A DNA stretch of 64,000 nt. Origin: Sphingomonas kyeonggiensis. Its GTDB lineage: Bacteria; Pseudomonadota; Alphaproteobacteria; Sphingomonadales; Sphingomonadaceae. The position numbers were made by a program, and so were the translations under genes. Below, one piece after another: positions 1 to 64,000 of the stretch. The notes under the pieces are model-generated. The model was given only the letters and a program-made list of their open reading frames with translations. It did not search any database and had not been told where the DNA came from. Every line of letters starts with the position of its first letter. Within the stretch, counting starts at the first letter, position 1. The DNA is taken from NCBI RefSeq assembly GCF_014204495.1, contig NZ_JACHLN010000001.1:930001-994000 (forward strand), written 5' to 3'.

Positions 1-92
1 TTCTGGAGGATGGCCGCAGCCTCCTCCTCGCCGACCAGCATCATCAGGACCGCGGCGCGCTCGACGCCGTTGAAGCTGCGGATGGCGTTCAT
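1..92 (-). CDS. fliG: Flagellar motor switch protein FliG, N-terminal fragment (cut by window edge)
   Basis: Only the first 30 codons are in the window. They start MNAIRSFNGVERAAVLMMLV and continue with an acidic stretch (GEEEAAAILQ), which fits the FliG N-terminal domain that binds FliF. The ATG at 92 overlaps the fliF stop by 4 nt (ATGA), so the two are translationally coupled. FliG is the C-ring protein that transmits torque from the stator and helps switch rotation direction. The call rests on position after fliF plus the N-terminal match; the rest of the gene lies outside. Confidence 0.85.
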   Translation of the reverse strand, partial: MNAIRSFNGVERAAVLMMLVGEEEAAAILQ

Positions 93-1777
93 TGCGCGTC
101 TGCCTTGATCATGTCGCGCACCGCCAGAGCGGCGCGGGCCGGATTGTCGCGCGTGAAGCCGCGGACCAGGCCGACGCGCTCGTCATAGCTGTTGCCGGCG
201 CTTTCGAGCATGTCGATCGAGACCGGCGGGGCGCCCGGGCCAGCTTCCTCACCGGACGGACCGCTCATCGACAGCGCCGGGCGATTGCCGGCGCCAGCGG
301 GCTCCTCGCGCTTCTTGAGCAGCGCCTTGGTGAGCGGGCGGACACCGAGGAAGAGGACCAGCAGCGCGATCACCAGCGCAGTGGCGTTGCGCGCGGCGAG
401 CGGAACCCAGGGCGCGTCATACCAGGCCGGCCCCTTGTCGGCGGCATCGGCGGTGGTAGTGAACTTGCGGCTGATCACGGTGACCTGATCGGCGCGGCCC
501 TGATTATAACCGACCGCGGCCTGGACCAGCTGGGTGACCTGCTGGATCTCGACCTGCGAGCGCGGCTTGCCCGATTCTTCGCGCAGCAGCACCGCGACCG
601 AAAGGCGCTTGATGCCGCCCGGGGCCTGGCGGGTGACCGAGACCTGCTTGCCGGTCTCATAGGTGCGAGTGAAGCTGTCGCTCTGCTTCTGCGGCGTCGC
701 CTGGCTGGCGCCGGCAGCGGTGGTGGCACCGGGCGCGGCAGCGGCACCGGGCGTCGGCTGCGCGTTTGGCGCGGTGATCGTGCTGGCGGGCGGCGGCGTG
801 TTGGAGAGCGCGCCGGGGATGCCGCCGGGAGCCTGGCCATCCTTGGAGCCGGTCCAGGCGCCCTGCTCGGCGGCGAGGACGGCGCCTTCCTTGTCATAGC
901 TTTCGCGGGTCGCCTGGTTCTCGTCCAGGTCGACATCGGCCTGGACTTCGGCGGTAAAGTTGCCGGCACCGACCAACGGGGTCAGCAGCTGGACGAGCTG
1001 CTCGCGATACTTGTCCTCGATGCGGCGCTGATAGTCGATGCGGGCGTCGCCGGCAGCATTGGCCTCATTGCCCTTCTTGGAGAGCAAGGCACCCATCTGG
1101 TCGACGATGGTGACGCCCTCGGGCGCCATGCCGGGGACCGACGAAGCGACGAGGTTGACGATCGCGCGGGTCTGCGCGTCGCCCAGCGCGCGGCCGGGCT
1201 GGAGCTTGAGGACGACCGAGGCGGTGGGCTGAGTCTTGTCGCGGACGAAGACGCTGGCCTCGGGCGTGGCGAGATGGACGCGGGCCTCCGCGACCGAATC
1301 GATCTCCTCGATCGAGCGGGCGAGCTCGGTCTCGCGGGCCTGACGCAGGCGCTCGCCCTCGACAGCGCGGGAAACGCCCATCGGGAGCTGGTCGAGGATT
1401 TGGTAGCCGCCGGGTGCCGCCTTGGGCAGGTTCTGGCTGGCGAGCAGCATCCGGGCCTTGTGGAAATCATCCTCGGCGACGGTGATCGAGCCGGAACTGT
1501 CGATGCTCGACTTGATGCTGGCGCCGTCGAGCGCCGTGGTGATCGCCGCCTTGTCGGCATCGGTCACGTTGGCGAACAGGATCCGCTGCGGCGGGGTCGA
1601 GACCAGCGACCAGGCGAGGAAGCCAGCGGCGACCAGGCCGATCAGGAAGATCAGCGGCATCGCGCGCTTCACGGCGGGCTGGGCGAGGATGCCGCGCATC
1701 TGGGCGAGCGGCGCGCCGAAACGGCCCGCGGAGGCAGGCAGGAGGGGCGCATCGGTGGGGGTGAGGGCGTTGCTCAT
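89..1777 (-). CDS. fliF: Flagellar MS-ring protein FliF
   Basis: 562 aa, a usual length for FliF. It forms the MS ring in the inner membrane, the base on which rod, C ring and export gate assemble. Two membrane segments are visible, at about residues 40-60 and 464-482, enclosing a long periplasmic region with the YscJ/FliF-type motif LPMGVSRAVEGERLRQARE. A Pro/Ala/Thr-rich linker lies near residues 310-370. The C-terminal tail (GFTRDNPARAALAVRDMIK) matches the FliG-binding end. It lies 3 nt after fliE and overlaps fliG by 4 nt, in the leftward unit flbD-fliE-fliF-fliG. Confidence 0.95.
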   Translation of the reverse strand: MSNALTPTDAPLLPASAGRFGAPLAQMRGILAQPAVKRAMPLIFLIGLVAAGFLAWSLVSTPPQRILFANVTDADKAAITTALDGASIKSSIDSSGSITVAEDDFHKARMLLASQNLPKAAPGGYQILDQLPMGVSRAVEGERLRQARETELARSIEEIDSVAEARVHLATPEASVFVRDKTQPTASVVLKLQPGRALGDAQTRAIVNLVASSVPGMAPEGVTIVDQMGALLSKKGNEANAAGDARIDYQRRIEDKYREQLVQLLTPLVGAGNFTAEVQADVDLDENQATRESYDKEGAVLAAEQGAWTGSKDGQAPGGIPGALSNTPPPASTITAPNAQPTPGAAAAPGATTAAGASQATPQKQSDSFTRTYETGKQVSVTRQAPGGIKRLSVAVLLREESGKPRSQVEIQQVTQLVQAAVGYNQGRADQVTVISRKFTTTADAADKGPAWYDAPWVPLAARNATALVIALLVLFLGVRPLTKALLKKREEPAGAGNRPALSMSGPSGEEAGPGAPPVSIDMLESAGNSYDERVGLVRGFTRDNPARAALAVRDMIKADAQ

Positions 1778-1780
1778 GGA

Positions 1781-2149
1781 TTACACCGGCATGCTCATGA
1801 TGTCCTTGTAGGCGGACAGGAGTTTGTTGCGGACCTGCAGGGTCGCCTCGAAGCCGACCGAGGCCTGCTGGCGAGCGAGCATCACCTTGGCGATGTCCAC
1901 GGTCTCGCCGCGTTCATAGGCCTCGGACAGCGCACCGGCCTGGGCCTGGGACTGGTTGACCTGCTTGAACGCCTCTTCCATCGACGAGGTGAAGCTGGTC
2001 GACTTGGTGCCCGAGGCGCCGGTGATCGTGCCGGCCGGCGTCTCATTGGCCTTGGCGAGCGCGGCGTTGCGCTCGAGGATCTGGGCGCGGAGCGCCATGA
2101 CGCGATCGACGCTCATCGCGCCGCCGCCGATACCGTCCACGCCGCTCAT
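1781..2149 (-). CDS. fliE: Flagellar hook-basal body protein FliE
   Basis: 122 aa, slightly longer than the usual roughly 105 aa because of an Ala-rich N-terminus. The C-terminal half (SFTSSMEEAFKQVNQSQ, then GETVDIAKVMLARQQASVGF and a final VRNKLLSAYKDIMSMPV) is the conserved FliE helix pair that joins the MS ring to the proximal rod. The ATG overlaps the end of the upstream regulator gene by 4 nt, and fliF follows after 3 nt, so all three are probably one transcript. Confidence 0.93.
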   Translation of the reverse strand: MSGVDGIGGGAMSVDRVMALRAQILERNAALAKANETPAGTITGASGTKSTSFTSSMEEAFKQVNQSQAQAGALSEAYERGETVDIAKVMLARQQASVGFEATLQVRNKLLSAYKDIMSMPV

Positions 2150-3405
2150 GCCGAAGCCCTCGCCTTACCGAAGTCGATGCTCTCGCCCTGCTCGCGTGCC
2201 TTGGCGAGGCGGTAGCGCAGGGTGCGCTCGGAGATGCCGAGCCGCTTCGCCGTCTCGATCCGGCTGCCGCCGCATTCGGCGAGCACGTCGCGGATCGCGG
2301 CGAATTCGTGGATCTGGACGATGTTGGACAGCGTGCCCGCAGTCTCGACCTCGATGCGGCGCACCACGGGGCGATCGAAGATCAGGTGCTCGGGATCGAT
2401 GGTGCGGCCGCCGCAGAGCAGCAGCGCGCGCTGGATGACATTCTCGAGCTCGCGGACATTGCCGGGCCAGTCATGGCCGAGAAGCGCGTCGAGCGCGGCG
2501 TTCGAGATCCACGGCATCGCGCCGCGGCCGCCGGCATGGCGCACGACCATCGCGGCCGACAGCGCGGCGATGTCGCCGGGGCGCTCCGCGAGCGCGCGGG
2601 TGGCGAGCGGAAAGACCGAGAGGCGGTAGTACAAGTCGGCGCGGAAGCGACCGGCGGTGACTTCGCCCTGCAGGTCGCGGTTGGCGCAGGCGATGACGCG
2701 GACATCGACCTTCTCCGGCATGGTCCCGCCGATCGGCACGACCTCGCGCTCCTGCAGCGCGCGGAGCAGCTTGGCCTGGAGGTTGAGCGGCATCTCGGCG
2801 ATCTCGTCGAGCAGCAGGGTGCCGCCATGCGCGGCGCGGAAGAAGCCCTGGCCGCCCGAGGAGGCACCGGTGAAAGCGCCCTTCTGGTGGCCGAACAGCA
2901 TCGCCTCGAGCATCGTCTCGGGCAAGGCCGCGCAGTTGATCGCCACGAACGGCCCGTCCTTGCGGGCGGAGTTGTTGTGGATCGCGCGGGCCAGCACTTC
3001 CTTGCCGGTGCCCGTCGGGCCGTTGATCAGCACGGTGATGTCGGACGCGGCGACGCGCTCGGCCAGCGCGAGCAGCGCCAGGCTCTCGGGATCGGCGGCG
3101 ACGGGCTCGTGCGGGCCGCGCAGCAGCGCGGTAGCGAAGCCGGCACCGACGGCGGCGTCATCCGAGGTATAGGAAAGGCGGGCGGGGTTGCCGTCGCCGA
3201 ACGCGATCGCCTGGCGGCCTTCGTCGCCGAGGATCAGCGTGCGCGCGGCGGCCGGGGGCACTTCGCCTTCCGCCACCAGGAACAGGTCATGTGCGCCGGG
3301 GCGGCCGTCCTCGCCCGCGCCGATCGCAAAGCCCTGGGCCCGCAGCGACGAGACGAGCGCATATTTCTGGCGAAGCACGGCGGCCGACGGAAGGATGGAT
3401 CGCAT
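2146..3405 (-). CDS. flbD: Sigma-54-dependent transcriptional activator, FlbD-like
   Basis: 419 aa from the ATG at 3405, chosen because a strong AGGGGG lies 7 nt upstream; an in-frame GTG at 3423 would add six residues. The AAA+ domain shows Walker A GPTGTGKE, the sigma-54 contact loop GAFTGA and Walker B TLLLDEI. The C-terminus has a Fis-type helix-turn-helix ([22 protein letters not shown]). The first 110 or so residues do not show the acidic pocket or phospho-acceptor Asp of a normal receiver domain, as in the FlbD family. Position ahead of fliEFG and the nearby sigma-54 promoters suggest it activates middle and late flagellar genes. Confidence 0.88.
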
Positions 3406-3457
3406 TGTTACCCCCTGAGACACATCCCCTTTTGAGACTAATCTGGTTAACGACGCG

Positions 3458-3484
3458 TAAAATTGCCCATTTCGAGACCGCTTC
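3458..3484 (+). promoter_or_regulatory. Weak candidate sigma-28 promoter upstream of flagellin
   Basis: TAAAATTG, 11 nt, then ACCGCTTC. The enterobacterial FliA consensus is TAAAGTTT-N11-GCCGATAA, so the -35 fits at 6 of 8 positions and the -10 at 4 of 8 with exact spacing. It would leave a leader of about 130 nt before the flagellin ATG. No strict sigma-54 site was found in the same interval. This is a suggestion only. Confidence 0.25.
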
Positions 3485-3496
3485 GGTCCGGGCGCG

Positions 3497-3516
3497 TCTA
3501 CGCGTGCGCACGTAGA
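3497..3516. promoter_or_regulatory. 20-bp near-perfect palindrome between flbD and flagellin
   Basis: The interval reads TCTACG, eight central bases, CGTAGA; 8 of 10 symmetric positions pair. It lies mid-way in the 222-bp gap between the divergent flbD-like gene and the flagellin gene, so it could be an operator for one or both. No known factor site was recognised. Confidence 0.35.
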
Positions 3517-3627
3517 GCCGAAATTTTTCGCTTAAGCCGGGCGCAAGCCGGCCGTTCCTTGCCTTGGCGGCTCCGAGCTCCCGTTCAGGGGGGTACGCGG
3601 GAAGCCGACGAGCATGGAGTAACGAAC

Positions 3628-4446
3628 ATGACTGTTATCGCGACCAACACCGCGGCGCTGCGCGCCGCCAATGCTTCGAGCGGCGCCAACAAGGCGCTGA
3701 GCACCGCCATGGAGCGCCTGTCGACCGGCAAGCGCATCAACAGCGCGAAGGACGACGCCGCCGGCCTGGCGATCGCCAACACCATGACCGCATCGATCCG
3801 CGGCATGAACCAGGGCATCCGCAACGCCAATGACGGCATCTCGATGGCGCAGACCGCAGAAGGCGCGCTGAGCGAAGTCACCAACATGCTGCAGCGTATC
3901 CGCGAGCTGGCCGTCCAGTCGGCTTCGGGCACCTATTCGGACGATGACCGCAGCAACCTGCAGACCGAAGTGACCGCGCTCACCACGCAGATCACCAACA
4001 TCCTGAGCAACACCACCTTCAACGGCGTCGCCCTGTTCGACGGCACCGCGGGTGATTCGGGCTCGGTCTCCATCCAGGCCGGCGCCAACGCCGCCGACAA
4101 GGTGACCCTGGACTTCAGCGACATCGACCTCGACGACGCCGTCGCGGTCGACATCTCGGACGCGGACGGCGCTGAAGACGCGCAGACCACGATCGACGAC
4201 GCACTGAAGACCGTGAACACCGCCCGCGCCAGCCTCGGCGCCGGCCAGAGCCAGCTCGAGTCGGTGGTGAACAACCTGCAGTCGAACGTGGCGAACCTCA
4301 GCGACGCCCGCAGCCGGATCGAGGACACCGACTTCTCGACCGAAACCGCGGCACTCGCCAAGGCGCAGATCCTCTCGCAGGCTTCGACGGCGATGCTCGC
4401 CCAGGCGAACCAGAGCCAGCAGACGGTTCTTTCGCTTCTCCGATAA
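3628..4446 (+). CDS. fliC: Flagellin (short form)
   Basis: 272 aa from the ATG at 3628, preceded by GGAGTAACGAAC, which provides the ribosome site. The N-terminal D0/D1 region ([38 protein letters not shown]) and C-terminal D1/D0 region ([24 protein letters not shown], ending QTVLSLLR) are typical. The central surface-exposed part is only about 60 residues and rich in Asp/Ala, so the filament should be thin and smooth. There is no signal peptide, as expected for type III export. It is monocistronic, followed by a strong terminator, and divergent from the regulator gene. Confidence 0.95.
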
Positions 4447-4526
4447 GCGCGTGCCGGTCGGGGTGTCACCCCCCTGACAGGCGCCGCGGCCGGTCACCCC
4501 TTGCCATACCAAGGGGGCGCATGGGG

Positions 4527-4558
4527 AACCCCGGTGGTCGCGTACCACCGGGGTTTTT
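4527..4558 (+). terminator. Rho-independent terminator of the flagellin gene
   Basis: A perfect 12-bp stem (AACCCCGGTGGT at 4527-4538 with its complement at 4544-4555), a 5-nt loop CGCGT, and a run of five T at 4554-4558. It lies 80 nt after the flagellin stop. Confidence 0.9.
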
Positions 4559-4590
4559 CCTTGTTCTGCGACGCCTCAGCGATCAATCCG

Positions 4591-4688
4591 TTCCCCGGCG
4601 AAGGCCGCGGCCCAGTTGCAATGTCGCTCGAGAGGTTCCGGCGCCATCGATAGTGCGCCGAGACTGGACCCCGGCCTTCGCCGGGGAA
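4591..4688. repeat. Intergenic inverted repeat, CCCCGGCGAAGGCCG family
   Basis: Two 26-nt arms, 4591-4616 and 4663-4688, are near-perfect reverse complements (TTCCCCGGCGAAGGCC and GGCCTTCGCCGGGGAA as cores), separated by 46 nt. The same short core recurs at 32131-32148 and 53994-54011. The placement between flagellin and the convergent peptidase gene fits a REP-like element of sphingomonads. Confidence 0.75.
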
Positions 4689-4714
4689 CTGCAAGAGACG
4701 AATGCCTGTCCGGC

Positions 4715-6070
4715 TTACTTCTTCTCCGGCCGGCCGCCCGGCTTCCATTCAGGCTTGGCGGCGCTGTTGGCCAGCGACTGGAGCGGCGCGACCAGCGACT
4801 GGATCGCGCGGGTCATGAACGCGATGTCGAGATTCTCCAGCGTGTCCTGCGCGGTGTGATAATTGGGCGTGACCGCCCAGCCCGAGATGGTGTGCGCCAC
4901 CACGCCGCGCACCGCGAGCGAATAATTGTCCGAACGCTCGAAGAAATGCTGGTCCGGATAGGGATCGGAGGTGACCAGCGCGCCGTGCGCCTTGAGCGTC
5001 TCGCCCAGGGTCGAGCGCTCGAAGCCGGTCATCATCATCGTGCCGGCGGGAAGCTTGGGATCCTGCGCGCCGATCATCTCGATCTCGATATTGGCGACGA
5101 TCTGGTCGAGCGGCACCGGGGGGTGATCGCCGAAATAGCTGGAGCCATAGCCGCCGATCTCCTCGCTGCCATAGGCGACGAACAGCAGGCCGCGCCTGGT
5201 CTGCTTCGCCGCGGCCATGGCGCGGGCAAGCTCGAGCACCGCCGTGGTCCCCGACGCATCGTCATTGGCGCCGTGCATGATCGTGCCGTCGGGCCGCACG
5301 CCGAGGTGATCGAGATGCGCGCTGACCAGGATCACGCCCGCCTTGGGATCGCTGCCCGGCAGCCAGCCGATCGCATTGGTGGTGATCGCTTCTTCCTTCA
5401 CCACCGGCAGCACGAAGCTGACCGGCGCGCCGGCCTGGGCGATCGCCTTGTCGAAATCGGCCGAGGGCAACGTCGCGAGCGCGGCGTAGCTCGGCGGCGC
5501 CTTGCCCTCGAGCCCGGCGGGCAGGCGCGGCTTGCCGCCCAGGCCCTTGACCATGTTCTGGGTCATTTCGCTCTCGCGGACGATGACCAGCTTGACGCCC
5601 GCGGCAGTGGCGGCGCGGACCAGCGCCATCGGCGAGCCCTTGCCGCCGGTGACGAACAGCACGTCGACATGCGGGACCTTCGCGGGGTCCTCGCCGTCGA
5701 ACACCGCCGAAGTGCCCGAGACCGGATCGACCGAGCCGACCAGCACGGTGGGTGCCGCGGTCGCCTTGCCGCCGACCGTCAGCGTCGCCGGGCCGCCGGC
5801 GGCATAGCGGATGATCTTCGCGGGCTGGAGATAGCCGGGCATGCCCGGCGCCGGCTTCAGCCCATAGCCTTCGAACTGCGAGGCGACATAGGCGGCGGCG
5901 ATCGCCTCGTCGCGGGTGGCGCTGCCGCGGCCCTGCAGCGCGTCGCTGGCAAGGAAGCTCTCATGCGCTCGGACCCATTCGGGGCGGACGGTCCATTTGT
6001 CCTGCGCGAGCGCCGGCGAGGCCGTCATTGCGAACGCCATCGCGCCGGCCAGGAACAGATGCTTGGTCAC
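4715..6070 (-). CDS. M28 family zinc metallopeptidase with PA-type insert, secreted
   Basis: 451 aa with a signal peptide (MTKHLFLAGAMAFAMTASPALAQ). The catalytic region shows the M28 zinc ligands in order: SAHLDHLGV (His, with the following Asp), GANDDASGT (bridging Asp), YGSEEIGGYGS (catalytic Glu pair) and a late HTISGWAVTPNYHTAQD with the last His. Residues about 110-200 resemble a protease-associated domain inserted before the catalytic core. It probably acts in the periplasm as an aminopeptidase or carboxypeptidase on peptides; substrate unknown. It sits inside the flagellar cluster but has no known flagellar role, and is convergent with flagellin. Confidence 0.85.
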   Translation of the reverse strand: MTKHLFLAGAMAFAMTASPALAQDKWTVRPEWVRAHESFLASDALQGRGSATRDEAIAAAYVASQFEGYGLKPAPGMPGYLQPAKIIRYAAGGPATLTVGGKATAAPTVLVGSVDPVSGTSAVFDGEDPAKVPHVDVLFVTGGKGSPMALVRAATAAGVKLVIVRESEMTQNMVKGLGGKPRLPAGLEGKAPPSYAALATLPSADFDKAIAQAGAPVSFVLPVVKEEAITTNAIGWLPGSDPKAGVILVSAHLDHLGVRPDGTIMHGANDDASGTTAVLELARAMAAAKQTRRGLLFVAYGSEEIGGYGSSYFGDHPPVPLDQIVANIEIEMIGAQDPKLPAGTMMMTGFERSTLGETLKAHGALVTSDPYPDQHFFERSDNYSLAVRGVVAHTISGWAVTPNYHTAQDTLENLDIAFMTRAIQSLVAPLQSLANSAAKPEWKPGGRPEKK

Positions 6071-6178
6071 GTGAAATCCCCCGAATTGTTCGGGGCGGAT
6101 GTGTGCGGCATGCGCCGGGGCCGCGCAAGCGGGGCGCGGGCGGAAAGTTTCGAAAGTTACGATTCAGGGCTGTCGCTT

Positions 6179-6943
6179 CTATCCCAGCCTGCGCGCGAGA
6201 CCCTTTTTCAGCCTGGCATGCGCGCTCGCCTTGATCTGGCAGATGCGCGCGGCGCCGACGCCGAGCACCTGGCCGATCTCCTCGAGGTTCAATTCCTCGA
6301 CATAATAGAGCTGGATCACCTGCTGCTCGCGCTCGGGCAGCTCGGTGATCGCGGCGATCAGCGCCTGGCGCTGGTCGCTTTCGGCGAGCTGGTCGAAGGC
6401 ATTGGGCTCGTCGGACATGAACCAGGGGCTTTCGTCCGAATAGGTGTCGTCGATCGAATCGAAGCGCACCGCCTCGGCATTGGCATAGTCGGTGCGCAGC
6501 TTCTCGGCCGTGACGCCGAGCTTCGCGGCGACCTGCTCGTCCTCGGGCGCATGGCCCAGTTCCTGGGTCAGCACCGATACCGCCTCCTGATAGGCCTTAC
6601 GCCGGCGCATCGCCCCGCGCGTGGTCGTCGCCTGGCGGCGCAGCTCATCGATCATCGACCCGCGCAGCCGGGTGGCGAGATATTGCTCGAAGGTCACCTG
6701 CCCGCGATCCTCGAAGCTTCCCGCCGCCTCGATCAGCGCGACCAGCCCGACCTGGATCAGGTCCTCGACCTCGACCAGCGAGCTCATCGAGCCATGGATG
6801 TGCCAGGCGATGCGGCGGACCAGCGGCAAATGCTTGCGCACCAGGGCCTCCGGATCGCGGTGGGGCGTGGTCGGCGTATAGACTAGGGGCGAGAGAGCCA
6901 GTGATGCCATGGCGTCAAGTTTCCCTGGGGTGAAAGCGTTCAT
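6179..6943 (-). CDS. fliA: RNA polymerase sigma-28 factor FliA
   Basis: 254 aa from the ATG at 6943, which overlaps the flhA stop by 4 nt (ATGA); an alternative ATG lies at 6910. Region 2 (HLPLVRRIAWHIH, VEVEDLIQVGLVALIEAAGSF, RLRGSMIDELRR) and region 4 (LPEREQQVIQLYYVEELNLE, VLGVGAARICQIKASAHARL) are clear, and region 3 (GHAPEDEQVAAKLGV) links them. It should direct late flagellar genes and be held by FlgM (10310-10597). In many proteobacteria flhF and fleN sit between flhA and fliA; here they are absent. Confidence 0.93.
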   Translation of the reverse strand: MNAFTPGKLDAMASLALSPLVYTPTTPHRDPEALVRKHLPLVRRIAWHIHGSMSSLVEVEDLIQVGLVALIEAAGSFEDRGQVTFEQYLATRLRGSMIDELRRQATTTRGAMRRRKAYQEAVSVLTQELGHAPEDEQVAAKLGVTAEKLRTDYANAEAVRFDSIDDTYSDESPWFMSDEPNAFDQLAESDQRQALIAAITELPEREQQVIQLYYVEELNLEEIGQVLGVGAARICQIKASAHARLKKGLARRLG

Positions 6944-9021
6944 GCGGGCAGCGCCTCCGGCGCGCCGATCACGGCGATGACTTCGACGGCCTTGTCCTCC
7001 GGCACTTCGAAGAAGCTCATCACCGGCGTGTCGGGCAGGACGTTGCGGACCAGCTTGCGGATCGCGATGCGGATCGAAGGCTGGACGACAAGCGCGAAGG
7101 GCTTGGCTTCGGCGATCAGCGGTTGGGCGGCGCGCTGGAGCGCGTCGGCGATCCGGCGGCCGAGATCGGGCTCGATCGTGTGGCGGCGCGACGGATCCGA
7201 ACGGACGGCCTGGCCGAGCAGCGCCTCGAGCTGGCCTTCGAGCGTCATCACGCGCAGTGGCTCGCGCACCCCGCACAGGCGCTGGATGATCAGCGGGCCG
7301 AGCTCGGGACGGATCAGCTCGATCAGTTCCTCGGCATCGAGCGTGCGCTGGGCAGCGACGGCGATGGCGGCGGCGATGCGACGGAATTCCTTGAGCGGGA
7401 TGCTCTCGGCAAGCAGGCCGCGCAGGATCTGAGTGAGCGTGGTGAGCGGCACCGGCGCCGGGGTGAGCGCCGCGACCAGCTGGGGCGAGCGCTCCTTGAG
7501 CCCTTCGAGCAGCGACTGGACCTCATCGGCGCCGAGCAGATCGGACGCGTTCTGGATCAGGCACTGGTTGAGGTGCGTGGCGATCACCGTGCCGGGATCG
7601 ACGACGAGATAGCCAAGGCCGATCGCGGCATCCGAATCGCCCTGGGCGATCCACATCGCGTCGAGCCCGAAGGTCGGGTCCTTGACCTGCTTGCCCTGGA
7701 GGCGGCCGGCGGCCTGGCCGGTGTCGATCGCCAGCACTTCGTCGGGCGAGACATTGTCCTCGGCCATGACGACGCCGCCGATGACGATGCGATAGGTGAA
7801 GGGCGCGAGGTTGATGTCGTCGCGGACGCGCACCTGGGGCACGACGAAGCCGAGCTCCTTGGAGAGCTGGCGGCGCACCCCGGTGATCCGGCCCATCAGC
7901 GGGCCGCCGCGGCGCTCGTCGACCAGCGGCACCAGGCCGTAGCCGATGTCGAGCATCACCTGCATGTTGTCGGTGACTTCGTCCCAGCCGATCTTCGACA
8001 GATCGGTGGGCTCGGCCGGAGGCGCGGCGACGATCTTCGGACGGAGCGAAACCTTGCGGAGATGCCAGGCGGCGAAGCCCGCGCCGGCGGCGGCCGGCAG
8101 CATCAGGAAATGCGGCATGCCCGGGAAGACGCCGAGAAGGCCGAGGATGACCGCGACCGGGGTCCAGGTCTTGTGGCTCGCGAACTGGTTGCCGATCTGG
8201 CCGGCGAGATCGTCGCTCGACTTGACGCGGGTGACGATGGCGGCGGCGGCGATCGAGAGCAGCAGCGCCGGAACCTGGGCGACCAGCGCATCGCCGATGG
8301 CAAGCAGGACATAGGTCGAAGCCGCCTCGCCCACCGCCATCTGGTGGCTGGCGACACCGAGGATCAGGCCGCCGACCACGTTGATCGCGAGGATCAGCAG
8401 GCCGGCAATCGCATCGCCCTTCACGAACTTGGACGAACCGTCCATCGCGCCGTAGAAATCGGCTTCGGTCGAGACTTCGAGGCGCTTGGCGCGAGCGTCG
8501 TCGGGGGTGATCAGGCCGGCATTGAGATCGGCGTCGATCGCCATCTGCTTGCCCGGCAGGGCATCGAGAGTGAAGCGGGCCGACACTTCGGAGACGCGGC
8601 CGGCACCCTTGGTCACCACGATCATGTTGATGATGACGATGACGGCGAACACGACCAGGCCAACGACATAGTCGCCGCCGATCATGAAGGTGCCGAACGC
8701 CTCGATCACATGGCCCGCTGCGCTCTCGCCCTCATGCCCGTGGACCAGCACGACGCGGGTCGAGGCGACATTGAGGCCGAGGCGGAACAGCGTGGCGAAC
8801 AGCAGCACGGTGGGGAAGGCGGAGAAGTCCAGAGGCTTCTGCGCGTTCAGCGCCACCATCAGCACCGCTAGGCTGATCATGATGTTGAGGATGAAGAAGG
8901 CGTCGAGCAGGAAGGCCGGGATCGGCACCACCATCAGCGCGACGAGCAACAGGATCGCGCCGGGCAGCGCGAAGCTCTTGGCGGCGGGCACCGCGCCCGC
9001 GGGAAGCGAGATTGCAGACAC
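6940..9021 (-). CDS. flhA: Flagellar type III export gate protein FlhA
   Basis: 693 aa, the usual length. The N-terminal half has about eight membrane helices and the FHIPEP-family signature FRLGLNVASTRVVL near residue 80, then a cytoplasmic loop with the GKQMAIDADLNAGLI motif. The C-terminal half is the soluble docking domain for chaperone-substrate complexes. It follows the transglycosylase gene after 6 nt and overlaps fliA, so these three genes probably share the sigma-54 promoter at 9955-9970. Confidence 0.96.
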   Translation of the reverse strand: MSAISLPAGAVPAAKSFALPGAILLLVALMVVPIPAFLLDAFFILNIMISLAVLMVALNAQKPLDFSAFPTVLLFATLFRLGLNVASTRVVLVHGHEGESAAGHVIEAFGTFMIGGDYVVGLVVFAVIVIINMIVVTKGAGRVSEVSARFTLDALPGKQMAIDADLNAGLITPDDARAKRLEVSTEADFYGAMDGSSKFVKGDAIAGLLILAINVVGGLILGVASHQMAVGEAASTYVLLAIGDALVAQVPALLLSIAAAAIVTRVKSSDDLAGQIGNQFASHKTWTPVAVILGLLGVFPGMPHFLMLPAAAGAGFAAWHLRKVSLRPKIVAAPPAEPTDLSKIGWDEVTDNMQVMLDIGYGLVPLVDERRGGPLMGRITGVRRQLSKELGFVVPQVRVRDDINLAPFTYRIVIGGVVMAEDNVSPDEVLAIDTGQAAGRLQGKQVKDPTFGLDAMWIAQGDSDAAIGLGYLVVDPGTVIATHLNQCLIQNASDLLGADEVQSLLEGLKERSPQLVAALTPAPVPLTTLTQILRGLLAESIPLKEFRRIAAAIAVAAQRTLDAEELIELIRPELGPLIIQRLCGVREPLRVMTLEGQLEALLGQAVRSDPSRRHTIEPDLGRRIADALQRAAQPLIAEAKPFALVVQPSIRIAIRKLVRNVLPDTPVMSFFEVPEDKAVEVIAVIGAPEALPA

Positions 9022-9027
9022 TAGGGG

Positions 9028-9915
9028 TTACGCTCCCAGGTTCGCGAGCATGAGATAGGCGAGGCGGGCATTTTCCGGCGTCGGGCGCAGCGGATCGATG
9101 CGGCGGCCGAGCGGATCGCTGGCAGTGGCGCCCTGCGAAACATTGAGCTGGGCGAGCGTGTTCTGCACCCAGTGCCGGTCGCTATCGACCGCGCCATTGC
9201 CGAGCACGACTTCATTGTCGCCGTCGCTCCAGGCGCGGGCGGCGGCGCTGAAACCGCCATCCAGGCCGTCCGAGGCGAGGCCGCTGGCGCCGCCCGCGGC
9301 AGCGCCCTGGTCGAGCTTGCCGGCGAAGCGGCTATAGATTTCCGAAAGCGTGCGCGGCTGGCCGTTCGAGGCGTAGAACACGCTGCGATTGGCGCGCGCG
9401 GCGGCGGGGAACATGCTGGCGCCGGTGCGGCCCGGGCTCTCGGCCATCGCGCTCAGGAACTTGTCGGCGCCGCCCAGGCCCAGGAAGTGCGCCATATAAA
9501 GGTCGGTGCCGGTGGCCGGGCGGCCGAGGCTGTCCTCAAGCGACGCCTTGTTGTCGGCGGCATGTTCGGCGGCCATCAGCGAGGCGGTCTGCGGATCGCT
9601 GCGCAGGTTGAGGATCGCGCTGCGGGCGGCGGGATCGCTCACCACATAGCGGCCGGTGCTGGTCTGCTTGATGCTGTCGGCGGCCCAGGACAGGCCATGC
9701 TCGGCGCCGTGCTGCTTGACCACGCCGAGCCAGCTCTGCTCGATGAACTGGTAGAGGCCGGTCGCCGAGGAGGTGCCGGCGCGCGCGTCCGCCTTCAACC
9801 CGCTCTCGACCTGTGCCTGGCCGAGCAGATAGTTGAAGTCGATGCCGGTCTTGCGGCTCGCCGCGGCGATCGCCGTCTGGACGCTTGCCCTGGTATTGAC
9901 CGAAGTGACGCTCAT
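9028..9915 (-). CDS. Lytic transglycosylase, SLT family, probably flagellar
   Basis: 295 aa. The catalytic Glu is at about residue 37 in QAQVESGLKADARAG, followed by SSATGLYQFIEQSW and, at about 145-160, YMAHFLGLGGADKF, the pattern of the SLT transglycosylase fold. It would cleave peptidoglycan so the rod can pass. There is no obvious signal peptide, so export may be through the flagellar apparatus; the C-terminal 100 residues are Gly/Ala-rich. FlgJ here (18867-19223) has only the rod-cap domain, so this protein may supply the missing wall-cutting activity. It is the first gene behind a sigma-54 promoter. Confidence 0.85.
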   Translation of the reverse strand: MSVTSVNTRASVQTAIAAASRKTGIDFNYLLGQAQVESGLKADARAGTSSATGLYQFIEQSWLGVVKQHGAEHGLSWAADSIKQTSTGRYVVSDPAARSAILNLRSDPQTASLMAAEHAADNKASLEDSLGRPATGTDLYMAHFLGLGGADKFLSAMAESPGRTGASMFPAAARANRSVFYASNGQPRTLSEIYSRFAGKLDQGAAAGGASGLASDGLDGGFSAAARAWSDGDNEVVLGNGAVDSDRHWVQNTLAQLNVSQGATASDPLGRRIDPLRPTPENARLAYLMLANLGA

Positions 9916-9954
9916 CTGGTCCTGATCCGGATTGCCCTTATTCGGGGCTATCGG

Positions 9955-9970
9955 AGCAAGGACCGTGCCA
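9955..9970 (-). promoter_or_regulatory. Sigma-54 promoter upstream of the transglycosylase-flhA-fliA unit
   Basis: On the minus strand the site reads TGGCACG-GTCC-TTGCT, an exact match to the -24/-12 consensus TGGCACG-N4-TTGCW. It ends about 40 nt before the transglycosylase ATG at 9915. A CGGCGA-ACAT-TTGCCG palindrome lies about 100 bp further upstream at 10069-10084. Confidence 0.88.
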
Positions 9971-10001
9971 GTTCTGGTTAATGGGGGTCAGGGACGCCTG
10001 C

Positions 10002-10313
10002 TCAGGCGAGGGCGTAGCCGCCGGCCTTGTAGGAAGGCGCCTGCTGACCGGAAAGGATTTGCAGGCGGCGGCGAACATTTGCCGCCATCAAGTTCACATA
10101 GATTCGGCAGGTCTCGTTGAGCTTGTGCGCTTCGGCCGCCAGCTCACGGATCTCCGGGCCCGGTGCCTCGCCGTCATAGAGCGCGACCGTGTCGATCGCG
10201 GCGAGCTTGGCCTGGGTAGCCCTTTCCAGCCCGGCGACGTCGCTCGCCTTCAGTGCCGTAATCTCGGCATGAAGGCATTCGATCACCTGGATGAGCGCAT
10301 CACGCCGGGTCAT
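10002..10313 (-). CDS. flgN: FlgN-like flagellar export chaperone
   Basis: 103 aa from the ATG at 10313, which overlaps the flgM stop by 4 nt (ATGA). The protein is mostly helical (TRRDALIQVIECLHAEITAL, then HKLNETCRIYVNLMAANVRR), as expected for a FlgN-type chaperone of the hook-filament junction proteins FlgK and FlgL. Sequence identity in this family is low, so the call depends on size, helical pattern and position directly after flgM. Part of the coding region (10069-10084) carries a possible operator for the next transcription unit. Confidence 0.7.
   Translation of the reverse strand: MTRRDALIQVIECLHAEITALKASDVAGLERATQAKLAAIDTVALYDGEAPGPEIRELAAEAHKLNETCRIYVNLMAANVRRRLQILSGQQAPSYKAGGYALA
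10069..10084. promoter_or_regulatory. Candidate activator site, CGGCGA-ACAT-TTGCCG
   Basis: A 6-4-6 palindrome with one mismatch, of the same form as 12526-12541 and 12504-12519. It lies about 100 bp upstream of the sigma-54 promoter at 9955-9970, a usual distance for an enhancer-binding protein. It is inside the flgN coding sequence, so codon constraints could have produced it by chance. Confidence 0.45.
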
Positions 10314-10597
10314 TGGTTCGGCTTCCATTCGAGCTTGTAGGCGAGCAGGCGGTCGGCGATCTCTGCCGGATAGAGCGGGAAGCGCTTCTCCTGGATCGCC
10401 TTGCGGATCCGGGCGACGCGCTCGCTGTCGACCGGCGGCTGGGCGGCCTGGTCGCTTGCCATTGCCGCCGCGGCGCTCTGCACCGCCGGGCTGTCGCTTG
10501 CCACCGGACGCACCGAAGCGACCCGGGCGGCAGGTTCAACGGGCACAGTGCGACGGTCGCCGACCGCGCCTGCCTTCGTGCCGATTGATTCCACCAT
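10310..10597 (-). CDS. flgM: Anti-sigma-28 factor FlgM
   Basis: 95 aa from the ATG at 10597, with GAGGA 9 nt upstream; an in-frame TTG at 10606 lies too close to that sequence. The N-terminal half is low-complexity and probably disordered. The C-terminal half (SERVARIRKAIQEKRFPLYP, then AEIADRLLAYKLEW) matches the sigma-binding helices of FlgM. It would hold FliA inactive until the hook is finished and FlgM is exported. A sigma-28-like promoter lies directly upstream and flgN overlaps the 3' end. Confidence 0.9.
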   Translation of the reverse strand: MVESIGTKAGAVGDRRTVPVEPAARVASVRPVASDSPAVQSAAAAMASDQAAQPPVDSERVARIRKAIQEKRFPLYPAEIADRLLAYKLEWKPNQ

Positions 10598-10629
10598 TGC
10601 CTGCAATCCTCGCTATGCCTGCAGCCCTT

Positions 10630-10656
10630 CAAACGGCCGCCGCACGCGAAACTTTA
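10630..10656 (-). promoter_or_regulatory. Sigma-28 (FliA) promoter upstream of flgM
   Basis: On the minus strand TAAAGTTT (10656-10649), an 11-nt spacer, then GCCGTTTG (10637-10630). The -35 is an exact match to the enterobacterial consensus and the first four bases of the -10 (GCCG) match. It is 32 nt before the flgM ATG, in the short gap after flgA. Autoregulation of flgM through sigma-28 is known in enteric bacteria. Confidence 0.7.
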
Positions 10657-10666
10657 CCGAAAAATT

Positions 10667-11209
10667 TCAGCCGCCCTCGGCATAGCCCGGCAGGCGCGCG
10701 CGGCCCGGCTCGATCGCGATCGCCTGGATCGGCGGCTGCTTGTCATCGACCTTCACGCCGAGCCGGCCGCCGGCGGGCGCATCATTCTGGGCAATGCCCT
10801 GGCGCGAGATCGAAAACCCCTCCGACCCGGCCTCGACCGTGACGGAATCGCCGCGCTTGATCACCGGCTCGGCCTTCACCGCGACCGGCGGGCGGACGAC
10901 GATATTGGCAGGCATCGGCGCGGGCACCGCAGCCTTGGGCCGGGGCACCGCGGCGACCGGCACGAAGATCTTCCAGGCCGGCGCCATGCAGCGGACCACG
11001 ACCGCGTCATGCCCCTCGCTGCGCCATTCGAGCTGGGGTGCGGCGCAGCGGGTGAGCTTGAGCCGCGTGTCGATCGGCGCGATCGCGCCGCCCTGCTCAC
11101 CGACCGACTTGCCGGTGAACTGGGCGACGACCGTGTCGAGCATGGCGGTCGACTGGAAATCCTGTGCGCCCGCGGGGGCGGCAACGATGAAGGCAAGTGC
11201 GAGGAGCAT
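10667..11209 (-). CDS. flgA: Flagellar P-ring assembly chaperone FlgA
   Basis: 180 aa from the ATG at 11209, preceded by AGGAGA at 5 nt. A short signal peptide (MLLALAFIVAAPAGAQ) sends it to the periplasm. The C-terminal SAF-type domain (IKRGDSVTVEAGSEGFSISR, DAPAGGRLGVKV) is the conserved part of FlgA, which assists assembly of FlgI into the P ring. It lies 53 nt after the MotB-like gene and 69 nt before flgM, on the strand opposite to flgI. Confidence 0.9.
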   Translation of the reverse strand: MLLALAFIVAAPAGAQDFQSTAMLDTVVAQFTGKSVGEQGGAIAPIDTRLKLTRCAAPQLEWRSEGHDAVVVRCMAPAWKIFVPVAAVPRPKAAVPAPMPANIVVRPPVAVKAEPVIKRGDSVTVEAGSEGFSISRQGIAQNDAPAGGRLGVKVDDKQPPIQAIAIEPGRARLPGYAEGG

Positions 11210-11262
11210 CTTCTTCTCCTGGTGGAAAGGCCGGCAAGGGGCGGCAATTGCCGGGCGGCAAA

Positions 11263-11769
11263 TCATTGCCGCCCCCCTTCGAAGCCGAGGGTGAGGACGG
11301 CACGGCGCTGGCCGCGGCCGGTGGAAATCACGATCCGCGAGGGATCGATCGCGTGCTGGTGAATGAGCAGGGCGGCGACTGCACGGGCGCGATCGGCAGC
11401 CAGGATTGGCCCGCTACCGGTGGCGGGATCGACGTCCGCCGCCGATCCATCGACCTCGCCGGTGATCCGCAGGCGGGTGCGCGGATCGCGCGCGGCACCG
11501 CGTGCCCATTCGAGCGCCGAGGCCGTGACGACCGGCACGGCCGAGCCTGGCACGAAGCCGGTGGCAGTGGCGATATCGACCGGCATCGGCGCCGGCGCAG
11601 CCGCGCTTTCACTCGCGCCGAAACCCGAGCGGATGCCCGCGGCGAGCTTCATGGGATCGACCTGGCTCGCCTGTAGGAAGACGAAGAAACCGACGAGCAG
11701 CAGCGACAGATCGGCCAGGGTGACCAGCCAGGGCGCGCGCGCGGGTTCCTCGTCGTCGAACGCAGTCAC
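11263..11769 (-). CDS. Small MotB-like protein (one membrane helix plus reduced OmpA-like domain)
   Basis: 168 aa. The N-terminus APWLVTLADLSLLLVGFFVF aligns with the MotB helix, including the Asp (residue 20) that carries the proton in stators. The C-terminal part (LRITGEVDGSA, AADRARAVAALLIHQHAID, RIVISTGRGQRRAVLTLGF) resembles an OmpA peptidoglycan-binding fold but is short, and key residues of the usual binding loop are not obvious. It overlaps the MotA-like gene upstream by 4 nt. Canonical motAB lies at 21634-23469, so this would be a second proton channel of flagellar or other function. Confidence 0.65.
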   Translation of the reverse strand: MTAFDDEEPARAPWLVTLADLSLLLVGFFVFLQASQVDPMKLAAGIRSGFGASESAAAPAPMPVDIATATGFVPGSAVPVVTASALEWARGAARDPRTRLRITGEVDGSAADVDPATGSGPILAADRARAVAALLIHQHAIDPSRIVISTGRGQRRAVLTLGFEGGRQ

Positions 11770-12434
11770 GCCGCGATCTCCTTGAGCGTGCCGCTGCCGG
11801 GTTCGATGCCGGCAAGCGTGGCGAGCGCGGGCTGGAGACGAAGCCGCTCCTGCGCCTCGTGCCGGGCACGGCGCTTGAGCCGCGTTGCGACCGGCAGCAG
11901 CGCGAGATTGGCGAGCAGCGCGCCATAGAGCGTCGCGAGCAGCGCCACGGCCATCGCGCCGCCGATCGCCTGGGGATCCTTCATCGCGGCGAACATGCCG
12001 ACCAGGCCGATCAGCGTGCCGACCATGCCCATCGCCGGTGCCAGTTCGGCCGCACCGGACCAGACTTCCCAGCCGCCGCGATGCCGCTCGAACCGGGCGC
12101 AGCGGCGCTGCTCGAGCAGGATCTCGACATCCTTCGCACCGGCACCGTCGACGATCGCGGCGACCGCGGCAGCGATGTCCGGGTCCTCGATCTTCGAGCG
12201 ATCGAGCGCGATGACACCGTGGCGCCGCGCGATCCGGCCGAGCGCCGAAACCTGGGCGACCAGCGGCTCGACATCGAAACGGCGGCGCGGCAGCTGGCCC
12301 AGCGCGACAACACCGCGGGCAAGGTCACCCGATGCGTTGCGCAGCACCGTGCCCGCCACCACGCCCCCGCCGACAATGGCGAGTGCGAGCGGATCGAGGA
12401 AAGTCCCGAGCGCGGGAAGCACATTCATATCCAT
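11766..12434 (-). CDS. MotA/TolQ/ExbB-family proton channel protein
   Basis: 222 aa with membrane segments at about residues 14-31, 131-150 and 158-184. The block LAPAMGMVGTLIGLVGMFAA, then IGGAMAVALLATLYGALLAN with a following Pro, is the MotA-type pore pattern. It is shorter than canonical MotA (287 aa here). The ATG at 12434 begins one base after the start predicted from the sigma-54 promoter at 12446-12461, so translation may be leaderless or begin at the ATG at 12428. It is cotranscribed with the MotB-like gene. It may be an auxiliary stator or a flagellum-linked energiser. Confidence 0.75.
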   Translation of the reverse strand: MDMNVLPALGTFLDPLALAIVGGGVVAGTVLRNASGDLARGVVALGQLPRRRFDVEPLVAQVSALGRIARRHGVIALDRSKIEDPDIAAAVAAIVDGAGAKDVEILLEQRRCARFERHRGGWEVWSGAAELAPAMGMVGTLIGLVGMFAAMKDPQAIGGAMAVALLATLYGALLANLALLPVATRLKRRARHEAQERLRLQPALATLAGIEPGSGTLKEIAA

Positions 12435-12445
12435 GCCCGCATGGG

Positions 12446-12461
12446 TGCAAGAGACGGGCCA
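12446..12461 (-). promoter_or_regulatory. Sigma-54 promoter of the MotA/MotB-like pair
   Basis: On the minus strand TGGCCCG-TCTC-TTGCA, one mismatch from the -24/-12 consensus. The predicted transcription start (12 nt after the -12 C) is near 12435, directly beside the ATG at 12434. It lies in a divergent gap shared with the flgB promoter. Confidence 0.72.
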
Positions 12462-12503
12462 ATTGCGCGCGCCTCAGAGCGCAGCAACCCGCCCGGCCCC
12501 GAC

Positions 12504-12551
12504 CGGCAACGCCCTGCCGACACGCCGGCAAAACCTTGCCGCCCGTTGCCG
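12504..12551. promoter_or_regulatory. Cluster of CGGCAA/TTGCCG palindromes between two sigma-54 promoters
   Basis: Three elements are seen: CGGCAA-CGCC-CTGCCG at 12504-12519 (one mismatch), a perfect CGGCAA-AACC-TTGCCG at 12526-12541, and a half site TTGCCG at 12546-12551. They lie about 45-90 bp from each of the two divergent sigma-54 promoters. This is the expected place for an enhancer-binding protein, most simply the FlbD-like activator at 2146-3405. Confidence 0.65.
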
Positions 12552-12593
12552 ATCCCGAGAGGAATCGCAGTTTTTTGAGCCCTTCCGACAAAC

Positions 12594-12609
12594 TGGCACG
12601 ACGGTTGCA
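12594..12609 (+). promoter_or_regulatory. Sigma-54 promoter of the flgB-flgL operon
   Basis: TGGCACG-ACGG-TTGCA, an exact match to the -24/-12 consensus, ending 35 nt before the flgB ATG at 12645. The predicted start would leave a leader of about 25 nt containing the GGGAG ribosome site. Confidence 0.92.
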
Positions 12610-12644
12610 GAGAACCCGGCGAACTTTTGTGCGGGAGACGTGCA

Positions 12645-12998
12645 ATGCCCAATGACAACCTCTTCGGCGTACATGGCACAGCGCTCGCCGTGCGCTCGCA
12701 GCGCATGGGCATGCTGGCGTCGAACATCGCGAACGCCTCGACGCCGGGCTACAAGGCCAAGGACGTGGATTTCCGCGCCGCGCTCAACAGCGCGACCAGC
12801 GGTACCGGTTCGATCGACACCGCGATCGACGCCAACACGCTCTACCGCGTGCCGCTCCAGCCCTCGGCCGACGGCAACACGGTCGAGCTGACCACCGAGC
12901 AGACCGCCTTCGCCGAGAATGCCGTCGCGTACCAGACGACGCTGTCGTTCCTGAACGGCCGCATCAACCAGATCACGCGCGCGCTGAAGGGAGAATAA
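12645..12998 (+). CDS. flgB: Flagellar proximal rod protein FlgB
   Basis: 117 aa from the ATG at 12645, with GGGAG 8 nt upstream; an upstream in-frame TTG is less likely. The motif RSQRMGMLASNIANASTPGYKAKDVDFRAAL is spread over residues 20-50 and is the rod/hook family N-terminal signature (NIANASTPGYK). The C-terminal helix QTTLSFLNGRINQITRALKG is usual. It is the first gene of a run of ten hook-basal-body genes, behind the sigma-54 promoter at 12594-12609. Confidence 0.93.
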   Translation: MPNDNLFGVHGTALAVRSQRMGMLASNIANASTPGYKAKDVDFRAALNSATSGTGSIDTAIDANTLYRVPLQPSADGNTVELTTEQTAFAENAVAYQTTLSFLNGRINQITRALKGE

Positions 12999-13000
12999 GC

Positions 13001-13411
13001 ATGGGCGACCAGCCGCTTTCGATCTTCCAGGTCTCCGGCCGCGCGATGAGCGCGCAGCTGGTGCGGATGAACACCACGGCTTCGAACCTGGCCAATGTCG
13101 GCACGGTCTCGTCGAGCCCCGACGCCGCTTACCGCACGATCAAGCCGGTGTTCCGCACCGCCTTCGACCAGGCGAGCGGCATGTCGACCGTCGATGTCGA
13201 GCAGGTCGTCACCGCGGGCTCCGAGCCGACCAAGCGCTACGATCCCGGCAACCCGATGGCCGACAAGGACGGCAATGTCTGGGAAGCCGCCGTGGATGAG
13301 ACCCGGGAGCTGGTCGACATGATGGAGACCGCCCGGAACTACCAGAACAACGTCGAGGTGATGCAGACTGCCAAGTCACTGATCATCGACACCCTCAAGC
13401 TGGGCCGCTGA
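13001..13411 (+). CDS. flgC: Flagellar proximal rod protein FlgC
   Basis: 136 aa. The rod signature is MSAQLVRMNTTASNLANVGT near the N-terminus and the C-terminal heptad region is VDETRELVDMMETARNYQNN, as in FlgC. It begins 2 nt after the flgB stop and flgD follows after 2 nt, so the genes are one operon. Confidence 0.93.
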   Translation: MGDQPLSIFQVSGRAMSAQLVRMNTTASNLANVGTVSSSPDAAYRTIKPVFRTAFDQASGMSTVDVEQVVTAGSEPTKRYDPGNPMADKDGNVWEAAVDETRELVDMMETARNYQNNVEVMQTAKSLIIDTLKLGR

Positions 13412-13413
13412 TC

Positions 13414-14127
13414 ATGAGTGACTTCGATACCACCCTCGCGAACCTGGGCGTGCCGCGGTACAACGCGGGCACGACCTCCACGACGGGGACCACCCTCAAC
13501 AACAATACCGACACGTCGCAGCTCGGCACCACCGACATGGACGTGTCCGACTTCCTGGCGCTGATGACGGCCCAGCTGAAGAACCAGGACCCGTTCGAGC
13601 CGGTCGACAACAGCCAGATGGTCGCCCAGATGGCGCAGTTCTCGTCGCTCTCCGGCATCACCGAGATGAGCTCTACGCTCAAGTCGATCTCCAGCCAGCT
13701 GAGCACCTCCACGCTCAACGACGCGATCGGCTATGTCGGCAAGACCGTGCTGGTCCAGGGGACGACCGCCTATCCGCGCACCACCGGCGGCCTCGCCGGC
13801 GCCGTCGCGCTGGAGAAGGACGCAACCAACGTCACCGTGTCGATCAAGGATGCCAACGGCAACGCGATCAAGACGATCGAGATGGGCAAGGAGACCAAGG
13901 GCGCGGTCGCCTGGGACTGGGACGGCAAGACCGATGCCGGCGAAGATGCCGGCGACGGCCCGTTCACCGTCAGCGTCACCGCCACCGACGGCACCGGCAA
14001 CGTCAAGGCCTACCCGCTGGTCTGGGCACCCGTCACCGCCGTCTCGATGGGATCCGACGGCAAGCCGCTCCTGACGCTTCCGGGCATCGGCAACGTTTCC
14101 ACCGACGCCGTCTGGCAGGTCGGCTGA
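13414..14127 (+). CDS. flgD: Flagellar hook-capping scaffold protein FlgD
   Basis: 237 aa. The N-terminal FlgD motif MDVSDFLALMTAQLKNQDP, then VDNSQMVAQMAQFSSLSGI, is complete at about residues 38-85. The C-terminal region has the FLGD-Ig and Tudor-like repeats (GAVAWDWDGKTDAGEDAGDG, FTVSVTATDGTGN). It caps the growing hook and guides FlgE subunits. It sits between flgC and flgE in the usual order. Confidence 0.93.
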   Translation: MSDFDTTLANLGVPRYNAGTTSTTGTTLNNNTDTSQLGTTDMDVSDFLALMTAQLKNQDPFEPVDNSQMVAQMAQFSSLSGITEMSSTLKSISSQLSTSTLNDAIGYVGKTVLVQGTTAYPRTTGGLAGAVALEKDATNVTVSIKDANGNAIKTIEMGKETKGAVAWDWDGKTDAGEDAGDGPFTVSVTATDGTGNVKAYPLVWAPVTAVSMGSDGKPLLTLPGIGNVSTDAVWQVG

Positions 14128-14154
14128 ACCAATTTTTCCAAGGAGTAACGGAAA

Positions 14155-15462
14155 ATGTCCTTCTTCACTTCGCTCTCCGGACTGCAGGCAGCGCAGACCG
14201 ACATGTCGACGATCTCGCACAATCTCGCGAACGTGCAGACCAACGGCTTCAAGAAGAGCACCACCCAGTTCGCCGACGTCATCGCGTCGACCGCCAACAT
14301 GAACCCGACCCAGATGGTCGGTTCGGGCGTGGTCGTGAAGGCAGTGCGCCAGCAGTTCGGCCAGGGTGGCTTCACCCAGTCGTCCTCGGCGCTCGACGTC
14401 GCGATCTCGGGTGACGGCTTCTTCATCGTCAAGGGCGACGAGAAGAGCGGCAACGGCGTTGCATACACCCGCAACGGCAGCTTCCAGGTCGATGCCGATC
14501 GCTATGTGGTCGACGCGCAGGGCAACAAGCTGCAGGTCTATCCGGTGGACGGCTCGGGCGCGGTGGTCGCGACCGGCCTTTCCTCGACCGTCAGCCTGCG
14601 CCTGCCGCAGACCAGCGGCACGCCCGAGGAGACCGAGAACGTCAAGCTCGGCCTCAACCTCAATGCCGGCTCGGCGATCCCGTCCGAAGCGGCGAAGTTC
14701 GACGATACCGAGTACAAGTTCGACCGTTTCGACCCGACCACCTACAACCAGTCGGTCCAGACGACGATCTATGACGCGAACGGCAACGCGCTGACGCTGA
14801 CCAACTATTTCGTCCGCGAGACCAAGCCGACCGGCACCGACGCGACCAGCAGCTGGAAGGTCTATTCGTTCGTCGGCGACCAGCAGCTCAACGCCGGCGA
14901 CGATCCCGACACGATGGCGCAGTTCGAACTGAAGTTCGACAGCACCGGCAAGCTCTCCGAGCCGACCACGCCGATCACCTTCATGGGCTTCCTGGCACCA
15001 GGCGCGACTTCGGAGCAGGTGGTCAAGCTCGACCTGACCAGCGGCACCACCCAGGTCAGCTCGCCGTTCAGCCTCAACTCGACCAGCCAGGACGGTTCGC
15101 CCGTCGGCCAGATCGAGGGCGTGACGATCGGCGACGACGGCACGGTGACCGCGAGCTTCTCGAACGGCGACACCCAGGCACTGGGCAAGGTCGTGCTGGC
15201 CAGCTTCACCAACAATGCGGGCCTGCGCCAGCTCGGCAACTCGACCTGGGCCGCCACTGGCTTCTCGGGCGATGCGCGCCTCGGCGAGCCGGGCACCAAC
15301 GGCTTTGGCGGCCTGATGTCAGGCGCGATCGAGCGCTCGAACGTCGACATCACCGAAGAGCTGGTCAACCTGATCGCGGCACAGCGCAACTTCCAGGCGA
15401 ATGCCAAGGCGCTCGATACCGCAAGCCAGATGTCCCAGACCATTTTCAACATCCGCAGCTGA
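14155..15462 (+). CDS. flgE: Flagellar hook protein FlgE
   Basis: 435 aa, a common length. It begins MSFFTSLSGLQAAQTDMSTI with SHNLANVQTNGFKKS, and ends in the family heptad region SNVDITEELVNLIAAQRNFQ. The central domains (residues about 150-350) are the variable hook surface. An AAGGAGTAACGG ribosome site lies 4-12 nt upstream. FlgE polymerises into the curved universal joint. Confidence 0.95.
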   Translation: MSFFTSLSGLQAAQTDMSTISHNLANVQTNGFKKSTTQFADVIASTANMNPTQMVGSGVVVKAVRQQFGQGGFTQSSSALDVAISGDGFFIVKGDEKSGNGVAYTRNGSFQVDADRYVVDAQGNKLQVYPVDGSGAVVATGLSSTVSLRLPQTSGTPEETENVKLGLNLNAGSAIPSEAAKFDDTEYKFDRFDPTTYNQSVQTTIYDANGNALTLTNYFVRETKPTGTDATSSWKVYSFVGDQQLNAGDDPDTMAQFELKFDSTGKLSEPTTPITFMGFLAPGATSEQVVKLDLTSGTTQVSSPFSLNSTSQDGSPVGQIEGVTIGDDGTVTASFSNGDTQALGKVVLASFTNNAGLRQLGNSTWAATGFSGDARLGEPGTNGFGGLMSGAIERSNVDITEELVNLIAAQRNFQANAKALDTASQMSQTIFNIRS

Positions 15463-15488
15463 TCTGATCGGCTGAGGAGGAGCAACCC

Positions 15489-16232
15489 ATGGACCGGCTT
15501 GTCTACACCGCGATGTCTGGGCTCAGGAGCCAGATGCAGTCGCAGGCGACGATCGCGAACAACATCGCGAACGCCTCGACTATCGGCTTCCGCGCCGAGC
15601 GCGTCAGCTTCGACCGGCTGGTCCTCCAGGGTACGGGTATGGATTCGCGCCAGCTGGCGGCGGAAGAAGTCAACGACATCGACCGCACCAAGGGCACGAT
15701 CGTCCAGACCGGCAACCCGCTCGACGTTGCCGTGAACGGCGATGCCTGGATGACCGTCCAGGCGACCGACGGCAGCGAAGCCTATACGAGGCGCGGCGAT
15801 CTGAAGATCGCGCCCTCGGGCGTGCTGGAAACCGGCGACGGTTTCCCGGTGATGGGGTCGGGGGGCCCCATCACCGTGCCGCCCGCCGACAAGGTTTCGA
15901 TCTCCGAGGACGGCACCGTCTCGATCGTGCCGCGCGGCGGCGATCCGACGCAGCCGCAGGTGGTCGACAAGATCAAGCTGGTCAGCACCGACGGTTCGCA
16001 GACCGTCAAGGGGCTGGACAATCTCCTCCATGTGAAGGGCGGCGGCGTGCTGCCCGAGGACATGGACGCCAAGGTGACCTCGGGCTCGCTCGAGCAGTCG
16101 AACGTCAACCTGACGCAGGCGCTGGTCGACATGATCGAGAACCAGCGCGCCTACGAAGTGCAGGCCAACCTGCTCAAGGAAGCGAAGAACATGGACGAGA
16201 GCACCGCATCGCTGATGCGGATGCCGTCCTGA
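15489..16232 (+). CDS. flgF: Flagellar rod protein FlgF
   Basis: 247 aa. It has the rod N-terminus MDRLVYTAMSGLRSQMQSQA, then NNIANASTIGFRAE, and the C-terminal SNVNLTQALVDMIENQRAYE. The shape and position before flgG identify it as FlgF. A GAGGAGGAGC ribosome site lies upstream. Confidence 0.93.
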   Translation: MDRLVYTAMSGLRSQMQSQATIANNIANASTIGFRAERVSFDRLVLQGTGMDSRQLAAEEVNDIDRTKGTIVQTGNPLDVAVNGDAWMTVQATDGSEAYTRRGDLKIAPSGVLETGDGFPVMGSGGPITVPPADKVSISEDGTVSIVPRGGDPTQPQVVDKIKLVSTDGSQTVKGLDNLLHVKGGGVLPEDMDAKVTSGSLEQSNVNLTQALVDMIENQRAYEVQANLLKEAKNMDESTASLMRMPS

Positions 16233-16247
16233 TAGGGAGTAAGACCG

Positions 16248-17036
16248 ATGGGTTCGGCAGCATTGCACATCGCGCGCACGGGTCTCGACGCCCAGGATAC
16301 GCGCATGCGGGTCATCTCGAACAACCTCGCGAACGTGAACACCACCGCGTTCAAGAAGGACCGCGCCAGCTTCCAGACGCTCGCCTATCAGGTGGTCACC
16401 GCGCCTGGCGCCGCCTCGACGGCCGAGACCAAGTACGCGACCGGCCTCAACCTCGGCACCGGCGTGCGCGTGCAGGGCACGCAGCGGCTGGAGACCCAGG
16501 GATCGCTGCAGACGACCGGCAACGGCCTCGACATGGCGATCGACGGCAATGGCTATTTCCAGATCCAGCTGCCCGGCGGCGGCCTGGGCTATACCCGCGC
16601 GGGCAATTTCTCGCGCTCGGCCGAGGGCCAGCTGGTCACCTCCGAGGGCTATCAGGTGATGCCGGGCGTCACGATCCCCGAGGGCGCGATCTCGGTCACC
16701 GTCGGCACCGATGGCACCGTCTCCGCACAGATGCCGAACCAGACCGACCTCACCCAGATCGGCCAGATCCAGATCGCCAGCTTCCCCAATCCGGCGGGCC
16801 TGCAGGCGGTGGGCGACAACTATCTGATCGAGACGCCGGCAAGCGGCACGGTCGCGCTCGGCAATGCCGGCGTCGATGGCCGCGGCACGATCCGCCAGGG
16901 CATGCTCGAAGGCTCGAACGTCAACGTGGTCGAGGAGCTGGTCGACATGATCGAGACCCAGCGCGCCTATGAGGTGAACTCGAAGATGATCTCGGCGACC
17001 GACGAGATGCTCAAATACGTCAACCAGAACATCTGA
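16248..17036 (+). CDS. flgG: Flagellar distal rod protein FlgG
   Basis: 262 aa, the standard length. It begins MGSAALHIARTGLDAQDTRM, then ISNNLANVNTTAFKKDRA, and ends SNVNVVEELVDMIETQRAYE followed by NSKMISATDEMLKYVNQNI, which is nearly invariant in FlgG. It forms the distal drive shaft that passes through the P and L rings. Confidence 0.96.
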   Translation: MGSAALHIARTGLDAQDTRMRVISNNLANVNTTAFKKDRASFQTLAYQVVTAPGAASTAETKYATGLNLGTGVRVQGTQRLETQGSLQTTGNGLDMAIDGNGYFQIQLPGGGLGYTRAGNFSRSAEGQLVTSEGYQVMPGVTIPEGAISVTVGTDGTVSAQMPNQTDLTQIGQIQIASFPNPAGLQAVGDNYLIETPASGTVALGNAGVDGRGTIRQGMLEGSNVNVVEELVDMIETQRAYEVNSKMISATDEMLKYVNQNI

Positions 17037-17047
17037 GGCGACGGATC

Positions 17048-17746
17048 ATGACGCATCTCACTCGCATCGCCGCCGCCGCGCTGACCGCCGCCGGGCTCGC
17101 CTTCGCCGCGACGCCGGCCCAGGCGCAGTTCCTCGGGATCGGCAAGAAGAAGCAGAAGGAGGATTTCTCCGTGACGCTTCCCAGCGCCGCACCCGCGACG
17201 CCGGCGCCGGCCAATGGCGGCATCTTCCAGGCGAACGACGGCTATGCCGCGCTCTACGAAGGCCAGCGCGCGCGCCGCGTGGGTGACCCGCTGTCGATCC
17301 TGCTGGTCGAGAAGACCGCGGCGTCCAAGTCGGCCGGTACCAAGCTCGACAGCTCGGGCGGCTTCGGCCTCACCCCGCCGAGCACCGGTGCGCTGTCGCT
17401 GTTCAAGGAAAGCGATGCCAGCGTCAGCGGCAAGCGCAACTTCAACGGCACCGGCACTGCCGACCAGGCCAATGCGCTGTCGGGCGAGATCAGCGTCACC
17501 GTAGCGGCAGTCTATCCGAACGGCACGATGCTGGTGCAGGGCCAGAAGCGCGTGACGCTCAACCGCGGCGACGAGTTCGTCCAGATCAAGGGGATCGTGC
17601 GCGTGGCGGACATCGACGCGAACAACCGCGTGCTTTCCACGCGCGTCGCCGATGCCCGCATCGCCTATACCGGCAAGGGCGATGTCGCCCGCGCCAGCCG
17701 CCAGGGCTGGCTGAGCCGGTTCTTCTCCGTGATCAGCCCCTTCTAA
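17048..17746 (+). CDS. flgH: Flagellar L-ring protein FlgH, without a lipobox
   Basis: 232 aa. The core GDPLSILLVEKTAASKSAGT, then the FNGTGTADQANALSGEISVT block and the C-terminal NGTMLVQGQKRVTLNRGDEF region, is typical FlgH. The N-terminus is an ordinary signal peptide (ending AATPAQAQF), and no cysteine occurs anywhere in the protein, so the lipid anchor usual for FlgH is missing. The L ring must hold in the outer membrane without it. It is flanked by flgG and flgI with short gaps. Confidence 0.93.
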   Translation: MTHLTRIAAAALTAAGLAFAATPAQAQFLGIGKKKQKEDFSVTLPSAAPATPAPANGGIFQANDGYAALYEGQRARRVGDPLSILLVEKTAASKSAGTKLDSSGGFGLTPPSTGALSLFKESDASVSGKRNFNGTGTADQANALSGEISVTVAAVYPNGTMLVQGQKRVTLNRGDEFVQIKGIVRVADIDANNRVLSTRVADARIAYTGKGDVARASRQGWLSRFFSVISPF

Positions 17747-17757
17747 GCCGGAGCAGA

Positions 17758-18870
17758 ATGATGATCCGCCGCTTCCTCGCGCTCGCTGCCCTCGCCGCTT
17801 TCTCCCTTGGTCTCGCTGCCACCCCGGCGCACGCCCAGCGCGTGAAGGACCTGGGCGGGTTCCAGGGCATCCGTACCAACCAGCTGACCGGCTATGGCGT
17901 GGTCGTTGGCCTCCCCGGCACGGGCGACGACAATCTGGAATATACCGTCCAGTCGATGAAGGGCGTCACCTCGCGCTTCGGCCTGCAGCTGCCCCAGGGC
18001 GTGGCGCCGGGCCTGAAGAACGCGGCGGTGGTGATGATCACCGCCGAGCTGCCCGCCTTCGCCAAGCCGGGCCAGAAGCTCGACATCACGGTCTCGTCGA
18101 TGGGCAAGGCCAAGTCGCTGCGCGGCGGCACGCTGATCCTCACGCCGCTCCAGGGCGCCGACGGCCAGATCTATGCGATGGCACAGGGCAACCTTGCCGT
18201 GGGCGGGCTCGGCGCCGAGGGGGCCGACGGCTCGAAGATCGTGGTCAACACGCCGAGTTCGGGCCGCATCCCGGAAGGCGCCACCGTCGAGCGCAGCGTC
18301 GATACCGGCTTCGACAAGTCGCCCTTCATCACCTTCAACCTCGCCCGCGCCGACTTCACCACGGCGCAGCGGGTGCAGGATGCGATCAACCTGCGCTTCG
18401 GCCCCGGTCGCGCCCGCGCGATCGACGGCGTGTCGATCGCCATCCAGGCCCCCGAGGGCCGCGATGTGCGCGCAGAGCTGATGAGCGAAGTCGAGAACCT
18501 GAAGGTCGAGGCGGCCGAGGCCGCCGCACGGGTGATCGTCAATGCCCGCACCGGCACCGTCGTCATCAACTCGGCCGTCCGGGTCAGCCCCGCTGCGGTA
18601 ACACATGGTAAACTGACCGTTCGTATTGATGAGAACCAGCGCACCAGCCAGCCCGCGCCGTTCAGCAAGGGCGAGACGCGCACCGAGCAGCACAGCACGG
18701 TCGGCGTCGAAGAGGAGAAGCACCCCATGTTCCTGATGGACCCGGGCCCCAAGCTCTCGGACGTCGTCAAGGCGGTGAACGCGATCGGCGCGTCGCCGGC
18801 GGACCTGGTCGCCATCCTCGAGGCACTCAAGGAAGCCGGCGCGCTCAAGGCCGAGCTGATCATCCTGTGA
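17758..18870 (+). CDS. flgI: Flagellar P-ring protein FlgI
   Basis: 370 aa with a signal peptide (ends ATPAHAQ). The conserved block RVKDLGGFQGIRTNQLTGYG, then GLPGTGDD, is at the mature N-terminus, and the C-terminal LSDVVKAVNAIGASPADLVA is standard. Two adjacent ATG codons (17758 and 17761) can serve as start. The 3' end overlaps the GTG of flgJ. Confidence 0.95.
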   Translation: MMIRRFLALAALAAFSLGLAATPAHAQRVKDLGGFQGIRTNQLTGYGVVVGLPGTGDDNLEYTVQSMKGVTSRFGLQLPQGVAPGLKNAAVVMITAELPAFAKPGQKLDITVSSMGKAKSLRGGTLILTPLQGADGQIYAMAQGNLAVGGLGAEGADGSKIVVNTPSSGRIPEGATVERSVDTGFDKSPFITFNLARADFTTAQRVQDAINLRFGPGRARAIDGVSIAIQAPEGRDVRAELMSEVENLKVEAAEAAARVIVNARTGTVVINSAVRVSPAAVTHGKLTVRIDENQRTSQPAPFSKGETRTEQHSTVGVEEEKHPMFLMDPGPKLSDVVKAVNAIGASPADLVAILEALKEAGALKAELIIL

Positions 18871-19223
18871 GCAACGTGCTTGGCCCCATCGGCAGCCCGT
18901 CGGGCGGCGTGTCGACCGACACGTCGCGCCTGGCGAACAAGGAGAATCTCGAAGCCGCCGGCCAGCGCTTCGAGGCCGTCTTCACGGGCATGATGCTGAA
19001 GTCGATGCGTCAGGCCAAGCTCGGCGACGGGCTGTTCGACAGCAAGGGCGAGGATCAGTTCCGCGACATGCAGGACCAGCAGCTCGCCCAGAGCATGGCC
19101 GTGCACGCTCCAATCGGCATCGGCAAGGCGATGACCGCCTTCCTGGCCAAGAGCATGAAGACCGAGACGGCTGCCGAGCCCGGCGCCGCGCCCACCGCGA
19201 CAGAAGGAGGTACCGTCAAATGA
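18867..19223 (+). CDS. flgJ: FlgJ rod-cap domain protein (no peptidoglycan hydrolase domain)
   Basis: 118 aa from a GTG at 18867 that overlaps the flgI stop. It has the rod-binding motif FEAVFTGMMLKSMRQAKLGD, then FRDMQDQQLAQSMA. The C-terminal muramidase domain found in gammaproteobacterial FlgJ (over 300 aa) is absent, as is common in alphaproteobacteria. The separate transglycosylase at 9028-9915 is the likely replacement. The flgK ATG overlaps its stop. Confidence 0.88.
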   Translation: MSNVLGPIGSPSGGVSTDTSRLANKENLEAAGQRFEAVFTGMMLKSMRQAKLGDGLFDSKGEDQFRDMQDQQLAQSMAVHAPIGIGKAMTAFLAKSMKTETAAEPGAAPTATEGGTVK

Positions 19224-20563
19224 CCGACCTGCTTTCCATCGGCGCCAGCGGCGCACGCGCCTATCAGTCGGCACTCGCCACCACATCGGACAATATCGCC
19301 AATGCGGCGACCACCGGCTATTCGCGCCGCGTCGCCACGGTGCGCGAAGTCGTCGCCACCGGCGGCAATACCAGCGCGATCAATTCGGGCCTGGGCGCCA
19401 ATGTCGGCGGTGTCACCCGCGCGGCCGATGCCTTCAAGGCGACCGAGGTGCGCACCGCGAGCTCGGATCTTGCCCGTACGCTCACCGGCGCGACCTGGTT
19501 GAGCCGCATCGATACCGGCCTGACCCAGAACCAGCTCGGCAGCCAGCTGACCGCCTTCTTCACTTCCGCCAAGGCGGTGGCGGCAGATCCGACCGCCTTG
19601 CCCGCACGCGCGACGATGCTCGAGAATGCCGCCAGCGTCGCCGCCGCCTTCAGCGCGACCGGCAAGGCGCTCGACGGCGCGATGACCGATCTCAAGGCCT
19701 CAGCCGACACGGCGGTGACCCAGCTCAACAATCTTTCCGCGAGCCTCGCCAAGGTGAACGCCGGGCTTGCCCGCGCGACCGACGGCACCGCCGGCCAGGC
19801 CGCCCTGCTCGACCAGCGCGACCAGATGCTCGAGCAGATGAGCGCGCTCACCGACGTCAATGTAAGCTTCGACGCCTATGGCCGCGCTTCGGTGCGCGCC
19901 GGCGGCAGCTCTGGCCCGGTGCTCGTCGATGGTGCTCAGGCAGCGATCGTTTCGCAGACCAGCAACGACGAAGGCGCCTTCGCCTTCTCGGTACGCCAGC
20001 CGACCGGCGAAGTGCAGATCATGTCGCCGAACGGCGGCGCGATGGCCGGCATTGCCGAGAGCGGCAACCGCATCGCGACGGCGCGTGACCAGATCAGCCA
20101 GATGGCGCAGGATTTCGCCGAGGGCGTCAACGCCGTTCAGGCGGCGGGCAGCGACCTGCAGGGCAATGCCGGCCAGCCGATCTTCGCGGTCGGCGATCCC
20201 GCCTATCAGCTGAGCGCGGTGATGAGCGATCCGCGCGGCATCGCCGCCGCGGCGGCCGGCGGCGGCACCCGCGACAACAGCAACCTCGCCGGGCTCGAGA
20301 CGCTGCGCACCAGCGGCAATTTCGAGCAGGGCGTGACCGATCTCACCGCCGCCAACGGCGCGGCGCTCGCCGGCCGCAACAGCGTCGCCGATGCCCAGTC
20401 CTCGATCCGGGACGCCGCCGTTTCGGCGCGCGATTCGATCAGCGGGGTGAACATCGACGAGGAGGCCGTCGATCTGATGCGCTTCCAGCAGGCCTATCAG
20501 GCGTCTACCCGTGTGATCCAGGTCGCGCGCGAAACGCTCCAGTCGATCCTCGATATCAGGTAA
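19220..20563 (+). CDS. flgK: Hook-filament junction protein FlgK
   Basis: 447 aa, shorter than the roughly 550 aa of enteric FlgK, the difference lying in the middle. It begins MTDLLSIGASGARAYQSALA, then SDNIANAATTGYSRR, and ends GVNIDEEAVDLMRFQQAYQA with RETLQSILDIR. It is the first junction protein between hook and filament and is probably carried by the FlgN-like chaperone. It overlaps flgJ by 4 nt and flgL follows after 6 nt. Confidence 0.93.
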   Translation: MTDLLSIGASGARAYQSALATTSDNIANAATTGYSRRVATVREVVATGGNTSAINSGLGANVGGVTRAADAFKATEVRTASSDLARTLTGATWLSRIDTGLTQNQLGSQLTAFFTSAKAVAADPTALPARATMLENAASVAAAFSATGKALDGAMTDLKASADTAVTQLNNLSASLAKVNAGLARATDGTAGQAALLDQRDQMLEQMSALTDVNVSFDAYGRASVRAGGSSGPVLVDGAQAAIVSQTSNDEGAFAFSVRQPTGEVQIMSPNGGAMAGIAESGNRIATARDQISQMAQDFAEGVNAVQAAGSDLQGNAGQPIFAVGDPAYQLSAVMSDPRGIAAAAAGGGTRDNSNLAGLETLRTSGNFEQGVTDLTAANGAALAGRNSVADAQSSIRDAAVSARDSISGVNIDEEAVDLMRFQQAYQASTRVIQVARETLQSILDIR

Positions 20564-20569
20564 ACGATC

Positions 20570-21469
20570 ATGCGCATCTCCACTTCGCAGATGTACAGCC
20601 GCCCGGTGTCGCTGATGACCCAGCTCACCGCCGAGGCCGACAAGACCCAGACCCAGATCGCCACGACCAAGCTGGGCGTGACCGCGGTCTCGGACGCGGC
20701 CGCCTATGTGAAGCTGCAGCAGATCCAGCGCGCCACCACGGGCGATTCGACCTACAAGGCGAATATCAACGTCGCCCAGGGCGTGATCGCTCAGACCGAC
20801 CAGACGCTCGACAGCGTCGAGACGCAGCTCCAGCGCGCGCTCGAGCTTGCCACCCGCGCCGCCAACGACACGCTATCGGATTCGGACCGTGCCGCGATCG
20901 GCGAAGAGCTGAGCGCGATCCGCGACACGCTCTACGGCCTGGCCAACACCAAGGACGATATCCGCGGCCAGCCGCTGTTCGGCGGCGCGACCGGCGATAC
21001 CGCCTATGTGAAGAACGCCGACGGCTCGATCAGCTTCGCCGGCACCGGCGATCCTTCGGGCATCCCGGTAGCCGATGGCGAGAGCATCCAGCCGACGATC
21101 AGCGGCGCGCGCGTGTTCACCACCGGCGATGTCGACATGTTCAAGACGATCGGCGACCTGGCCGATGCGCTCAAGTCAGGCACCAATGTCCATGCCGCCG
21201 GCGACACCGCGCTGGCCGGCATCAACGCCTCGCTCGACCAGGTGACGCTCGCGCGCGCTTCGGTGGGTGCACGGGCGGCACGGCTCGATCTCGAGGCGGA
21301 CCGGCTGACCGCCGTCGCCGAGACGCGCGAGAGCACCCGATCGGGAATCGAGGATACCGATATCCCGACTGCGGTCGCCAATCTGCAGAAGACGCTGACC
21401 GTGCTGCAGGCGACCCAGGCCAGCTTTACCAAGCTGACCAGCGTCTCGCTGTTCGACTACCTCAAGTAA
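20570..21469 (+). CDS. flgL: Hook-filament junction protein FlgL
   Basis: 299 aa, flagellin-like at both ends: MRISTSQMYSRPVSLMTQLT at the start, and EDTDIPTAVANLQKTLTVLQ followed by ATQASFTKLTSVSLFDYLK at the end. It is the last gene of the flgB operon; a 164-bp gap with a short inverted repeat (GGCCG-ctaga-CGGCC) follows before motA. Confidence 0.9.
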   Translation: MRISTSQMYSRPVSLMTQLTAEADKTQTQIATTKLGVTAVSDAAAYVKLQQIQRATTGDSTYKANINVAQGVIAQTDQTLDSVETQLQRALELATRAANDTLSDSDRAAIGEELSAIRDTLYGLANTKDDIRGQPLFGGATGDTAYVKNADGSISFAGTGDPSGIPVADGESIQPTISGARVFTTGDVDMFKTIGDLADALKSGTNVHAAGDTALAGINASLDQVTLARASVGARAARLDLEADRLTAVAETRESTRSGIEDTDIPTAVANLQKTLTVLQATQASFTKLTSVSLFDYLK

Positions 21470-21633
21470 ACTACCGAGAAGACGCGATTTTCCGGCCGCT
21501 AGACGGCCCGCGCGCAAATCCAAAGCGAAAGCGCGAAATAATTGGCGCCGGTAACGAATTAACCATGTTTTTCCGCTGAATATCACGGCGAAACGGTCGT
21601 TAACCGAGACGACAAATCGGGGGTTTCGCGCAC

Positions 21634-22497
21634 ATGTTTCCGGCAATCGGCCTCGTCATCCTGCTGGCAATGGTCTTCGGTGGTTTCGCGATCACCGGCG
21701 GCGCGCTCGGCCCCGTGCTCGAAGCCATCCCGCATGAGATGCTGATCATCGGCGGCGCCGCCGCCGGCGCGCTCGTCATCGGCAACTCCACCAAGGAGCT
21801 GAAGGCGCTCGGCGGCGGCCTGGCCAAGGTACTCAAGGGCCCGAAATACAAGAAGCAGGACTATCTCGACACGATCTTCCTGGTCTCGAAGCTGATGAAG
21901 ATGCTGCGGACCGAAGGCCCGATCGCGCTCGAGCCGCATGTCGAGGATCCCAAGTCCAGCGCGATCTTCGCCGAATATCCGCGCCTGCTCGCCGATCACA
22001 CGCTGATCAACCTCATCACCGACACGCTGCGCCTTGTCGTCGTCTCTTCCGGCACGCTCGACGTGCACGCCGTCGAGGAAGTGATGGATAACTCGATCAA
22101 GACCCATCATCACGAAGTCCAGGGCCCGCAGACCACGCTCCAGTCGCTCGGCGACGCACTGCCAGCGCTCGGCATCGTCGCCGCCGTGCTCGGCGTGGTG
22201 AAGACCATGGGCTCGATCGACAAGCCGCCGAGCATTCTCGGCGCGATGATCGGTTCGGCGCTGGTCGGCACCTTCATGGGCGTGCTGCTGGCATATGGCA
22301 TCGTCGCGCCGCTCGCCGGCCGCCTGCAGCAGGTGATCGATGCCGATGCGGCGATCTATCACGTCGTGAAGCAGATCATTATCGCTTCGCTCCACGGCCA
22401 CCCGCAGCCGCTGGTGATCGAAGCGGCGCGTTCCAGCATCGCGCACGCCAACCAGCCGGGCTTCGGCGAAGTGTTCGACGGGCTGAGGGGCCGGTAA
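21634..22497 (+). CDS. motA: Flagellar motor stator protein MotA
   Basis: 287 aa, the canonical length. Membrane helices lie at about residues 3-22, 33-50, 170-190 and 200-222. The cytoplasmic loop carries the charged residues that touch FliG (LMKMLRTEGPIALEPHVEDP), and the pore block is LPALGIVAAVLGVVKTMGSI, then GAMIGSALVGTFMGVLLAYG. It forms the stator with MotB directly downstream. No clear sigma-54 or sigma-28 promoter was recognised in the 164-bp gap before it. Confidence 0.95.
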   Translation: MFPAIGLVILLAMVFGGFAITGGALGPVLEAIPHEMLIIGGAAAGALVIGNSTKELKALGGGLAKVLKGPKYKKQDYLDTIFLVSKLMKMLRTEGPIALEPHVEDPKSSAIFAEYPRLLADHTLINLITDTLRLVVVSSGTLDVHAVEEVMDNSIKTHHHEVQGPQTTLQSLGDALPALGIVAAVLGVVKTMGSIDKPPSILGAMIGSALVGTFMGVLLAYGIVAPLAGRLQQVIDADAAIYHVVKQIIIASLHGHPQPLVIEAARSSIAHANQPGFGEVFDGLRGR

Positions 22498-23469
22498 GTG
22501 GCTGCGCAGCGCGCACCCCATGGGAACCAGCTCCAGCCGAAGATCATCGTCAAGAAGATCATCGTCGAGGGGCATGGCGGCCATCACGGCGGCGCCTGGA
22601 AGGTGGCCTATGCCGACTTCGTGACCGCGATGATGGCGTTCTTCCTGCTGCTGTGGATCCTTGGCGCCACCACCGAGAAACAGCGCAAGGCGCTTGCCGA
22701 CTATTTCGCGCCGACCCTGGTCGAACTGAAGCAGAACAGCGCCGGCTCGAACGGGCTGTTCGGCGGCGAGGCGATCAACCAGCGCGACAATTATCCCGGC
22801 AAGGCATCGCAGACCGGCACCAAGTCGCTGACCGTGCCGGTGGGCGGCGCCGGCGGCAAGGACGTCGGCACCGGCAGCAAGGGCACGCTCAAGGACCAGC
22901 GCGCGCTGACCCAGCAGGACCAGAAGAATTTCGAGGAAACCGCCAAGCGCATCCGCCAGCGCATGCGAATGACTCCGGCGCTGTCGAAGCTCGCCAACCA
23001 TGTCCGCTTCGTGCCGACGCGCGACGGCATGCGGATCGACCTGCTCGACGACGCCAATTATTCGATGTTCAACTTGGGCACGACTGCCCTGGTGCCCGAA
23101 GCGAGCGCGCTGATCGGCACGATCGCCGAATCGATCAAGGGCATGGAAAACCCGATCATGATCCGTGGCCATACCGACAGTCTCGGCTATGGCGATCCGC
23201 TGGCGATGAACAACTGGATGCTCTCCAGCGGCCGCGCCGAGGCCACGCGCCGGCGCCTGCTGTCAGGCAGCGTTACCGAAACGCGCTTCGAGCGGATCGA
23301 GGGCGTAGCCGACCGTGAGCCGCTGATCGTCGAGAATCCCGCCGACCCGCGCAACCGCCGCGTCTCGATCACCCTGCTCTATCGCCGGATCATGGACCAG
23401 GACCAGCAGGGCCGCTTCCGCCCGGGCCTGCGCGCCAGCCGCGAAGCCGGCGCGCCGCTCGAGCACTGA
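22498..23469 (+). CDS. motB: Flagellar motor stator protein MotB
   Basis: 323 aa from a GTG that directly abuts the motA stop, with GAGGGG about 8 nt upstream. The single membrane helix VAYADFVTAMMAFFLLLWIL contains the proton-binding Asp (about residue 40). The C-terminal OmpA-like domain shows IMIRGHTDSLGYGDPLAMNN, then SSGRAEATRRRL and NRRVSITLLY, for peptidoglycan anchoring. Compared with the MotB-like protein at 11263-11769, all landmark residues are present. Confidence 0.95.
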   Translation: MAAQRAPHGNQLQPKIIVKKIIVEGHGGHHGGAWKVAYADFVTAMMAFFLLLWILGATTEKQRKALADYFAPTLVELKQNSAGSNGLFGGEAINQRDNYPGKASQTGTKSLTVPVGGAGGKDVGTGSKGTLKDQRALTQQDQKNFEETAKRIRQRMRMTPALSKLANHVRFVPTRDGMRIDLLDDANYSMFNLGTTALVPEASALIGTIAESIKGMENPIMIRGHTDSLGYGDPLAMNNWMLSSGRAEATRRRLLSGSVTETRFERIEGVADREPLIVENPADPRNRRVSITLLYRRIMDQDQQGRFRPGLRASREAGAPLEH

Positions 23470-23492
23470 GCCGGCCCGCAAGGCGCGCCGGC
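23470..23492. terminator. Possible bidirectional terminator between motB and the TonB receptor gene
   Basis: GCCGGC at 23470-23475 and GCCGGC at 23487-23492 can pair across an 11-nt loop in the short gap between convergent genes. The T-run is only three bases on the plus strand, so this is weak. Confidence 0.35.
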
Positions 23493-23500
23493 GCGTTTCC

Positions 23501-26485
23501 TCAGAAGAACTGCTTGCGGAAGGTCAGCTTGACCGTGCGGCCGAGCGGATCGCGCAGATTGGGCGCATAGGCCGCCGGAGTCAGGCCATTTTGGTCGGTC
23601 ACCCGCTGGCGGGCATTGAAGATATTGTCGACGCGCAGCTGGATCCGCGAACCGCGGAACCAGGGATGCTTGAGCAGGAAATCGATATCCTGGCCCGGGT
23701 TGTACTCGGCGAGCAGGTTCAGCTTGGCGAGGCTGCCGAAATTGAGCTCGCTGATGCTGCCCGGGATCGCCGCGCTGCCCGTGCTGGTATGCGTGCCGCT
23801 GGTCCAGTTGCCGTTGAGCTGGACGAGCATCGCGTCGCGCTTCACGCCCGCGGTGATGTCGATGCGGTGCGCGGCGATCGCCTGGGCGCTGTCGCCGCTC
23901 AGCCGGTCGATCACGGGCAGGCCCGGACGGATCTGGATCTCATCCTTGAGCACCCAGGTGTGATAGGCGCTGAAGATCAGGCGGTTGCCGCCCCCCCCGC
24001 CGCCAAAGCCGCCACGGCCGCCGCCCGGACCGCCACCAAAGCGCGGACCGCCGCCCTGACCACCACCACCGGCGCCCGGCCCCTGGCCCGGCGCATCGGT
24101 CTGCACCCGGCCCTGGCCCTGATCCTGCCCCTGGGGCTGCGGCTGGTTCTGGCCCTGCTGGCCCTGCTGCCCTTCGGGGCGCGGGCCGCGGAACTGCTGG
24201 CTCATCGTGCCGCCGAACAGGCTCGATTGCTGGCCGAAACGGCGGAACTGCTCGAACATCGCGGTCATCTCGGCCGGCATGGGCTGGCCGGTGCGCCGCG
24301 ATTCCTCGCGCGCCTTCTGGAAGGCCTCGCGCCGCGCCTGCATCCGCTTCTGCTGCGGCGAGGCGATCGGCAGGAACAGGTTGAAGCCCCAGCGCAGTTC
24401 CGAATGCTCGGTCCGGTCATAGTTTACCGGGCGCGAATCGATGCTGAGCAGCCGGCCGGCGCCGTCGCGGACAAAGCGATCGGGGAACGCCGCCTCGACT
24501 TCGGCCGAAGCGCCGGGGAAGCTCTGGATCGCGTTGCGGAAGCGCGAATTGGTGTAGTTCACCACGATGCCGAGATTGGTCTCGGTTAGCGGGCGGATGT
24601 TGAGCCCGGCGCGGAACACGTGCCGGCTGTCGGCGCTCAGCCCCGGATTGCCGCCGGTGATCTGGCTGATGTTGACGCTCTCGCCGCGCACGAAGTCATA
24701 GACGGTCACATTGGGCGTGGTGACCACCGGATTGCCGAGCTGGCCCGGCGTCGGCGCGTTGCTGTCGTCGATGACGCTGACAATCGCCTGGACCTGGGTG
24801 ATCGGCGACCAGTTGAAGCCATAGCCGGTAGTGGTCAGCCGGCCGAAGTCCGAGAGCTGCTCGACTTCGATATTGGCGTTGATCGAGAAGTCGCCGATCG
24901 CATCGAGCACGGCGCGGCGGCGGCTGGCGATCGGCACGCTGATATTGCCGCGGATGCTGCCGGTGTCGCGCGAGATGTCGCTGTTGCTGAACACCCCCGA
25001 GCGGAAGGAGCGGCCCGACAGGTCGTTGGTGCGCCCGGCCACGCGGATGCTGGTGGTTACATCGCCCGCCGGCAGCTTGAACAGCGCACCATTGGTGAGG
25101 AACTCGACATTGCCGACCTTCGTGGTCGATTCGGTCCAGTCGTTCGGCCGGATGACAAGCGCGCTGTAGGGCAGCTCGGCGAACGGGTTGAAGCTCGCGT
25201 CATTGGCGTTGAGCAGCGCCTGCATCTGCGAGGGATCGATGCCGCGCGTCGTGCTCGAATCGCTGCCGGTCTGCTGGTAATTGGCGTTGAGCGACCAGCG
25301 CCAGCTCTTGATCCAGGGCGCCGAATCGCCGTTGACGGTCACTTCGCCGCGCAGCGCCTGGCTGCCGCCCGAGCGGGTGAGCGGATTGAGATTGTCGTAG
25401 TAGCGCAGCAGCTGGACGTTCTGGCCGAAAGGCGAGAACCGGTTGCCCGCCGGCAGGGTCAGTGTCGCGCTGGGCAGGCCGAGCCAGGATTCATTCTCTG
25501 TGACGTCGAGGTTGATCGTCGCGGTCGCATTCACCTTGGGCGAGAGCGCGCGATTGTAGATGCCGCTGACGTTCAGCGTCTTCGCCGGGCCGATCAGGGT
25601 GCGATAGGGCGTGAGATCGGTGACGTTGGGATCATTCGCGTTGGCCGCATAGGCCGAGAGCGGGAGCGGCCCGTTCGCCGCGCCGACCGGCACGCCCGCG
25701 ACGGTGACCGGCGCCCCGACCAGCGCGCTCAGCGCCGGATCGATCTGCGCGCCGCCGATGCCGGTGATGTTGCCGGTGGTGTCGAACAGCGAATTGCCCG
25801 CCCGGGTCACGCCGCGCTCGCTCTCGAGGATCGCGGAATTCTGGTTGTACTTCACATCCAGCGTCACCCGCCCGTCGCGGTTGAGCTTGAGGATGTTGAC
25901 GTTGCCGCTGCCGGTGAAATTGCCGCCGGCGGTGGGCATCTGCCCCTCCAGCACGGTGGTGAGCGCCTGGAAGCGGCGGCGCAGCACGAAGTTGATCACC
26001 TTCTGCGTGGCCGCATAGCCATATTGCAGCGCGACTTCCTCGGGCAGGATGTCGATCCGCTCGATCGCTTCGGTCGGCAGGTCGCGGACTTCGTTCATGC
26101 TCGAGCGGCGGCCGCTGATCAGGATCACCGGCTGCTCGTCGCCGCGGCCCGAACCGCTGCCGAGCTGCGCCTGGAGCGCCGTGATCAGCTCCGACACGTT
26201 CGAGGCGCCATAGGCACGGATATCGGCGGGGTTGAGCTGCACCTCCGGCTTCACATCGGTCTTCACCGCGCCCGGAAGCACACCGTTGACGACGATCGCG
26301 CCTTCATCCCCCATCTCGTCGCTGCCGCTATCCTGCGGAGCCGCCGGCTGGGCCGATTGCTGCGGACGGGTCTGGGCCGGGGCCGGACTGGGTGCGGACT
26401 GCTGGGCCTGGGCCAGCGCGGTTCCCGGCATGGTGCCGACAAGCAATCCCGCAACAGCAGACCCGAGCATCAACGTCGAACGCAT
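23501..26485 (-). CDS. TonB-dependent outer-membrane receptor with a Gly/Gln-rich insert
   Basis: 994 aa from the ATG at 26485, chosen because it begins a clear signal peptide (MRSTLMLGSAVAGLLVGTMP, cleavage near ALAQA) and follows GGTGGGGA. The plug region is ADIRAYGASNVSELITAL, VILISGRRSSMNEV and ATQKVINFVLRR; the barrel ends in the usual aromatic residue (KLTFRKQFF). A low-complexity stretch of about 75 residues (24000-24195), Gln/Pro-rich then almost pure Gly/Arg/Phe, sits in the barrel region. It contains an eight-G tract at 23991-23998 on the coding strand. The substrate is unknown. It is monocistronic. Confidence 0.9.
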   Translation of the reverse strand: MRSTLMLGSAVAGLLVGTMPGTALAQAQQSAPSPAPAQTRPQQSAQPAAPQDSGSDEMGDEGAIVVNGVLPGAVKTDVKPEVQLNPADIRAYGASNVSELITALQAQLGSGSGRGDEQPVILISGRRSSMNEVRDLPTEAIERIDILPEEVALQYGYAATQKVINFVLRRRFQALTTVLEGQMPTAGGNFTGSGNVNILKLNRDGRVTLDVKYNQNSAILESERGVTRAGNSLFDTTGNITGIGGAQIDPALSALVGAPVTVAGVPVGAANGPLPLSAYAANANDPNVTDLTPYRTLIGPAKTLNVSGIYNRALSPKVNATATINLDVTENESWLGLPSATLTLPAGNRFSPFGQNVQLLRYYDNLNPLTRSGGSQALRGEVTVNGDSAPWIKSWRWSLNANYQQTGSDSSTTRGIDPSQMQALLNANDASFNPFAELPYSALVIRPNDWTESTTKVGNVEFLTNGALFKLPAGDVTTSIRVAGRTNDLSGRSFRSGVFSNSDISRDTGSIRGNISVPIASRRRAVLDAIGDFSINANIEVEQLSDFGRLTTTGYGFNWSPITQVQAIVSVIDDSNAPTPGQLGNPVVTTPNVTVYDFVRGESVNISQITGGNPGLSADSRHVFRAGLNIRPLTETNLGIVVNYTNSRFRNAIQSFPGASAEVEAAFPDRFVRDGAGRLLSIDSRPVNYDRTEHSELRWGFNLFLPIASPQQKRMQARREAFQKAREESRRTGQPMPAEMTAMFEQFRRFGQQSSLFGGTMSQQFRGPRPEGQQGQQGQNQPQPQGQDQGQGRVQTDAPGQGPGAGGGGQGGGPRFGGGPGGGRGGFGGGGGGNRLIFSAYHTWVLKDEIQIRPGLPVIDRLSGDSAQAIAAHRIDITAGVKRDAMLVQLNGNWTSGTHTSTGSAAIPGSISELNFGSLAKLNLLAEYNPGQDIDFLLKHPWFRGSRIQLRVDNIFNARQRVTDQNGLTPAAYAPNLRDPLGRTVKLTFRKQFF

Positions 26486-26588
26486 GAATTCCCCACCCTT
26501 TTCGAAAACCCCGGCGGTGCCGTGACACCGCTCGCATGAACAAGGCGTGGCTAAGCGCGACTTGTCGCAGAAGTTTGCCCGGTTCTCG

Positions 26589-26625
26589 AAAAAATTGCGG
26601 CACCGCGGCGATGTCGCCGGGTGCC
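26589..26625 (-). terminator. Terminator downstream of tRNA-Leu
   Basis: On the minus strand GGCACC-c-GGCG-acat-CGCC-gc-GGTGCC forms an interrupted stem, followed after four bases by six T. It lies 13 nt after the tRNA 3' end. Confidence 0.7.
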
Positions 26626-26637
26626 TGCATTTTTCAC

Positions 26638-26724
26638 TGGTGCGGTCGAGAAGACTCGAACTTCCACGGCCTTTCGGCCACAACGACCTCAACGTTGCGC
26701 GTCTACCAGTTCCGCCACGACCGC
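26638..26724 (-). tRNA. tRNA-Leu (anticodon GAG)
   Basis: An 87-nt gene including encoded CCA. The acceptor stem GCGGTCG/CGACCGC pairs fully. The anticodon stem CAACG/CGTTG encloses TTGAGGT with anticodon GAG. A long class II variable arm (TGGCCGAAAGGCC) and the T arm GAAG-TTCGAGT-CTTC are present, as expected for leucine tRNA. It is transcribed leftward, upstream of the receptor gene. Confidence 0.95.
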
Positions 26725-26853
26725 ACGTGAAATCCGCTGGTTGGGATACCAACGGCTGGTAAGGCAGCGGCCCCTAGCAATGCGTTTCAGACATTGCAAG
26801 CGGTTCCGCCACGCTTTTCCAAACGAAGCGAAATCCGCTAAGCGCGCCCTCCC

Positions 26854-28206
26854 ATGCGCCTCTCCCCCGATCTTTCCGCCGAGATGCGCCGAATCCTGTC
26901 GCTGGCATGGCCGGTGGCGCTGACCAGCCTCAACTGGACGATCCTCCACGTCACCGATGTCGTCGTGGTCGGCTTCACCGGCACCGAGCAGGTCGCGGCG
27001 CTGGGCGCGAGTCGAGCGCTGACCTTCCCGGGCATCGTGATGGGGCTCGGGGCGCTGACCGGCGTGCTCGTCCATGTCTCGCGCGCCGACGGCGCCAAGG
27101 ACCTGCCCGGCACCGGCCGCGCGCTGCACCAGGGGCTGCTGCTCGCGCTCGTCCTTGGCCTGCTCAGCGCCCTGCTGCTCTTCGCCTTTGCCGAGCCGAT
27201 GCTGCTCGGCATCGGCGTGGCGAGGGAAGTCGCGCCGCTTGCCGCCGATGTCGTGCGGGTGATGGCGCTCGCCTATCCCTTCCAGCTGCTGATCATCGCC
27301 GCGAGCTTCTTCCTGGAGGGCGTGAGCCGCCCGCAACGCGTCACCGTGGTCAACCTGGCGATCCTGCCGGTCAATGCGCTGCTCGCCTGGGCATTGTCTG
27401 CCGGGCATCTCGGCCTGCCCGCGATGGGCGCGACCGGCGCGGCGCTGGCCACTGCGATAGCCTCTGGCCTCGGCGCGGCCGGAATGGTCGGCGCGGCCTG
27501 GACGCTGCCCCGTGCCCGCCAGCGCGGCGTACAGGACCTGGCGCATCTGTTCAGCCGCGATTCGCTGACCGGCGCCCTTGGCCTCGCCAAGTTCGGGCTG
27601 GTGCCCGCCATCGCCTCGGGCCTCGAGCTGGTAGGCTTCTCGATCCTGATCGCGCTTTCGACCGAACTGGGCGACGTGACCACCCACGCCTTCCAGATCG
27701 TCTTCTCGATCCACAACGTCACTTTCTCGGTCGCGCTGGGGCTGGGATCGGCGGCGGGAGTACGCGTAGGCAATGCGGTGGGCGAAGGCGCTCCCCAGGC
27801 CGCGGCGCGGCGTGCGGCGATCGCCGCCGCGCTGGCCGCGCTGGCGACAGGGCTGCTCGCCGTGCTGCTGGTGCTGGTGCCCCACCCCTTTGTCGCGCTG
27901 TTCCCGGCGGTGGCCGAGGTGCGGACGCTCGCATTGGTGATGCTGCCGGTCTGGGCTCCCTTCATCCTGTTCGACGGGGTGCAGGTGGTATTCGTCTATG
28001 CGCTGCGCTCGCTCGGCGACCAGGTGGTGGCCGGGATCAACTCGGTGATCGCCTTCTTCCTGGTCACGGGGGGTGCAGGCCTGCTGCTCGTCCGCACGCT
28101 GGATCTGGGCGCGACCGGATTGGCGCTGGCATCGGGCATGGGCATGGTGGTCGCCGCGACATTGCACGGCACCCGGCTCTGGTGGGTCAGCCGCCGATTT
28201 CGGTAG
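26854..28206 (+). CDS. MATE family multidrug/cation efflux transporter
   Basis: 450 aa with about twelve hydrophobic helices. The N-terminal half has the MATE pattern LSLAWPVALTSLNWTILHVT, then DVVVVGFTGTEQVAALGAS, and the two halves show similar organisation. It probably exports organic cations in exchange for Na+ or H+. It is convergent with the next gene, and their 3' ends overlap by 20 nt. Confidence 0.88.
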   Translation: MRLSPDLSAEMRRILSLAWPVALTSLNWTILHVTDVVVVGFTGTEQVAALGASRALTFPGIVMGLGALTGVLVHVSRADGAKDLPGTGRALHQGLLLALVLGLLSALLLFAFAEPMLLGIGVAREVAPLAADVVRVMALAYPFQLLIIAASFFLEGVSRPQRVTVVNLAILPVNALLAWALSAGHLGLPAMGATGAALATAIASGLGAAGMVGAAWTLPRARQRGVQDLAHLFSRDSLTGALGLAKFGLVPAIASGLELVGFSILIALSTELGDVTTHAFQIVFSIHNVTFSVALGLGSAAGVRVGNAVGEGAPQAAARRAAIAAALAALATGLLAVLLVLVPHPFVALFPAVAEVRTLALVMLPVWAPFILFDGVQVVFVYALRSLGDQVVAGINSVIAFFLVTGGAGLLLVRTLDLGATGLALASGMGMVVAATLHGTRLWWVSRRFR

Positions 28207-28936
28207 CGAAGGTCAGCCGGGCCGAGCGCGCGCTGCGCGGCGGATCGACCTGGGCCGAATTGAAATCGATCACCTGCTTGGGACCAAGCTCGCGCACCTG
28301 CGGGGTGACCCGCCAGCTATAGACCAGCCGGTTCTGCTCGTCCTTCAGCTCGATACGGATATCGGGCACATGCTGCTTGTCGGCCGTGGGATTGGCCACC
28401 TTGCCGGAGATGATGAACAGCTCGCTGCCATTGGTCTGGGTGCGCAGCTCGACATTCTTCTCGGTGAACACCAGCGGCGTCTCGACTTCGCCGCCCAGGC
28501 CAAGACCGATCCCGAGCTGGGCGGCAAGGCCGGGCGCGCCCGAATAGAGGATCGCCCCGGTGCCGAGCAGCATCGAGAAGCCCGCGACGAACGCTGCGGC
28601 GGTCCAGCGCCGGGCCGGATTCCGGCGGGGCTTGAACGGCGGCTGCGGCGCGAAGGGATCATAATCGGGCGTGGCGCCGGCAGCGGCCATGATCGAGGCA
28701 TCGTCGAACACGCGCGGTGCGGCGGGGGCTTCCCGCTTCGGTGCCTCGGCCTCGCGCTTGGGCGCCTGGGTTACCGGACCGTCCGACGCGGTCGCGCGGG
28801 TGGTCAGATCGAGCGCGACCGGGGCCTGGAACCAGCTATGCTTGCAGCTCGCGCAGCGCACGGTGCGGCCGTCGGCGCCAATGGCGCTGTCGGGCACCAG
28901 ATAGCGGGTTCGGCACTGGCTGCATTCGAGGATCAT
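28187..28936 (-). CDS. Zinc-ribbon, single-pass membrane protein (MJ0042-type N-terminus)
   Basis: 249 aa. The N-terminus MILECSQCRTRYLVPDSAIG, then VRCASCKHSWFQ, has two CxxC pairs forming a zinc ribbon of the MJ0042 type. A Pro/Ala/Lys-rich linker follows, then a membrane helix near residues 112-132 (WTAAAFVAGFSMLLGTGAIL). The C-terminal 110 residues resemble the DUF3426-type periplasmic domain. Such proteins are common next to ftsE in alphaproteobacteria, but the function is not established. Confidence 0.75.
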   Translation of the reverse strand: MILECSQCRTRYLVPDSAIGADGRTVRCASCKHSWFQAPVALDLTTRATASDGPVTQAPKREAEAPKREAPAAPRVFDDASIMAAAGATPDYDPFAPQPPFKPRRNPARRWTAAAFVAGFSMLLGTGAILYSGAPGLAAQLGIGLGLGGEVETPLVFTEKNVELRTQTNGSELFIISGKVANPTADKQHVPDIRIELKDEQNRLVYSWRVTPQVRELGPKQVIDFNSAQVDPPRSARSARLTFATEIGG

Positions 28937-29094
28937 TACGCGCGGCTCACGACACGGGGGCCTGTCGCCCGATTGTCACGATTCTAGACCCATCGATTCG
29001 CGGCCACAAGAGTCCCCGTCCCGAGTATCCCCAGCTTCTTGAGCGGGGCGGGTCTCTGTGCGATGGCAGGTGCAAGGGAAGCGCCGGGAGCCTG

Positions 29095-29799
29095 ATGGCC
29101 AGCATCGTTCAATTCGAGAATGTCGGCCTGCGCTATGGTTCGGGCGACGAGACTCTCTCGGATGTCAGCTTTTCGCTGAACACCGGCAGTTTCTATTTCC
29201 TCACCGGCCCGTCCGGCGCGGGCAAGACCTCGCTGCTCAAACTGCTCTACCTCGCCCAGCGGCCAAGCCGCGGCACGGTGCGGCTGTTCGGCGAGGATGC
29301 CGGCGCGCTGCCCCGCACCCGGCTGCCCGGCTTCCGCCGGCGGATCGGCGTGGTGTTCCAGGACTTCCGGCTGGTCCCGCATCTTTCCGCCTATGACAAT
29401 ATCGCGCTCCCGCTGCGCGTCGCCGGCGTATCCGAGAGCGATATCGAGGCGCCGGTGCGCGAGATGCTCGCCTGGGTCGGCCTCACCGATCGCGGCCGCG
29501 CCAAGCCGCCGACGCTTTCGGGCGGCGAGCAGCAGCGCATCGCCATCGCCCGCGCGGTGATCGGCCGCCCCGAGCTGCTCGTCGCCGACGAGCCGACCGG
29601 CAATGTCGATCCCGACATGGCCGAGCGGCTGCTCCATCTGTTCGACAGCCTCAACCGCCTCGGCACCACCGTGGTGGTGGCGACGCACGACTTCCATTTG
29701 CTCAACCGCATCCCCAACGCGCATATGATGCGGCTGGAAAAGGGCCGGCTGAACGATCCCACCGGCGCGCTGCGCAACCCGCCGCCGGGGCGCGCATGA
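29095..29799 (+). CDS. ftsE: Cell-division ATP-binding protein FtsE
   Basis: 234 aa from the ATG at 29095, with GGGAG 6 nt upstream. ABC motifs are complete: Walker [13 protein letters not shown], signature [15 protein letters not shown], Walker [13 protein letters not shown] and the switch His in [11 protein letters not shown]. With FtsX it forms a complex that activates periplasmic murein hydrolases at the septum. The ftsX ATG overlaps the stop by 4 nt. Confidence 0.93.
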
Positions 29800-30680
29800 A
29801 GCTGAGCCTCAACCCCAATGCGCCCGACCGCCGCCTGCTCGACGAGAGCCGGCGGACCCGCGCCATGACCTGGATCATGGCGATCATGCTGTTCCTCACC
29901 GTGCTGGCCGGCGCGCTGGGGCTCGGCATGTTCGCCGCGACCGCGCAGCTCGACCGCCAGCTGGCCGGCCGGATGACGATCCAGGTCGTCGAGCCCAATG
30001 CCGCCACCCGCGACAGCGAAGTGAAGGCACTGCGCGCCGCCCTGCCGCGCGTGGCCGGCGTGACCCGTGTCGCCGAAGTCGATCGGCAGCGGCTGGCCGA
30101 GCTGCTCAAGCCCTGGCTGGGCGATACCGGGCTCGATCCCGACCTGCCGATGCCGGCGATGATCGATGTCGAGACGCGCGGCGGCAACAGCGCCGCCGTC
30201 GAGCAGACCGCCAGGGCGATCGCGCCGAACGCCCGGATCGACCGGCACGCCCAGTGGCTCTCGCCCGTGCGCAGCTTCATGACCACGATGAGCTGGCTCG
30301 CCGTCGGCCTGATGCTGCTGATCGCCACCGCCACCGCCGCGGTGGTGCTGCTTGCCGCGCGCTCGGGGCTGGACACGCACCGCGACACCATCGATGTGCT
30401 CCACATGCTCGGCTCCACCGATGTCCAGATCGCCCGCCTGTTCCAGCGGCGGATCGCGTTCGACACGCTGCTCGGCGGCCTGATCGGCACGCTGGCGGCG
30501 CTGGGGCTCGTCTGGTTCCTCCAGTCGCGCATGGCGCTGGTCGGCTCGGAGATGCTGAGCGGCGTGGCACTGCAGCAGCGCGACTGGTTCCTGCTCCTGC
30601 TGCTGCCGCTCGGCTTCGCGCTGCTCGCCACCTTCGCCGCACGCAAGACCGTGCTGCGCGCGCTGGGCCGCACGCTGTGA
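29796..30680 (+). CDS. ftsX: Cell-division membrane protein FtsX
   Basis: 294 aa with four membrane helices: one at about residues 27-48, and three after residue 165. The periplasmic loop lies between the first two. The C-terminal permease part ([20 protein letters not shown]) matches FtsX. It partners FtsE and is translationally coupled on both sides. Confidence 0.9.
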
Positions 30681-31207
30681 TCCTGCGGCTGATTGCCTTG
30701 GTCGTGATCGCCTGGCTGCTCGGCTTCGCCGCGTTCATGGTGTCGCTGGGCCACCCGCTCGAGGGCCGAAAGACCGATGCGATCGTCGTGCTGACCGGCG
30801 GCCCCAAGCGGATCGACCGCGCGCTGGCCGTGCTGCGCGCCGGCGATGCGGAACGGCTGCTGGTCAGCGGCGTCGATCCCGATGTGCGCCCGGGCGAGTT
30901 CGCGGCGGAGTACAAGATCGACCGCAAGCTGATGCGCTGCTGCGTCGACCTGGGCTGGCAGGCGGTCGATACCCGCTCGAACGCCGAGGAGACGGCGGAA
31001 TGGGTGAAGGAGCATGGCTACAAGACCGTGCGCCTCGTCACTTCCGACTGGCATATGCCGCGGGCGCGGCTCGAGCTTTCGCACGCGCTGAAGGGCGTCG
31101 AGCTGGTCGGCGATCCGGTGCGCAGCCAGCCTGGCTTCGCCATGCTGTTCCGCGAATATCACAAATATCTGGTGCGGCGGATCGCGCTGCTGATGGGCGC
31201 CAATTGA
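30677..31207 (+). CDS. YdcF-like DUF218 family membrane protein
   Basis: 176 aa from a GTG at 30677 that overlaps the ftsX stop. One N-terminal membrane helix ([20 protein letters not shown]) is followed by the DUF218 motifs [41 protein letters not shown] and [14 protein letters not shown]. Members such as ElyC and SanA act at the envelope. In the ftsEX-ydcF-plsC block, an envelope role is likely. Confidence 0.82.
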
Positions 31208-31890
31208 TGAACCTGCTGCGCACGCTGATCTTCTCGATCTTCTTCTACGGCCTGTCGATCCTCCTGGTGCTGCTGGTGCCGCTGGTCGCGCTGCTCGGCG
31301 GCGATTCGCTGCGCACCTATGCGATGGCCTGGGTGGCGCTGATGACCTGGTCCGCCCGCTGGATCCTGGGGATCCGGGTGCAGATCGAAGGGACGATCCC
31401 CAAGGGCCCGGTGCTGTTCGCCGGCAAGCATGAATCGCTGTTCGAGGCGCTGGAGCTGAGCCGGCTGCTGGGCTCCCCGGCGACGGTGATGAAGCGCGAA
31501 CTGGCGCAGATCCCGCTCTGGGGCTGGGCAGCGCGGCGCTACGGCGTGATCATCGTCAACCGCACCGCCAATGCCGCGGCGCTGCGATCGATGATGAAGG
31601 ACGCGAAGGCGGCACTGGCGCAGGGCCGCTCGGTGCTGATCTTCCCCGAGGGCACGCGCGTAAAGCCGGGCGAGGCCCCCGAGCTGCGCTCCGGCTTTGC
31701 CGGGCTCTACCGGATGCTCGACCTGCCGGTGGTGCCGATCGCGGTGAAGAGCGGCCATGTCTGGCCCAAGCACGGCATCAAGAAGCCGGGCGTCATCACC
31801 TTCCGCTTCCTCGACCCGATCCCGCCGGGCCTGCCCCGCGCCGAGGCCGAGGCCAGGGTGCATGCCGGGATCAATGCGCTGAACGGCTGA
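31207..31890 (+). CDS. plsC: 1-acyl-sn-glycerol-3-phosphate acyltransferase (PlsC family)
   Basis: 227 aa from the ATG at 31207, which shares one base with the previous stop (TGATG). Membrane helices at about residues 5-35 anchor it. The acyltransferase motifs are FAGKHESLFEALEL and FPEGTRVKPGEA. The first motif is HX4E rather than the textbook HX4D. It would add the second acyl chain in phosphatidic acid synthesis. It ends the ftsE-ftsX-ydcF-plsC operon. Confidence 0.85.
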   Translation: MNLLRTLIFSIFFYGLSILLVLLVPLVALLGGDSLRTYAMAWVALMTWSARWILGIRVQIEGTIPKGPVLFAGKHESLFEALELSRLLGSPATVMKRELAQIPLWGWAARRYGVIIVNRTANAAALRSMMKDAKAALAQGRSVLIFPEGTRVKPGEAPELRSGFAGLYRMLDLPVVPIAVKSGHVWPKHGIKKPGVITFRFLDPIPPGLPRAEAEARVHAGINALNG

Positions 31891-32130
31891 GCGCGCTCCA
31901 GCAGGGCCTGCGCGGCGGCTCGCCAAAGTACACGAAGTACAGGCCAAGAACGGGTTTTTGTCGGCGCTATTTTCCCTATCTTCTCCGGCAACGCGCCGCA
32001 TCCCGCAACGATCTTGCGCGGGCGTGATCCTATTTCCCCAACGGATTCAAGGAGCGGCCAGCCAGCAGGCCGACCGCCCGAGGCAAACAGGCAAAATCCT
32101 ACATTGCAAGCCTGGGCCAGTCTGTTGGCT

Positions 32131-32148
32131 CCCCGGCGAAAGCCGGGG
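32131..32148. repeat. Short intergenic palindrome CCCCGGC-gaaa-GCCGGGG
   Basis: A perfect 7-bp stem with a GAAA loop in the 284-bp gap between convergent plsC and the prephenate dehydrogenase gene. It is the same core as the repeats at 4591-4688 and 53994-54011, and could help end transcription on either strand. Apart from this I see no gene or other element in 31891-32174. Confidence 0.65.
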
Positions 32149-32174
32149 TGCAGATATTGCTGGAGGCCAAGGCC

Positions 32175-33083
32175 CTATTTGTGCGCGCGACCGAAGTCGG
32201 GCGCCGCATCGTCCTGGCCCTGCTCGATGATCGAGCGGCGGATCGTGCGGGTGCGGCTGAACAGCTCGAACAGCTCGTCGCCCTTGCCCCAGCGGATCGC
32301 GCGCTGGAGCGCGGTCAGGTCCTCGGAGAAGCGCTGGAGCATGTCGAGCACCGCTTCCTTGTTCGCCAGGAACACGTCGCGCCACATCGTCGGGTCCGAC
32401 GCGGCGATGCGGGTGAAGTCGCGGAAGCCGCCGGCCGAATACTTGATCACCTCGGACTGGGTGACTTCCTCCATGTCCGACGCGGTGCCGACGATCGTAT
32501 AGGCGATCAGGTGCGGCAGGTGGCTGGTGACGGCGAGGACGCGGTCGTGATGATCGGGCGCCATCGTCTCGACCTCGGCACCCAGGCGGCGCCAGAACTC
32601 CAGCACGCGCTCGACGGCGAAGGGCGCAGTGCCCTCCACCGGCGTGACGATGCACCAGCGGCCCTGGAACAGCGAGGCGAAGCCGGCCTCGGGCCCGCTA
32701 TTCTCGGTGCCTGCCACCGGGTGCGCCGGCACGAACACGGCATCGGGCAGTGCGGCATGAACCGCCTCGACCACGCTTTCCTTGCACGAGCCGACATCGC
32801 TGACGATCGCATCGGCCGGCAGGTCCGCCGCGATCTCCGCCGCCGCCGCACCCATCGCACCGACGGGGACGCAGAGGATCACCAGATCGGCATCGATCAC
32901 CGACGTGCCGGCGGTGTCGGCGATATCGTCGCACAGATCGATGCGCACCGCGGTCTCGCGCACCGCCGGATCGGCGTCATAGCCGGTCACCCGCACGCTT
33001 GGCATGTGCTGGCGGATGCCGCGCGCGATCGACGAGCCGATCAGGCCCAGCCCGATGATGGTGACGCGCGCGAAGGGCAGCAT
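32175..33083 (-). CDS. tyrC: Prephenate/arogenate dehydrogenase
   Basis: 302 aa. The N-terminal Rossmann motif VTIIGLGLIGSSIARGIRQ binds NAD(P). The catalytic region ADLVILCVPVGAMG, then SDVGSCKESVVEAVH and FVPAHPVAGTENSGPEAG, is typical of the TyrA family. It makes the tyrosine precursor by oxidative decarboxylation. No chorismate mutase domain is present. The ATG shares one base with the stop of the upstream aminotransferase, so the pair forms a tyrosine/phenylalanine unit. Confidence 0.9.
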   Translation of the reverse strand: MLPFARVTIIGLGLIGSSIARGIRQHMPSVRVTGYDADPAVRETAVRIDLCDDIADTAGTSVIDADLVILCVPVGAMGAAAAEIAADLPADAIVSDVGSCKESVVEAVHAALPDAVFVPAHPVAGTENSGPEAGFASLFQGRWCIVTPVEGTAPFAVERVLEFWRRLGAEVETMAPDHHDRVLAVTSHLPHLIAYTIVGTASDMEEVTQSEVIKYSAGGFRDFTRIAASDPTMWRDVFLANKEAVLDMLQRFSEDLTALQRAIRWGKGDELFELFSRTRTIRRSIIEQGQDDAAPDFGRAHK

Positions 33084-34180
33084 CAGTCCTCGCCAGCCAT
33101 CTTGCGGAGCGAGGCCATCACGCCGCGCGTCTCATCCTCGGTGCCGATGGTGATGCGCAGGCCGTGCGGAAGCCCCTGGCCGGGCAGCCAGCGGACGATA
33201 TAGCCGTCTTCCATCAGGCCCTTGTACGCCGCCTCGGCGGTGAGCTGGCCCTCGAACAGCACCAGCACGAAGTTCGCCTGGCTCGGCACGGCGCGCAGGC
33301 CCTTGTTGCCCAGCTTGGCGATCTCGTCCGAGAACCAGCGGCGCCACTGCGCATTATGCGCCTTGGTGTGGTCGACGAACTCGGTATCGCCCAGCGCCGC
33401 GACCGCCGCCGCGGTGCCCGCGATGGTGATCGAGAAGGGCAGGCGGATGCGGTGCATCGCCTCGATGATCGGCGCCGAGGCATAGCCCCAGCCGATCCGC
33501 TCGGCGGCAAGGCCGTACATCTTGGAGAAGGTGCGCGTCACCAGCACGTTGGGCGCGCTGCGAGCCAGCTCCATGCCGCCATCATCGTCGTCGCCTTCGA
33601 TATATTCGGCATAGGCATGGTCGAGCACGAGCAGCACGCTGCTCGGCAGCCCGGCGTGCAGGCGCAGGATCTCCGAGCGCGGCGCATAGGTGCCGGTCGG
33701 GTTATTGGGATTGGCGACGAAGACGACCTTGGTCTTGTCGGTCACCGAGGCGAGGATCGCGTCGACATCGGTCGCGTAATCCTTGTCGGGTGCCACCACC
33801 GGGATCGCGCCGACGCGGCGAGTCGCGATCGGGTATACGGTGAAGCCGTAATGGACGTAGATGATCTCGTCGCCCGGGCCGGCGAACGCGCCGGCGGCGA
33901 GGTGGAGCACTTCGTCCGAGCCGTTGCCATAGATGATCCGCGCGGGATCGAGGCCATATTTGGCCGCGATCGTCTCGCGCAGCTCGACGGCGCTGGCATC
34001 GGGATAGCGCTCGAGGCTGGTCGCGGCGGTGAGGAAAGCCTCACGCGCCTTTTGCGAAGTGCCGAGCGGATTCTCGTTGGACGAGAGCTTGGTCACCTTG
34101 CGGCCGTCATCGGTGGTGGAGCGCCCGGGCACATAGGGGGCGATTTCCATGATCCAGGGCTTGGGAACGGGTGCGGTCAT
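33083..34180 (-). CDS. hisC: Histidinol-phosphate aminotransferase family protein (HisC type)
   Basis: 365 aa from the ATG at 34180. Class II aminotransferase features are visible: LSSNENPLGTSQKAREAFL, the PLP contacts FVANPNNPTGTYAP, and the catalytic Lys in TFSKMYGLAAERIGWGYA. In alphaproteobacteria this paralogue next to prephenate dehydrogenase often also transaminates aromatic keto acids, so it may serve histidine, tyrosine and phenylalanine synthesis. It is divergent from the amine oxidase gene with 85 nt between. Confidence 0.87.
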   Translation of the reverse strand: MTAPVPKPWIMEIAPYVPGRSTTDDGRKVTKLSSNENPLGTSQKAREAFLTAATSLERYPDASAVELRETIAAKYGLDPARIIYGNGSDEVLHLAAGAFAGPGDEIIYVHYGFTVYPIATRRVGAIPVVAPDKDYATDVDAILASVTDKTKVVFVANPNNPTGTYAPRSEILRLHAGLPSSVLLVLDHAYAEYIEGDDDDGGMELARSAPNVLVTRTFSKMYGLAAERIGWGYASAPIIEAMHRIRLPFSITIAGTAAAVAALGDTEFVDHTKAHNAQWRRWFSDEIAKLGNKGLRAVPSQANFVLVLFEGQLTAEAAYKGLMEDGYIVRWLPGQGLPHGLRITIGTEDETRGVMASLRKMAGED

Positions 34181-34265
34181 GGTCGCGCGGCTTGGCGGAA
34201 TGGTTACCGGATGGCAAGGGTCCGGCGCTAGGGCTTCATGGTTAAGCAGGAGCCGAGGAGGGGCA

Positions 34266-35813
34266 ATGCGGGGGAACGGCATCGTCTGGCGCGCACTGGA
34301 AGCGGCGCGACGACGGAATCTGGAAGCGGCGGGCGAGGCCATGCCGATCAAGGGCGCGAGCGGCGCGACACGGCGCGCGGTGCTGCAGGCAATGGCCGCC
34401 GGCGGCGTCGCCACTGCCCTGCCCCGCCCGGCCATGGCGCGCCCTGCCGGCCGCGTGGCGATCATCGGCGGCGGCATCGCGGGCCTGACCGCGCTGCATC
34501 ACCTGCGCGAGGCGGGCGTCGATGCGTTCCTCTATGAGGGACGCAACCGCACCGGCGGCCGCATGTACACGCACAAATCGGGCGACTGGACGTTCGAAGT
34601 GGGCGGGCAGCTGGTCAACACCGACCATTATGACATGCACGGGCTGCTCAAGCGCTTCGGCGTGGCGCTGCTCGACCGCAAGAGCGAGCCGCACGACACG
34701 CTGATCCTGGCGAATGGTCGCCTGATTACCGATACCGAGCTGGCCGAAGCGCTGCGCCCGATCGCGGCGCAGATCGCCAAGGATGCCGACCGGCTCGACA
34801 AGGACCAGGCGCGAGTCGCGCCCGACCTCGATCGGATGTCGATCCACGACTATCTCGACAGGCACGCGGCGCTGATTCGCCAGCCCTGGCTGCGCCAGCT
34901 GCTCGAGGCGACCAGCCGGACCGAATATGGCGTGGAACCGAAGCGTGCCTCGGCGATCGAGCTGATCTTCAACCTGCCCACCGTCGATGGCGAACGCGCC
35001 GAGGTGCTGGGCGGCGCCGACGAACGCTATGTGATCGAGGGCGGCAGCTCGGCACTGGTCGAGGCGATGAGCGCGCATTATGCCGATCGGATCGCGACCG
35101 GAAAGCGCCTGCTCCGCGTCGAATCGGGGCTCAGGCTGCATTTCCTGGACGGCTCGACAGAGGCCGCCGATACGCTGATCGTCGCGGTGCCCGGCCCCCT
35201 CACCCGCCAGATCGACTTTCGCGTGCCGCTGCCCGCCGCCTGGCGTGCGTTCATCGGCGAGATGGAGCTGGGACTGAACGAGAAGGTCCAGTCGGGCACC
35301 AACGCGACGCCGTGGCGCCAGCCGATGGGCGTGGGCGGCGAGCTCTGGCAGACCGATGCCGACGCCGGCTGGGCGCTCGGCTGGGACGGCAGCGTCCACC
35401 GCAAGGACGGCATCTCGCCGGTCTGGACCTGGTTCCTGGGCGGCGACGAAGTGCTGCGCGCCGAGAGCGAGGCGCCTTCCGCGCTGGCCAAGCGCTTCGC
35501 CGCCAGCGCCGCACCGGCGATCCCCGGGCTGATCGAAGCGGCCACCGGCCCCTTCACCCGCACCAACTGGCATGCCCAGGCGCTGACGCTCGGCGCCTAT
35601 TGCAACTATGCCCCTGGCCAGCTCACCCGCTTCTCGAAGCTGCTCTGCGTCGAGGACGAAGGCGGCAACCAGGTGCCCCATGCCGGGCGGATCTGGTTCG
35701 CCGGCGAGCATCTCTCCGACGCCTTCCCCGGCTATATGAACGGCGCGGCGCAGACCGGGCGGATGGCGGCGGGCGCGATCCTGGGCAAGCGGATCGACGC
35801 CAAGGCCGCTTGA
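34266..35813 (+). CDS. Tat-exported flavin monoamine oxidase family protein
   Basis: 515 aa from the ATG at 34266, chosen for the very strong GAGGAGGGG 4 nt upstream. The N-terminus holds a twin-arginine signal ([20 protein letters not shown]). The FAD Rossmann motif is [20 protein letters not shown], with [11 protein letters not shown], and the C-terminal flavin contact is [19 protein letters not shown]. The substrate, an amine or amino acid, is unknown. The N-terminal extension before the Tat motif, about 40 residues, is long; a shorter start at MPIKGAS is possible. Confidence 0.82.
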
Positions 35814-35845
35814 ACCGCGGGGCCAGCGCCCGTAACGAGCCGGAT

Positions 35846-36967
35846 ATGTCCGTCGATCCGCGCTATGGCACTGGCCGCTCGGTGACGCTGCCGGGGCCGT
35901 TGCGTCTCGACGGCGGCGTGCTGCTGTCGCCGGTCGACATCGGCTACGAGACCTATGGCACCCTCGCCCCCGATGGCGGCAACGCGATCCTGGTCTGCCA
36001 CGCGCTGACCGGCGACCAGCATGTCGCCTCCGAGCATCCGCGCACCGGCAAGCCCGGCTGGTGGACGCGGATGGTCGGCCCGGGCAAGCCGATCGATACC
36101 GACCGCTATTTCGTGATCTGCTCGAACGTGCTCGGTTCGTGCCTGGGCTCGTCGGGCCCGGCGACGATCAATCCCGCCACGGCCAAGCCCTGGGGGATGA
36201 GCTTCCCGGTGATCACCATCCGCGACATGGTGCGTGCGCAGGCGATGCTGCTCGACCATCTGGGGGTGGACAAGCTCTTCGCGGTCGTCGGCGGGTCGAT
36301 GGGCGGGATGCAGGCGCTGAGCTGGGCCGCGACCTTCCCCGAGCGCGTCGCCTCCGCCGTGGTCATCGCCAGCGCGGCACGGCATTCGGCGCAGAATATC
36401 GCCTTCCACGAAGTCGGCCGCCAAGCGGTGATGGCCGACCCGAAGTGGCGCGGCGGCGACTATTACGAGGACAATGATCCGCCCGTGGCCGGCCTCGCCG
36501 TGGCGCGGATGGCGGCGCACATCACCTATCTCTCCGAGGCCGGGCTCACCGCCAAGTTCGGGCGCAAGCTGCAGAGCCGCGAGACCAAGACCTTCGGCTT
36601 CGACGCCGATTTCCAGGTGGAAAGCTATCTGCGCCACCAGGGACTGGCGTTCGTCGATCGGTTCGATGCCAACTCCTATCTCTACATCACCCGGGCGCTC
36701 GACTATTTCGACCTGGCCGAGGAGCATGGCGGACTGCTCGCCAACGCTTTCAAGGGCGCCGACACGCGCTTCTGCGTGGTCAGCTTCGACACTGACTGGC
36801 TCTACCCGACCAGCGAATCGCGCAGCGTGGTGCATGCGCTGAACGCGGCGGGGGCGCGGGCGAGCTTCGTCGAGCTGAAATCGCCCTTCGGCCATGACGC
36901 TTTCCTGCTCGAAAGCCCCGAGCTCGACCGGGTGGTGCGCGGTTTCCTGCAGGCGGGGGTGGCATGA
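35846..36967 (+). CDS. metX: Homoserine O-acyltransferase MetX
   Basis: 373 aa of the alpha/beta-hydrolase fold. The nucleophile is in [14 protein letters not shown], the Asp in [14 protein letters not shown] and the His in [11 protein letters not shown]. The family motif [13 protein letters not shown] is present. It activates homoserine for methionine synthesis; acetyl and succinyl donors cannot be separated by eye, and MetX proteins encoded beside MetW are often succinyltransferases. The GNAT gene overlaps its stop. The gap before it is only 32 nt, too short for a SAM riboswitch. Confidence 0.9.
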
Positions 36968-37401
36968 GCGACTATCGCATCTCGTTCGACAAGGCCGAGC
37001 TCGACCTCGACCTGATCCATGCGTTCCTGAGCGGCTCCTATTGGGCCAAGGGCATCCCGCGGCACATCGTCGAGACGTCGATCAAGCACAGCTTCTGCGC
37101 CGCCGTCTTCGCCAAGGACGAAGCCGGGCAGGACGAGCAGGTCGGCTTTGCCCGGCTGATCACCGACTTCGCGACCTTCGCCTATCTGGCCGATGTGTTC
37201 GTGCTGCCGGCGCATCGCGGCAAGGGCGTGGCGATGCAGATGCTGGAGGCGGTGCAGGCGCATCCCGAACTGACGGGGCTGCGGCGCTGGCTGTTGTTCA
37301 CCCGCGACATGCAGCCGCTCTACGCCAGGCTGGGCTGGACGCCGATCCCGCATCCGGAGCGCTGCATGGAGCGGCACGACGTGGATCTCTACACGCGATG
37401 A
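36964..37401 (+). CDS. GNAT family N-acetyltransferase between metX and metW
   Basis: 145 aa. The acetyl-CoA loop is [20 protein letters not shown] and the late motif [10 protein letters not shown] ends the fold. It overlaps metX and metW by 4 nt each (ATGA), so it is tightly built into the methionine operon. A role in protecting or modifying an intermediate or an enzyme is possible, but the substrate is unknown. Confidence 0.85.
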
Positions 37402-37985
37402 GCCTGCGGCCAGACCTCGCGATCATCGCGGCGAATGTCGCGGCGGGCAGCCGCGTGCTCGATGTCGGCTGCGGCGACGGCGCGCTGATGGCGGCGCTGC
37501 GTGACACAAGGCAGGTGGATGCGCGCGGGCTGGAGCTCGATGCGGGCGACGTGGCTGCGGCGGTCGGCCGCGGGCTCTCGGTGGTGCAGGGCGATGCCGA
37601 TACCGATCTGGCCGACTATCCCGACAACAGCTTCGACTATGCGATATTGAGCCAGACGCTGCAGACCACGCGCCATCCGGACCTGGTGCTGGAGAACCTG
37701 CTGCGGATCGGCAAGCACGCCTTTGTCTCCTTCCCCAACTTCGCCCATTGGCGGGTGCGCGCCTCGCTGCTGTTCGGCGGGCGGATGCCGGTGACCCGGC
37801 TGCTGCCGATCGCCTGGTACGCGACGCCCAATATCCATCACGTCACCGTCGACGACTTCCGTGCGCTGGTGCAGGAGCGCGGGATCGGAATCGAGGGCAG
37901 CTGGTTCCTGTCGGGTGACCAAAGCTGCGGCTCGGCAATGGCGAACCTGTTCGCCGAGCACGCCGTGTTCCTGCTGCGGAGGTGA
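37398..37985 (+). CDS. metW: Methionine biosynthesis protein MetW
   Basis: 195 aa. A class I methyltransferase-like fold with VLDVGCGDGALMAALRD and the MetW family block SFDYAILSQTLQTTRHPDLV, then FVSFPNFAHWRVRASLLFGG. MetW is required together with MetX for homoserine acylation in many proteobacteria. It overlaps the GNAT gene by 4 nt, and pirin follows after 4 nt. Confidence 0.92.
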   Translation: MSLRPDLAIIAANVAAGSRVLDVGCGDGALMAALRDTRQVDARGLELDAGDVAAAVGRGLSVVQGDADTDLADYPDNSFDYAILSQTLQTTRHPDLVLENLLRIGKHAFVSFPNFAHWRVRASLLFGGRMPVTRLLPIAWYATPNIHHVTVDDFRALVQERGIGIEGSWFLSGDQSCGSAMANLFAEHAVFLLRR

Positions 37986-37989
37986 TACG

Positions 37990-38844
37990 ATGCGGACGGT
38001 GAAGCGGCTGCATCCGGCGTTTCGCGACGATATCGGCGACCTGGTCACGCGCCGCCCGGTGCCGGGGCCGGCAATCGGCCATGTCGGCGCCTTCCTGTTC
38101 CTCAACCATCACGGACCGCAGCGCTATCCGCCGAACAATCGCGGCCTGCCCTTCGGCCCGCACCCGCATCGCGGCTTCGAAACGGTGACCTTCATCCTCG
38201 AAGGCGAGCTGGCGCATACCGACAGCGCCGGCCATGCGAGCATCATCCGCGCCGGCGGCATCCAGTGGATGACCGCGGGCAGCGGCATCGTCCATGCCGA
38301 GGTCTCGCCCGCCGATTTCAAGCGTGACGGCGGGCCGATGGAGATCCTCCAGCTCTGGGTGAACCTGCCCGCCCGGCTGAAGATGACCGCGCCGCGCTAT
38401 GTCGGTGCGCAGGCCGGTGCGATCCCGGCGGTGACGGCGGACGGCGCGACCGTGCACCTGATCTCGGGTGCGTTCGGCGGCGCGCAAGGCGTGGTCGACT
38501 CGCTGACCGGCGTGTTCCTGAGCTGGGTCGAGATCGAAGCAGGCGGCAGCGTGACCTTTGACGGGCTCGCGGGGCGCGACGTGTTCCTCTATGGCGCGCG
38601 GGGCATGTTCCACGTGGAAGGCACCGCGGTGCCGCACTTCCACCTCGCCGAGCTGGGCCCGGGCGACGGCGTGACGATCACCGCGACCGAGCCGGCACTG
38701 TTCCTGTTCGGCCATGCCGCGCCGATCGACGAGCCGATCGTGGCGCACGGGCCCTTCGTGATGAACAGCGAGGCGGAGATCCGCCAGGCCTTCCACGACT
38801 ACCAAGCCGGCAAGTTCGGCGTGGCGGAGATCGTGGAAGCCTAG
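37990..38844 (+). CDS. Pirin family protein
   Basis: 284 aa, cupin-type. The pirin N-terminal metal site is seen in PHPHRGFETVTFILEGELAH and GGIQWMTAGSGIVHAE. The C-terminal pirin domain is at about residues 170-275 (VFLYGARGMFHVEG). Some pirins have quercetinase activity, others act in regulation. It is the last gene of the metX unit, and its end overlaps the convergent lipoprotein gene by 4 nt. Confidence 0.88.
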   Translation: MRTVKRLHPAFRDDIGDLVTRRPVPGPAIGHVGAFLFLNHHGPQRYPPNNRGLPFGPHPHRGFETVTFILEGELAHTDSAGHASIIRAGGIQWMTAGSGIVHAEVSPADFKRDGGPMEILQLWVNLPARLKMTAPRYVGAQAGAIPAVTADGATVHLISGAFGGAQGVVDSLTGVFLSWVEIEAGGSVTFDGLAGRDVFLYGARGMFHVEGTAVPHFHLAELGPGDGVTITATEPALFLFGHAAPIDEPIVAHGPFVMNSEAEIRQAFHDYQAGKFGVAEIVEA

Positions 38845-39275
38845 TTCTTCACGCCCCAGTTCACCGTGACATTGGTCCGCGCGGTGCCCGATTCGGCCAT
38901 CACCCGCAGCGTGCGCGCATCGCCCTGGGCCGCGCTGAACGACTTGCCGTCCTCGATGCTGAGCGCCAGCCCCGACGCCATCGCCTGCTGCTTCGACCAG
39001 GTGAGGATCGAGGAAGGCGTGGCGAAATCGGTGTAGATCACCGTGCCGCTGCGCTTGCCGGTGACCGCGACATCGCCGCTGGTGCAGCTGATGATCTTGG
39101 CTTCCTTGTAGATCGGCACCCAATCGGGCTTGTCGGCGCACGTACCCGCCGCGACCGCGGCGGGCGTGCCCTTGGACGCGGCATCGATCACATTCTGCGC
39201 GGCGGGATCGTCGGTGGTCTTGGGGCCGCCACAGGCAGCCGCCAGAAAAGCCAGACCAATTACAGCGCCGCGCAT
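38841..39275 (-). CDS. Small lipoprotein of unknown function
   Basis: 144 aa. The N-terminus MRGAVIGLAFLAAACGGPK has a lipobox (LAAAC), so it should be a lipid-anchored envelope protein. The mature part has two further cysteines (TCADKPDW and IISCTSG) that could form a disulfide, and an even mix of beta-type residues. No family was recognised. It is 17 nt downstream of ssb and may be cotranscribed with it. Confidence 0.7.
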   Translation of the reverse strand: MRGAVIGLAFLAAACGGPKTTDDPAAQNVIDAASKGTPAAVAAGTCADKPDWVPIYKEAKIISCTSGDVAVTGKRSGTVIYTDFATPSSILTWSKQQAMASGLALSIEDGKSFSAAQGDARTLRVMAESGTARTNVTVNWGVKN

Positions 39276-39292
39276 GGCAATCCTTTCACCGA

Positions 39293-39871
39293 TCAGAACG
39301 GGACGTCGTCGTCCAGATCATCAGGGAACCCGCCACCGAAGCTATTGTTGCCGCCACCGCCATTGCCGCCGCCCGAGCGCTGGCCGCCGCTGTTGAAGTT
39401 GCCGCCGCCCCGGCTGGAGGACTGGCCGGCGAACTCGTCGCCGCCGCCACCCCAATCGTCACCGCCGCCCGAGGAGCGGCCGCCGCCGAAGCCGCCGCCC
39501 GCGCCACCGCCGCCACCCGGCGCGCCGTCGAGCATGGTCAGCACCGAGTTGAAGCCCTGGAGCACGATCTCGGTCGAATAGCGGTCCTGGCCCTGCGCGT
39601 CCTGCCACTTGCGGGTGGTCAGCGCGCCTTCGATGTAAACCTTGCTGCCCTTGCGCAGATAGCGCTCGGCGACATTGGCGAGGCCTTCGTTGAAGACCTT
39701 GACCGTGTGCCACTCGGTCTTCTCCTTGCGCTCGCCCGAGTTGCGGTCCTTCCAGCTTTCGGACGTGGCGATGCGCAGCTCGACGACCTTGCCGCCGTTC
39801 TGGAAGCTGCGGCTCTCGGGATCGCGCCCGAGATTGCCCACCAGGATCACTTTGTTGACGCTGCCCGCCAT
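39293..39871 (-). CDS. ssb: Single-stranded DNA-binding protein
   Basis: 192 aa from the ATG at 39871. The OB fold begins [20 protein letters not shown], then [20 protein letters not shown] and [18 protein letters not shown] long Gly/Ser/Asn-rich linker occupies about residues 115-180, and the acidic tail ends DDLDDDVPF, the docking site for repair and replication partners. Confidence 0.95.
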
Positions 39872-39945
39872 GGAAACTCCGCTATGAAAATCGTATCGAC
39901 GGTGGCGCGTGCGCATGCCGCCGGTGAACGAATGGGGTACTATCC

Positions 39946-40119
39946 TTGGCCGAGATCATCAACCTGAACCGGGCGCGCAAGGCAAAGGCACGTGTGGAAA
40001 AGTCCGCCCGTGCGGAGGAGAACCGCATCCGCTTCGGACGCAGCAAGACCGAGAAGCAGGCGGAAGCCGCCGAACAGGCCCGGATCGCGAAGACGCTGGA
40101 CGACGCCAAGCGCGATTGA
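39946..40119 (+). CDS. DUF4169 family small protein (TTG start)
   Basis: 57 aa from a TTG at 39946; GGGG lies 7-8 nt upstream. The protein begins (M)[20 protein letters not shown], continues with [18 protein letters not shown] and ends KTLDDAKRD. It is very basic and helical, the pattern of DUF4169, common in alphaproteobacteria. It is divergent from ssb and convergent with feoB. Short size and rare start make it easy to miss. Confidence 0.75.
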
Positions 40120-40125
40120 GCGCCG

Positions 40126-41976
40126 CTACAGCCCCAGCCCCACCGCGCTCCAATAGGTCAGCCCCGCCGAGACATAGGCGAGCGCGAAGAGATAGCCGAT
40201 CATGAACATCGGCCATTTCCAGCCATTGGTCTCGCGCCGCGTCACCGCGATCGTCGAGATGCACTGGGGCGCGAAGACGAACCACATCAGGAAGGCAAGC
40301 GCGGTCGGCAGCGTCCAGCGGGCGCGCAGATTCTCGGTGATCGTCGCCTCGCCCCGCGCATCCTCGGGATTATCGACCGCGTAAACGGTGCCGATCGCCG
40401 CCACCGCCGCCTCGCGCGCAGCCATCGCGGGAAGCAGCGCCAGCGAGATGTCGTGGTTGAAGCCGATCGGCTTGACCACGACCTCGATCCCGCTCGCGAT
40501 GCGGCCGGCGATAGAATATTCGCTCTGCTTCTGCCCGGCGGGCGCCTGGGGGAAGGTGGCGAGCAGCCAGAGGATCGCCACCGTCGCGGCAATGGTGGTG
40601 CCGGCGCGCTTGAGGAAGATCATCGCGCGCTGCCACAGGCCGAGCAGCACGTCGCCGATCCGCGGCGCCTGGTATTTCGGCATCTCCATCATGAAGCCCG
40701 AAGTCGCGCCCTTGGTCACGGTCCGGCGAAGCAGCAGCGCCGCGCCGAACGCGCCGGCGATGCCGAGGATATAGAGGCCGAACAGCACCAGCCCCTGCAG
40801 GCCGATGCCGGGCAGGATCGCGCGATCGGGGATCAGCGCGCCGATGATGATCGCATAGACCGGCAGGCGGGCCGAGCAGGTCATCAGCGGGGCGATCAGG
40901 ATCGTGGTCAGCCGGTCCTTCTCGTCGGCGATGGTGCGCGTCGCCATGATGCCGGGCACGGCGCAGGCGAAGCTGGAAAGCAGCGGGATGAAGGCACGGC
41001 CCGACAGGCCGACGCTGGACATCACCCGGTCCATCAGCATCGCGGCGCGGACCATGTAGCCGGTCGCCTCGAGCACCAGGATGAAGGCGAACAGGATCAG
41101 GATCTGCGGCAGGAACACCACGACCGCGCCGACGCCGGCGATCAGGCCCTGGGTGAGAAAATCGCGGACGAAGCCGGCGGGCAGCGCGCCCGAAACCGCA
41201 TCCTCGATCCAGGCCATGCCGGCCTCGATCCAGCCCATCGGCGCCTCGGCCCAGGCGAAGACCGACTGGAACATGACGAACATCAGCGCGAGCAGGATGA
41301 TCGGCCCGGCGACCGGATGGAGCACGATCGCGTCGATCCGGTGGGTCCAGCGGCGTGCGGCGGTCTCGGAAACGGTGACCGCGGTGGCGATCTGGCGGGC
41401 GCGGCGCTGGAGCACGACCATCTCGTGCTGGACGCCGTCGCTCTTGCGCAGCTTGTGATCGCCGCGGACCACGTCGCCCAGCCGCTCCTTGAGCATGTCG
41501 AGCCCGCGCTTGCGCACCGCGACGGTGGCGACCACGGGCACGCCGAGTTCGCGCTCGAGCGCCTGGGGATCGAGGATCAGCCCGTCGCGCTCGGCCATGT
41601 CGACCATGTTGAGCGCGACCACCACCGGCAGGCCCAGCGCGATCAGCTGGAGCGTGAAGCGCAGGTGGTTGTCGAGATTGGTGGCATCGACGACGACGAT
41701 GATCGCATCGGGCAGCCGCTCGCCTTCCTGCTTGCCGACCAGCACGTCGCGCGTGACCTGCTCATCGGGGCTCGAGGGATCGAGGCTGTAGGTGCCGGGC
41801 AGGTCGAGCAGCTCGACCGGGCGGCCATCGGGCAGCGAGAAGCGGCCGGCATGGCGCTCCACGGTGACGCCGGGATAGTTGCCGACCTTCTGGCGGGCGC
41901 CGGTAAGGGCGTTGAACAGGGCGCTCTTGCCGGCATTGGGATTGCCGACCAGCGCAACCAGCGGGGCTGCGTTCAT
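40126..41976 (-). CDS. feoB: Ferrous iron transporter FeoB
   Basis: 616 aa. The N-terminal G domain shows GNPNAGKSALFNALTG (G1), DLPGTYSLDPSSPDE (G3) and NMVDMAERDG (G4). The membrane part has gate motifs with paired Cys regions (SFACAVPGIMATRT and PLMTCSARLPVYAI). It is shorter than the E. coli form (about 770 aa), as in many alphaproteobacteria. It moves Fe2+ across the inner membrane. The ATG overlaps the feoA stop by 4 nt. Confidence 0.95.
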   Translation of the reverse strand: MNAAPLVALVGNPNAGKSALFNALTGARQKVGNYPGVTVERHAGRFSLPDGRPVELLDLPGTYSLDPSSPDEQVTRDVLVGKQEGERLPDAIIVVVDATNLDNHLRFTLQLIALGLPVVVALNMVDMAERDGLILDPQALERELGVPVVATVAVRKRGLDMLKERLGDVVRGDHKLRKSDGVQHEMVVLQRRARQIATAVTVSETAARRWTHRIDAIVLHPVAGPIILLALMFVMFQSVFAWAEAPMGWIEAGMAWIEDAVSGALPAGFVRDFLTQGLIAGVGAVVVFLPQILILFAFILVLEATGYMVRAAMLMDRVMSSVGLSGRAFIPLLSSFACAVPGIMATRTIADEKDRLTTILIAPLMTCSARLPVYAIIIGALIPDRAILPGIGLQGLVLFGLYILGIAGAFGAALLLRRTVTKGATSGFMMEMPKYQAPRIGDVLLGLWQRAMIFLKRAGTTIAATVAILWLLATFPQAPAGQKQSEYSIAGRIASGIEVVVKPIGFNHDISLALLPAMAAREAAVAAIGTVYAVDNPEDARGEATITENLRARWTLPTALAFLMWFVFAPQCISTIAVTRRETNGWKWPMFMIGYLFALAYVSAGLTYWSAVGLGL

Positions 41977-42257
41977 GACCGGAGGCTGACCTGGATCGCC
42001 GAGGCGACGTGACGGCGCAGCGCGACGGTCATCCGGCCGATGCGGCAGGCGATCGGCCCGCCGCCGAGCAGGCCCGACTTGTGGAGCAGCTCGACTTCCA
42101 CGCCCTCATCGAGTCCCAGCTCGCGCAGGCGCCGGCCCTCGGGCTCGCTCAGCTTGCTCCAGTCGACAGTGGCGACGGCACCGGGCTTGTGGCGGGGCAG
42201 GCTGGCAAGCGGAATGGGCACGGGAATCGCAGCGGGGGCATTCATGCTGCGAGTCAT
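41973..42257 (-). CDS. feoA: Ferrous iron transport protein FeoA
   Basis: 94 aa from the ATG at 42257; another in-frame ATG at 42245 and a TTG at 42263 are possible and none has a clear ribosome site. The SH3-like FeoA domain is visible (EPEGRRLRELGLDEGVEVEL, GPIACRIGRMTVALRR). It supports FeoB. The sequence around the start (TTGATAATGACTCGCA) looks like part of a Fur-type box. Confidence 0.88.
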   Translation of the reverse strand: MTRSMNAPAAIPVPIPLASLPRHKPGAVATVDWSKLSEPEGRRLRELGLDEGVEVELLHKSGLLGGGPIACRIGRMTVALRRHVASAIQVSLRS

Positions 42258-42268
42258 TATCAATTGGG
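42249..42268. promoter_or_regulatory. Possible Fur/Irr-type half site over the feoA start
   Basis: On the minus strand TTGATAATGACTCGCA contains GATAATGA, one half of the classical 19-bp Fur box GATAATGATAATCATTATC. The other half is poor. The position over the feoA start would suit iron repression. Confidence 0.3.
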
Positions 42269-42290
42269 AGTGCGGTGCGCCAGTGCGCTT

Positions 42291-42950
42291 TTATACCGCG
42301 GGGTAGCGCAGCCGTCCGATAAAGCGCGACAGGCTGAAATGATGCTCGGGCGGCGTCAGCCACTTCGCCTTGGTGCGCTCGAACTGCATGATGTTCTCGA
42401 TGCGGCGGGCAAGGAAGGCGCGGGTATCCGCCTGGCCCTCGCTCTCGTCGTCGAGGAACACCACGATCGTCGAGCCATAGACGGCACCGAGCGTCATGCG
42501 CTTGGTATAATGGTTATAGTCGGTGGCGGTATCGCCGGCGGCGCGCCAGATCGCATCGGCGGCGCGCCAGCCGAGCTTCGCGCCGCGCGCGGCGTTCTGC
42601 GGCATGGCGAGGATGGCGAGCGCACGGCGCAGCGCCTCGCGGTGCGGAGCGGCGAGATCGAGCCGGGCCTCGACCAGCGCGGTGATGCGCGCGCGGATCT
42701 TCATCGCCGCCAGCTGCTCGGGCGTGAAGCGGGCGAGCATCGCGGCATCGATATGGGCGAACCAGGCGTCGATCATCGCGACCGGGCCGTCGGTGAAGGC
42801 GAGATGCGCGACGTCGCGGTCGACGCCGAGGCTGTCCGCGGCAGCGTCGAGCGCGTGATTGTTCCAGCCGTCGAACGCCGCATTGACCGCCACTTCGGGG
42901 GCGAGCGCGGCGCGCAGTTCGTCGAGAGTCGCGTCCTTCAGGTCCATCAT
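42291..42950 (-). CDS. COQ9 family protein (ubiquinone biosynthesis)
   Basis: 219 aa; two adjacent ATG codons (42950, 42947). The N-terminal TetR-like helices and the lipid-binding region (DGWNNHALDAAADSLGVDRD, ITALVEARLDLAAPHREALR, ADAIWRAAGDTATDYNHYTK, then RMTLGAVYGSTIVVFLDD) match COQ9, which delivers quinone intermediates to COQ7. It overlaps the upstream transporter gene by 4 nt. Confidence 0.88.
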   Translation of the reverse strand: MMDLKDATLDELRAALAPEVAVNAAFDGWNNHALDAAADSLGVDRDVAHLAFTDGPVAMIDAWFAHIDAAMLARFTPEQLAAMKIRARITALVEARLDLAAPHREALRRALAILAMPQNAARGAKLGWRAADAIWRAAGDTATDYNHYTKRMTLGAVYGSTIVVFLDDESEGQADTRAFLARRIENIMQFERTKAKWLTPPEHHFSLSRFIGRLRYPAV

Positions 42951-43876
42951 GCCGGTCTAGCCTCCTCAGATTCCTGCGCAACCCGCGCGCCGCCGCTGCG
43001 CACCAGCACCAATGCGATCGCGACGAGGATGGCGCCGATGAAGTCGGCCAGGCCCAGCTTCTCGCCATAGGCGCTCCAGCCGACGATCCCGGCGACGATC
43101 GGCTGGGAGAGCAGGCCGATGCCGACCACCAGCGGCGGAAGATGGCCGATCGCATAGATCATCAGCCCCTGCCCCACCACCTGGCTGGCCAGCGCGAGGC
43201 CGACCAGGATTCCCCAATGCTGGGGCCAGAAGGTCTCGCCCATCAGATGGGCGGCGAGCGCCAGCGGCAGGATGCCGGCGAGCGTGGAGAGCGCCAGCGC
43301 CGGGATCGGCGCCATCGCCTCGCGTGCCTTGCTCATCAGCACGAAATAGACGGTGTAGAGCGTGCCGGCGAGCAAGCAGAGCAGGTCGCCGACGAGATGA
43401 TCGGGCGAGAGCTGGTAGGAGCGCCCGAGCAGCAGCCCGGCGCCGGCAGCGGCGAGCGCGAGCGCGAGGCCCTGGGTCCGCGTCGGCCACATGCGGGCGA
43501 CGAGGAAGCCATAGATCGGGTACATCAGCGTCGCCGAATTGCCGAACAGCGTGGCGTTGGCGAGCGTGGTCTGCAGGATGCCGACATGCCAGCTCGCCAG
43601 ATCGGCGGCGAAGGCGATGCCGCCCAGCGCGATCGCCGGCCACAGGCCACCCACGGCGGCGAAGGGGCGCTTCTGCCCGGCAAAGGCCAGCGCGATCAGG
43701 ATCGGCGCGGCGATGGCGAGGCGCCAGAAGCCGGCCGAGACCGGCCCGACATCGGCCAGCCGCACGAACCACGGCCCGAAGGCGAGCGCGATGTTGCCGG
43801 CGAGAAGCGCCAGGATCGGCAACGCAGAGCCGGTTTGCGGCGACGAAGCTTTTCTTGAAGGGGCGGGCCGATGCAT
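42947..43876 (-). CDS. EamA/DMT superfamily transporter
   Basis: 309 aa with ten hydrophobic helices in two EamA repeats. The first begins ILALLAGNIALAFGPWFVRL and the second LLCLLAGTLYTVYFVLMSKA. Such carriers export or import small metabolites; the substrate is unknown. It is divergent from the Old Yellow Enzyme gene with a 56-nt gap and overlaps COQ9. Confidence 0.85.
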   Translation of the reverse strand: MHRPAPSRKASSPQTGSALPILALLAGNIALAFGPWFVRLADVGPVSAGFWRLAIAAPILIALAFAGQKRPFAAVGGLWPAIALGGIAFAADLASWHVGILQTTLANATLFGNSATLMYPIYGFLVARMWPTRTQGLALALAAAGAGLLLGRSYQLSPDHLVGDLLCLLAGTLYTVYFVLMSKAREAMAPIPALALSTLAGILPLALAAHLMGETFWPQHWGILVGLALASQVVGQGLMIYAIGHLPPLVVGIGLLSQPIVAGIVGWSAYGEKLGLADFIGAILVAIALVLVRSGGARVAQESEEARPA

Positions 43877-43932
43877 GCGCCCCCTTAGCCACCTATTTGG
43901 CCGTCGTCACAGTCGTTAGGGAATTTGCGACG

Positions 43933-45039
43933 ATGCCGAACCTGTTCGATCCGATCCAGCTGGGCGCGATCCATGCGCCGAACCGCCTGTTCATGGCCCC
44001 CCTCACCCGCGGCCGCGCGACGCGCGCGCATGTGCCGACGCCAATCATGGCGGACTATTATGCCCAGCGCGCCAGCGCCGGCCTCATCATCTCCGAAGCC
44101 ACCGGCATCAGCCAGCAGGGCCTCGGCTGGGCCTATGCCCCGGGCCTGTGGAACGACGAACAGACCGATGCCTGGAAGCCGGTGGTCGAGGCGGTGCATG
44201 CAGCCGGCGGCCGCATCGTCGCCCAGCTCTGGCACATGGGCCGGCTGGTCCATCCCGACTTCCTCGGCGGCGAGGCCCCGGTCTCGGCCTCGGCGAACAC
44301 CGCGCCGGGCAGCGTGCGCACCTATCCGGCCGAGGAGAGCGGCGAGATCAAGCGCCCCTATGCCCAGGCCCGGCCGCTGCGCACCGACGAGATCCCCGGA
44401 TTGCTCGACGACTATGCCCGCGCCGCCCGCAACGCGATCCGCGCCGGCTTCGACGGGGTGCAGGTCCATGCCGCCAACGGCTATCTGATCGACAGCTTCC
44501 TGCGCGACAATTCGAACTTCCGCGACGACGCCTATGGCGGCTCGATCCCCAATCGGGTGCGGCTGCTGAAGGAAGTCACCCAGCGCGTGGTCGACACGAT
44601 CGGCGGCGATCGCACCGGCGTGCGCCTGTCGCCCAATGGCGAAGTGCAGGGCATCAACGACAGCAACCCGGCGCCGTTGTTCGAAGCGGCGGCGGCGACG
44701 CTCGACGAGATCGGCATCGCCTTTCTCGAGATGCGCGAGCCGCGCCCGGGCGGCACGCGCGGCCTGCCCGACCATCCGCCGGTCCATCCGGGGATGCGCA
44801 AGGTCTTCAAGGGGCCGCTGATCCTCAACGCCGATTATCATCTCGACGACGCCCAGGCCGCGCTCGATGCGGGCGAGGCCGATGCGATCGCCTATGGCCG
44901 CACCTTCCTGGCCAATCCGGACCTGCCGCTGCGCCTGCGCGAGCGCCTGCCGCTCAACCCGCAGCGCGAGGACCTGTTCTATATCGGCGGGGCCGAGGGC
45001 TATACCGACTACCCCGCCTGGGAAGCCAAGGCCGCCTAG
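43933..45039 (+). CDS. Alkene reductase, Old Yellow Enzyme family
   Basis: 368 aa from the ATG at 43933. It begins LFDPIQLGAIHAPNRLFMAP, with FMN and substrate motifs IVAQLWHMGRLVHPDF, VQVHAANGYLIDSFLRDNSN and YGGSIPNRVRLL. It reduces activated C=C bonds with NAD(P)H (NemA/XenB type). The 3' end overlaps the convergent gene by 4 nt. Confidence 0.92.
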   Translation: MPNLFDPIQLGAIHAPNRLFMAPLTRGRATRAHVPTPIMADYYAQRASAGLIISEATGISQQGLGWAYAPGLWNDEQTDAWKPVVEAVHAAGGRIVAQLWHMGRLVHPDFLGGEAPVSASANTAPGSVRTYPAEESGEIKRPYAQARPLRTDEIPGLLDDYARAARNAIRAGFDGVQVHAANGYLIDSFLRDNSNFRDDAYGGSIPNRVRLLKEVTQRVVDTIGGDRTGVRLSPNGEVQGINDSNPAPLFEAAAATLDEIGIAFLEMREPRPGGTRGLPDHPPVHPGMRKVFKGPLILNADYHLDDAQAALDAGEADAIAYGRTFLANPDLPLRLRERLPLNPQREDLFYIGGAEGYTDYPAWEAKAA

Positions 45040-45764
45040 GGCTGCTTGATGTCGATCCGCATCTCGTAGCTGGACGCGCCGAGCGGCTTGAACCTGCCTA
45101 CGAAACTGTCGACCCAGGGGCCGCTGCCGCCGTCGCGGACGAGCAGCTGGCGGCCCTGATGGCGGACGCTGACCCGGTAATCGTCGAACGGCACGCCCGT
45201 CGCCACCCAGCCCTCCCCGGTCTGGCGCAGGCGGCGGGTGAGCGGCGCTCCGCCCTTTGATGGGACCAGCGTCACTTCGACTTCGCCGAGCGGAGTGAAG
45301 TCCATCACCGCGGTCTGCACCAGCACGATGCCGCCGACGCCGTAGCTGCTCTCGCCGCTGCCCTCGGTATAGCCGAGCCGGAAATTGCGGACGGTCGCCG
45401 CGGTGCTGGCGAAGTTCGCTTCGTTGGTGGGGATCAGCTTTACCTGGATCCGCTGCCCGTTGACGTTGAGCGTGGCATAGCCGGAGATGCTGTATTCGCC
45501 CGGCGCCATGTCGGCGACGCGGATTCGGTAGGTGCCGTTGGGGCCGGTCCTGGTCCCGCGCTGGTGGCTGGCGCCATATTGCATCGCCCGGCCGCCGCCG
45601 AACGACTGGTAGTTCACATAGATCTCGGCGCCGGCGACCGGCCTGCCCTGGTCATCGACCACCCGGCCGCTCACGCTGCCCTGCTGGGCCTGGGCCTGGC
45701 TGGGCGAGGGCGCGCAGGCGCAGCCGAGCGAGATCAGGGCGAAGGCGATGGCATAGCGAAACAT
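45036..45764 (-). CDS. Exported protein with carboxypeptidase-regulatory-like domain
   Basis: 242 aa. The N-terminus MFRYAIAFALISLGCACAPS may be a lipoprotein or ordinary signal (Ala-Gln-Ala follows). Residues about 30-110 form a CarboxypepD_reg-like beta domain (GSVSGRVVDDQGRPVAGAEI). The rest is beta-rich and unassigned. The ribosome site GGGAGG lies 5 nt before the ATG and can be paired in the nested hairpin at 45771-45816. Confidence 0.7.
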   Translation of the reverse strand: MFRYAIAFALISLGCACAPSPSQAQAQQGSVSGRVVDDQGRPVAGAEIYVNYQSFGGGRAMQYGASHQRGTRTGPNGTYRIRVADMAPGEYSISGYATLNVNGQRIQVKLIPTNEANFASTAATVRNFRLGYTEGSGESSYGVGGIVLVQTAVMDFTPLGEVEVTLVPSKGGAPLTRRLRQTGEGWVATGVPFDDYRVSVRHQGRQLLVRDGGSGPWVDSFVGRFKPLGASSYEMRIDIKQP

Positions 45765-45770
45765 GGATCC

Positions 45771-45816
45771 CTCCCGAAGGTATTCCGCGCGGGCTGCCGC
45801 GCGGGAGGATCGGGAG
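45771..45816 (-). promoter_or_regulatory. Nested 5'-leader hairpin covering the ribosome binding site
   Basis: The outer arms CTCCCGA (45816-45810) and TCGGGAG (45777-45771), and the inner arms CCGCGCGG twice (45804-45797 and 45792-45785) around a 4-nt loop, form a nested stem on the minus strand. The outer 3' arm contains most of the GGGAGG ribosome site of the gene that starts at 45764. Confidence 0.55.
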
Positions 45817-45856
45817 CAATCGAACCGCGACGGGCGCGGACCATGTCTCGACGGAG

Positions 45857-46333
45857 CTATTGCGGCCGGTCGATCGCGGTCAGCCAGGTGGCGCCGGCGG
45901 TGCGCAGCCCGGCGCGGGTCTTGGGATTGAAGGCCAGGAAGCCGAGCACCAGCAGGATCGGCCAGCCGATCAGCGTGACGAAGAACCCGAGGACAACAAG
46001 ACCGATCAGCAGCACCGCAACAAGCTGCGTGACCCCGTCCTGGTCGAGCTGGATACGCCGCGGACCCTCGCCATCATACCAGCGCGCGCTGACGAAACTG
46101 AATCCCTCCCCTCCGGCATAGCGCCCAAGGGGGTCGGGCGAGCCTGACGGGCGGGGCGGGGATTGAACCCGTGACTGCGGTCGCGGTGCTTCCATGGCGC
46201 GCCGCCGGTCGGCAAATAGTTCGGGCCTGGATACGACAACAGGCGGGGAGGAAGACCGCCCCGCCTGCGTATCGATCACGATCAGCCGACGCCCCTGCTC
46301 CACTACACGGTAGCGGGTCGGGGGCATGTCCAT
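45857..46333 (-). CDS. Membrane protein of unknown function
   Basis: 158 aa. A basic, Pro/Arg/Ser-rich N-terminal half (about 95 residues, likely cytoplasmic) is followed by a hydrophobic stretch of about 40 residues that gives two closely spaced helices (LVAVLLIGLVVLGFFVTLIG, WPILLVLGFLAF). No family was recognised. It lies 4 nt after ribH and may belong to the same transcript. Confidence 0.6.
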   Translation of the reverse strand: MDMPPTRYRVVEQGRRLIVIDTQAGRSSSPPVVVSRPELFADRRRAMEAPRPQSRVQSPPRPSGSPDPLGRYAGGEGFSFVSARWYDGEGPRRIQLDQDGVTQLVAVLLIGLVVLGFFVTLIGWPILLVLGFLAFNPKTRAGLRTAGATWLTAIDRPQ

Positions 46334-46337
46334 GGGA

Positions 46338-46757
46338 TCAGCCGAACTTGCTCTTGAGCGCCAGCATCGCCAGCGCCGCCTTGGCGGCCTCGCCGCCCTT
46401 GTCCTTCTCGTCGGGCTTGGCGCGGGTGAGCGCCTGGGCCTCGTTCTCGACGGTGAGGATGCCGTTGCCGATGGGCAGCGAATCCATCGCCAGCGCCATC
46501 AGGCCGCGGGCGCTTTCGTTCGAGACGACTTCGAAGTGATAGGTCTCGCCGCGGATCACCACGCCGAGCGCGACGAACGCGTCATAGCGGCCGCTCTCCG
46601 CCGCCATCGCCACCGCGCCGGGAATCTCGAGCGCGCCGGGGACGGTGATGGTCTCGTGGCTGTGGCCCGCTTCCTCGATCGCGGCGCGCGCGCCTTCGAG
46701 CAGCAGGTCATTCAGATGCGCGTAGAAGCGCGCTTCGACGATCAGGACACGTGCCAA
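46338..46757 (-). CDS. ribH: 6,7-dimethyl-8-ribityllumazine synthase RibH
   Basis: 139 aa from a TTG at 46757 with GGAG 7 nt upstream; an upstream ATG at 46805 would overlap ribB by 47 nt and adds no family sequence. The lumazine synthase motifs are [17 protein letters not shown] and [20 protein letters not shown], with the catalytic His in the latter. It condenses the ribulose-phosphate product of RibB with the pyrimidine from RibD. It starts 1 nt after the ribB stop. Confidence 0.92.
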
Positions 46758-46758
46758 G

Positions 46759-47895
46759 TCATTCTCCGGTATCGATGGGACGCTCGCCGACGATCGACAG
46801 GCCATAGCCGTCGAGCCCCACGAGCGTGTGGTGCGTATTGGTGAGCAGGATCATGTCCTGCACGCCGAGTTCGGTGAGGATCGTCGCGCCGACGCCATAG
46901 TCGCGCAGCTCGTCCATGTCCTTGACCTCGAGCGTGCCGGCGCGTGCCTGGAGCGCGACGGTGAACTGGTCGGGACGCGGCTTGTTGATCACCACGACCA
47001 CGCCCGAGCCTTCCTCGGCGATGATCTCCATCGACCGGCGCAGCAGCCCGCCGCGCGCACCACCCTCACCGAAGATGTCGGAGAAGGGCGACAGCGCGTG
47101 CATGCGGACAAGCGTGGGCTTGGCGGGATCGATCTTGCCCTTGACCAGCGCGACCTGCTCGCTCTCGGTTGCCTTGTTCCAGAAGGTCAGCGCGGTCCAG
47201 TCACCGCCCCATTCGCTCTCGAACTGCGTCTCGGCGCGCTTCTCGACGAGATGATCGTGGCGGCGGCGATAGGCGATCAGGTCGCGGATCGTGCCGAGCT
47301 TGAGATTGTGGAACTGGGCGAAGGCGATGAGATCGTCGAGACGGGCCATGGTGCCGTCGTCCTTCATGATCTCGCAGATCACGCCCGACGGATTGAGCCC
47401 GGCAAGCCGCGCCAGATCGACCGCAGCCTCGGTATGGCCGGTGCGGACGAGAACGCCGCCGTCCTTGGCGATCAGCGGGAAGACATGGCCGGGCGAGGTG
47501 ATCGCGTCCGGGCCGTTGGTCGCATCGATCGCCACCGCGACGGTGCGCGCACGGTCGGCGGCGGAGATGCCGGTCGAAATGCCTTCCTTCGCCTCGATCG
47601 AGACAGTGAAGGCGGTACCGAGCGGGGTGCCGTTGATGCGTGCCATCGGTTCCAGTTGCAACTGGCGCCCGCGCTCGGCGGTAAGCGCCAGGCAGATCAG
47701 GCCGCGGCCGAAGCGCGCCATGAAATTGACCGCGTCGGGCGTCGCCATCTGGGCGGGGATGACGAGGTCCCCCTCATTCTCACGGTCCTCGTCATCGACG
47801 AGGATGACCATGCGGCCATTGCGGGCCTCGTCGATCAGTTCCTCGGGCGAGGAGAGGAAACCATGCTTCAGGCGGGCGAGTTCAGGCTTTGCCAC
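46759..47895 (-). CDS. ribB: 3,4-dihydroxy-2-butanone-4-phosphate synthase fused to a degenerate GTP cyclohydrolase II-like domain (RibBX type)
   Basis: 378 aa from a GTG at 47895 with GGAGG 6 nt upstream. The N-terminal RibB domain is intact: [20 protein letters not shown], and [20 protein letters not shown]. The C-terminal half is GCHII-like in position and secondary pattern, but the three zinc cysteines are missing ([20 protein letters not shown] where a Cys-rich motif is expected), and so is the RQEGRGIG loop. It thus corresponds to the RibBX variant known from Proteobacteria. A true ribA should lie elsewhere. It overlaps ribE by 14 nt. Confidence 0.88.
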
Positions 47896-48490
47896 GGAGC
47901 GCCTCCATGCGCTGCAGGTAACGGGCGAGCACATCGATCTCGAGATTGACGGCCTGCCCTGCTTCAAGTGCGCCGAACGTGGTGACGGCGGCGGTGTGCG
48001 GAATGATATTGAGGTCGAACTCGACGCCGGCATCGGTATCGCGCACCGCATTGACGGTGAGCGAGACGCCATCGACGGTGATCGAGCCCTTGGGCGCGAC
48101 ATAGGGCGCGAGCTCGGGGCCGGCGGCGATCACGATGTGATGCGAGCCGCCGATCTCCTCGATCGACTTGACCGTGCCGATGCCGTCGACATGGCCGGTG
48201 ACGATATGGCCGCCCAGCTCGTCGCCAAGCCTGAGCGCGCGCTCCAGGTTGAGCCTGCGGCCCGAGGTCCACATGCCCTCGGCCGTCCGGCTGATCGTCT
48301 CGCCCGAAACGTCGAACGCGACCCAGGCCGGGCCCTTGTCGACCACGGTCAGGCAGACGCCCGAGCAGGAGATGGACGCACCGAGATCGATGCCCCCGGT
48401 TTCATAGGCGGTGGACACACGGACATGCAGGTCGCCCTGCTTCTCGGTGGCCTCAACGGTGCCGATATCGGTGACGATTCCAGTAAACAT
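47882..48490 (-). CDS. ribE: Riboflavin synthase alpha subunit RibE
   Basis: 202 aa. It starts MFTGIVTDIGTVEATEKQGD, the usual signature, and contains two homologous lumazine-binding repeats (about residues 1-96 and 97-195; VDGVSLTVNAV in the second). It dismutates two lumazine molecules to riboflavin. The ATG overlaps the ribD stop by one base (TGATG). Confidence 0.93.
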   Translation of the reverse strand: MFTGIVTDIGTVEATEKQGDLHVRVSTAYETGGIDLGASISCSGVCLTVVDKGPAWVAFDVSGETISRTAEGMWTSGRRLNLERALRLGDELGGHIVTGHVDGIGTVKSIEEIGGSHHIVIAAGPELAPYVAPKGSITVDGVSLTVNAVRDTDAGVEFDLNIIPHTAAVTTFGALEAGQAVNLEIDVLARYLQRMEALRGKA

Positions 48491-49458
48491 CAGGCGCGCT
48501 CGTAGGCCTCCATCCTGTCCTTGCCAAGCATGCGGCTTTCTACCAGCCGCCAGCGATCCTGGGCATCGCCCAGCCGGGTGAGACCAATATCCCCAAGCGC
48601 CGGCCGCCCGTCGCCGCCGATCAGGATCGGCGCGCGGTAGAGCAGCAGCCGATCGACCAGGCCGGCGCGCAGGAAGGACGCAGCGGTCTCGGCCCCGCCC
48701 TCGACGAACAGATGGTTGATGCCCTCCAGCTTCGCAATGTCCACCGGGGATTTCAGTTCACCGGCGGCGGAAAGCACCAGCCGGCGCGGCGACCGATCCT
48801 CGAGGCCGGGCAGGCGGACGTCGAGCCGGGGGGTGTCGATCTCCATCGTCCGCCGGCCGACCAGGATCGCCTCGTGCCGGGCGCGCTCGAGATGAGTATG
48901 GGCCCGCGCCTGCTCGCCGGTGATCCATTTGCTCTCGCCCGAAGCGAGCGCGATGCGGCCATCGAGCGAGGTTGCGAGCTTGAGCGTGACGAACGGGCGG
49001 CCGCTGGCCAGACGAGTGAGGAAACCGGCCGTCGAACGGCGCGCCTCTTCGGTGCTGACGCCTTCGATCACTTCGATTCCGGCGGCGCGCAGGCGGGCGG
49101 CCCCTGCCCCATTGGTGCGTGGATCGGGATCGCCGAGCGCGATCACCACCCGGGCGACATCGGCAGCGGCCAGCAGGTTGGAGCATGCCGGGCCGCGCGC
49201 CGATTCATGCGCGCAGGGCTCGAGCGTGACATAGGCAGTTGCGCCGCGCGACTTTTCGCCGGCCTGCGCCAGTGCCATCGCTTCGGCATGCGGACGGCCG
49301 CCGGGCTGGGTCCAGCCGCGTCCGACAACGATTCCATCCCGCACGATCACGCAGCCTACATTGGGATTGGGCGCAGTCCGCCCCCTGCCCCGCTCCGCCA
49401 GCGCGAGCGCAGCCCCCATCCAGCGCGTGTCGCTCAGAAGCCGTGCTGGGTCAGCCAA
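48490..49458 (-). CDS. ribD: Riboflavin deaminase/reductase RibD
   Basis: 322 aa. The N-terminal deaminase shows the zinc motifs HAEAMALAQAGEKS and VTLEPCAHESARGPACSNLL. The C-terminal reductase region has VTLKLATSLDGRIALASGES and LFVEGGAETAASFLRAGLVD. The start is a TTG at 49458; an ATG at 49419 would remove residues that align with other RibD proteins. The start overlaps the upstream gene by 25 nt. No FMN riboswitch was seen ahead of the cluster. Confidence 0.9.
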   Translation of the reverse strand: MADPARLLSDTRWMGAALALAERGRGRTAPNPNVGCVIVRDGIVVGRGWTQPGGRPHAEAMALAQAGEKSRGATAYVTLEPCAHESARGPACSNLLAAADVARVVIALGDPDPRTNGAGAARLRAAGIEVIEGVSTEEARRSTAGFLTRLASGRPFVTLKLATSLDGRIALASGESKWITGEQARAHTHLERARHEAILVGRRTMEIDTPRLDVRLPGLEDRSPRRLVLSAAGELKSPVDIAKLEGINHLFVEGGAETAASFLRAGLVDRLLLYRAPILIGGDGRPALGDIGLTRLGDAQDRWRLVESRMLGKDRMEAYERA

Positions 49459-49781
49459 TCGTCATATTTCTTGAATTCGGCCTGACGCTTCTTCTGCGCC
49501 GCCTCATATTCGGCCTTGCGCTTCAGTTCCTCGGGCAGGTCCTTGGCCTGCTGCGCCTTGATATCGGCATCGCTGCGATCGAGGCGCCATTGCTGCACAT
49601 AGATGATGTCGCGCTTGTAGGGTGCCTCGACGGCCGAATCCTTCACGAACATGTAGAGGATCACCAGCGTCACCACCATGGCGAGCATCATGAACCACAG
49701 CTCATAGGTCTTGCGGGTGGCAAGCCAGCGCCTGAAATCGCCAAAGGCGAGCAGCGGGTTGAATCTCTTGAGGTAGTCCAT
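49434..49781 (-). CDS. Small single-pass membrane protein of unknown function
   Basis: 115 aa. One helix at about residues 28-46 (LWFMMLAMVVTLVILYMFVK) is followed by a polar, Lys/Glu/Gln-rich helix that could be a coiled coil (EELKRKAEYEAAQKKRQAEF). No family was recognised. It lies between tonB and ribD with overlap to ribD, so it may be cotranscribed with either. Confidence 0.65.
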   Translation of the reverse strand: MDYLKRFNPLLAFGDFRRWLATRKTYELWFMMLAMVVTLVILYMFVKDSAVEAPYKRDIIYVQQWRLDRSDADIKAQQAKDLPEELKRKAEYEAAQKKRQAEFKKYDDWLTQHGF

Positions 49782-49846
49782 CTTGGTGCCGAAGATAGGA
49801 GCGCGGGGGCCCGAGAGCCAGCCCCCGCGCTATCAAGAACGTCCCG

Positions 49847-50515
49847 TTACTGGTCCTTGATCTCGAAGGTGACGCTGAGCGTCATCCAGCTTTCCTCCGC
49901 GACGCCGCCGCGCGTCGCCGGCTTGAAGCGCCATTTGGACAGTGCCTGGCGCCTGGTCGCGTCGAAGAAGGCCGCGCTGGTGGCGCTGACCTGCTCGACC
50001 GATTTCACCCGGCCATCGGCGCCGACCAGCACCCGGACCGAGACGCGTCCGTCGCGCTGGGCACGCAGTTCGGAGGCGGGATAGGCGGGCTGGAAATCCT
50101 CGGCATAGCGACCATCGCGCCGCGCGCCGACCAGCGGCGGCACGACCTTGGGCGGATCGAGCGAGACCGGCGGGCCGGTGTCGACCGGCTTGGCCGGCTC
50201 GGGAATCGGGGGATAGATCTCGGTCGTGGTCGCGGTGGGATTCTGTGTCGGCGCCTTGACCAGCGGTTCCGGCGCATTGGGCAGCGGCTGGGTCGGCGTC
50301 TTGGCCTTGACCTCGGGCTGCGGCTTGGGCGGGTCGATCGGCGGCGGGGGCGTTTCTTTCACCTCATAGGCTTCGATCACCGTGCCGGTCAGCGCCTTCA
50401 CGACATTCGGTGCCGAATAGATCATTCCGGTAATGATGGCCCCGCTGACGAGCAGCGATGCGCCGATGCTGACGGCGCGCGATTGCTGGGGCTGGTAGCG
50501 ATGTTCGGCATACAT
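49847..50515 (-). CDS. tonB: TonB family energy transducer
   Basis: 222 aa from the ATG at 50515 with GGAG 9 nt upstream. An N-terminal membrane helix is at about residues 14-34, followed by a Pro/Lys-rich periplasmic linker (ETPPPPIDPPKPQPEVKAKT). The C-terminal TonB domain is QPAYPASELRAQRDGRVSVR, then WRFKPATRGG. It would energise outer-membrane receptors such as that at 23501-26485. No exbB or exbD lies beside it. Confidence 0.88.
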   Translation of the reverse strand: MYAEHRYQPQQSRAVSIGASLLVSGAIITGMIYSAPNVVKALTGTVIEAYEVKETPPPPIDPPKPQPEVKAKTPTQPLPNAPEPLVKAPTQNPTATTTEIYPPIPEPAKPVDTGPPVSLDPPKVVPPLVGARRDGRYAEDFQPAYPASELRAQRDGRVSVRVLVGADGRVKSVEQVSATSAAFFDATRRQALSKWRFKPATRGGVAEESWMTLSVTFEIKDQ

Positions 50516-50600
50516 GGCGTTGCACTCCATCTCCTTCGCCGGACTGGGCCGACTCCAGTGATGATACAACATTACATTTTACGTGCAAATGATTTTGCGA

Positions 50601-51926
50601 TCATGTGCCGCGCAGGCGTTCCAGGGCAGCATCCTTGCCGATCAGCGGGAGCAACGCCGCCATGTCGGGGCCATGCTCGCGGCCGGTAAGGGCGAGTCGC
50701 AGGGGCAGGAACAGCGCGCGGCCCTTGCGGCCGGTGGCTTCCTTGAGCGCACCGGTGAGCGCGGGCCAGGGGTCTGCCCAGTCGAGCCCGGCGGCGATCC
50801 CGGCGGCCTGGGCAAGGAAGGCGCGGTCCTCCTCGGCGATCTCGGCATGCACGGGGCCTTCGACCACCTGCCACCAGTCGGCGGCTTCGGCGATCGTGGA
50901 AAGGTTGGGGCGGATCGCGTTCCAGCCCGCTTCGGTCATGCCGGCGGGCAGGCGGTCCCGCACGGCTGCATAGCCGAACTGGTGGACGATGCGGGCATTG
51001 AGCTGGGCCAGTTCGTCCTCGTCGAACCGCGCGGGGGCGCGGCCGAAGCGGGCGAAGTCGAAGCTTTCGACCAGCGGCGCGGAATCGACAAAGGGTTCGA
51101 CGGGATCGCTGGTGCCGAGTCTGGCGAGCAGGGCGCGCAGGGCCTGGGATTCGATCCCTGCTCCGCGGAAATGATCCAACCCGAGCGAACCGAGCCGTTT
51201 GGAGAGCTTGCCTTCGCTGCCGGTGAGCAGGGCCTCATGGGCAAAGCGGGGCGGCTCGGCACCGAGCGCGGCGAACATCTGGAGCTGGGTCGCGGTATTC
51301 GAGACATGATCCTCGCCGCGCACGACATGGCTGATGCCCATATCGATATCGTCGATCACCGAGGGGAGCAGATAGAGCCAGCTGCCGTCGGCGCGGCGCA
51401 CCACCGGATCGCTCATCGTCTTCGGATCGAAGCGCTGCGGGCCGCGGACCATGTCGTCCCACTCGATCATGGCGTCATGGTCGAGCTTGAAGCGCCAGTG
51501 CGGGCGGACGCCCTCGGCCTCCAGCTTCGCCTTGTCCGCATCGCTCAGCGCCAGCGCAGCGCGGTCATAGACCGGCGGCAGGCCGCGCCCGAGCAGCACC
51601 TTGCGCTTGAGCTCCAGCTCCTGCGCCGTCTCGTACGCCGGATAGACTCGCCCCGCGGCCGCCAGCTCGGCCAGCCGCGCCTCGTAGCGATCGAACCGGG
51701 CCGACTGGCGTTCCTCGCCATCGGGATGCAGCCCCAGCCAGGCGAGATCAGCGCGGATCGCCGCGACGAAGCGCTCCTCCGAGCGCTCGCCATCGGTATC
51801 GTCGATCCGCAGCAGGAACCGCCCGCCATGCCGCTTCGCGAACATCCAGTTGTGGAGCGCGGTGCGGATATTGCCGACATGGAGCGTGCCGGTGGGGCTC
51901 GGCGCGAAGCGGGTGGTGACGGTCAT
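50601..51926 (-). CDS. gltX: Glutamate--tRNA ligase
   Basis: 441 aa. The class I motifs are RFAPSPTGTLHVGNIRTALH (HIGH-type) and KLSKR (KMSKS-type) with VVRGEDHVSNTATQ between. It is on the short side for GluRS (470 aa is common), as in several alphaproteobacterial paralogues, so it may charge tRNA-Glu or also misacylate tRNA-Gln. It is followed by tonB after a short gap. Confidence 0.92.
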   Translation of the reverse strand: MTVTTRFAPSPTGTLHVGNIRTALHNWMFAKRHGGRFLLRIDDTDGERSEERFVAAIRADLAWLGLHPDGEERQSARFDRYEARLAELAAAGRVYPAYETAQELELKRKVLLGRGLPPVYDRAALALSDADKAKLEAEGVRPHWRFKLDHDAMIEWDDMVRGPQRFDPKTMSDPVVRRADGSWLYLLPSVIDDIDMGISHVVRGEDHVSNTATQLQMFAALGAEPPRFAHEALLTGSEGKLSKRLGSLGLDHFRGAGIESQALRALLARLGTSDPVEPFVDSAPLVESFDFARFGRAPARFDEDELAQLNARIVHQFGYAAVRDRLPAGMTEAGWNAIRPNLSTIAEAADWWQVVEGPVHAEIAEEDRAFLAQAAGIAAGLDWADPWPALTGALKEATGRKGRALFLPLRLALTGREHGPDMAALLPLIGKDAALERLRGT

Positions 51927-52054
51927 GTGCTGCCCTTAGCCGTGCCGTGAAAGCCACGCCACCGATGCATTAGCCGTGTATAAGCACTTCCCCGTCTTGC
52001 CCCGCCGGGAATCGGCTGACAAAGGGGCGCAACGGGACACGCTGGAGATTTTCG

Positions 52055-52990
52055 ATGAAATTGTTGGCCGGCAATTCGAACGCGCCGCTCGCCAAGGCGA
52101 TCGCCGAGTATCTCGAGATTCCGCTGACCCAGGCGAATGTCCGCCGCTTCGCGGATGAGGAGATCTTCGTCGAGATCCTCGAGAATGTCCGCGGCGAGGA
52201 CGTCTTCGTGCTCCAGTCGACCAGCTATCCGGCGAACGACAACCTGATGGAGATGCTGATCATGATCGATGCGCTGAAGCGCGCATCGGCCAAGCGCATC
52301 ACCGCGGTGCTCCCCTATTTCGGCTATGCCCGCCAGGACCGTAAGCCCGGTCCGCGCACCCCGATCTCGGCCAAGCTGGTCGCCAACCTGGTGACCACCG
52401 CCGGCGCCGACCGTGTCCTCTCGGTCGACCTGCACGCCGGCCAGATTCAGGGCTTCTTCGACATCCCGACCGACAATCTCTTCGCCGCCCCGGTGATGAG
52501 CGCCGACATCCACAGCCGCTTCCCCGACAAGAAGTGGATGGTGGTGTCGCCCGACGTCGGCGGCGTGGTCCGCGCCCGCGCGCTGGCCAAGCGACTGGAG
52601 AACGCTCCGCTCGCCATCGTCGACAAGCGCCGCGAGCGCCCGGGCGAATCGGAAGTGATGAACATCATCGGCAATGTCGAAGGGCGCTTCTGCATCTTGA
52701 TCGACGACATCGTCGATTCGGCGGGCACGCTGTGCAACGCCGCCGCCGCGCTCAAGGCGGCGGGCGCCGAGGACGTGGTCGCCTATTGCACCCACGGCGT
52801 GCTTTCGGGCGGCGCCGTCGCCCGTGTCGACGGTTCGGCGCTGGCCGAGCTGGTCATCACCGACTCGATCGGCAACCACGCCGTGATCGCCGAGAGCAGC
52901 AAGATCCGCCACCTGACGATCGCGCCGCTGCTTGCCGAAGCGGTCAAGCGCATCGCGGACGAGAGCTCGGTGTCGAGCCTGTTCGACTGA
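52055..52990 (+). CDS. prs: Ribose-phosphate pyrophosphokinase
   Basis: 311 aa. The PRPP synthetase landmarks are [38 protein letters not shown] and the PRPP loop [16 protein letters not shown]. It makes PRPP for nucleotide, histidine and tryptophan synthesis. It is monocistronic with a 128-nt gap to the divergent gltX. Confidence 0.96.
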
Positions 52991-52996
52991 TCTGCT

Positions 52997-53018
52997 TCCC
53001 CTCCCGGCAGGGAGGGGA
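52997..53018. terminator. Hairpin between convergent prs and TSUP genes
   Basis: A perfect 9-bp stem TCCCCTCCC/GGGAGGGGA with a GGCA loop. There is no T-run on either strand, so it may work with Rho or as a barrier between convergent transcripts. Confidence 0.55.
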
Positions 53019-53020
53019 GT

Positions 53021-53770
53021 TCAGCGGATCGCCTCGGCGACGAGCGCGATGCCGACGCCGATCATCAGCACATAGATCGCAGTGTAGAAGCGTGCCGCGT
53101 CGACCTTGCGCACCAGCCAGACGCCGGCGACGGTGGAGACGAGGGCGAGCGGCAGCAGCGCGGCCGAGGTCATAAGGTTGGCCCGGGTGAACTGGCCGAG
53201 CGCGAGATAGGCCGGCACCTTGATCCAGTTGGTCGCGGCGAAGAAGATCGCGGTGGTGCCGACAAGCACGTCGCGCGGCAGGTTGCGCGGCAGCACCCAG
53301 AGCTGGAAGGGCGGCTGGCCGGCATGGGCGATCTGGCTGGTGAAGCCCGAGGCGATGCCGAACAGCGATCCGATCCAGTCCGGCCAGCGGGCGGTATCCT
53401 TCGGCGTCGTGTTGCGCGCTGCCCAGAGCCGATAGACGCCGAACAGGATCGAGATCGCCCCGACCATCGCCATCACCGCCGCCGAGGGAACGCTGGCCGC
53501 GAACCAATAGCCGAGGGCGATGCCGAGCATCGAGCCGGGCAGCATCCAGCCGAGCAGTTTCCAATCGACGGTGCGGCGGAACGCCCAGACGCCGACCACA
53601 TCCTGCGCGATCAGGATCGGCAGGGTGATCGCGGCGGCGCGGACCGGATCGATCGCGAAGGCGAGCAGGGGCAGGGAGAGGGCGCCCATCCCCGCGAACC
53701 CGCCCTTGGAGAGACCGAGCAGGATCACCGCGGGCACGGCGAGCGCGTAGAAATGCCAATCGGTGATCAT
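53021..53770 (-). CDS. TSUP (TauE/SafE) family membrane permease
   Basis: 249 aa with seven to eight membrane helices. The N-terminal family motif VPAVILLGLSKGGFAGMGAL and the mirrored second half (AIFFAATNWIKVPAYLALGQ) are typical. Such proteins move sulfite, sulfoacetate or other sulfur anions; substrate unknown. Confidence 0.85.
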   Translation of the reverse strand: MITDWHFYALAVPAVILLGLSKGGFAGMGALSLPLLAFAIDPVRAAAITLPILIAQDVVGVWAFRRTVDWKLLGWMLPGSMLGIALGYWFAASVPSAAVMAMVGAISILFGVYRLWAARNTTPKDTARWPDWIGSLFGIASGFTSQIAHAGQPPFQLWVLPRNLPRDVLVGTTAIFFAATNWIKVPAYLALGQFTRANLMTSAALLPLALVSTVAGVWLVRKVDAARFYTAIYVLMIGVGIALVAEAIR

Positions 53771-53830
53771 GGCGCAGGCGCTACGGGCAAATGCCGGCAA
53801 GCGAAAGTGGGGCGCTGCGATCCTCCTTCG

Positions 53831-53914
53831 TCAGGCCGAACTTGTTTCAGCATCCAAGGCGCGGCGAGGGATATCGCCGGTGGAGGGTTGGACCCTGAAA
53901 CAAGTTCAGGGTGA
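53831..53914. repeat. Intergenic inverted repeat with GAACTTGTTTCAG core
   Basis: The left arm (GAACTTGTTTCAGCATCCA from about 53838) and right arm (TGGACCCTGAAACAAGTTC to about 53907) are nearly reverse complementary, separated by about 30 nt. This is a different family from the CCCCGGC repeats, and both lie in the same 267-bp gap. Confidence 0.65.
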
Positions 53915-53993
53915 CGGGGGAGTTGTGGGTAGCGCTGCCCTTCGGCGCCATCGGAGCTCGGCGCGGGGCGGCGTCATGCACCTTCGCCTGAGA

Positions 53994-54011
53994 CCCCGGC
54001 TTTCGCCGGGG
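53994..54011. repeat. Short palindrome CCCCGGC-tttc-GCCGGGG
   Basis: A perfect 7-bp stem with a TTTC loop, the same core as 32131-32148 in the opposite orientation. It lies 26 nt before the ATG of the ABM-fold gene. The rest of 53771-54037 holds only the repeat at 53831-53914. Confidence 0.65.
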
Positions 54012-54037
54012 TGACGGTTAGGTTAGGGGCAGGGTCC

Positions 54038-54361
54038 ATGGCAGAGGATCGCAGCGGGCAAACCGTCGTCATGTTCATTTCCGAGCGCACCGGCACGGAC
54101 CCGGCGGGCTATGCGGAGGCCGCGGCGCGGATGGATGCGCTGGCGGCGCAGCAGCCGGGCTATCGCGGCGTCGATCATGTCGGCAACGACCAGGCCCAGG
54201 CGATCACGCTCAGCTATTGGGCCGACGAGGCCAGTGCCGTGGCCTGGCGCAAGCATCCCGAACATGCCGAGACGCGCGAGGCCGGGCGCGGGCGCTGGTA
54301 TAGCTGGTACATGCTCCATGTCGCCGAGATCGGGCGCAGCTATAGCTGGCAGCGGCCGTGA
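54038..54361 (+). CDS. Antibiotic biosynthesis monooxygenase (ABM)-fold protein
   Basis: 107 aa from the ATG at 54038. The dimeric alpha/beta barrel pattern is visible (QTVVMFISERTGTDPAGYAE, YRGVDHVGNDQAQAITLSYW, then EASAVAWRKHPEHAETREAG). Members act as small cofactor-free monooxygenases or heme-related proteins. It overlaps the MFS gene by 4 nt. Confidence 0.75.
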   Translation: MAEDRSGQTVVMFISERTGTDPAGYAEAAARMDALAAQQPGYRGVDHVGNDQAQAITLSYWADEASAVAWRKHPEHAETREAGRGRWYSWYMLHVAEIGRSYSWQRP

Positions 54362-55656
54362 AGTTCCGGCGGGTCGACGGCACCTTCGGGCTGCTGTTCA
54401 CCGTCATGCTCGTCATCGCGGCGGGCAATACCGCGCTGCAATCGGTGCTGCCGGCGCTCGGCCGCTCGCTCCATGCGCCCGACAGCGCCGTCGCCGCGGT
54501 CTTCTCGGTCTCCGCCCTGCTCTGGGTGATCTCCGCGCCCTTCTGGGCCAATCGGTCCGACCGGCATGGTCGCCGCCTGATGGTGCTGATCGGCATCGCC
54601 GGCTTCACCGTGTCGCTCGGGCTGTGCGGCCTGTGCCTGGCGCTGGGAATCAATGGCTGGCTGGGACCGGTGGCGACCTTCATCGCCTTTGTCGCCGGCC
54701 GGGTGATCTACGGGACCTTCGGATCGGCGGCGCCGCCGGCGGTGCAGGCGATCGTGGCGGGACGGACCAGCCGCGAGGAGCGGACGCAGGCGCTGACGCT
54801 GCTCGCTTCGGCCTTCGGACTCGGCACGATCCTGGGCCCGGCGATCGCGCCCTATCTGGTGATGGGGCATCTCTGGCCGGGAGGACCATTGATAGGACTC
54901 GCCGGACCCGCCTTTGCCGCCAGCGCGATCGGCGTGGTGATCTGGATCGCCGCCGCGCGCGGCCTGCCCAAGGACGAGGGCCATGCGCATGGCGCCGCGA
55001 TCTCCTATCCCTCGATCGGCGGGCAGGGGACCGGCGCGACGGTGACCGCCGCCACCGCCGAGGAAACCAGCGAGAATGTCCGCTATTTCGATCCGCGCAT
55101 CCGCGCCTGGATCATCGCGGGGCTGATCATCGGCCATGCCCAGGCGATGACCGGCCAGGCGATCGGCTTCCTGGTGATCGACCGGATGCAATTGCCCCCG
55201 GTCGAGGCGCTGCACCCCACCGGGCTGGTGCTGATGATCGGCGCCGGCGCATCGCTGCTCGCGCAATGGGGACTGATCCCGATGCTCGACCTGCGCCCGC
55301 GCGCGCTGATCCTGACGGGTGCCGCGCTGGGGCTGCTCGGCTGCGTGGCGACCGGCACCGCGACGACGCTGTACGGTATCGCGATGGGCTATGCGCTGAT
55401 CTCGCTGGGGATGGGGTTTGCCCGGCCGGGATTCACCGCCGGCGCCTCGCTGGGGGTAGGGGCGGACGCGCAAGGTTCGGTGGCGGGGAAGGTTACCTCG
55501 GTGAACGGCGCCGCGTTCGTGCTCGGGCCCTCGATCGGGGTAGGGCTGTACGAGGTCTGGCGGCCGCTGCCCTATCTGACCGCGGCGGGAGCGCTGGGGT
55601 GCCTGCTGGTCTATGCCTGGGTGGCGACGCGGCGGGCCGAGCCGAACACCCAATAA
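54358..55656 (+). CDS. Major facilitator superfamily transporter
   Basis: 432 aa from a GTG that overlaps the previous stop. Twelve hydrophobic helices; the loop 2-3 motif APFWANRSDRHGRRLMVLIG is the MFS signature. A cytoplasmic loop of about 50 residues (GLPKDEGHAHGAAISYPSIG) divides the halves. The family is drug-efflux-like; substrate unknown. Confidence 0.87.
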   Translation: MKFRRVDGTFGLLFTVMLVIAAGNTALQSVLPALGRSLHAPDSAVAAVFSVSALLWVISAPFWANRSDRHGRRLMVLIGIAGFTVSLGLCGLCLALGINGWLGPVATFIAFVAGRVIYGTFGSAAPPAVQAIVAGRTSREERTQALTLLASAFGLGTILGPAIAPYLVMGHLWPGGPLIGLAGPAFAASAIGVVIWIAAARGLPKDEGHAHGAAISYPSIGGQGTGATVTAATAEETSENVRYFDPRIRAWIIAGLIIGHAQAMTGQAIGFLVIDRMQLPPVEALHPTGLVLMIGAGASLLAQWGLIPMLDLRPRALILTGAALGLLGCVATGTATTLYGIAMGYALISLGMGFARPGFTAGASLGVGADAQGSVAGKVTSVNGAAFVLGPSIGVGLYEVWRPLPYLTAAGALGCLLVYAWVATRRAEPNTQ

Positions 55657-55657
55657 A

Positions 55658-55740
55658 CGTCATCCCCGCGAAGGCGGGGATCCAGGGTTACAAAGCACTG
55701 TCCTCTGCGACTCTGGATCCCCGCCTGCACGGGGATGACG
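55658..55740. repeat. Intergenic inverted repeat, CGTCATCCCCGC family
   Basis: Arms of 28 nt at 55658-55685 and 55713-55740 (CGTCATCCCCGCGAAGGCGG and its near complement) around a 27-nt centre. It lies between the convergent MFS and CDC48 genes, so it can end both transcripts. Confidence 0.7.
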
Positions 55741-55758
55741 AATCAGTTTGGGCGGCGT

Positions 55759-58053
55759 TTAGTCCACGCCCTTCGGCCCGTGCGCCTGGAGCATGCCCGG
55801 CGAGATGAAGCCGATCGGCTCGATCGCCGAGGCCTGCTGCTTCAGCCGACCCGACATCGCCTGATATTCATTCTCCATCTCGGGCGTGACCGTGGCGCGT
55901 GAATCGGCAAGCGCCGCTTCGAAGTGCGCCGCGGTCACTTCCTTGGTCTGGAGCGACTGGCGCAGCGCGATCAGGCCGGCGCGGCGAACCACATCCTCCA
56001 GATCGGCGCCGGTATAGCGCTCGGTCTGCTCGGCGATCGCCCCCAGATCGACGTCGGACGCCAGCGGCATCTTCTCGGTCTGGATACGCAGGATGCGCTC
56101 GCGACCGGCCGCATCGGGCACGCCGACATAGATCAGCTCGTCGAACCGTCCGGGGCGCAGCAACGCCGGATCGATCAGGTTCGGCCGGTTGGTCGCACCG
56201 ATCACCACCACCGACTGCAGCTCCTCGAGCCCGTCCATCTCGGCGAGGATCGTGTTGACCACGCGCTCGGTCGCCTGGGGCTCGCCCAGGCCGCCGCCAC
56301 GCGCCGGCACCAGCGAATCGAGTTCGTCGATGAAGATCACGCAGGGCGCGACCTGGCGGGCGCGGGCGAACAGCCGCGCGATCTGCTGCTCGGACTCGCC
56401 ATACCATTTGCTGAGCAGGTCGCTCGACTTGGTGGCGATGAAGTTCGCCTCCGCCTCGCGCGCCACTGCCTTGGCGAGCAGGGTCTTGCCGGTGCCCGGC
56501 GGTCCATAGAGCAGGAAACCCTTGGCCGGGCGGATGCCGAGGCGCCGGAACGCGTCGGGATCCTTGAGCGGCAGCTCGACGCCTTCCTTCAGACGCATCT
56601 GGGCATCGTCGAGCCCGCCGACATCCTCCCAGCGCACCGTCGGCGCCTGGACCATGACTTCGCGCATCGCCGAGGGCTGGACACGCTTCAGCGCCTCGAG
56701 AAAGTCCTCGCGGGTGACGGCCAGCGTATCGAGCACCTCGGGCGGGATCGTGCCCTTCTCGAGGTCGAGCCTGGGCATGATCCGGCGCACCGCCTCGATC
56801 GCCGCCTCGCGGGCGAGCGCCGAGAGATCGGCGCCGACAAAGCCGAAGGTGGTGCGGGCGAGCTCCCCGAGATCGACCTTGTCGCCGAGCGGCATGCCGC
56901 GGGTGTGGATGCCGAGGATCTCGCGACGCCCCCGCTCGTCCGGCACGCCGACCACGATCTCGCGGTCGAACCGGCCCGGCCGGCGCAGCGCCTCGTCGAT
57001 CGCATCGGGGCGATTGGTCGCGGCGATGACGACGATGTTGGCGCGGGCCTCGAGCCCGTCCATCAGCGTGAGCAGCTGGGCGACCAGGCGCTTCTCCGCC
57101 TCGCCCGAAACCTGGCCGCGCTTGGGCGCGATCGAATCGATCTCGTCGATGAAGACGATCGACGGCGCCGCCTTGGCCGCTTCCTCGAAGATCTGGCGCA
57201 GGCGCCCTTCCGATTCGCCATAGGCCGAGCCCATGATCTCGGGCCCGTTGATCAGGAAGAATTGCGCGTCCGATTCATTGGCGACGGCGCGGGCGAGCCG
57301 CGTCTTGCCGGTGCCGGGCGGGCCATGGAGCAGCACGCCCTTGGGCGGATCGACGCCGAGGCGCTGGAACAGCTCGGGATAGCGCAGCGGCAGCTCGACC
57401 ATCTCGCGGAGCTGGTCGATCGTGCCGGCCATGCCGCCGATATCGTCATAGGTGACGTCGGCGCGGCGGCCGTCGCCGCCGACCTCCTCATATTCGGGAC
57501 GCAGTTCGACCTCGGTATTCTCGTCGATATGGACGATGCCCTTGGGGCTGGCCGAGACGACGTTGAGGCGGATCTCCTGCAGCGCATAGGCGGGCGCGCG
57601 GAGGAACTGGGCGACCTGGGGCGGGATGTCCGCGCGCTGCTGGGCGTTGGTGTTGACGACATCGCCCTGGGCCAGCGGGCGCTGGAAGAAGACGCGCTTG
57701 AGCGCCTCGCCGCTGCCCTGGAGGCGGAGATTCTGCTGGGCAGGCGCGAAGACGACGCGAGTCGCGGGCTTGGACACCGCCTTGCGCACCTCGACGAAAT
57801 CGCCCGAGCCGACGCCGGCATTGGCGCGCTGGAGGCCGTCGATGCGCAGGATCTCGAGGCCCTCGTCCTCGGCATAGGGCAGCACGGCGAGCGCCGGGGT
57901 GGCGCGCTTGCCGACGATCTCGATCACATCGCCCTCGGTGAGGCCGAGCCGCGCCATCAGGGCGCGCGGCAGATGCGCGAGGCCCCGGCCGCTGTCCTCG
58001 GGCCGGGCATTGGCAACTTGCAGCTTGATCGGCTGCGCTTCTTCGTCCGCCAT
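55759..58053 (-). CDS. CDC48/VAT-type AAA+ ATPase with two ATPase domains
   Basis: 764 aa from the ATG at 58053 with GGAGA 8 nt upstream. The N domain is a CDC48 N-type fold (residues about 5-190). Two AAA+ domains follow: Walker [14 protein letters not shown] near residue 243 with [13 protein letters not shown] and [17 protein letters not shown], and Walker [14 protein letters not shown] near residue 515 with [13 protein letters not shown] and [17 protein letters not shown]. Both Arg-finger regions are present. Such unfoldase/segregase proteins are typical of archaea and eukaryotes; in sphingomonads they are found sporadically. A strong terminator-like hairpin lies about 100 nt upstream of the start. 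Confidence 0.9.
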
Positions 58054-58150
58054 GTTTCTGTTCTCCGCAGGCGTTGTGCGGGGAACATGGGGTGCGGATT
58101 TCGCCGCCGCAACGGCGGAGGCGGCAGGGCCCGGCGCGAATCGCGCGGGC

Positions 58151-58179
58151 AAAAAAAAGGCCGATCTCAAGGACCGGCC
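58151..58179 (-). terminator. Rho-independent terminator-like hairpin in the CDC48 gene leader
   Basis: On the minus strand GGCCGGTC (58179-58172), loop, GATCGGCC (58166-58159), then eight T (58158-58151). The 8-bp stem has one G-T pair. Since no gene lies immediately upstream on that strand, it stands in the leader of the CDC48 gene, or stops antisense reading from the PPIase/LysR side. The rest of 58054-58387 (334 bp) shows a LysR-side promoter and no further gene. Confidence 0.7.
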
Positions 58180-58277
58180 GGGAAAGTTTTAGGAGAGGAT
58201 GCCTGAAAGGCACGTGCTTTGTGCAGTGCGGCCGGTTTTTGTGCAAGTGCGAAAAGAAACATTAACGCGTGCACAAC

Positions 58278-58306
58278 TTGCAATCGGTGATAACAAAGGT
58301 GATATA
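58278..58306 (+). promoter_or_regulatory. Candidate sigma-70 promoter of the LysR gene
   Basis: TTGCAA at 58278-58283 and GATATA at 58301-58306, separated by 17 nt, about 80 nt before the LysR ATG. Confidence 0.5.
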
Positions 58307-58387
58307 TGGCTAACACCCAAAAGGGCATTGGCGTGGCGCAAAACCCACGCCAAGGATAATGACGCAGCGCAACAAAAAGAGAGCGAG

Positions 58388-59287
58388 ATGCGACGACTTC
58401 CTCCCCTGACGGCAATCGAGGCTTTCGTGCAGGTGGCGCGACTGGGATCGATCAAGGCTGCCGCCGAGGAGCTGGCGCTCTCCTCGCCGGCACTGAGCCG
58501 CCGCGTCCAGGCGCTCGAGCGCTTCATCGGCAAGCCGCTGTTCGAGCGGCGCCACCAGGCGCTCAAGCTCAACGACGACGGCGACCGGCTGCTCGGCATG
58601 ATCGCCCCGGCACTCGATACCATGGCGGATGCGGTGGAGACGATGACCAGCGGCACCGAGCTGCTGCGCCTGCGTCTCGGCCTGTTGCCGCTGTTCGCGA
58701 CCCAGCGGCTGATGCCGCACATGGGCGACCTCAAGCGCAAGCATCCCGAGCTGCATCTCGACGTCGACACCGGCGGCCATGCGGTGGCGCGGCTGGGCGA
58801 CGGGCTCGACGCGGCGATCGTGGTGGCGCGCGACATCGACCCGACGCTCTACGCCAAGCGGCTCGACCGCAACCGCGTCTATGTGATCGGCGCGCGCTCG
58901 CTGCTGGAAGGCGCCGACCCGATCACCCGGCCGGAGCAATTGTCGAAGCTGACCGCGCTCGTCCACCGCGACATGGCGGATACGTTCACGGCATGGCGCG
59001 CGGCGGCGGGACTCTCGGAGCAGGAAATCGAGCCGGCCGCGATCGACCATTTCGATTCGGGCACGCTAATGCTCGAGGCGGCAGCGCAGGGCCTGGGCGT
59101 CGCCTTCATGCTCGAATCGCATTTCGAAGCGGCGCGGGACGACCGGCTGGTCCAGCTCTTCGACCTGACCGTGGAGAGCGACTACAGCTACTGGTTCGTC
59201 TGCCGCCCACGCGCGCTGACCACGCGGCCGGTGAAGCTGTTCCACGACTGGCTGATCGACGTGCTCGAAGCCGATCGCGTCGCCTAG
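58388..59287 (+). CDS. LysR-type transcriptional regulator
   Basis: 299 aa from the ATG at 58388, which starts a normal LysR N-terminus (MRRLPPLTAIEAFVQVARLG). The helix-turn-helix SIKAAAEELALSSPALSRRV is clear and the C-terminal effector domain covers about residues 90-290. The frame stays open 63 codons upstream to an ATG at 58199, but that extension does not resemble a LysR protein. The regulon is unknown; the divergent CDC48 gene is a possible target. Confidence 0.88.
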   Translation: MRRLPPLTAIEAFVQVARLGSIKAAAEELALSSPALSRRVQALERFIGKPLFERRHQALKLNDDGDRLLGMIAPALDTMADAVETMTSGTELLRLRLGLLPLFATQRLMPHMGDLKRKHPELHLDVDTGGHAVARLGDGLDAAIVVARDIDPTLYAKRLDRNRVYVIGARSLLEGADPITRPEQLSKLTALVHRDMADTFTAWRAAAGLSEQEIEPAAIDHFDSGTLMLEAAAQGLGVAFMLESHFEAARDDRLVQLFDLTVESDYSYWFVCRPRALTTRPVKLFHDWLIDVLEADRVA

Positions 59288-59291
59288 ATAC

Positions 59292-59319
59292 AAAAAGCCC
59301 CTCCGGATCGGGAGGGGCT
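59292..59319 (-). terminator. Rho-independent terminator of the cyclophilin gene
   Basis: On the minus strand a perfect 9-bp stem (AGCCCCTCC/GGAGGGGCT), 6-nt loop and five T. It lies 10 nt after the PPIase stop and also overlaps the end of the convergent LysR unit. Confidence 0.85.
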
Positions 59320-59329
59320 CTTCGTTCGA

Positions 59330-59785
<456 letters not shown>

Positions 59786-59898
59786 GCAGATTACTCCTGA
59801 GAAGGATTTGCACTGCACCTAGTAGCGCGCGGGGCGACTTGCAAATCACGGCCGGCAATGGCAGCGGCGAAGGAGGGGCGAACAAGGGAGGTCGAACC

Positions 59899-61302
59899 GT
59901 GAGCGAGACCGAACTTCAGGCGGACAATAGCGCGCCCGAGCCCCAGCTCGACGAGGATGACCGGCTGCGTCCCGAGTTCGTCGATGCAGTGCTCGACGCG
60001 GTCCATGACGGCGATGCCGCGCGCGCGCACGAACTGGCCGAGCCGCTCCACCCCGCCGACATCGCCGACCTGGTCGAGCTTGCGCCGTCCGAGGAACGCC
60101 CCGCGCTTGTCGCCGCCATCGCCGACCTGATCGACGGCGACGTGCTGGCCGAGATGAACGACTGGGTGCGCGAGGCGCTGGTCGAGTCGCTCACCGCCAC
60201 CCAGGTCGCCGATATCGCGGCCGAGCTCGATACCGACGACGCCGTCGCGATCATCGAGGACATGGATGTCGAGGACCAGCGCGAGGTACTGCGCGCGCTC
60301 GACCCCGACGACCGCGCCGCGATCGAGGAAGCGCTTTCCTATCCGGAGGAATCCGCCGGCCGCCTGATGCAGCGCGAGCTGATCGCGGTGCCCGAGCATT
60401 GGAGCGTGGGCGACGTCCTCGATTATCTCCGCAAGAACGAGGACCTCACCACCGATTTCTGGGAGATCTTCGTGGTCGACCCGGGCCACAAGCCGCTCGG
60501 CACCTGCCAGCTCTCCTGGGTGCTGCGCACGCCGCGCGTCGTCTCGATGGGCGATGTGATGAAGCGCGAGCAGACGCTGATCCCGGTCGACATGGACCAG
60601 GAAGAAGTGGCGCTGCGCTTCCAGAAATACGCGCTGATCTCCGCCGCCGTGGTCGACCCCAGCGGGCGGCTGGTCGGCATGATCACGGTGGACGACATCG
60701 TCCACATCATCTCCGAGGAAGCCGGCGAGGACGCGCTGCTGCTCTCGGGCGCCGGCGAAGGCGACATCAACGAGCCGGTGATCGACTCGTACAAGGGCCG
60801 CGTCCGCTGGCTGTTGACCAACCTGCTGACCGCGCTGGTGGCTGCCACGATCATCAGCCTGTTCGAAGGCACGATCCAGAAGATGGTCGCGCTGGCGGCG
60901 CTGATGCCGATCGTCGCCGGCGTGGGCGGCAATGCCGGCACCCAGACCATGGCGGTGACGGTGCGCGCACTCGCCACCAACCAGCTGACCCAGTCGAACA
61001 CGCTGCGCGCGATCCAGCGCGAGATCTCGATCGCGCTGCTCAACGGCGTGACCGTTGCTTGCGTGATCGGCACGGCGGTGGGGCTGTTCTACCACCATGC
61101 GGCGCTGGGCGGGGTGATCGCGGCGGCGATGATGACCAACATCTTCATCGCGGGGCTTGCCGGCGTGGTCGTCCCGGTCACGCTCGACCGGCTCAAGGCC
61201 GATCCCGCGGTGGCCAGCTCGATCTTCGTGACGATGACCACCGATTCGATGGGGTTCCTCGCCTTTCTGGGCCTGGCCAGCGCGAGCGGGCTGGTCGGTT
61301 GA
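59899..61302 (+). CDS. mgtE: Magnesium transporter MgtE
   Basis: 467 aa from a GTG at 59899 with GGGAGG 8 nt upstream. The order is N domain (about 1-140, HPADIADLVELAPSEERPAL), CBS pair (about 145-280, VDPSGRLVGMITVDDIVHI) and five membrane helices with the MgtE motifs ALMPIVAGVGGNAGTQTMAV and LNGVTVACVIGT. It is an Mg2+-gated channel. It is divergent from the cyclophilin gene (113 nt). Confidence 0.93.
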   Translation: MSETELQADNSAPEPQLDEDDRLRPEFVDAVLDAVHDGDAARAHELAEPLHPADIADLVELAPSEERPALVAAIADLIDGDVLAEMNDWVREALVESLTATQVADIAAELDTDDAVAIIEDMDVEDQREVLRALDPDDRAAIEEALSYPEESAGRLMQRELIAVPEHWSVGDVLDYLRKNEDLTTDFWEIFVVDPGHKPLGTCQLSWVLRTPRVVSMGDVMKREQTLIPVDMDQEEVALRFQKYALISAAVVDPSGRLVGMITVDDIVHIISEEAGEDALLLSGAGEGDINEPVIDSYKGRVRWLLTNLLTALVAATIISLFEGTIQKMVALAALMPIVAGVGGNAGTQTMAVTVRALATNQLTQSNTLRAIQREISIALLNGVTVACVIGTAVGLFYHHAALGGVIAAAMMTNIFIAGLAGVVVPVTLDRLKADPAVASSIFVTMTTDSMGFLAFLGLASASGLVG

Positions 61303-61333
61303 TTGGGGCGGGCCGAACGCCCAGATTAGCGCC

Positions 61334-61732
61334 GTGCCACTCCATCTGACCAAGGTCGCCTTTGGCTGCGACTCCGTAGACTATCTCGCCCAGCGCCTCG
61401 CTTCGCGCGGCGACGTCTGGGGGCTGACCACCCGCTACCTTCCCAAGCGCCATGCGGAGATCGGCGGCGAGGGATCGCTGTTCTGGATCCTCAAGCACCA
61501 GCTGGTCGGCCGCACCCCGATTATCGGGTTCGGCGAAGCCGAAGGCGGGCGTACCGCGATCCTGATGGAACCGCGGCTGATCCTGGTCGCCAACCGCCCC
61601 AAGCGTGCGCATCAGGGCTGGCGCTATCTCGAAGGGACGGACGCGCCGCCCGACCTGGGCGAGGCCGGGGCAGGGATGGAGGAACTTCCGCCCGCGCTGA
61701 TGGGCCAGCTGGCGGGGCTGGGGCTGATCTAG
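61334..61732 (+). CDS. DUF1489 family protein
   Basis: 132 aa from a GTG at 61334. It begins MPLHLTKVAFGCDSVDYLAQ, with TRYLPKRHAEIGGEGSLFWI, the pattern of DUF1489, a conserved alphaproteobacterial family of unknown function. The 3' end overlaps the convergent HEAT-repeat gene by 4 nt. Confidence 0.85.
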   Translation: MPLHLTKVAFGCDSVDYLAQRLASRGDVWGLTTRYLPKRHAEIGGEGSLFWILKHQLVGRTPIIGFGEAEGGRTAILMEPRLILVANRPKRAHQGWRYLEGTDAPPDLGEAGAGMEELPPALMGQLAGLGLI

Positions 61733-62193
61733 TTCGTGATCTTCTCGCAGGCGGCGAGCGCTTCGCCGGCGAGGTCGTCCAGGAGAGGCATGTCCGAAGG
61801 CTCCGCCCATATGCGGAGATCCCCGATCAGCGAGGGGTGCGCGCACAGCAGCGCGGCCTCGAGCATCGGCGCACATACGCTTTCCCCGCCGAGCGCCTCC
61901 TGTACCAGTGGCAGGGCGATCTCGGGATCGCGGATCGCCAGGCCGAGCATGGCCTCTCCGCGAATCACATCCTCCTCGTCCGATGCAGCGTGGAACAGCG
62001 CCTCGCGAACGGCCGGCGTATCGATCTCCTCCTGGGCGAGCAGCATGGTAGCCCAGTCGCGGTTCGATGCATCGGCATCGCGGGTCAGTGCGATGACCTG
62101 TTCGAGATTGGCATCGTCGGCAAGCGCCTGCTCCTCGGCAAGGATCGCCTTGAGCAAGGCGGACGCAGGCTCGTAGCGCTCGCCCTTCGCCAT
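61729..62193 (-). CDS. HEAT-repeat-like helical protein
   Basis: 154 aa, all helical. Repeat-like units of about 30 residues are visible (ASNRDWATMLLAQEEIDTPA, DEEDVIRGEAMLGLAIRDPE, APMLEAALLCAHPSLIGDLR), each with the D-x-x-V/W-R/A pattern of HEAT repeats. It may act as a protein-interaction module. It lies 1 nt after msrA and is probably cotranscribed. Confidence 0.7.
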   Translation of the reverse strand: MAKGERYEPASALLKAILAEEQALADDANLEQVIALTRDADASNRDWATMLLAQEEIDTPAVREALFHAASDEEDVIRGEAMLGLAIRDPEIALPLVQEALGGESVCAPMLEAALLCAHPSLIGDLRIWAEPSDMPLLDDLAGEALAACEKITN

Positions 62194-62194
62194 C

Positions 62195-62860
62195 TCAGTT
62201 CACCAGCAGCGGATAGGCGTTGCGGAACGCCGCGACTTTCGGCTTGTCCCAGCGCACGATGTAGGGGTGCGTCGGGTTCCGCCAGAAGAAGTCCTGGTGA
62301 TAGGCTTCGGCCGGATAGAAAGTGCCCGTCTCCAGCTTCGTGACGATCGGCCGGGCGAAGGACCTGGCCTTGGTCAGCTGGTCGATATAGGCGGCGGCGA
62401 CGCGGCGCTGGTCCTCGTCCTGCGGGAAGATCGCCGAACGATAGCTGGGGCCGCGATCCGGGCCCTGGCGGTTGAGCTGGGTCGGATCGTGCGCCACCGA
62501 GAAATAGACGCGCAGCAGCGTGCCGTAGCTGACCTTGCGCGGATCATAGGCGATGCGCACCGCCTCGGCATGGCCGGTGCGCTCGGTCGACACCTGGCGA
62601 TAGGTGGCGGTCTGCGCGGTACCGCCGGCATAGCCGTTCGTGACCGAATGGACGCCCTTCACCGACTGGAAGACCGCTTCCATGCCCCAGAAGCAGCCGC
62701 CCGCCAGTACCGCGACCTGCTCGCCCTTGCTCGGTTTCACGTCGAGCGTGGGGACCGGCACGGGAACGGCACGCTCGACGACGCCCGCCGTCGAAAGCGC
62801 AGGGGCAACGAACAGCGCGGCTCCAAGGAGCGCGGCAGCGGGAAGCGACCATTTCAGCAT
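62195..62860 (-). CDS. msrA: Peptide methionine sulfoxide reductase MsrA, exported
   Basis: 221 aa from the ATG at 62860. A signal peptide or membrane anchor (MLKWSLPAAALLGAALFVAP) precedes the MsrA domain. The catalytic Cys is in LAGGCFWGMEAVF, and NGYAGG and GHAEAVRIAYDP are conserved. It repairs methionine-S-sulfoxide, here in the envelope. The recycling cysteines common at the C-terminus are not obvious. Confidence 0.88.
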   Translation of the reverse strand: MLKWSLPAAALLGAALFVAPALSTAGVVERAVPVPVPTLDVKPSKGEQVAVLAGGCFWGMEAVFQSVKGVHSVTNGYAGGTAQTATYRQVSTERTGHAEAVRIAYDPRKVSYGTLLRVYFSVAHDPTQLNRQGPDRGPSYRSAIFPQDEDQRRVAAAYIDQLTKARSFARPIVTKLETGTFYPAEAYHQDFFWRNPTHPYIVRWDKPKVAAFRNAYPLLVN

Positions 62861-62886
62861 GACCGCAATGTCGGGCTTGTTCGCCC

Positions 62887-64000
<1,114 letters not shown>

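Follow-up and report, generated by a model that had tools for sequence, protein, structure and literature searches.

Within the 64,000-nucleotide stretch of Sphingomonas kyeonggiensis DNA analysed here (the window, corresponding to positions 930001–994000 of its contig), the inverted repeat CGGCAA-N4-TTGCCG recurs next to sigma-54 promoters of flagellar genes, and this raises the question of which protein, if any, reads it. A sequence-only reading of the window had proposed that the repeat is the binding site of an FlbD-like activator encoded at 2146–3405 and had likened it to the ftr elements of Caulobacter FlbD, which are said to look similar. The analysis described below retains the proposed protein and changes its identity: conservation, proximity, helical phasing and co-occurrence make the product of 2146–3405 the candidate reader, whereas the label "FlbD-like" does not hold. 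It is predicted from sequence, with high confidence, that CGGCAA-N4-TTGCCG serves as enhancer for an activator of the FleR/FlrC type in which no receiver domain is recognisable.

Palindromes and sigma-54 sites in the flagellar cluster

The flagellar cluster of the window comprises fliF, fliE, the sigma-54 activator gene, a flagellin gene, flhA, a gene with an SLT domain, flgN, flgM, flgA, motB and motA, and continues with flgB, flgC, flgD, flgE, flgI, flgK and a second motA–motB pair; the features discussed here are listed in Table 1. The two motA–motB pairs, at 11263–12434 and 21634–23469, flank the flagellar operon, the former being short and weakly matching and the latter giving a good Pfam match. 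When the best 80 FlhA loci were collected, Sphingomonadales stood on top and the remainder were mostly Gammaproteobacteria.

Table 1. Features of the window that bear on the palindrome and its candidate reader (a point marks features listed without a strand)
Feature	Position	Strand	Remark
fliF	89–1777	-	
fliE	1781–2149	-	directly downstream of the activator gene
Receiver-less FleR/FlrC-type sigma-54 activator (AAA+ with GAFTGA, Fis-type HTH)	2146–3405	-	candidate reader of the palindrome
Gene matching SLT (muramidase-like) weakly, short of the Pfam cut-off	9028–9915	-	between flgN and flhA
Sigma-54 promoter of the SLT-domain gene	9955–9970	-	exact
flgN-like gene	10002–10328	-	harbours an internal palindrome
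One-mismatch palindrome inside flgN	10069–10084	.	sigma-54 site at 9955 lies 107 bp away
Second perfect palindrome	11256–11271	.	at the motB end, about 46 bp before the flgA start; role uncertain
motA-like gene	11766–12434	-	
Weaker sigma-54-like site	12446–12461	-	one mismatch (TGGCCCG), just before motA
One-mismatch palindrome	12504–12519	.	22 bp (two turns) from the perfect site at 12526–12541
Perfect palindrome, CGGCAAAACCTTGCCG	12526–12541	.	candidate enhancer, between the flgB and motA starts
Half site TTGCCG	12546–12551	.	perfect site about 20 bp away; several relatives have comparable half sites
Sigma-54 promoter of flgB, TGGCACG-N4-TTGCA	12594–12609	+	exact; GG 50 bp before the ATG
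flgB	12645–12998	+	opens the rod-hook series flgB, flgC, flgD, flgE and onward

The centre of the perfect palindrome between flgB and motA lies 61 bp upstream of the GG of the flgB −24 element and 73 bp upstream of the corresponding GG on the divergent motA side, and the neighbouring one-mismatch copy lies 83 bp and 51 bp, respectively, from the same two positions. These two sites, the adjacent half site and the copy inside flgN had all been placed correctly by the sequence-only reading; of the three sigma-54 promoters that it named, those of flgB and of the SLT-domain gene are exact, and the motA-side site carries one mismatch. It had overlooked the perfect palindrome at 11256–11271, beside which no sigma-54 site was seen and for which relatives showed no consistent counterpart; this copy is possibly a chance repetition.

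At up to two mismatches the window contains 20 palindrome matches against 6.0 expected, a number reached by none of 100 shuffles. On the scale of the whole genome (4,957,855 bases in 8 contigs), perfect copies number four, against one for the backward control, and one-mismatch copies, at 56 against 45 for the control, are near background, so that a single imperfect copy says little alone. Three of the four perfect copies fall inside the flagellar cluster, at contig positions 926362 (in fliK), 941256 and 942526, and the fourth, at contig position 631361, lies between rne and the amiC–mrcA pair. The genome contains nine exact TGGCACG-N4-TTGC sites, of which the two in the flagellar cluster are alone in having a palindrome with at most one mismatch within 300 bp; none was present within this distance of the 21 one-mismatch promoter-like sites that were examined out of 89 (the motA-side site at 12446 is outside these 21).

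Paired copies also occur at two other places on contig 1. In the fliK coding region (926362–926397), a perfect and a one-mismatch palindrome, beginning at 926362 and 926382, are 20 bp apart, and no well-placed sigma-54 site was found for them. Between rne and amiC–mrcA (631361–631398), a similar pair beginning at 631361 and 631383 is separated by 22 bp, with no well-placed sigma-54 site and no flagellar gene among the neighbours examined.

Conservation and helical spacing of the palindrome

Of the best 80 FlhA loci, 22 contain a recognised flgB gene, and together with the window these gave 23 rows. The palindrome had been expected to persist at flagellar promoters of relatives, and it does: a perfect copy is located upstream of the flgB sigma-54 site (the latter with zero to two mismatches) in 17 of the 19 Sphingomonadales rows, window included. 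It is absent from the flgB region of the other two (L027 and L028) and from that of the four rows representing other alphaproteobacteria (L033, L039, L040 and L064). Across the 17 sites the twelve half-site bases are invariant because only perfect matches had been selected; the middle four bases vary nearly freely, a freedom that does not stem from this selection. The distances from the centre of these palindromes to the promoter GG are 51, 51, 51, 52, 52, 52, 53, 61, 62, 63, 63, 73, 74, 83, 83, 83 and 103 bp. In 37 genomes of the genus, perfect palindromes number 103 against 54 for the control, and about half of them are thus background.

The spacing was analysed further in 296 Sphingomonadales genomes, one per species, which were searched, so as to avoid any selection on distance, for a palindrome with TGGCACG-N4-TTGC behind it and a gap left free over 31 values. 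Distances of 45–75 bp yielded 44 matches in 44 genomes, and distances of 76–106 bp yielded 26 matches in 25 genomes, with no match for the backward control in either range; both ranges together give 70 palindrome–promoter pairs in 60 of the 296 genomes. The 70 centre-to-GG distances cluster at 52, 61–63, 73 and 82–84 bp. Their best period is 10.65 bp (R = 0.667, and 0.665 at 10.5 bp), and the largest R among 2000 uniform simulations, each evaluated at its own best period, was 0.395; when equal distances were collapsed within each genus (n = 43), R at 10.5 bp was 0.505 against 0.472 for the largest simulation. Within 1.5 bp of the grid 52 + 10.5n lie 58 of the 70 distances, the other 12 being off by more than 1.5 bp; this grid was set after the data had been seen, and the period scan is the fairer test, yet many genomes of the same genus in it share ancestry.

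Two perfect palindromes precede a single promoter in seven other genomes, at 18–23 bp from each other, as compared with 22 bp for the pair in the window. In one genome (G036), a single palindrome stands between divergent promoters, at 63 bp from the one and 84 bp from the other. On the motA side, the spacing to the promoter in relatives ranges from 83 to 494 bp with no clear phase. In another genome (G223, contig 13, 60413–60512), two sigma-54-like sites with 21 bp between them come after one palindrome, and their distances of 57 and 78 bp are both off the usual phase.

The palindrome inside flgN encodes part of an invariant peptide, AANVRRR, and its conservation could therefore come from the protein. 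Codon choice was compared at invariant four- or six-fold columns, where a codon was counted as rare at a usage of 10% or less. The Ala codon at the site is GCA in nine of nine species, although GCA makes up 5.3% of the Ala codons in these genes, and the Val codon is GTT (usage 4.5%) in six of the nine. Among 516 invariant columns in seven genes, this Ala is the sole column with one same rare codon in all nine species, the near-misses being one other flgN column and one flhA column with the same rare codon in eight of nine; the uniqueness of GCA suggests that the DNA at the flgN site is itself constrained. The flgN-internal palindrome has at most one mismatch in five of nine loci, in which the next sigma-54 site is 107, 107, 116, 172 and 217 bp away, and with distances this different, phasing does not apply at this site. 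In two loci (L018 at 8745 and L019 at 8697), a one-mismatch palindrome is present a few codons further on in flgN, and the one in the usual place is more mismatched. Judging from gene order, the sigma-54 promoter at 9955–9970 probably serves flhA as well.

The activator and alternative explanations

The protein encoded at 2146–3405 matches the Pfam Sigma54_activat family (4.3e-67), contains the GAFTGA loop and a Walker A motif (GPTGTGKE), and has an HTH of the RTLRYKLAQMR type found in FleR/FlrC; the recognition helix is invariant across nine activators. Its gene directly precedes fliE–fliF in the window (3405–89) and in eight relatives, a position that FleR/FlrC genes presumably share in Pseudomonas and Vibrio. 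Among proteins of solved structure, V. cholerae FlrC is closest in sequence (284 bits), followed by ZraR (245) and FleQ (218), and FlrC is also the best fold match of a model built from nine orthologues (mean pLDDT 73.9). In a 51-row tree, the activator groups with the FleR/FlrC proteins of Pseudomonas, Vibrio, Shewanella and Alteromonas with a support of 97/90; with rows L209 and L210 added, which we take to be LafK-like activators of lateral flagella, the support is 99/96. On these sequence comparisons, the activator belongs with FleR/FlrC and not with FlbD.

A receiver was not recognisable: Response_reg was not found in any of the nine orthologues up to an E value of 1, and neither the VEDD of the acidic pocket nor the phosphoacceptor stretch SDxxM had a counterpart when the nine were aligned with seven FleR/FlrC proteins. 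Full-length NtrC1 aligns with the model at a large rmsd, and the activator may, as modelled, have a decayed receiver fold. The gene upstream of the activator encodes a divergent flagellin, and no kinase gene was seen next to the activator. With the phosphorylation site missing, the usual switch is not available to this activator.

A profile of the nine activators was searched against 80 Sphingomonadales genomes picked by hand, comprising 39 of the 60 motif-bearing genomes and 41 of the 236 others. The FleR-like activator is present in all 39 of the former and in 17 of the 41 without an exact palindrome and promoter match, three more of the 41 being ambiguous; the co-occurrence is significant by Fisher's test (p ~1e-9, or 3e-8 with the ambiguous genomes counted as present), with possession of this flagellar system as a partial confounder. 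Other activators score no more than 300 bits and the three ambiguous proteins score 322–328 bits, close to the weakest motif-bearing case (G156), which reaches 333 bits over part of the protein. Two further FleR-like activators, L193 of Rhodobacteraceae and L197 of SAR116, are sister to the sphingomonad ones and end before the HTH. In their genomes (those of loci L042 and L040, respectively) the flgB sigma-54 site is present and the palindrome was not found at up to three mismatches, two cases that agree with a reading of the word by the HTH.

The palindrome could be recognised by any dimeric HTH protein, and with 12 matches to the FlbD model the genome encodes several other sigma-54 activators. 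The true reader might accordingly be a different DNA-binding protein, such as a FleQ-like protein, another sigma-54 activator or a repressor, that merely co-occurs with the flagellar system. We regard this as unlikely, because the helical phasing with the −24/−12 element points to an activator that touches the sigma-54 polymerase, the gene at 2146–3405 lies in the same cluster as the palindrome, an invariant half site goes together with an invariant recognition helix in its product, and a box of the same kind exists in Pseudomonas, which bears FleR.

Among 119 genomes from the genus to which Pseudomonas sp. Fl4BN1 belongs, this box takes the form CGGNAA-N4-TTGCCG with a sigma-54 site in 62 (control, 0), always at 71–73 bp (71 bp in 37 genomes, 72 bp in 8 and 73 bp in 17) where 50–80 bp was allowed; because the spacer DNA is related, the 62 genomes represent one conserved promoter rather than 62 independent cases. 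The distal half site is CGGAAA or CGGTAA in all 62 and never CGGCAA, and the one box whose location was determined is directly upstream of flgB. Of 18 flgB loci in 16 other genomes, six, belonging to Pseudomonas, its relatives Stutzerimonas and Halopseudomonas, and Thalassolituus, have a box with at most two mismatches at 60–74 bp. The flgB region of Vibrio yielded no similar box, and the boxes of Shewanella and Alteromonas are far from the flgB promoter.

Considerably less probable is the explanation from which the analysis started, namely that the palindrome is an ftr element read by FlbD, represented either by the window protein or by an FlbD-clade protein that the same genome encodes in a second flagellar cluster. 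FlbD is likewise a sigma-54 flagellar activator, and the window protein does match the NCBIfam FlbD model, but with 312.7 bits against a cut-off of 750 bits; the cut-off, which 27 of 115 genomes of the class pass, is strict and a weak criterion, as the FlbD-clade protein of this genome itself attains only 455 bits. FlbD proteins form a separate clade in the 51-row tree (100/97) with the window activator outside, and their HTH (GNRTHAANILGISIRTLRNKL) differs from that of the window activator. In addition, 80 alphaproteobacterial genomes outside Sphingomonadales were surveyed, and none of them, including the 53 with a strong FlbD, had the palindrome 40–100 bp from a sigma-54 site, as sought with a pattern that finds the window site and may not fit the flagellar promoters of FlbD genomes. 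The ftr interpretation finds no counterpart in this range and, considering also the tree, the missing receiver and the existence of a second, FlbD-clade protein, the FlbD explanation was rejected.

The FlbD-clade protein is encoded on contig 3 (377489–378833) and has GAFPGA where activators have GAFTGA; its long branch (1.68) makes its place in the tree less sure. Around its gene lies a second flagellar cluster with fliF, fliG, fliH, fliN, flhA, fliK, flgD and flgI, the gene itself being positioned between fliN and flhA (L191; contig 3, 366000–385999), and the genome thus encodes two flagellar systems with different activators. The surrounding 20 kb contain neither a perfect palindrome nor a sigma-54 site of at most one mismatch, which together with GAFPGA suggests that the FlbD-clade protein may have lost its sigma-54 role.

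The idea that the palindrome acts as an RNA hairpin or terminator has a negligible probability and was rejected, for although folding of the stretch is somewhat better than that of shuffled sequences (z = −2.75), its place is upstream of a promoter and between the starts of two divergent genes, no terminator-like site was found, loop and flanks show little conservation, and the spacing from the promoter is phased. Chance repetition in a GC-rich genome would fit the background-like numbers of one-mismatch copies and of about half of the perfect copies in the genus, but it is just as improbable and is refuted for the flgB site by the 17 of 19 loci with a perfect copy at the same promoter, by 70 promoter-linked pairs against none in the control and by the phasing, and the rare-codon retention in flgN also speaks against it.

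Proposed mechanism and comparison with known systems

With the FleR/FlrC-type activator as the reader, a dimer would bind one palindrome through its Fis-type HTH, and neighbouring palindromes two helical turns apart might help several dimers to assemble into the AAA+ ring. The ring would face the sigma-54 polymerase across a short loop, because the palindrome is a whole number of turns from the −24/−12 element, and the right helical face would be needed for this contact. ATP hydrolysis would then open the flgB promoter and hence activate the rod-hook operon. The flgB-side palindrome could also serve the divergent motA side, and the flgN-internal copy could serve the promoter ahead of the SLT-domain gene and flhA.

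A broader picture, to which we attach moderate confidence, is that the Sphingomonadales use a receiver-less FleR/FlrC-type activator with an enhancer on the same face of the helix, about 51–84 bp away, whose spacing evolves in whole turns, and that they keep the copy in flgN at a rare-codon cost. The box shared with Pseudomonas would mean that regulator and DNA word travelled together between classes.

No description of the palindrome word or of its phasing was found in the open-access literature, and the literature matches to the letters TTGCCG were unrelated among the matches listed. A FleR motif derived from HT-SELEX in Pseudomonas syringae exists (PMC7532196), and the word itself may already be known from it. 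With this prediction, flagellar activators of the FleR/FlrC type would have a concrete recognition word in two classes of proteobacteria. Enhancer geometry can also be studied as a natural experiment, in which dozens of species lie near 52, 62, 73 or 84 bp and few lie between, and the whole-turn spacing allows a simple model for the way such activators get to their target to be tested. How an activator with no phosphorylation site senses the readiness of the basal body is a question that follows from it.

The class III activators FleR (Pseudomonas) and FlrC (Vibrio) resemble the window activator in being AAA+ sigma-54 activators with a Fis-type HTH and, on the gene order assumed above, neighbours of fliE–fliF, and the Pseudomonas genomes share a near-identical box; the differences are that the window activator lacks the receiver phosphorylation segment and has no kinase gene seen next to it, and that the Pseudomonas box reads CGG[A/T]AA where a perfect palindrome is present here. 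The LafK-like proteins (L209 and L210) are the nearest outgroup of the FleR/FlrC clade and have a similar HTH, but branch outside the group that unites FleR/FlrC with the sphingomonad activators (97/90). FlrC sites are described as typically downstream of the start site, working as true enhancers (PMC6504787), whereas the box in the window is upstream and helix-phased. FlbD of Caulobacter, likewise from an alphaproteobacterium, is described as activating rod-hook genes together with sigma-54 (PMC7064773), a role that corresponds to the one predicted here, and the FlbD/ftr system differs in its separate clade and in the absence of the motif–promoter pair from all 53 FlbD genomes over the distances tested. 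Finally, Rhodobacter sphaeroides, with fla1 and fla2, likewise has two flagellar gene sets in one genome, and flbD is absent from the Rhodobacteraceae species shown in that source (PMC6180460), whereas the second set of S. kyeonggiensis contains an FlbD-clade gene.
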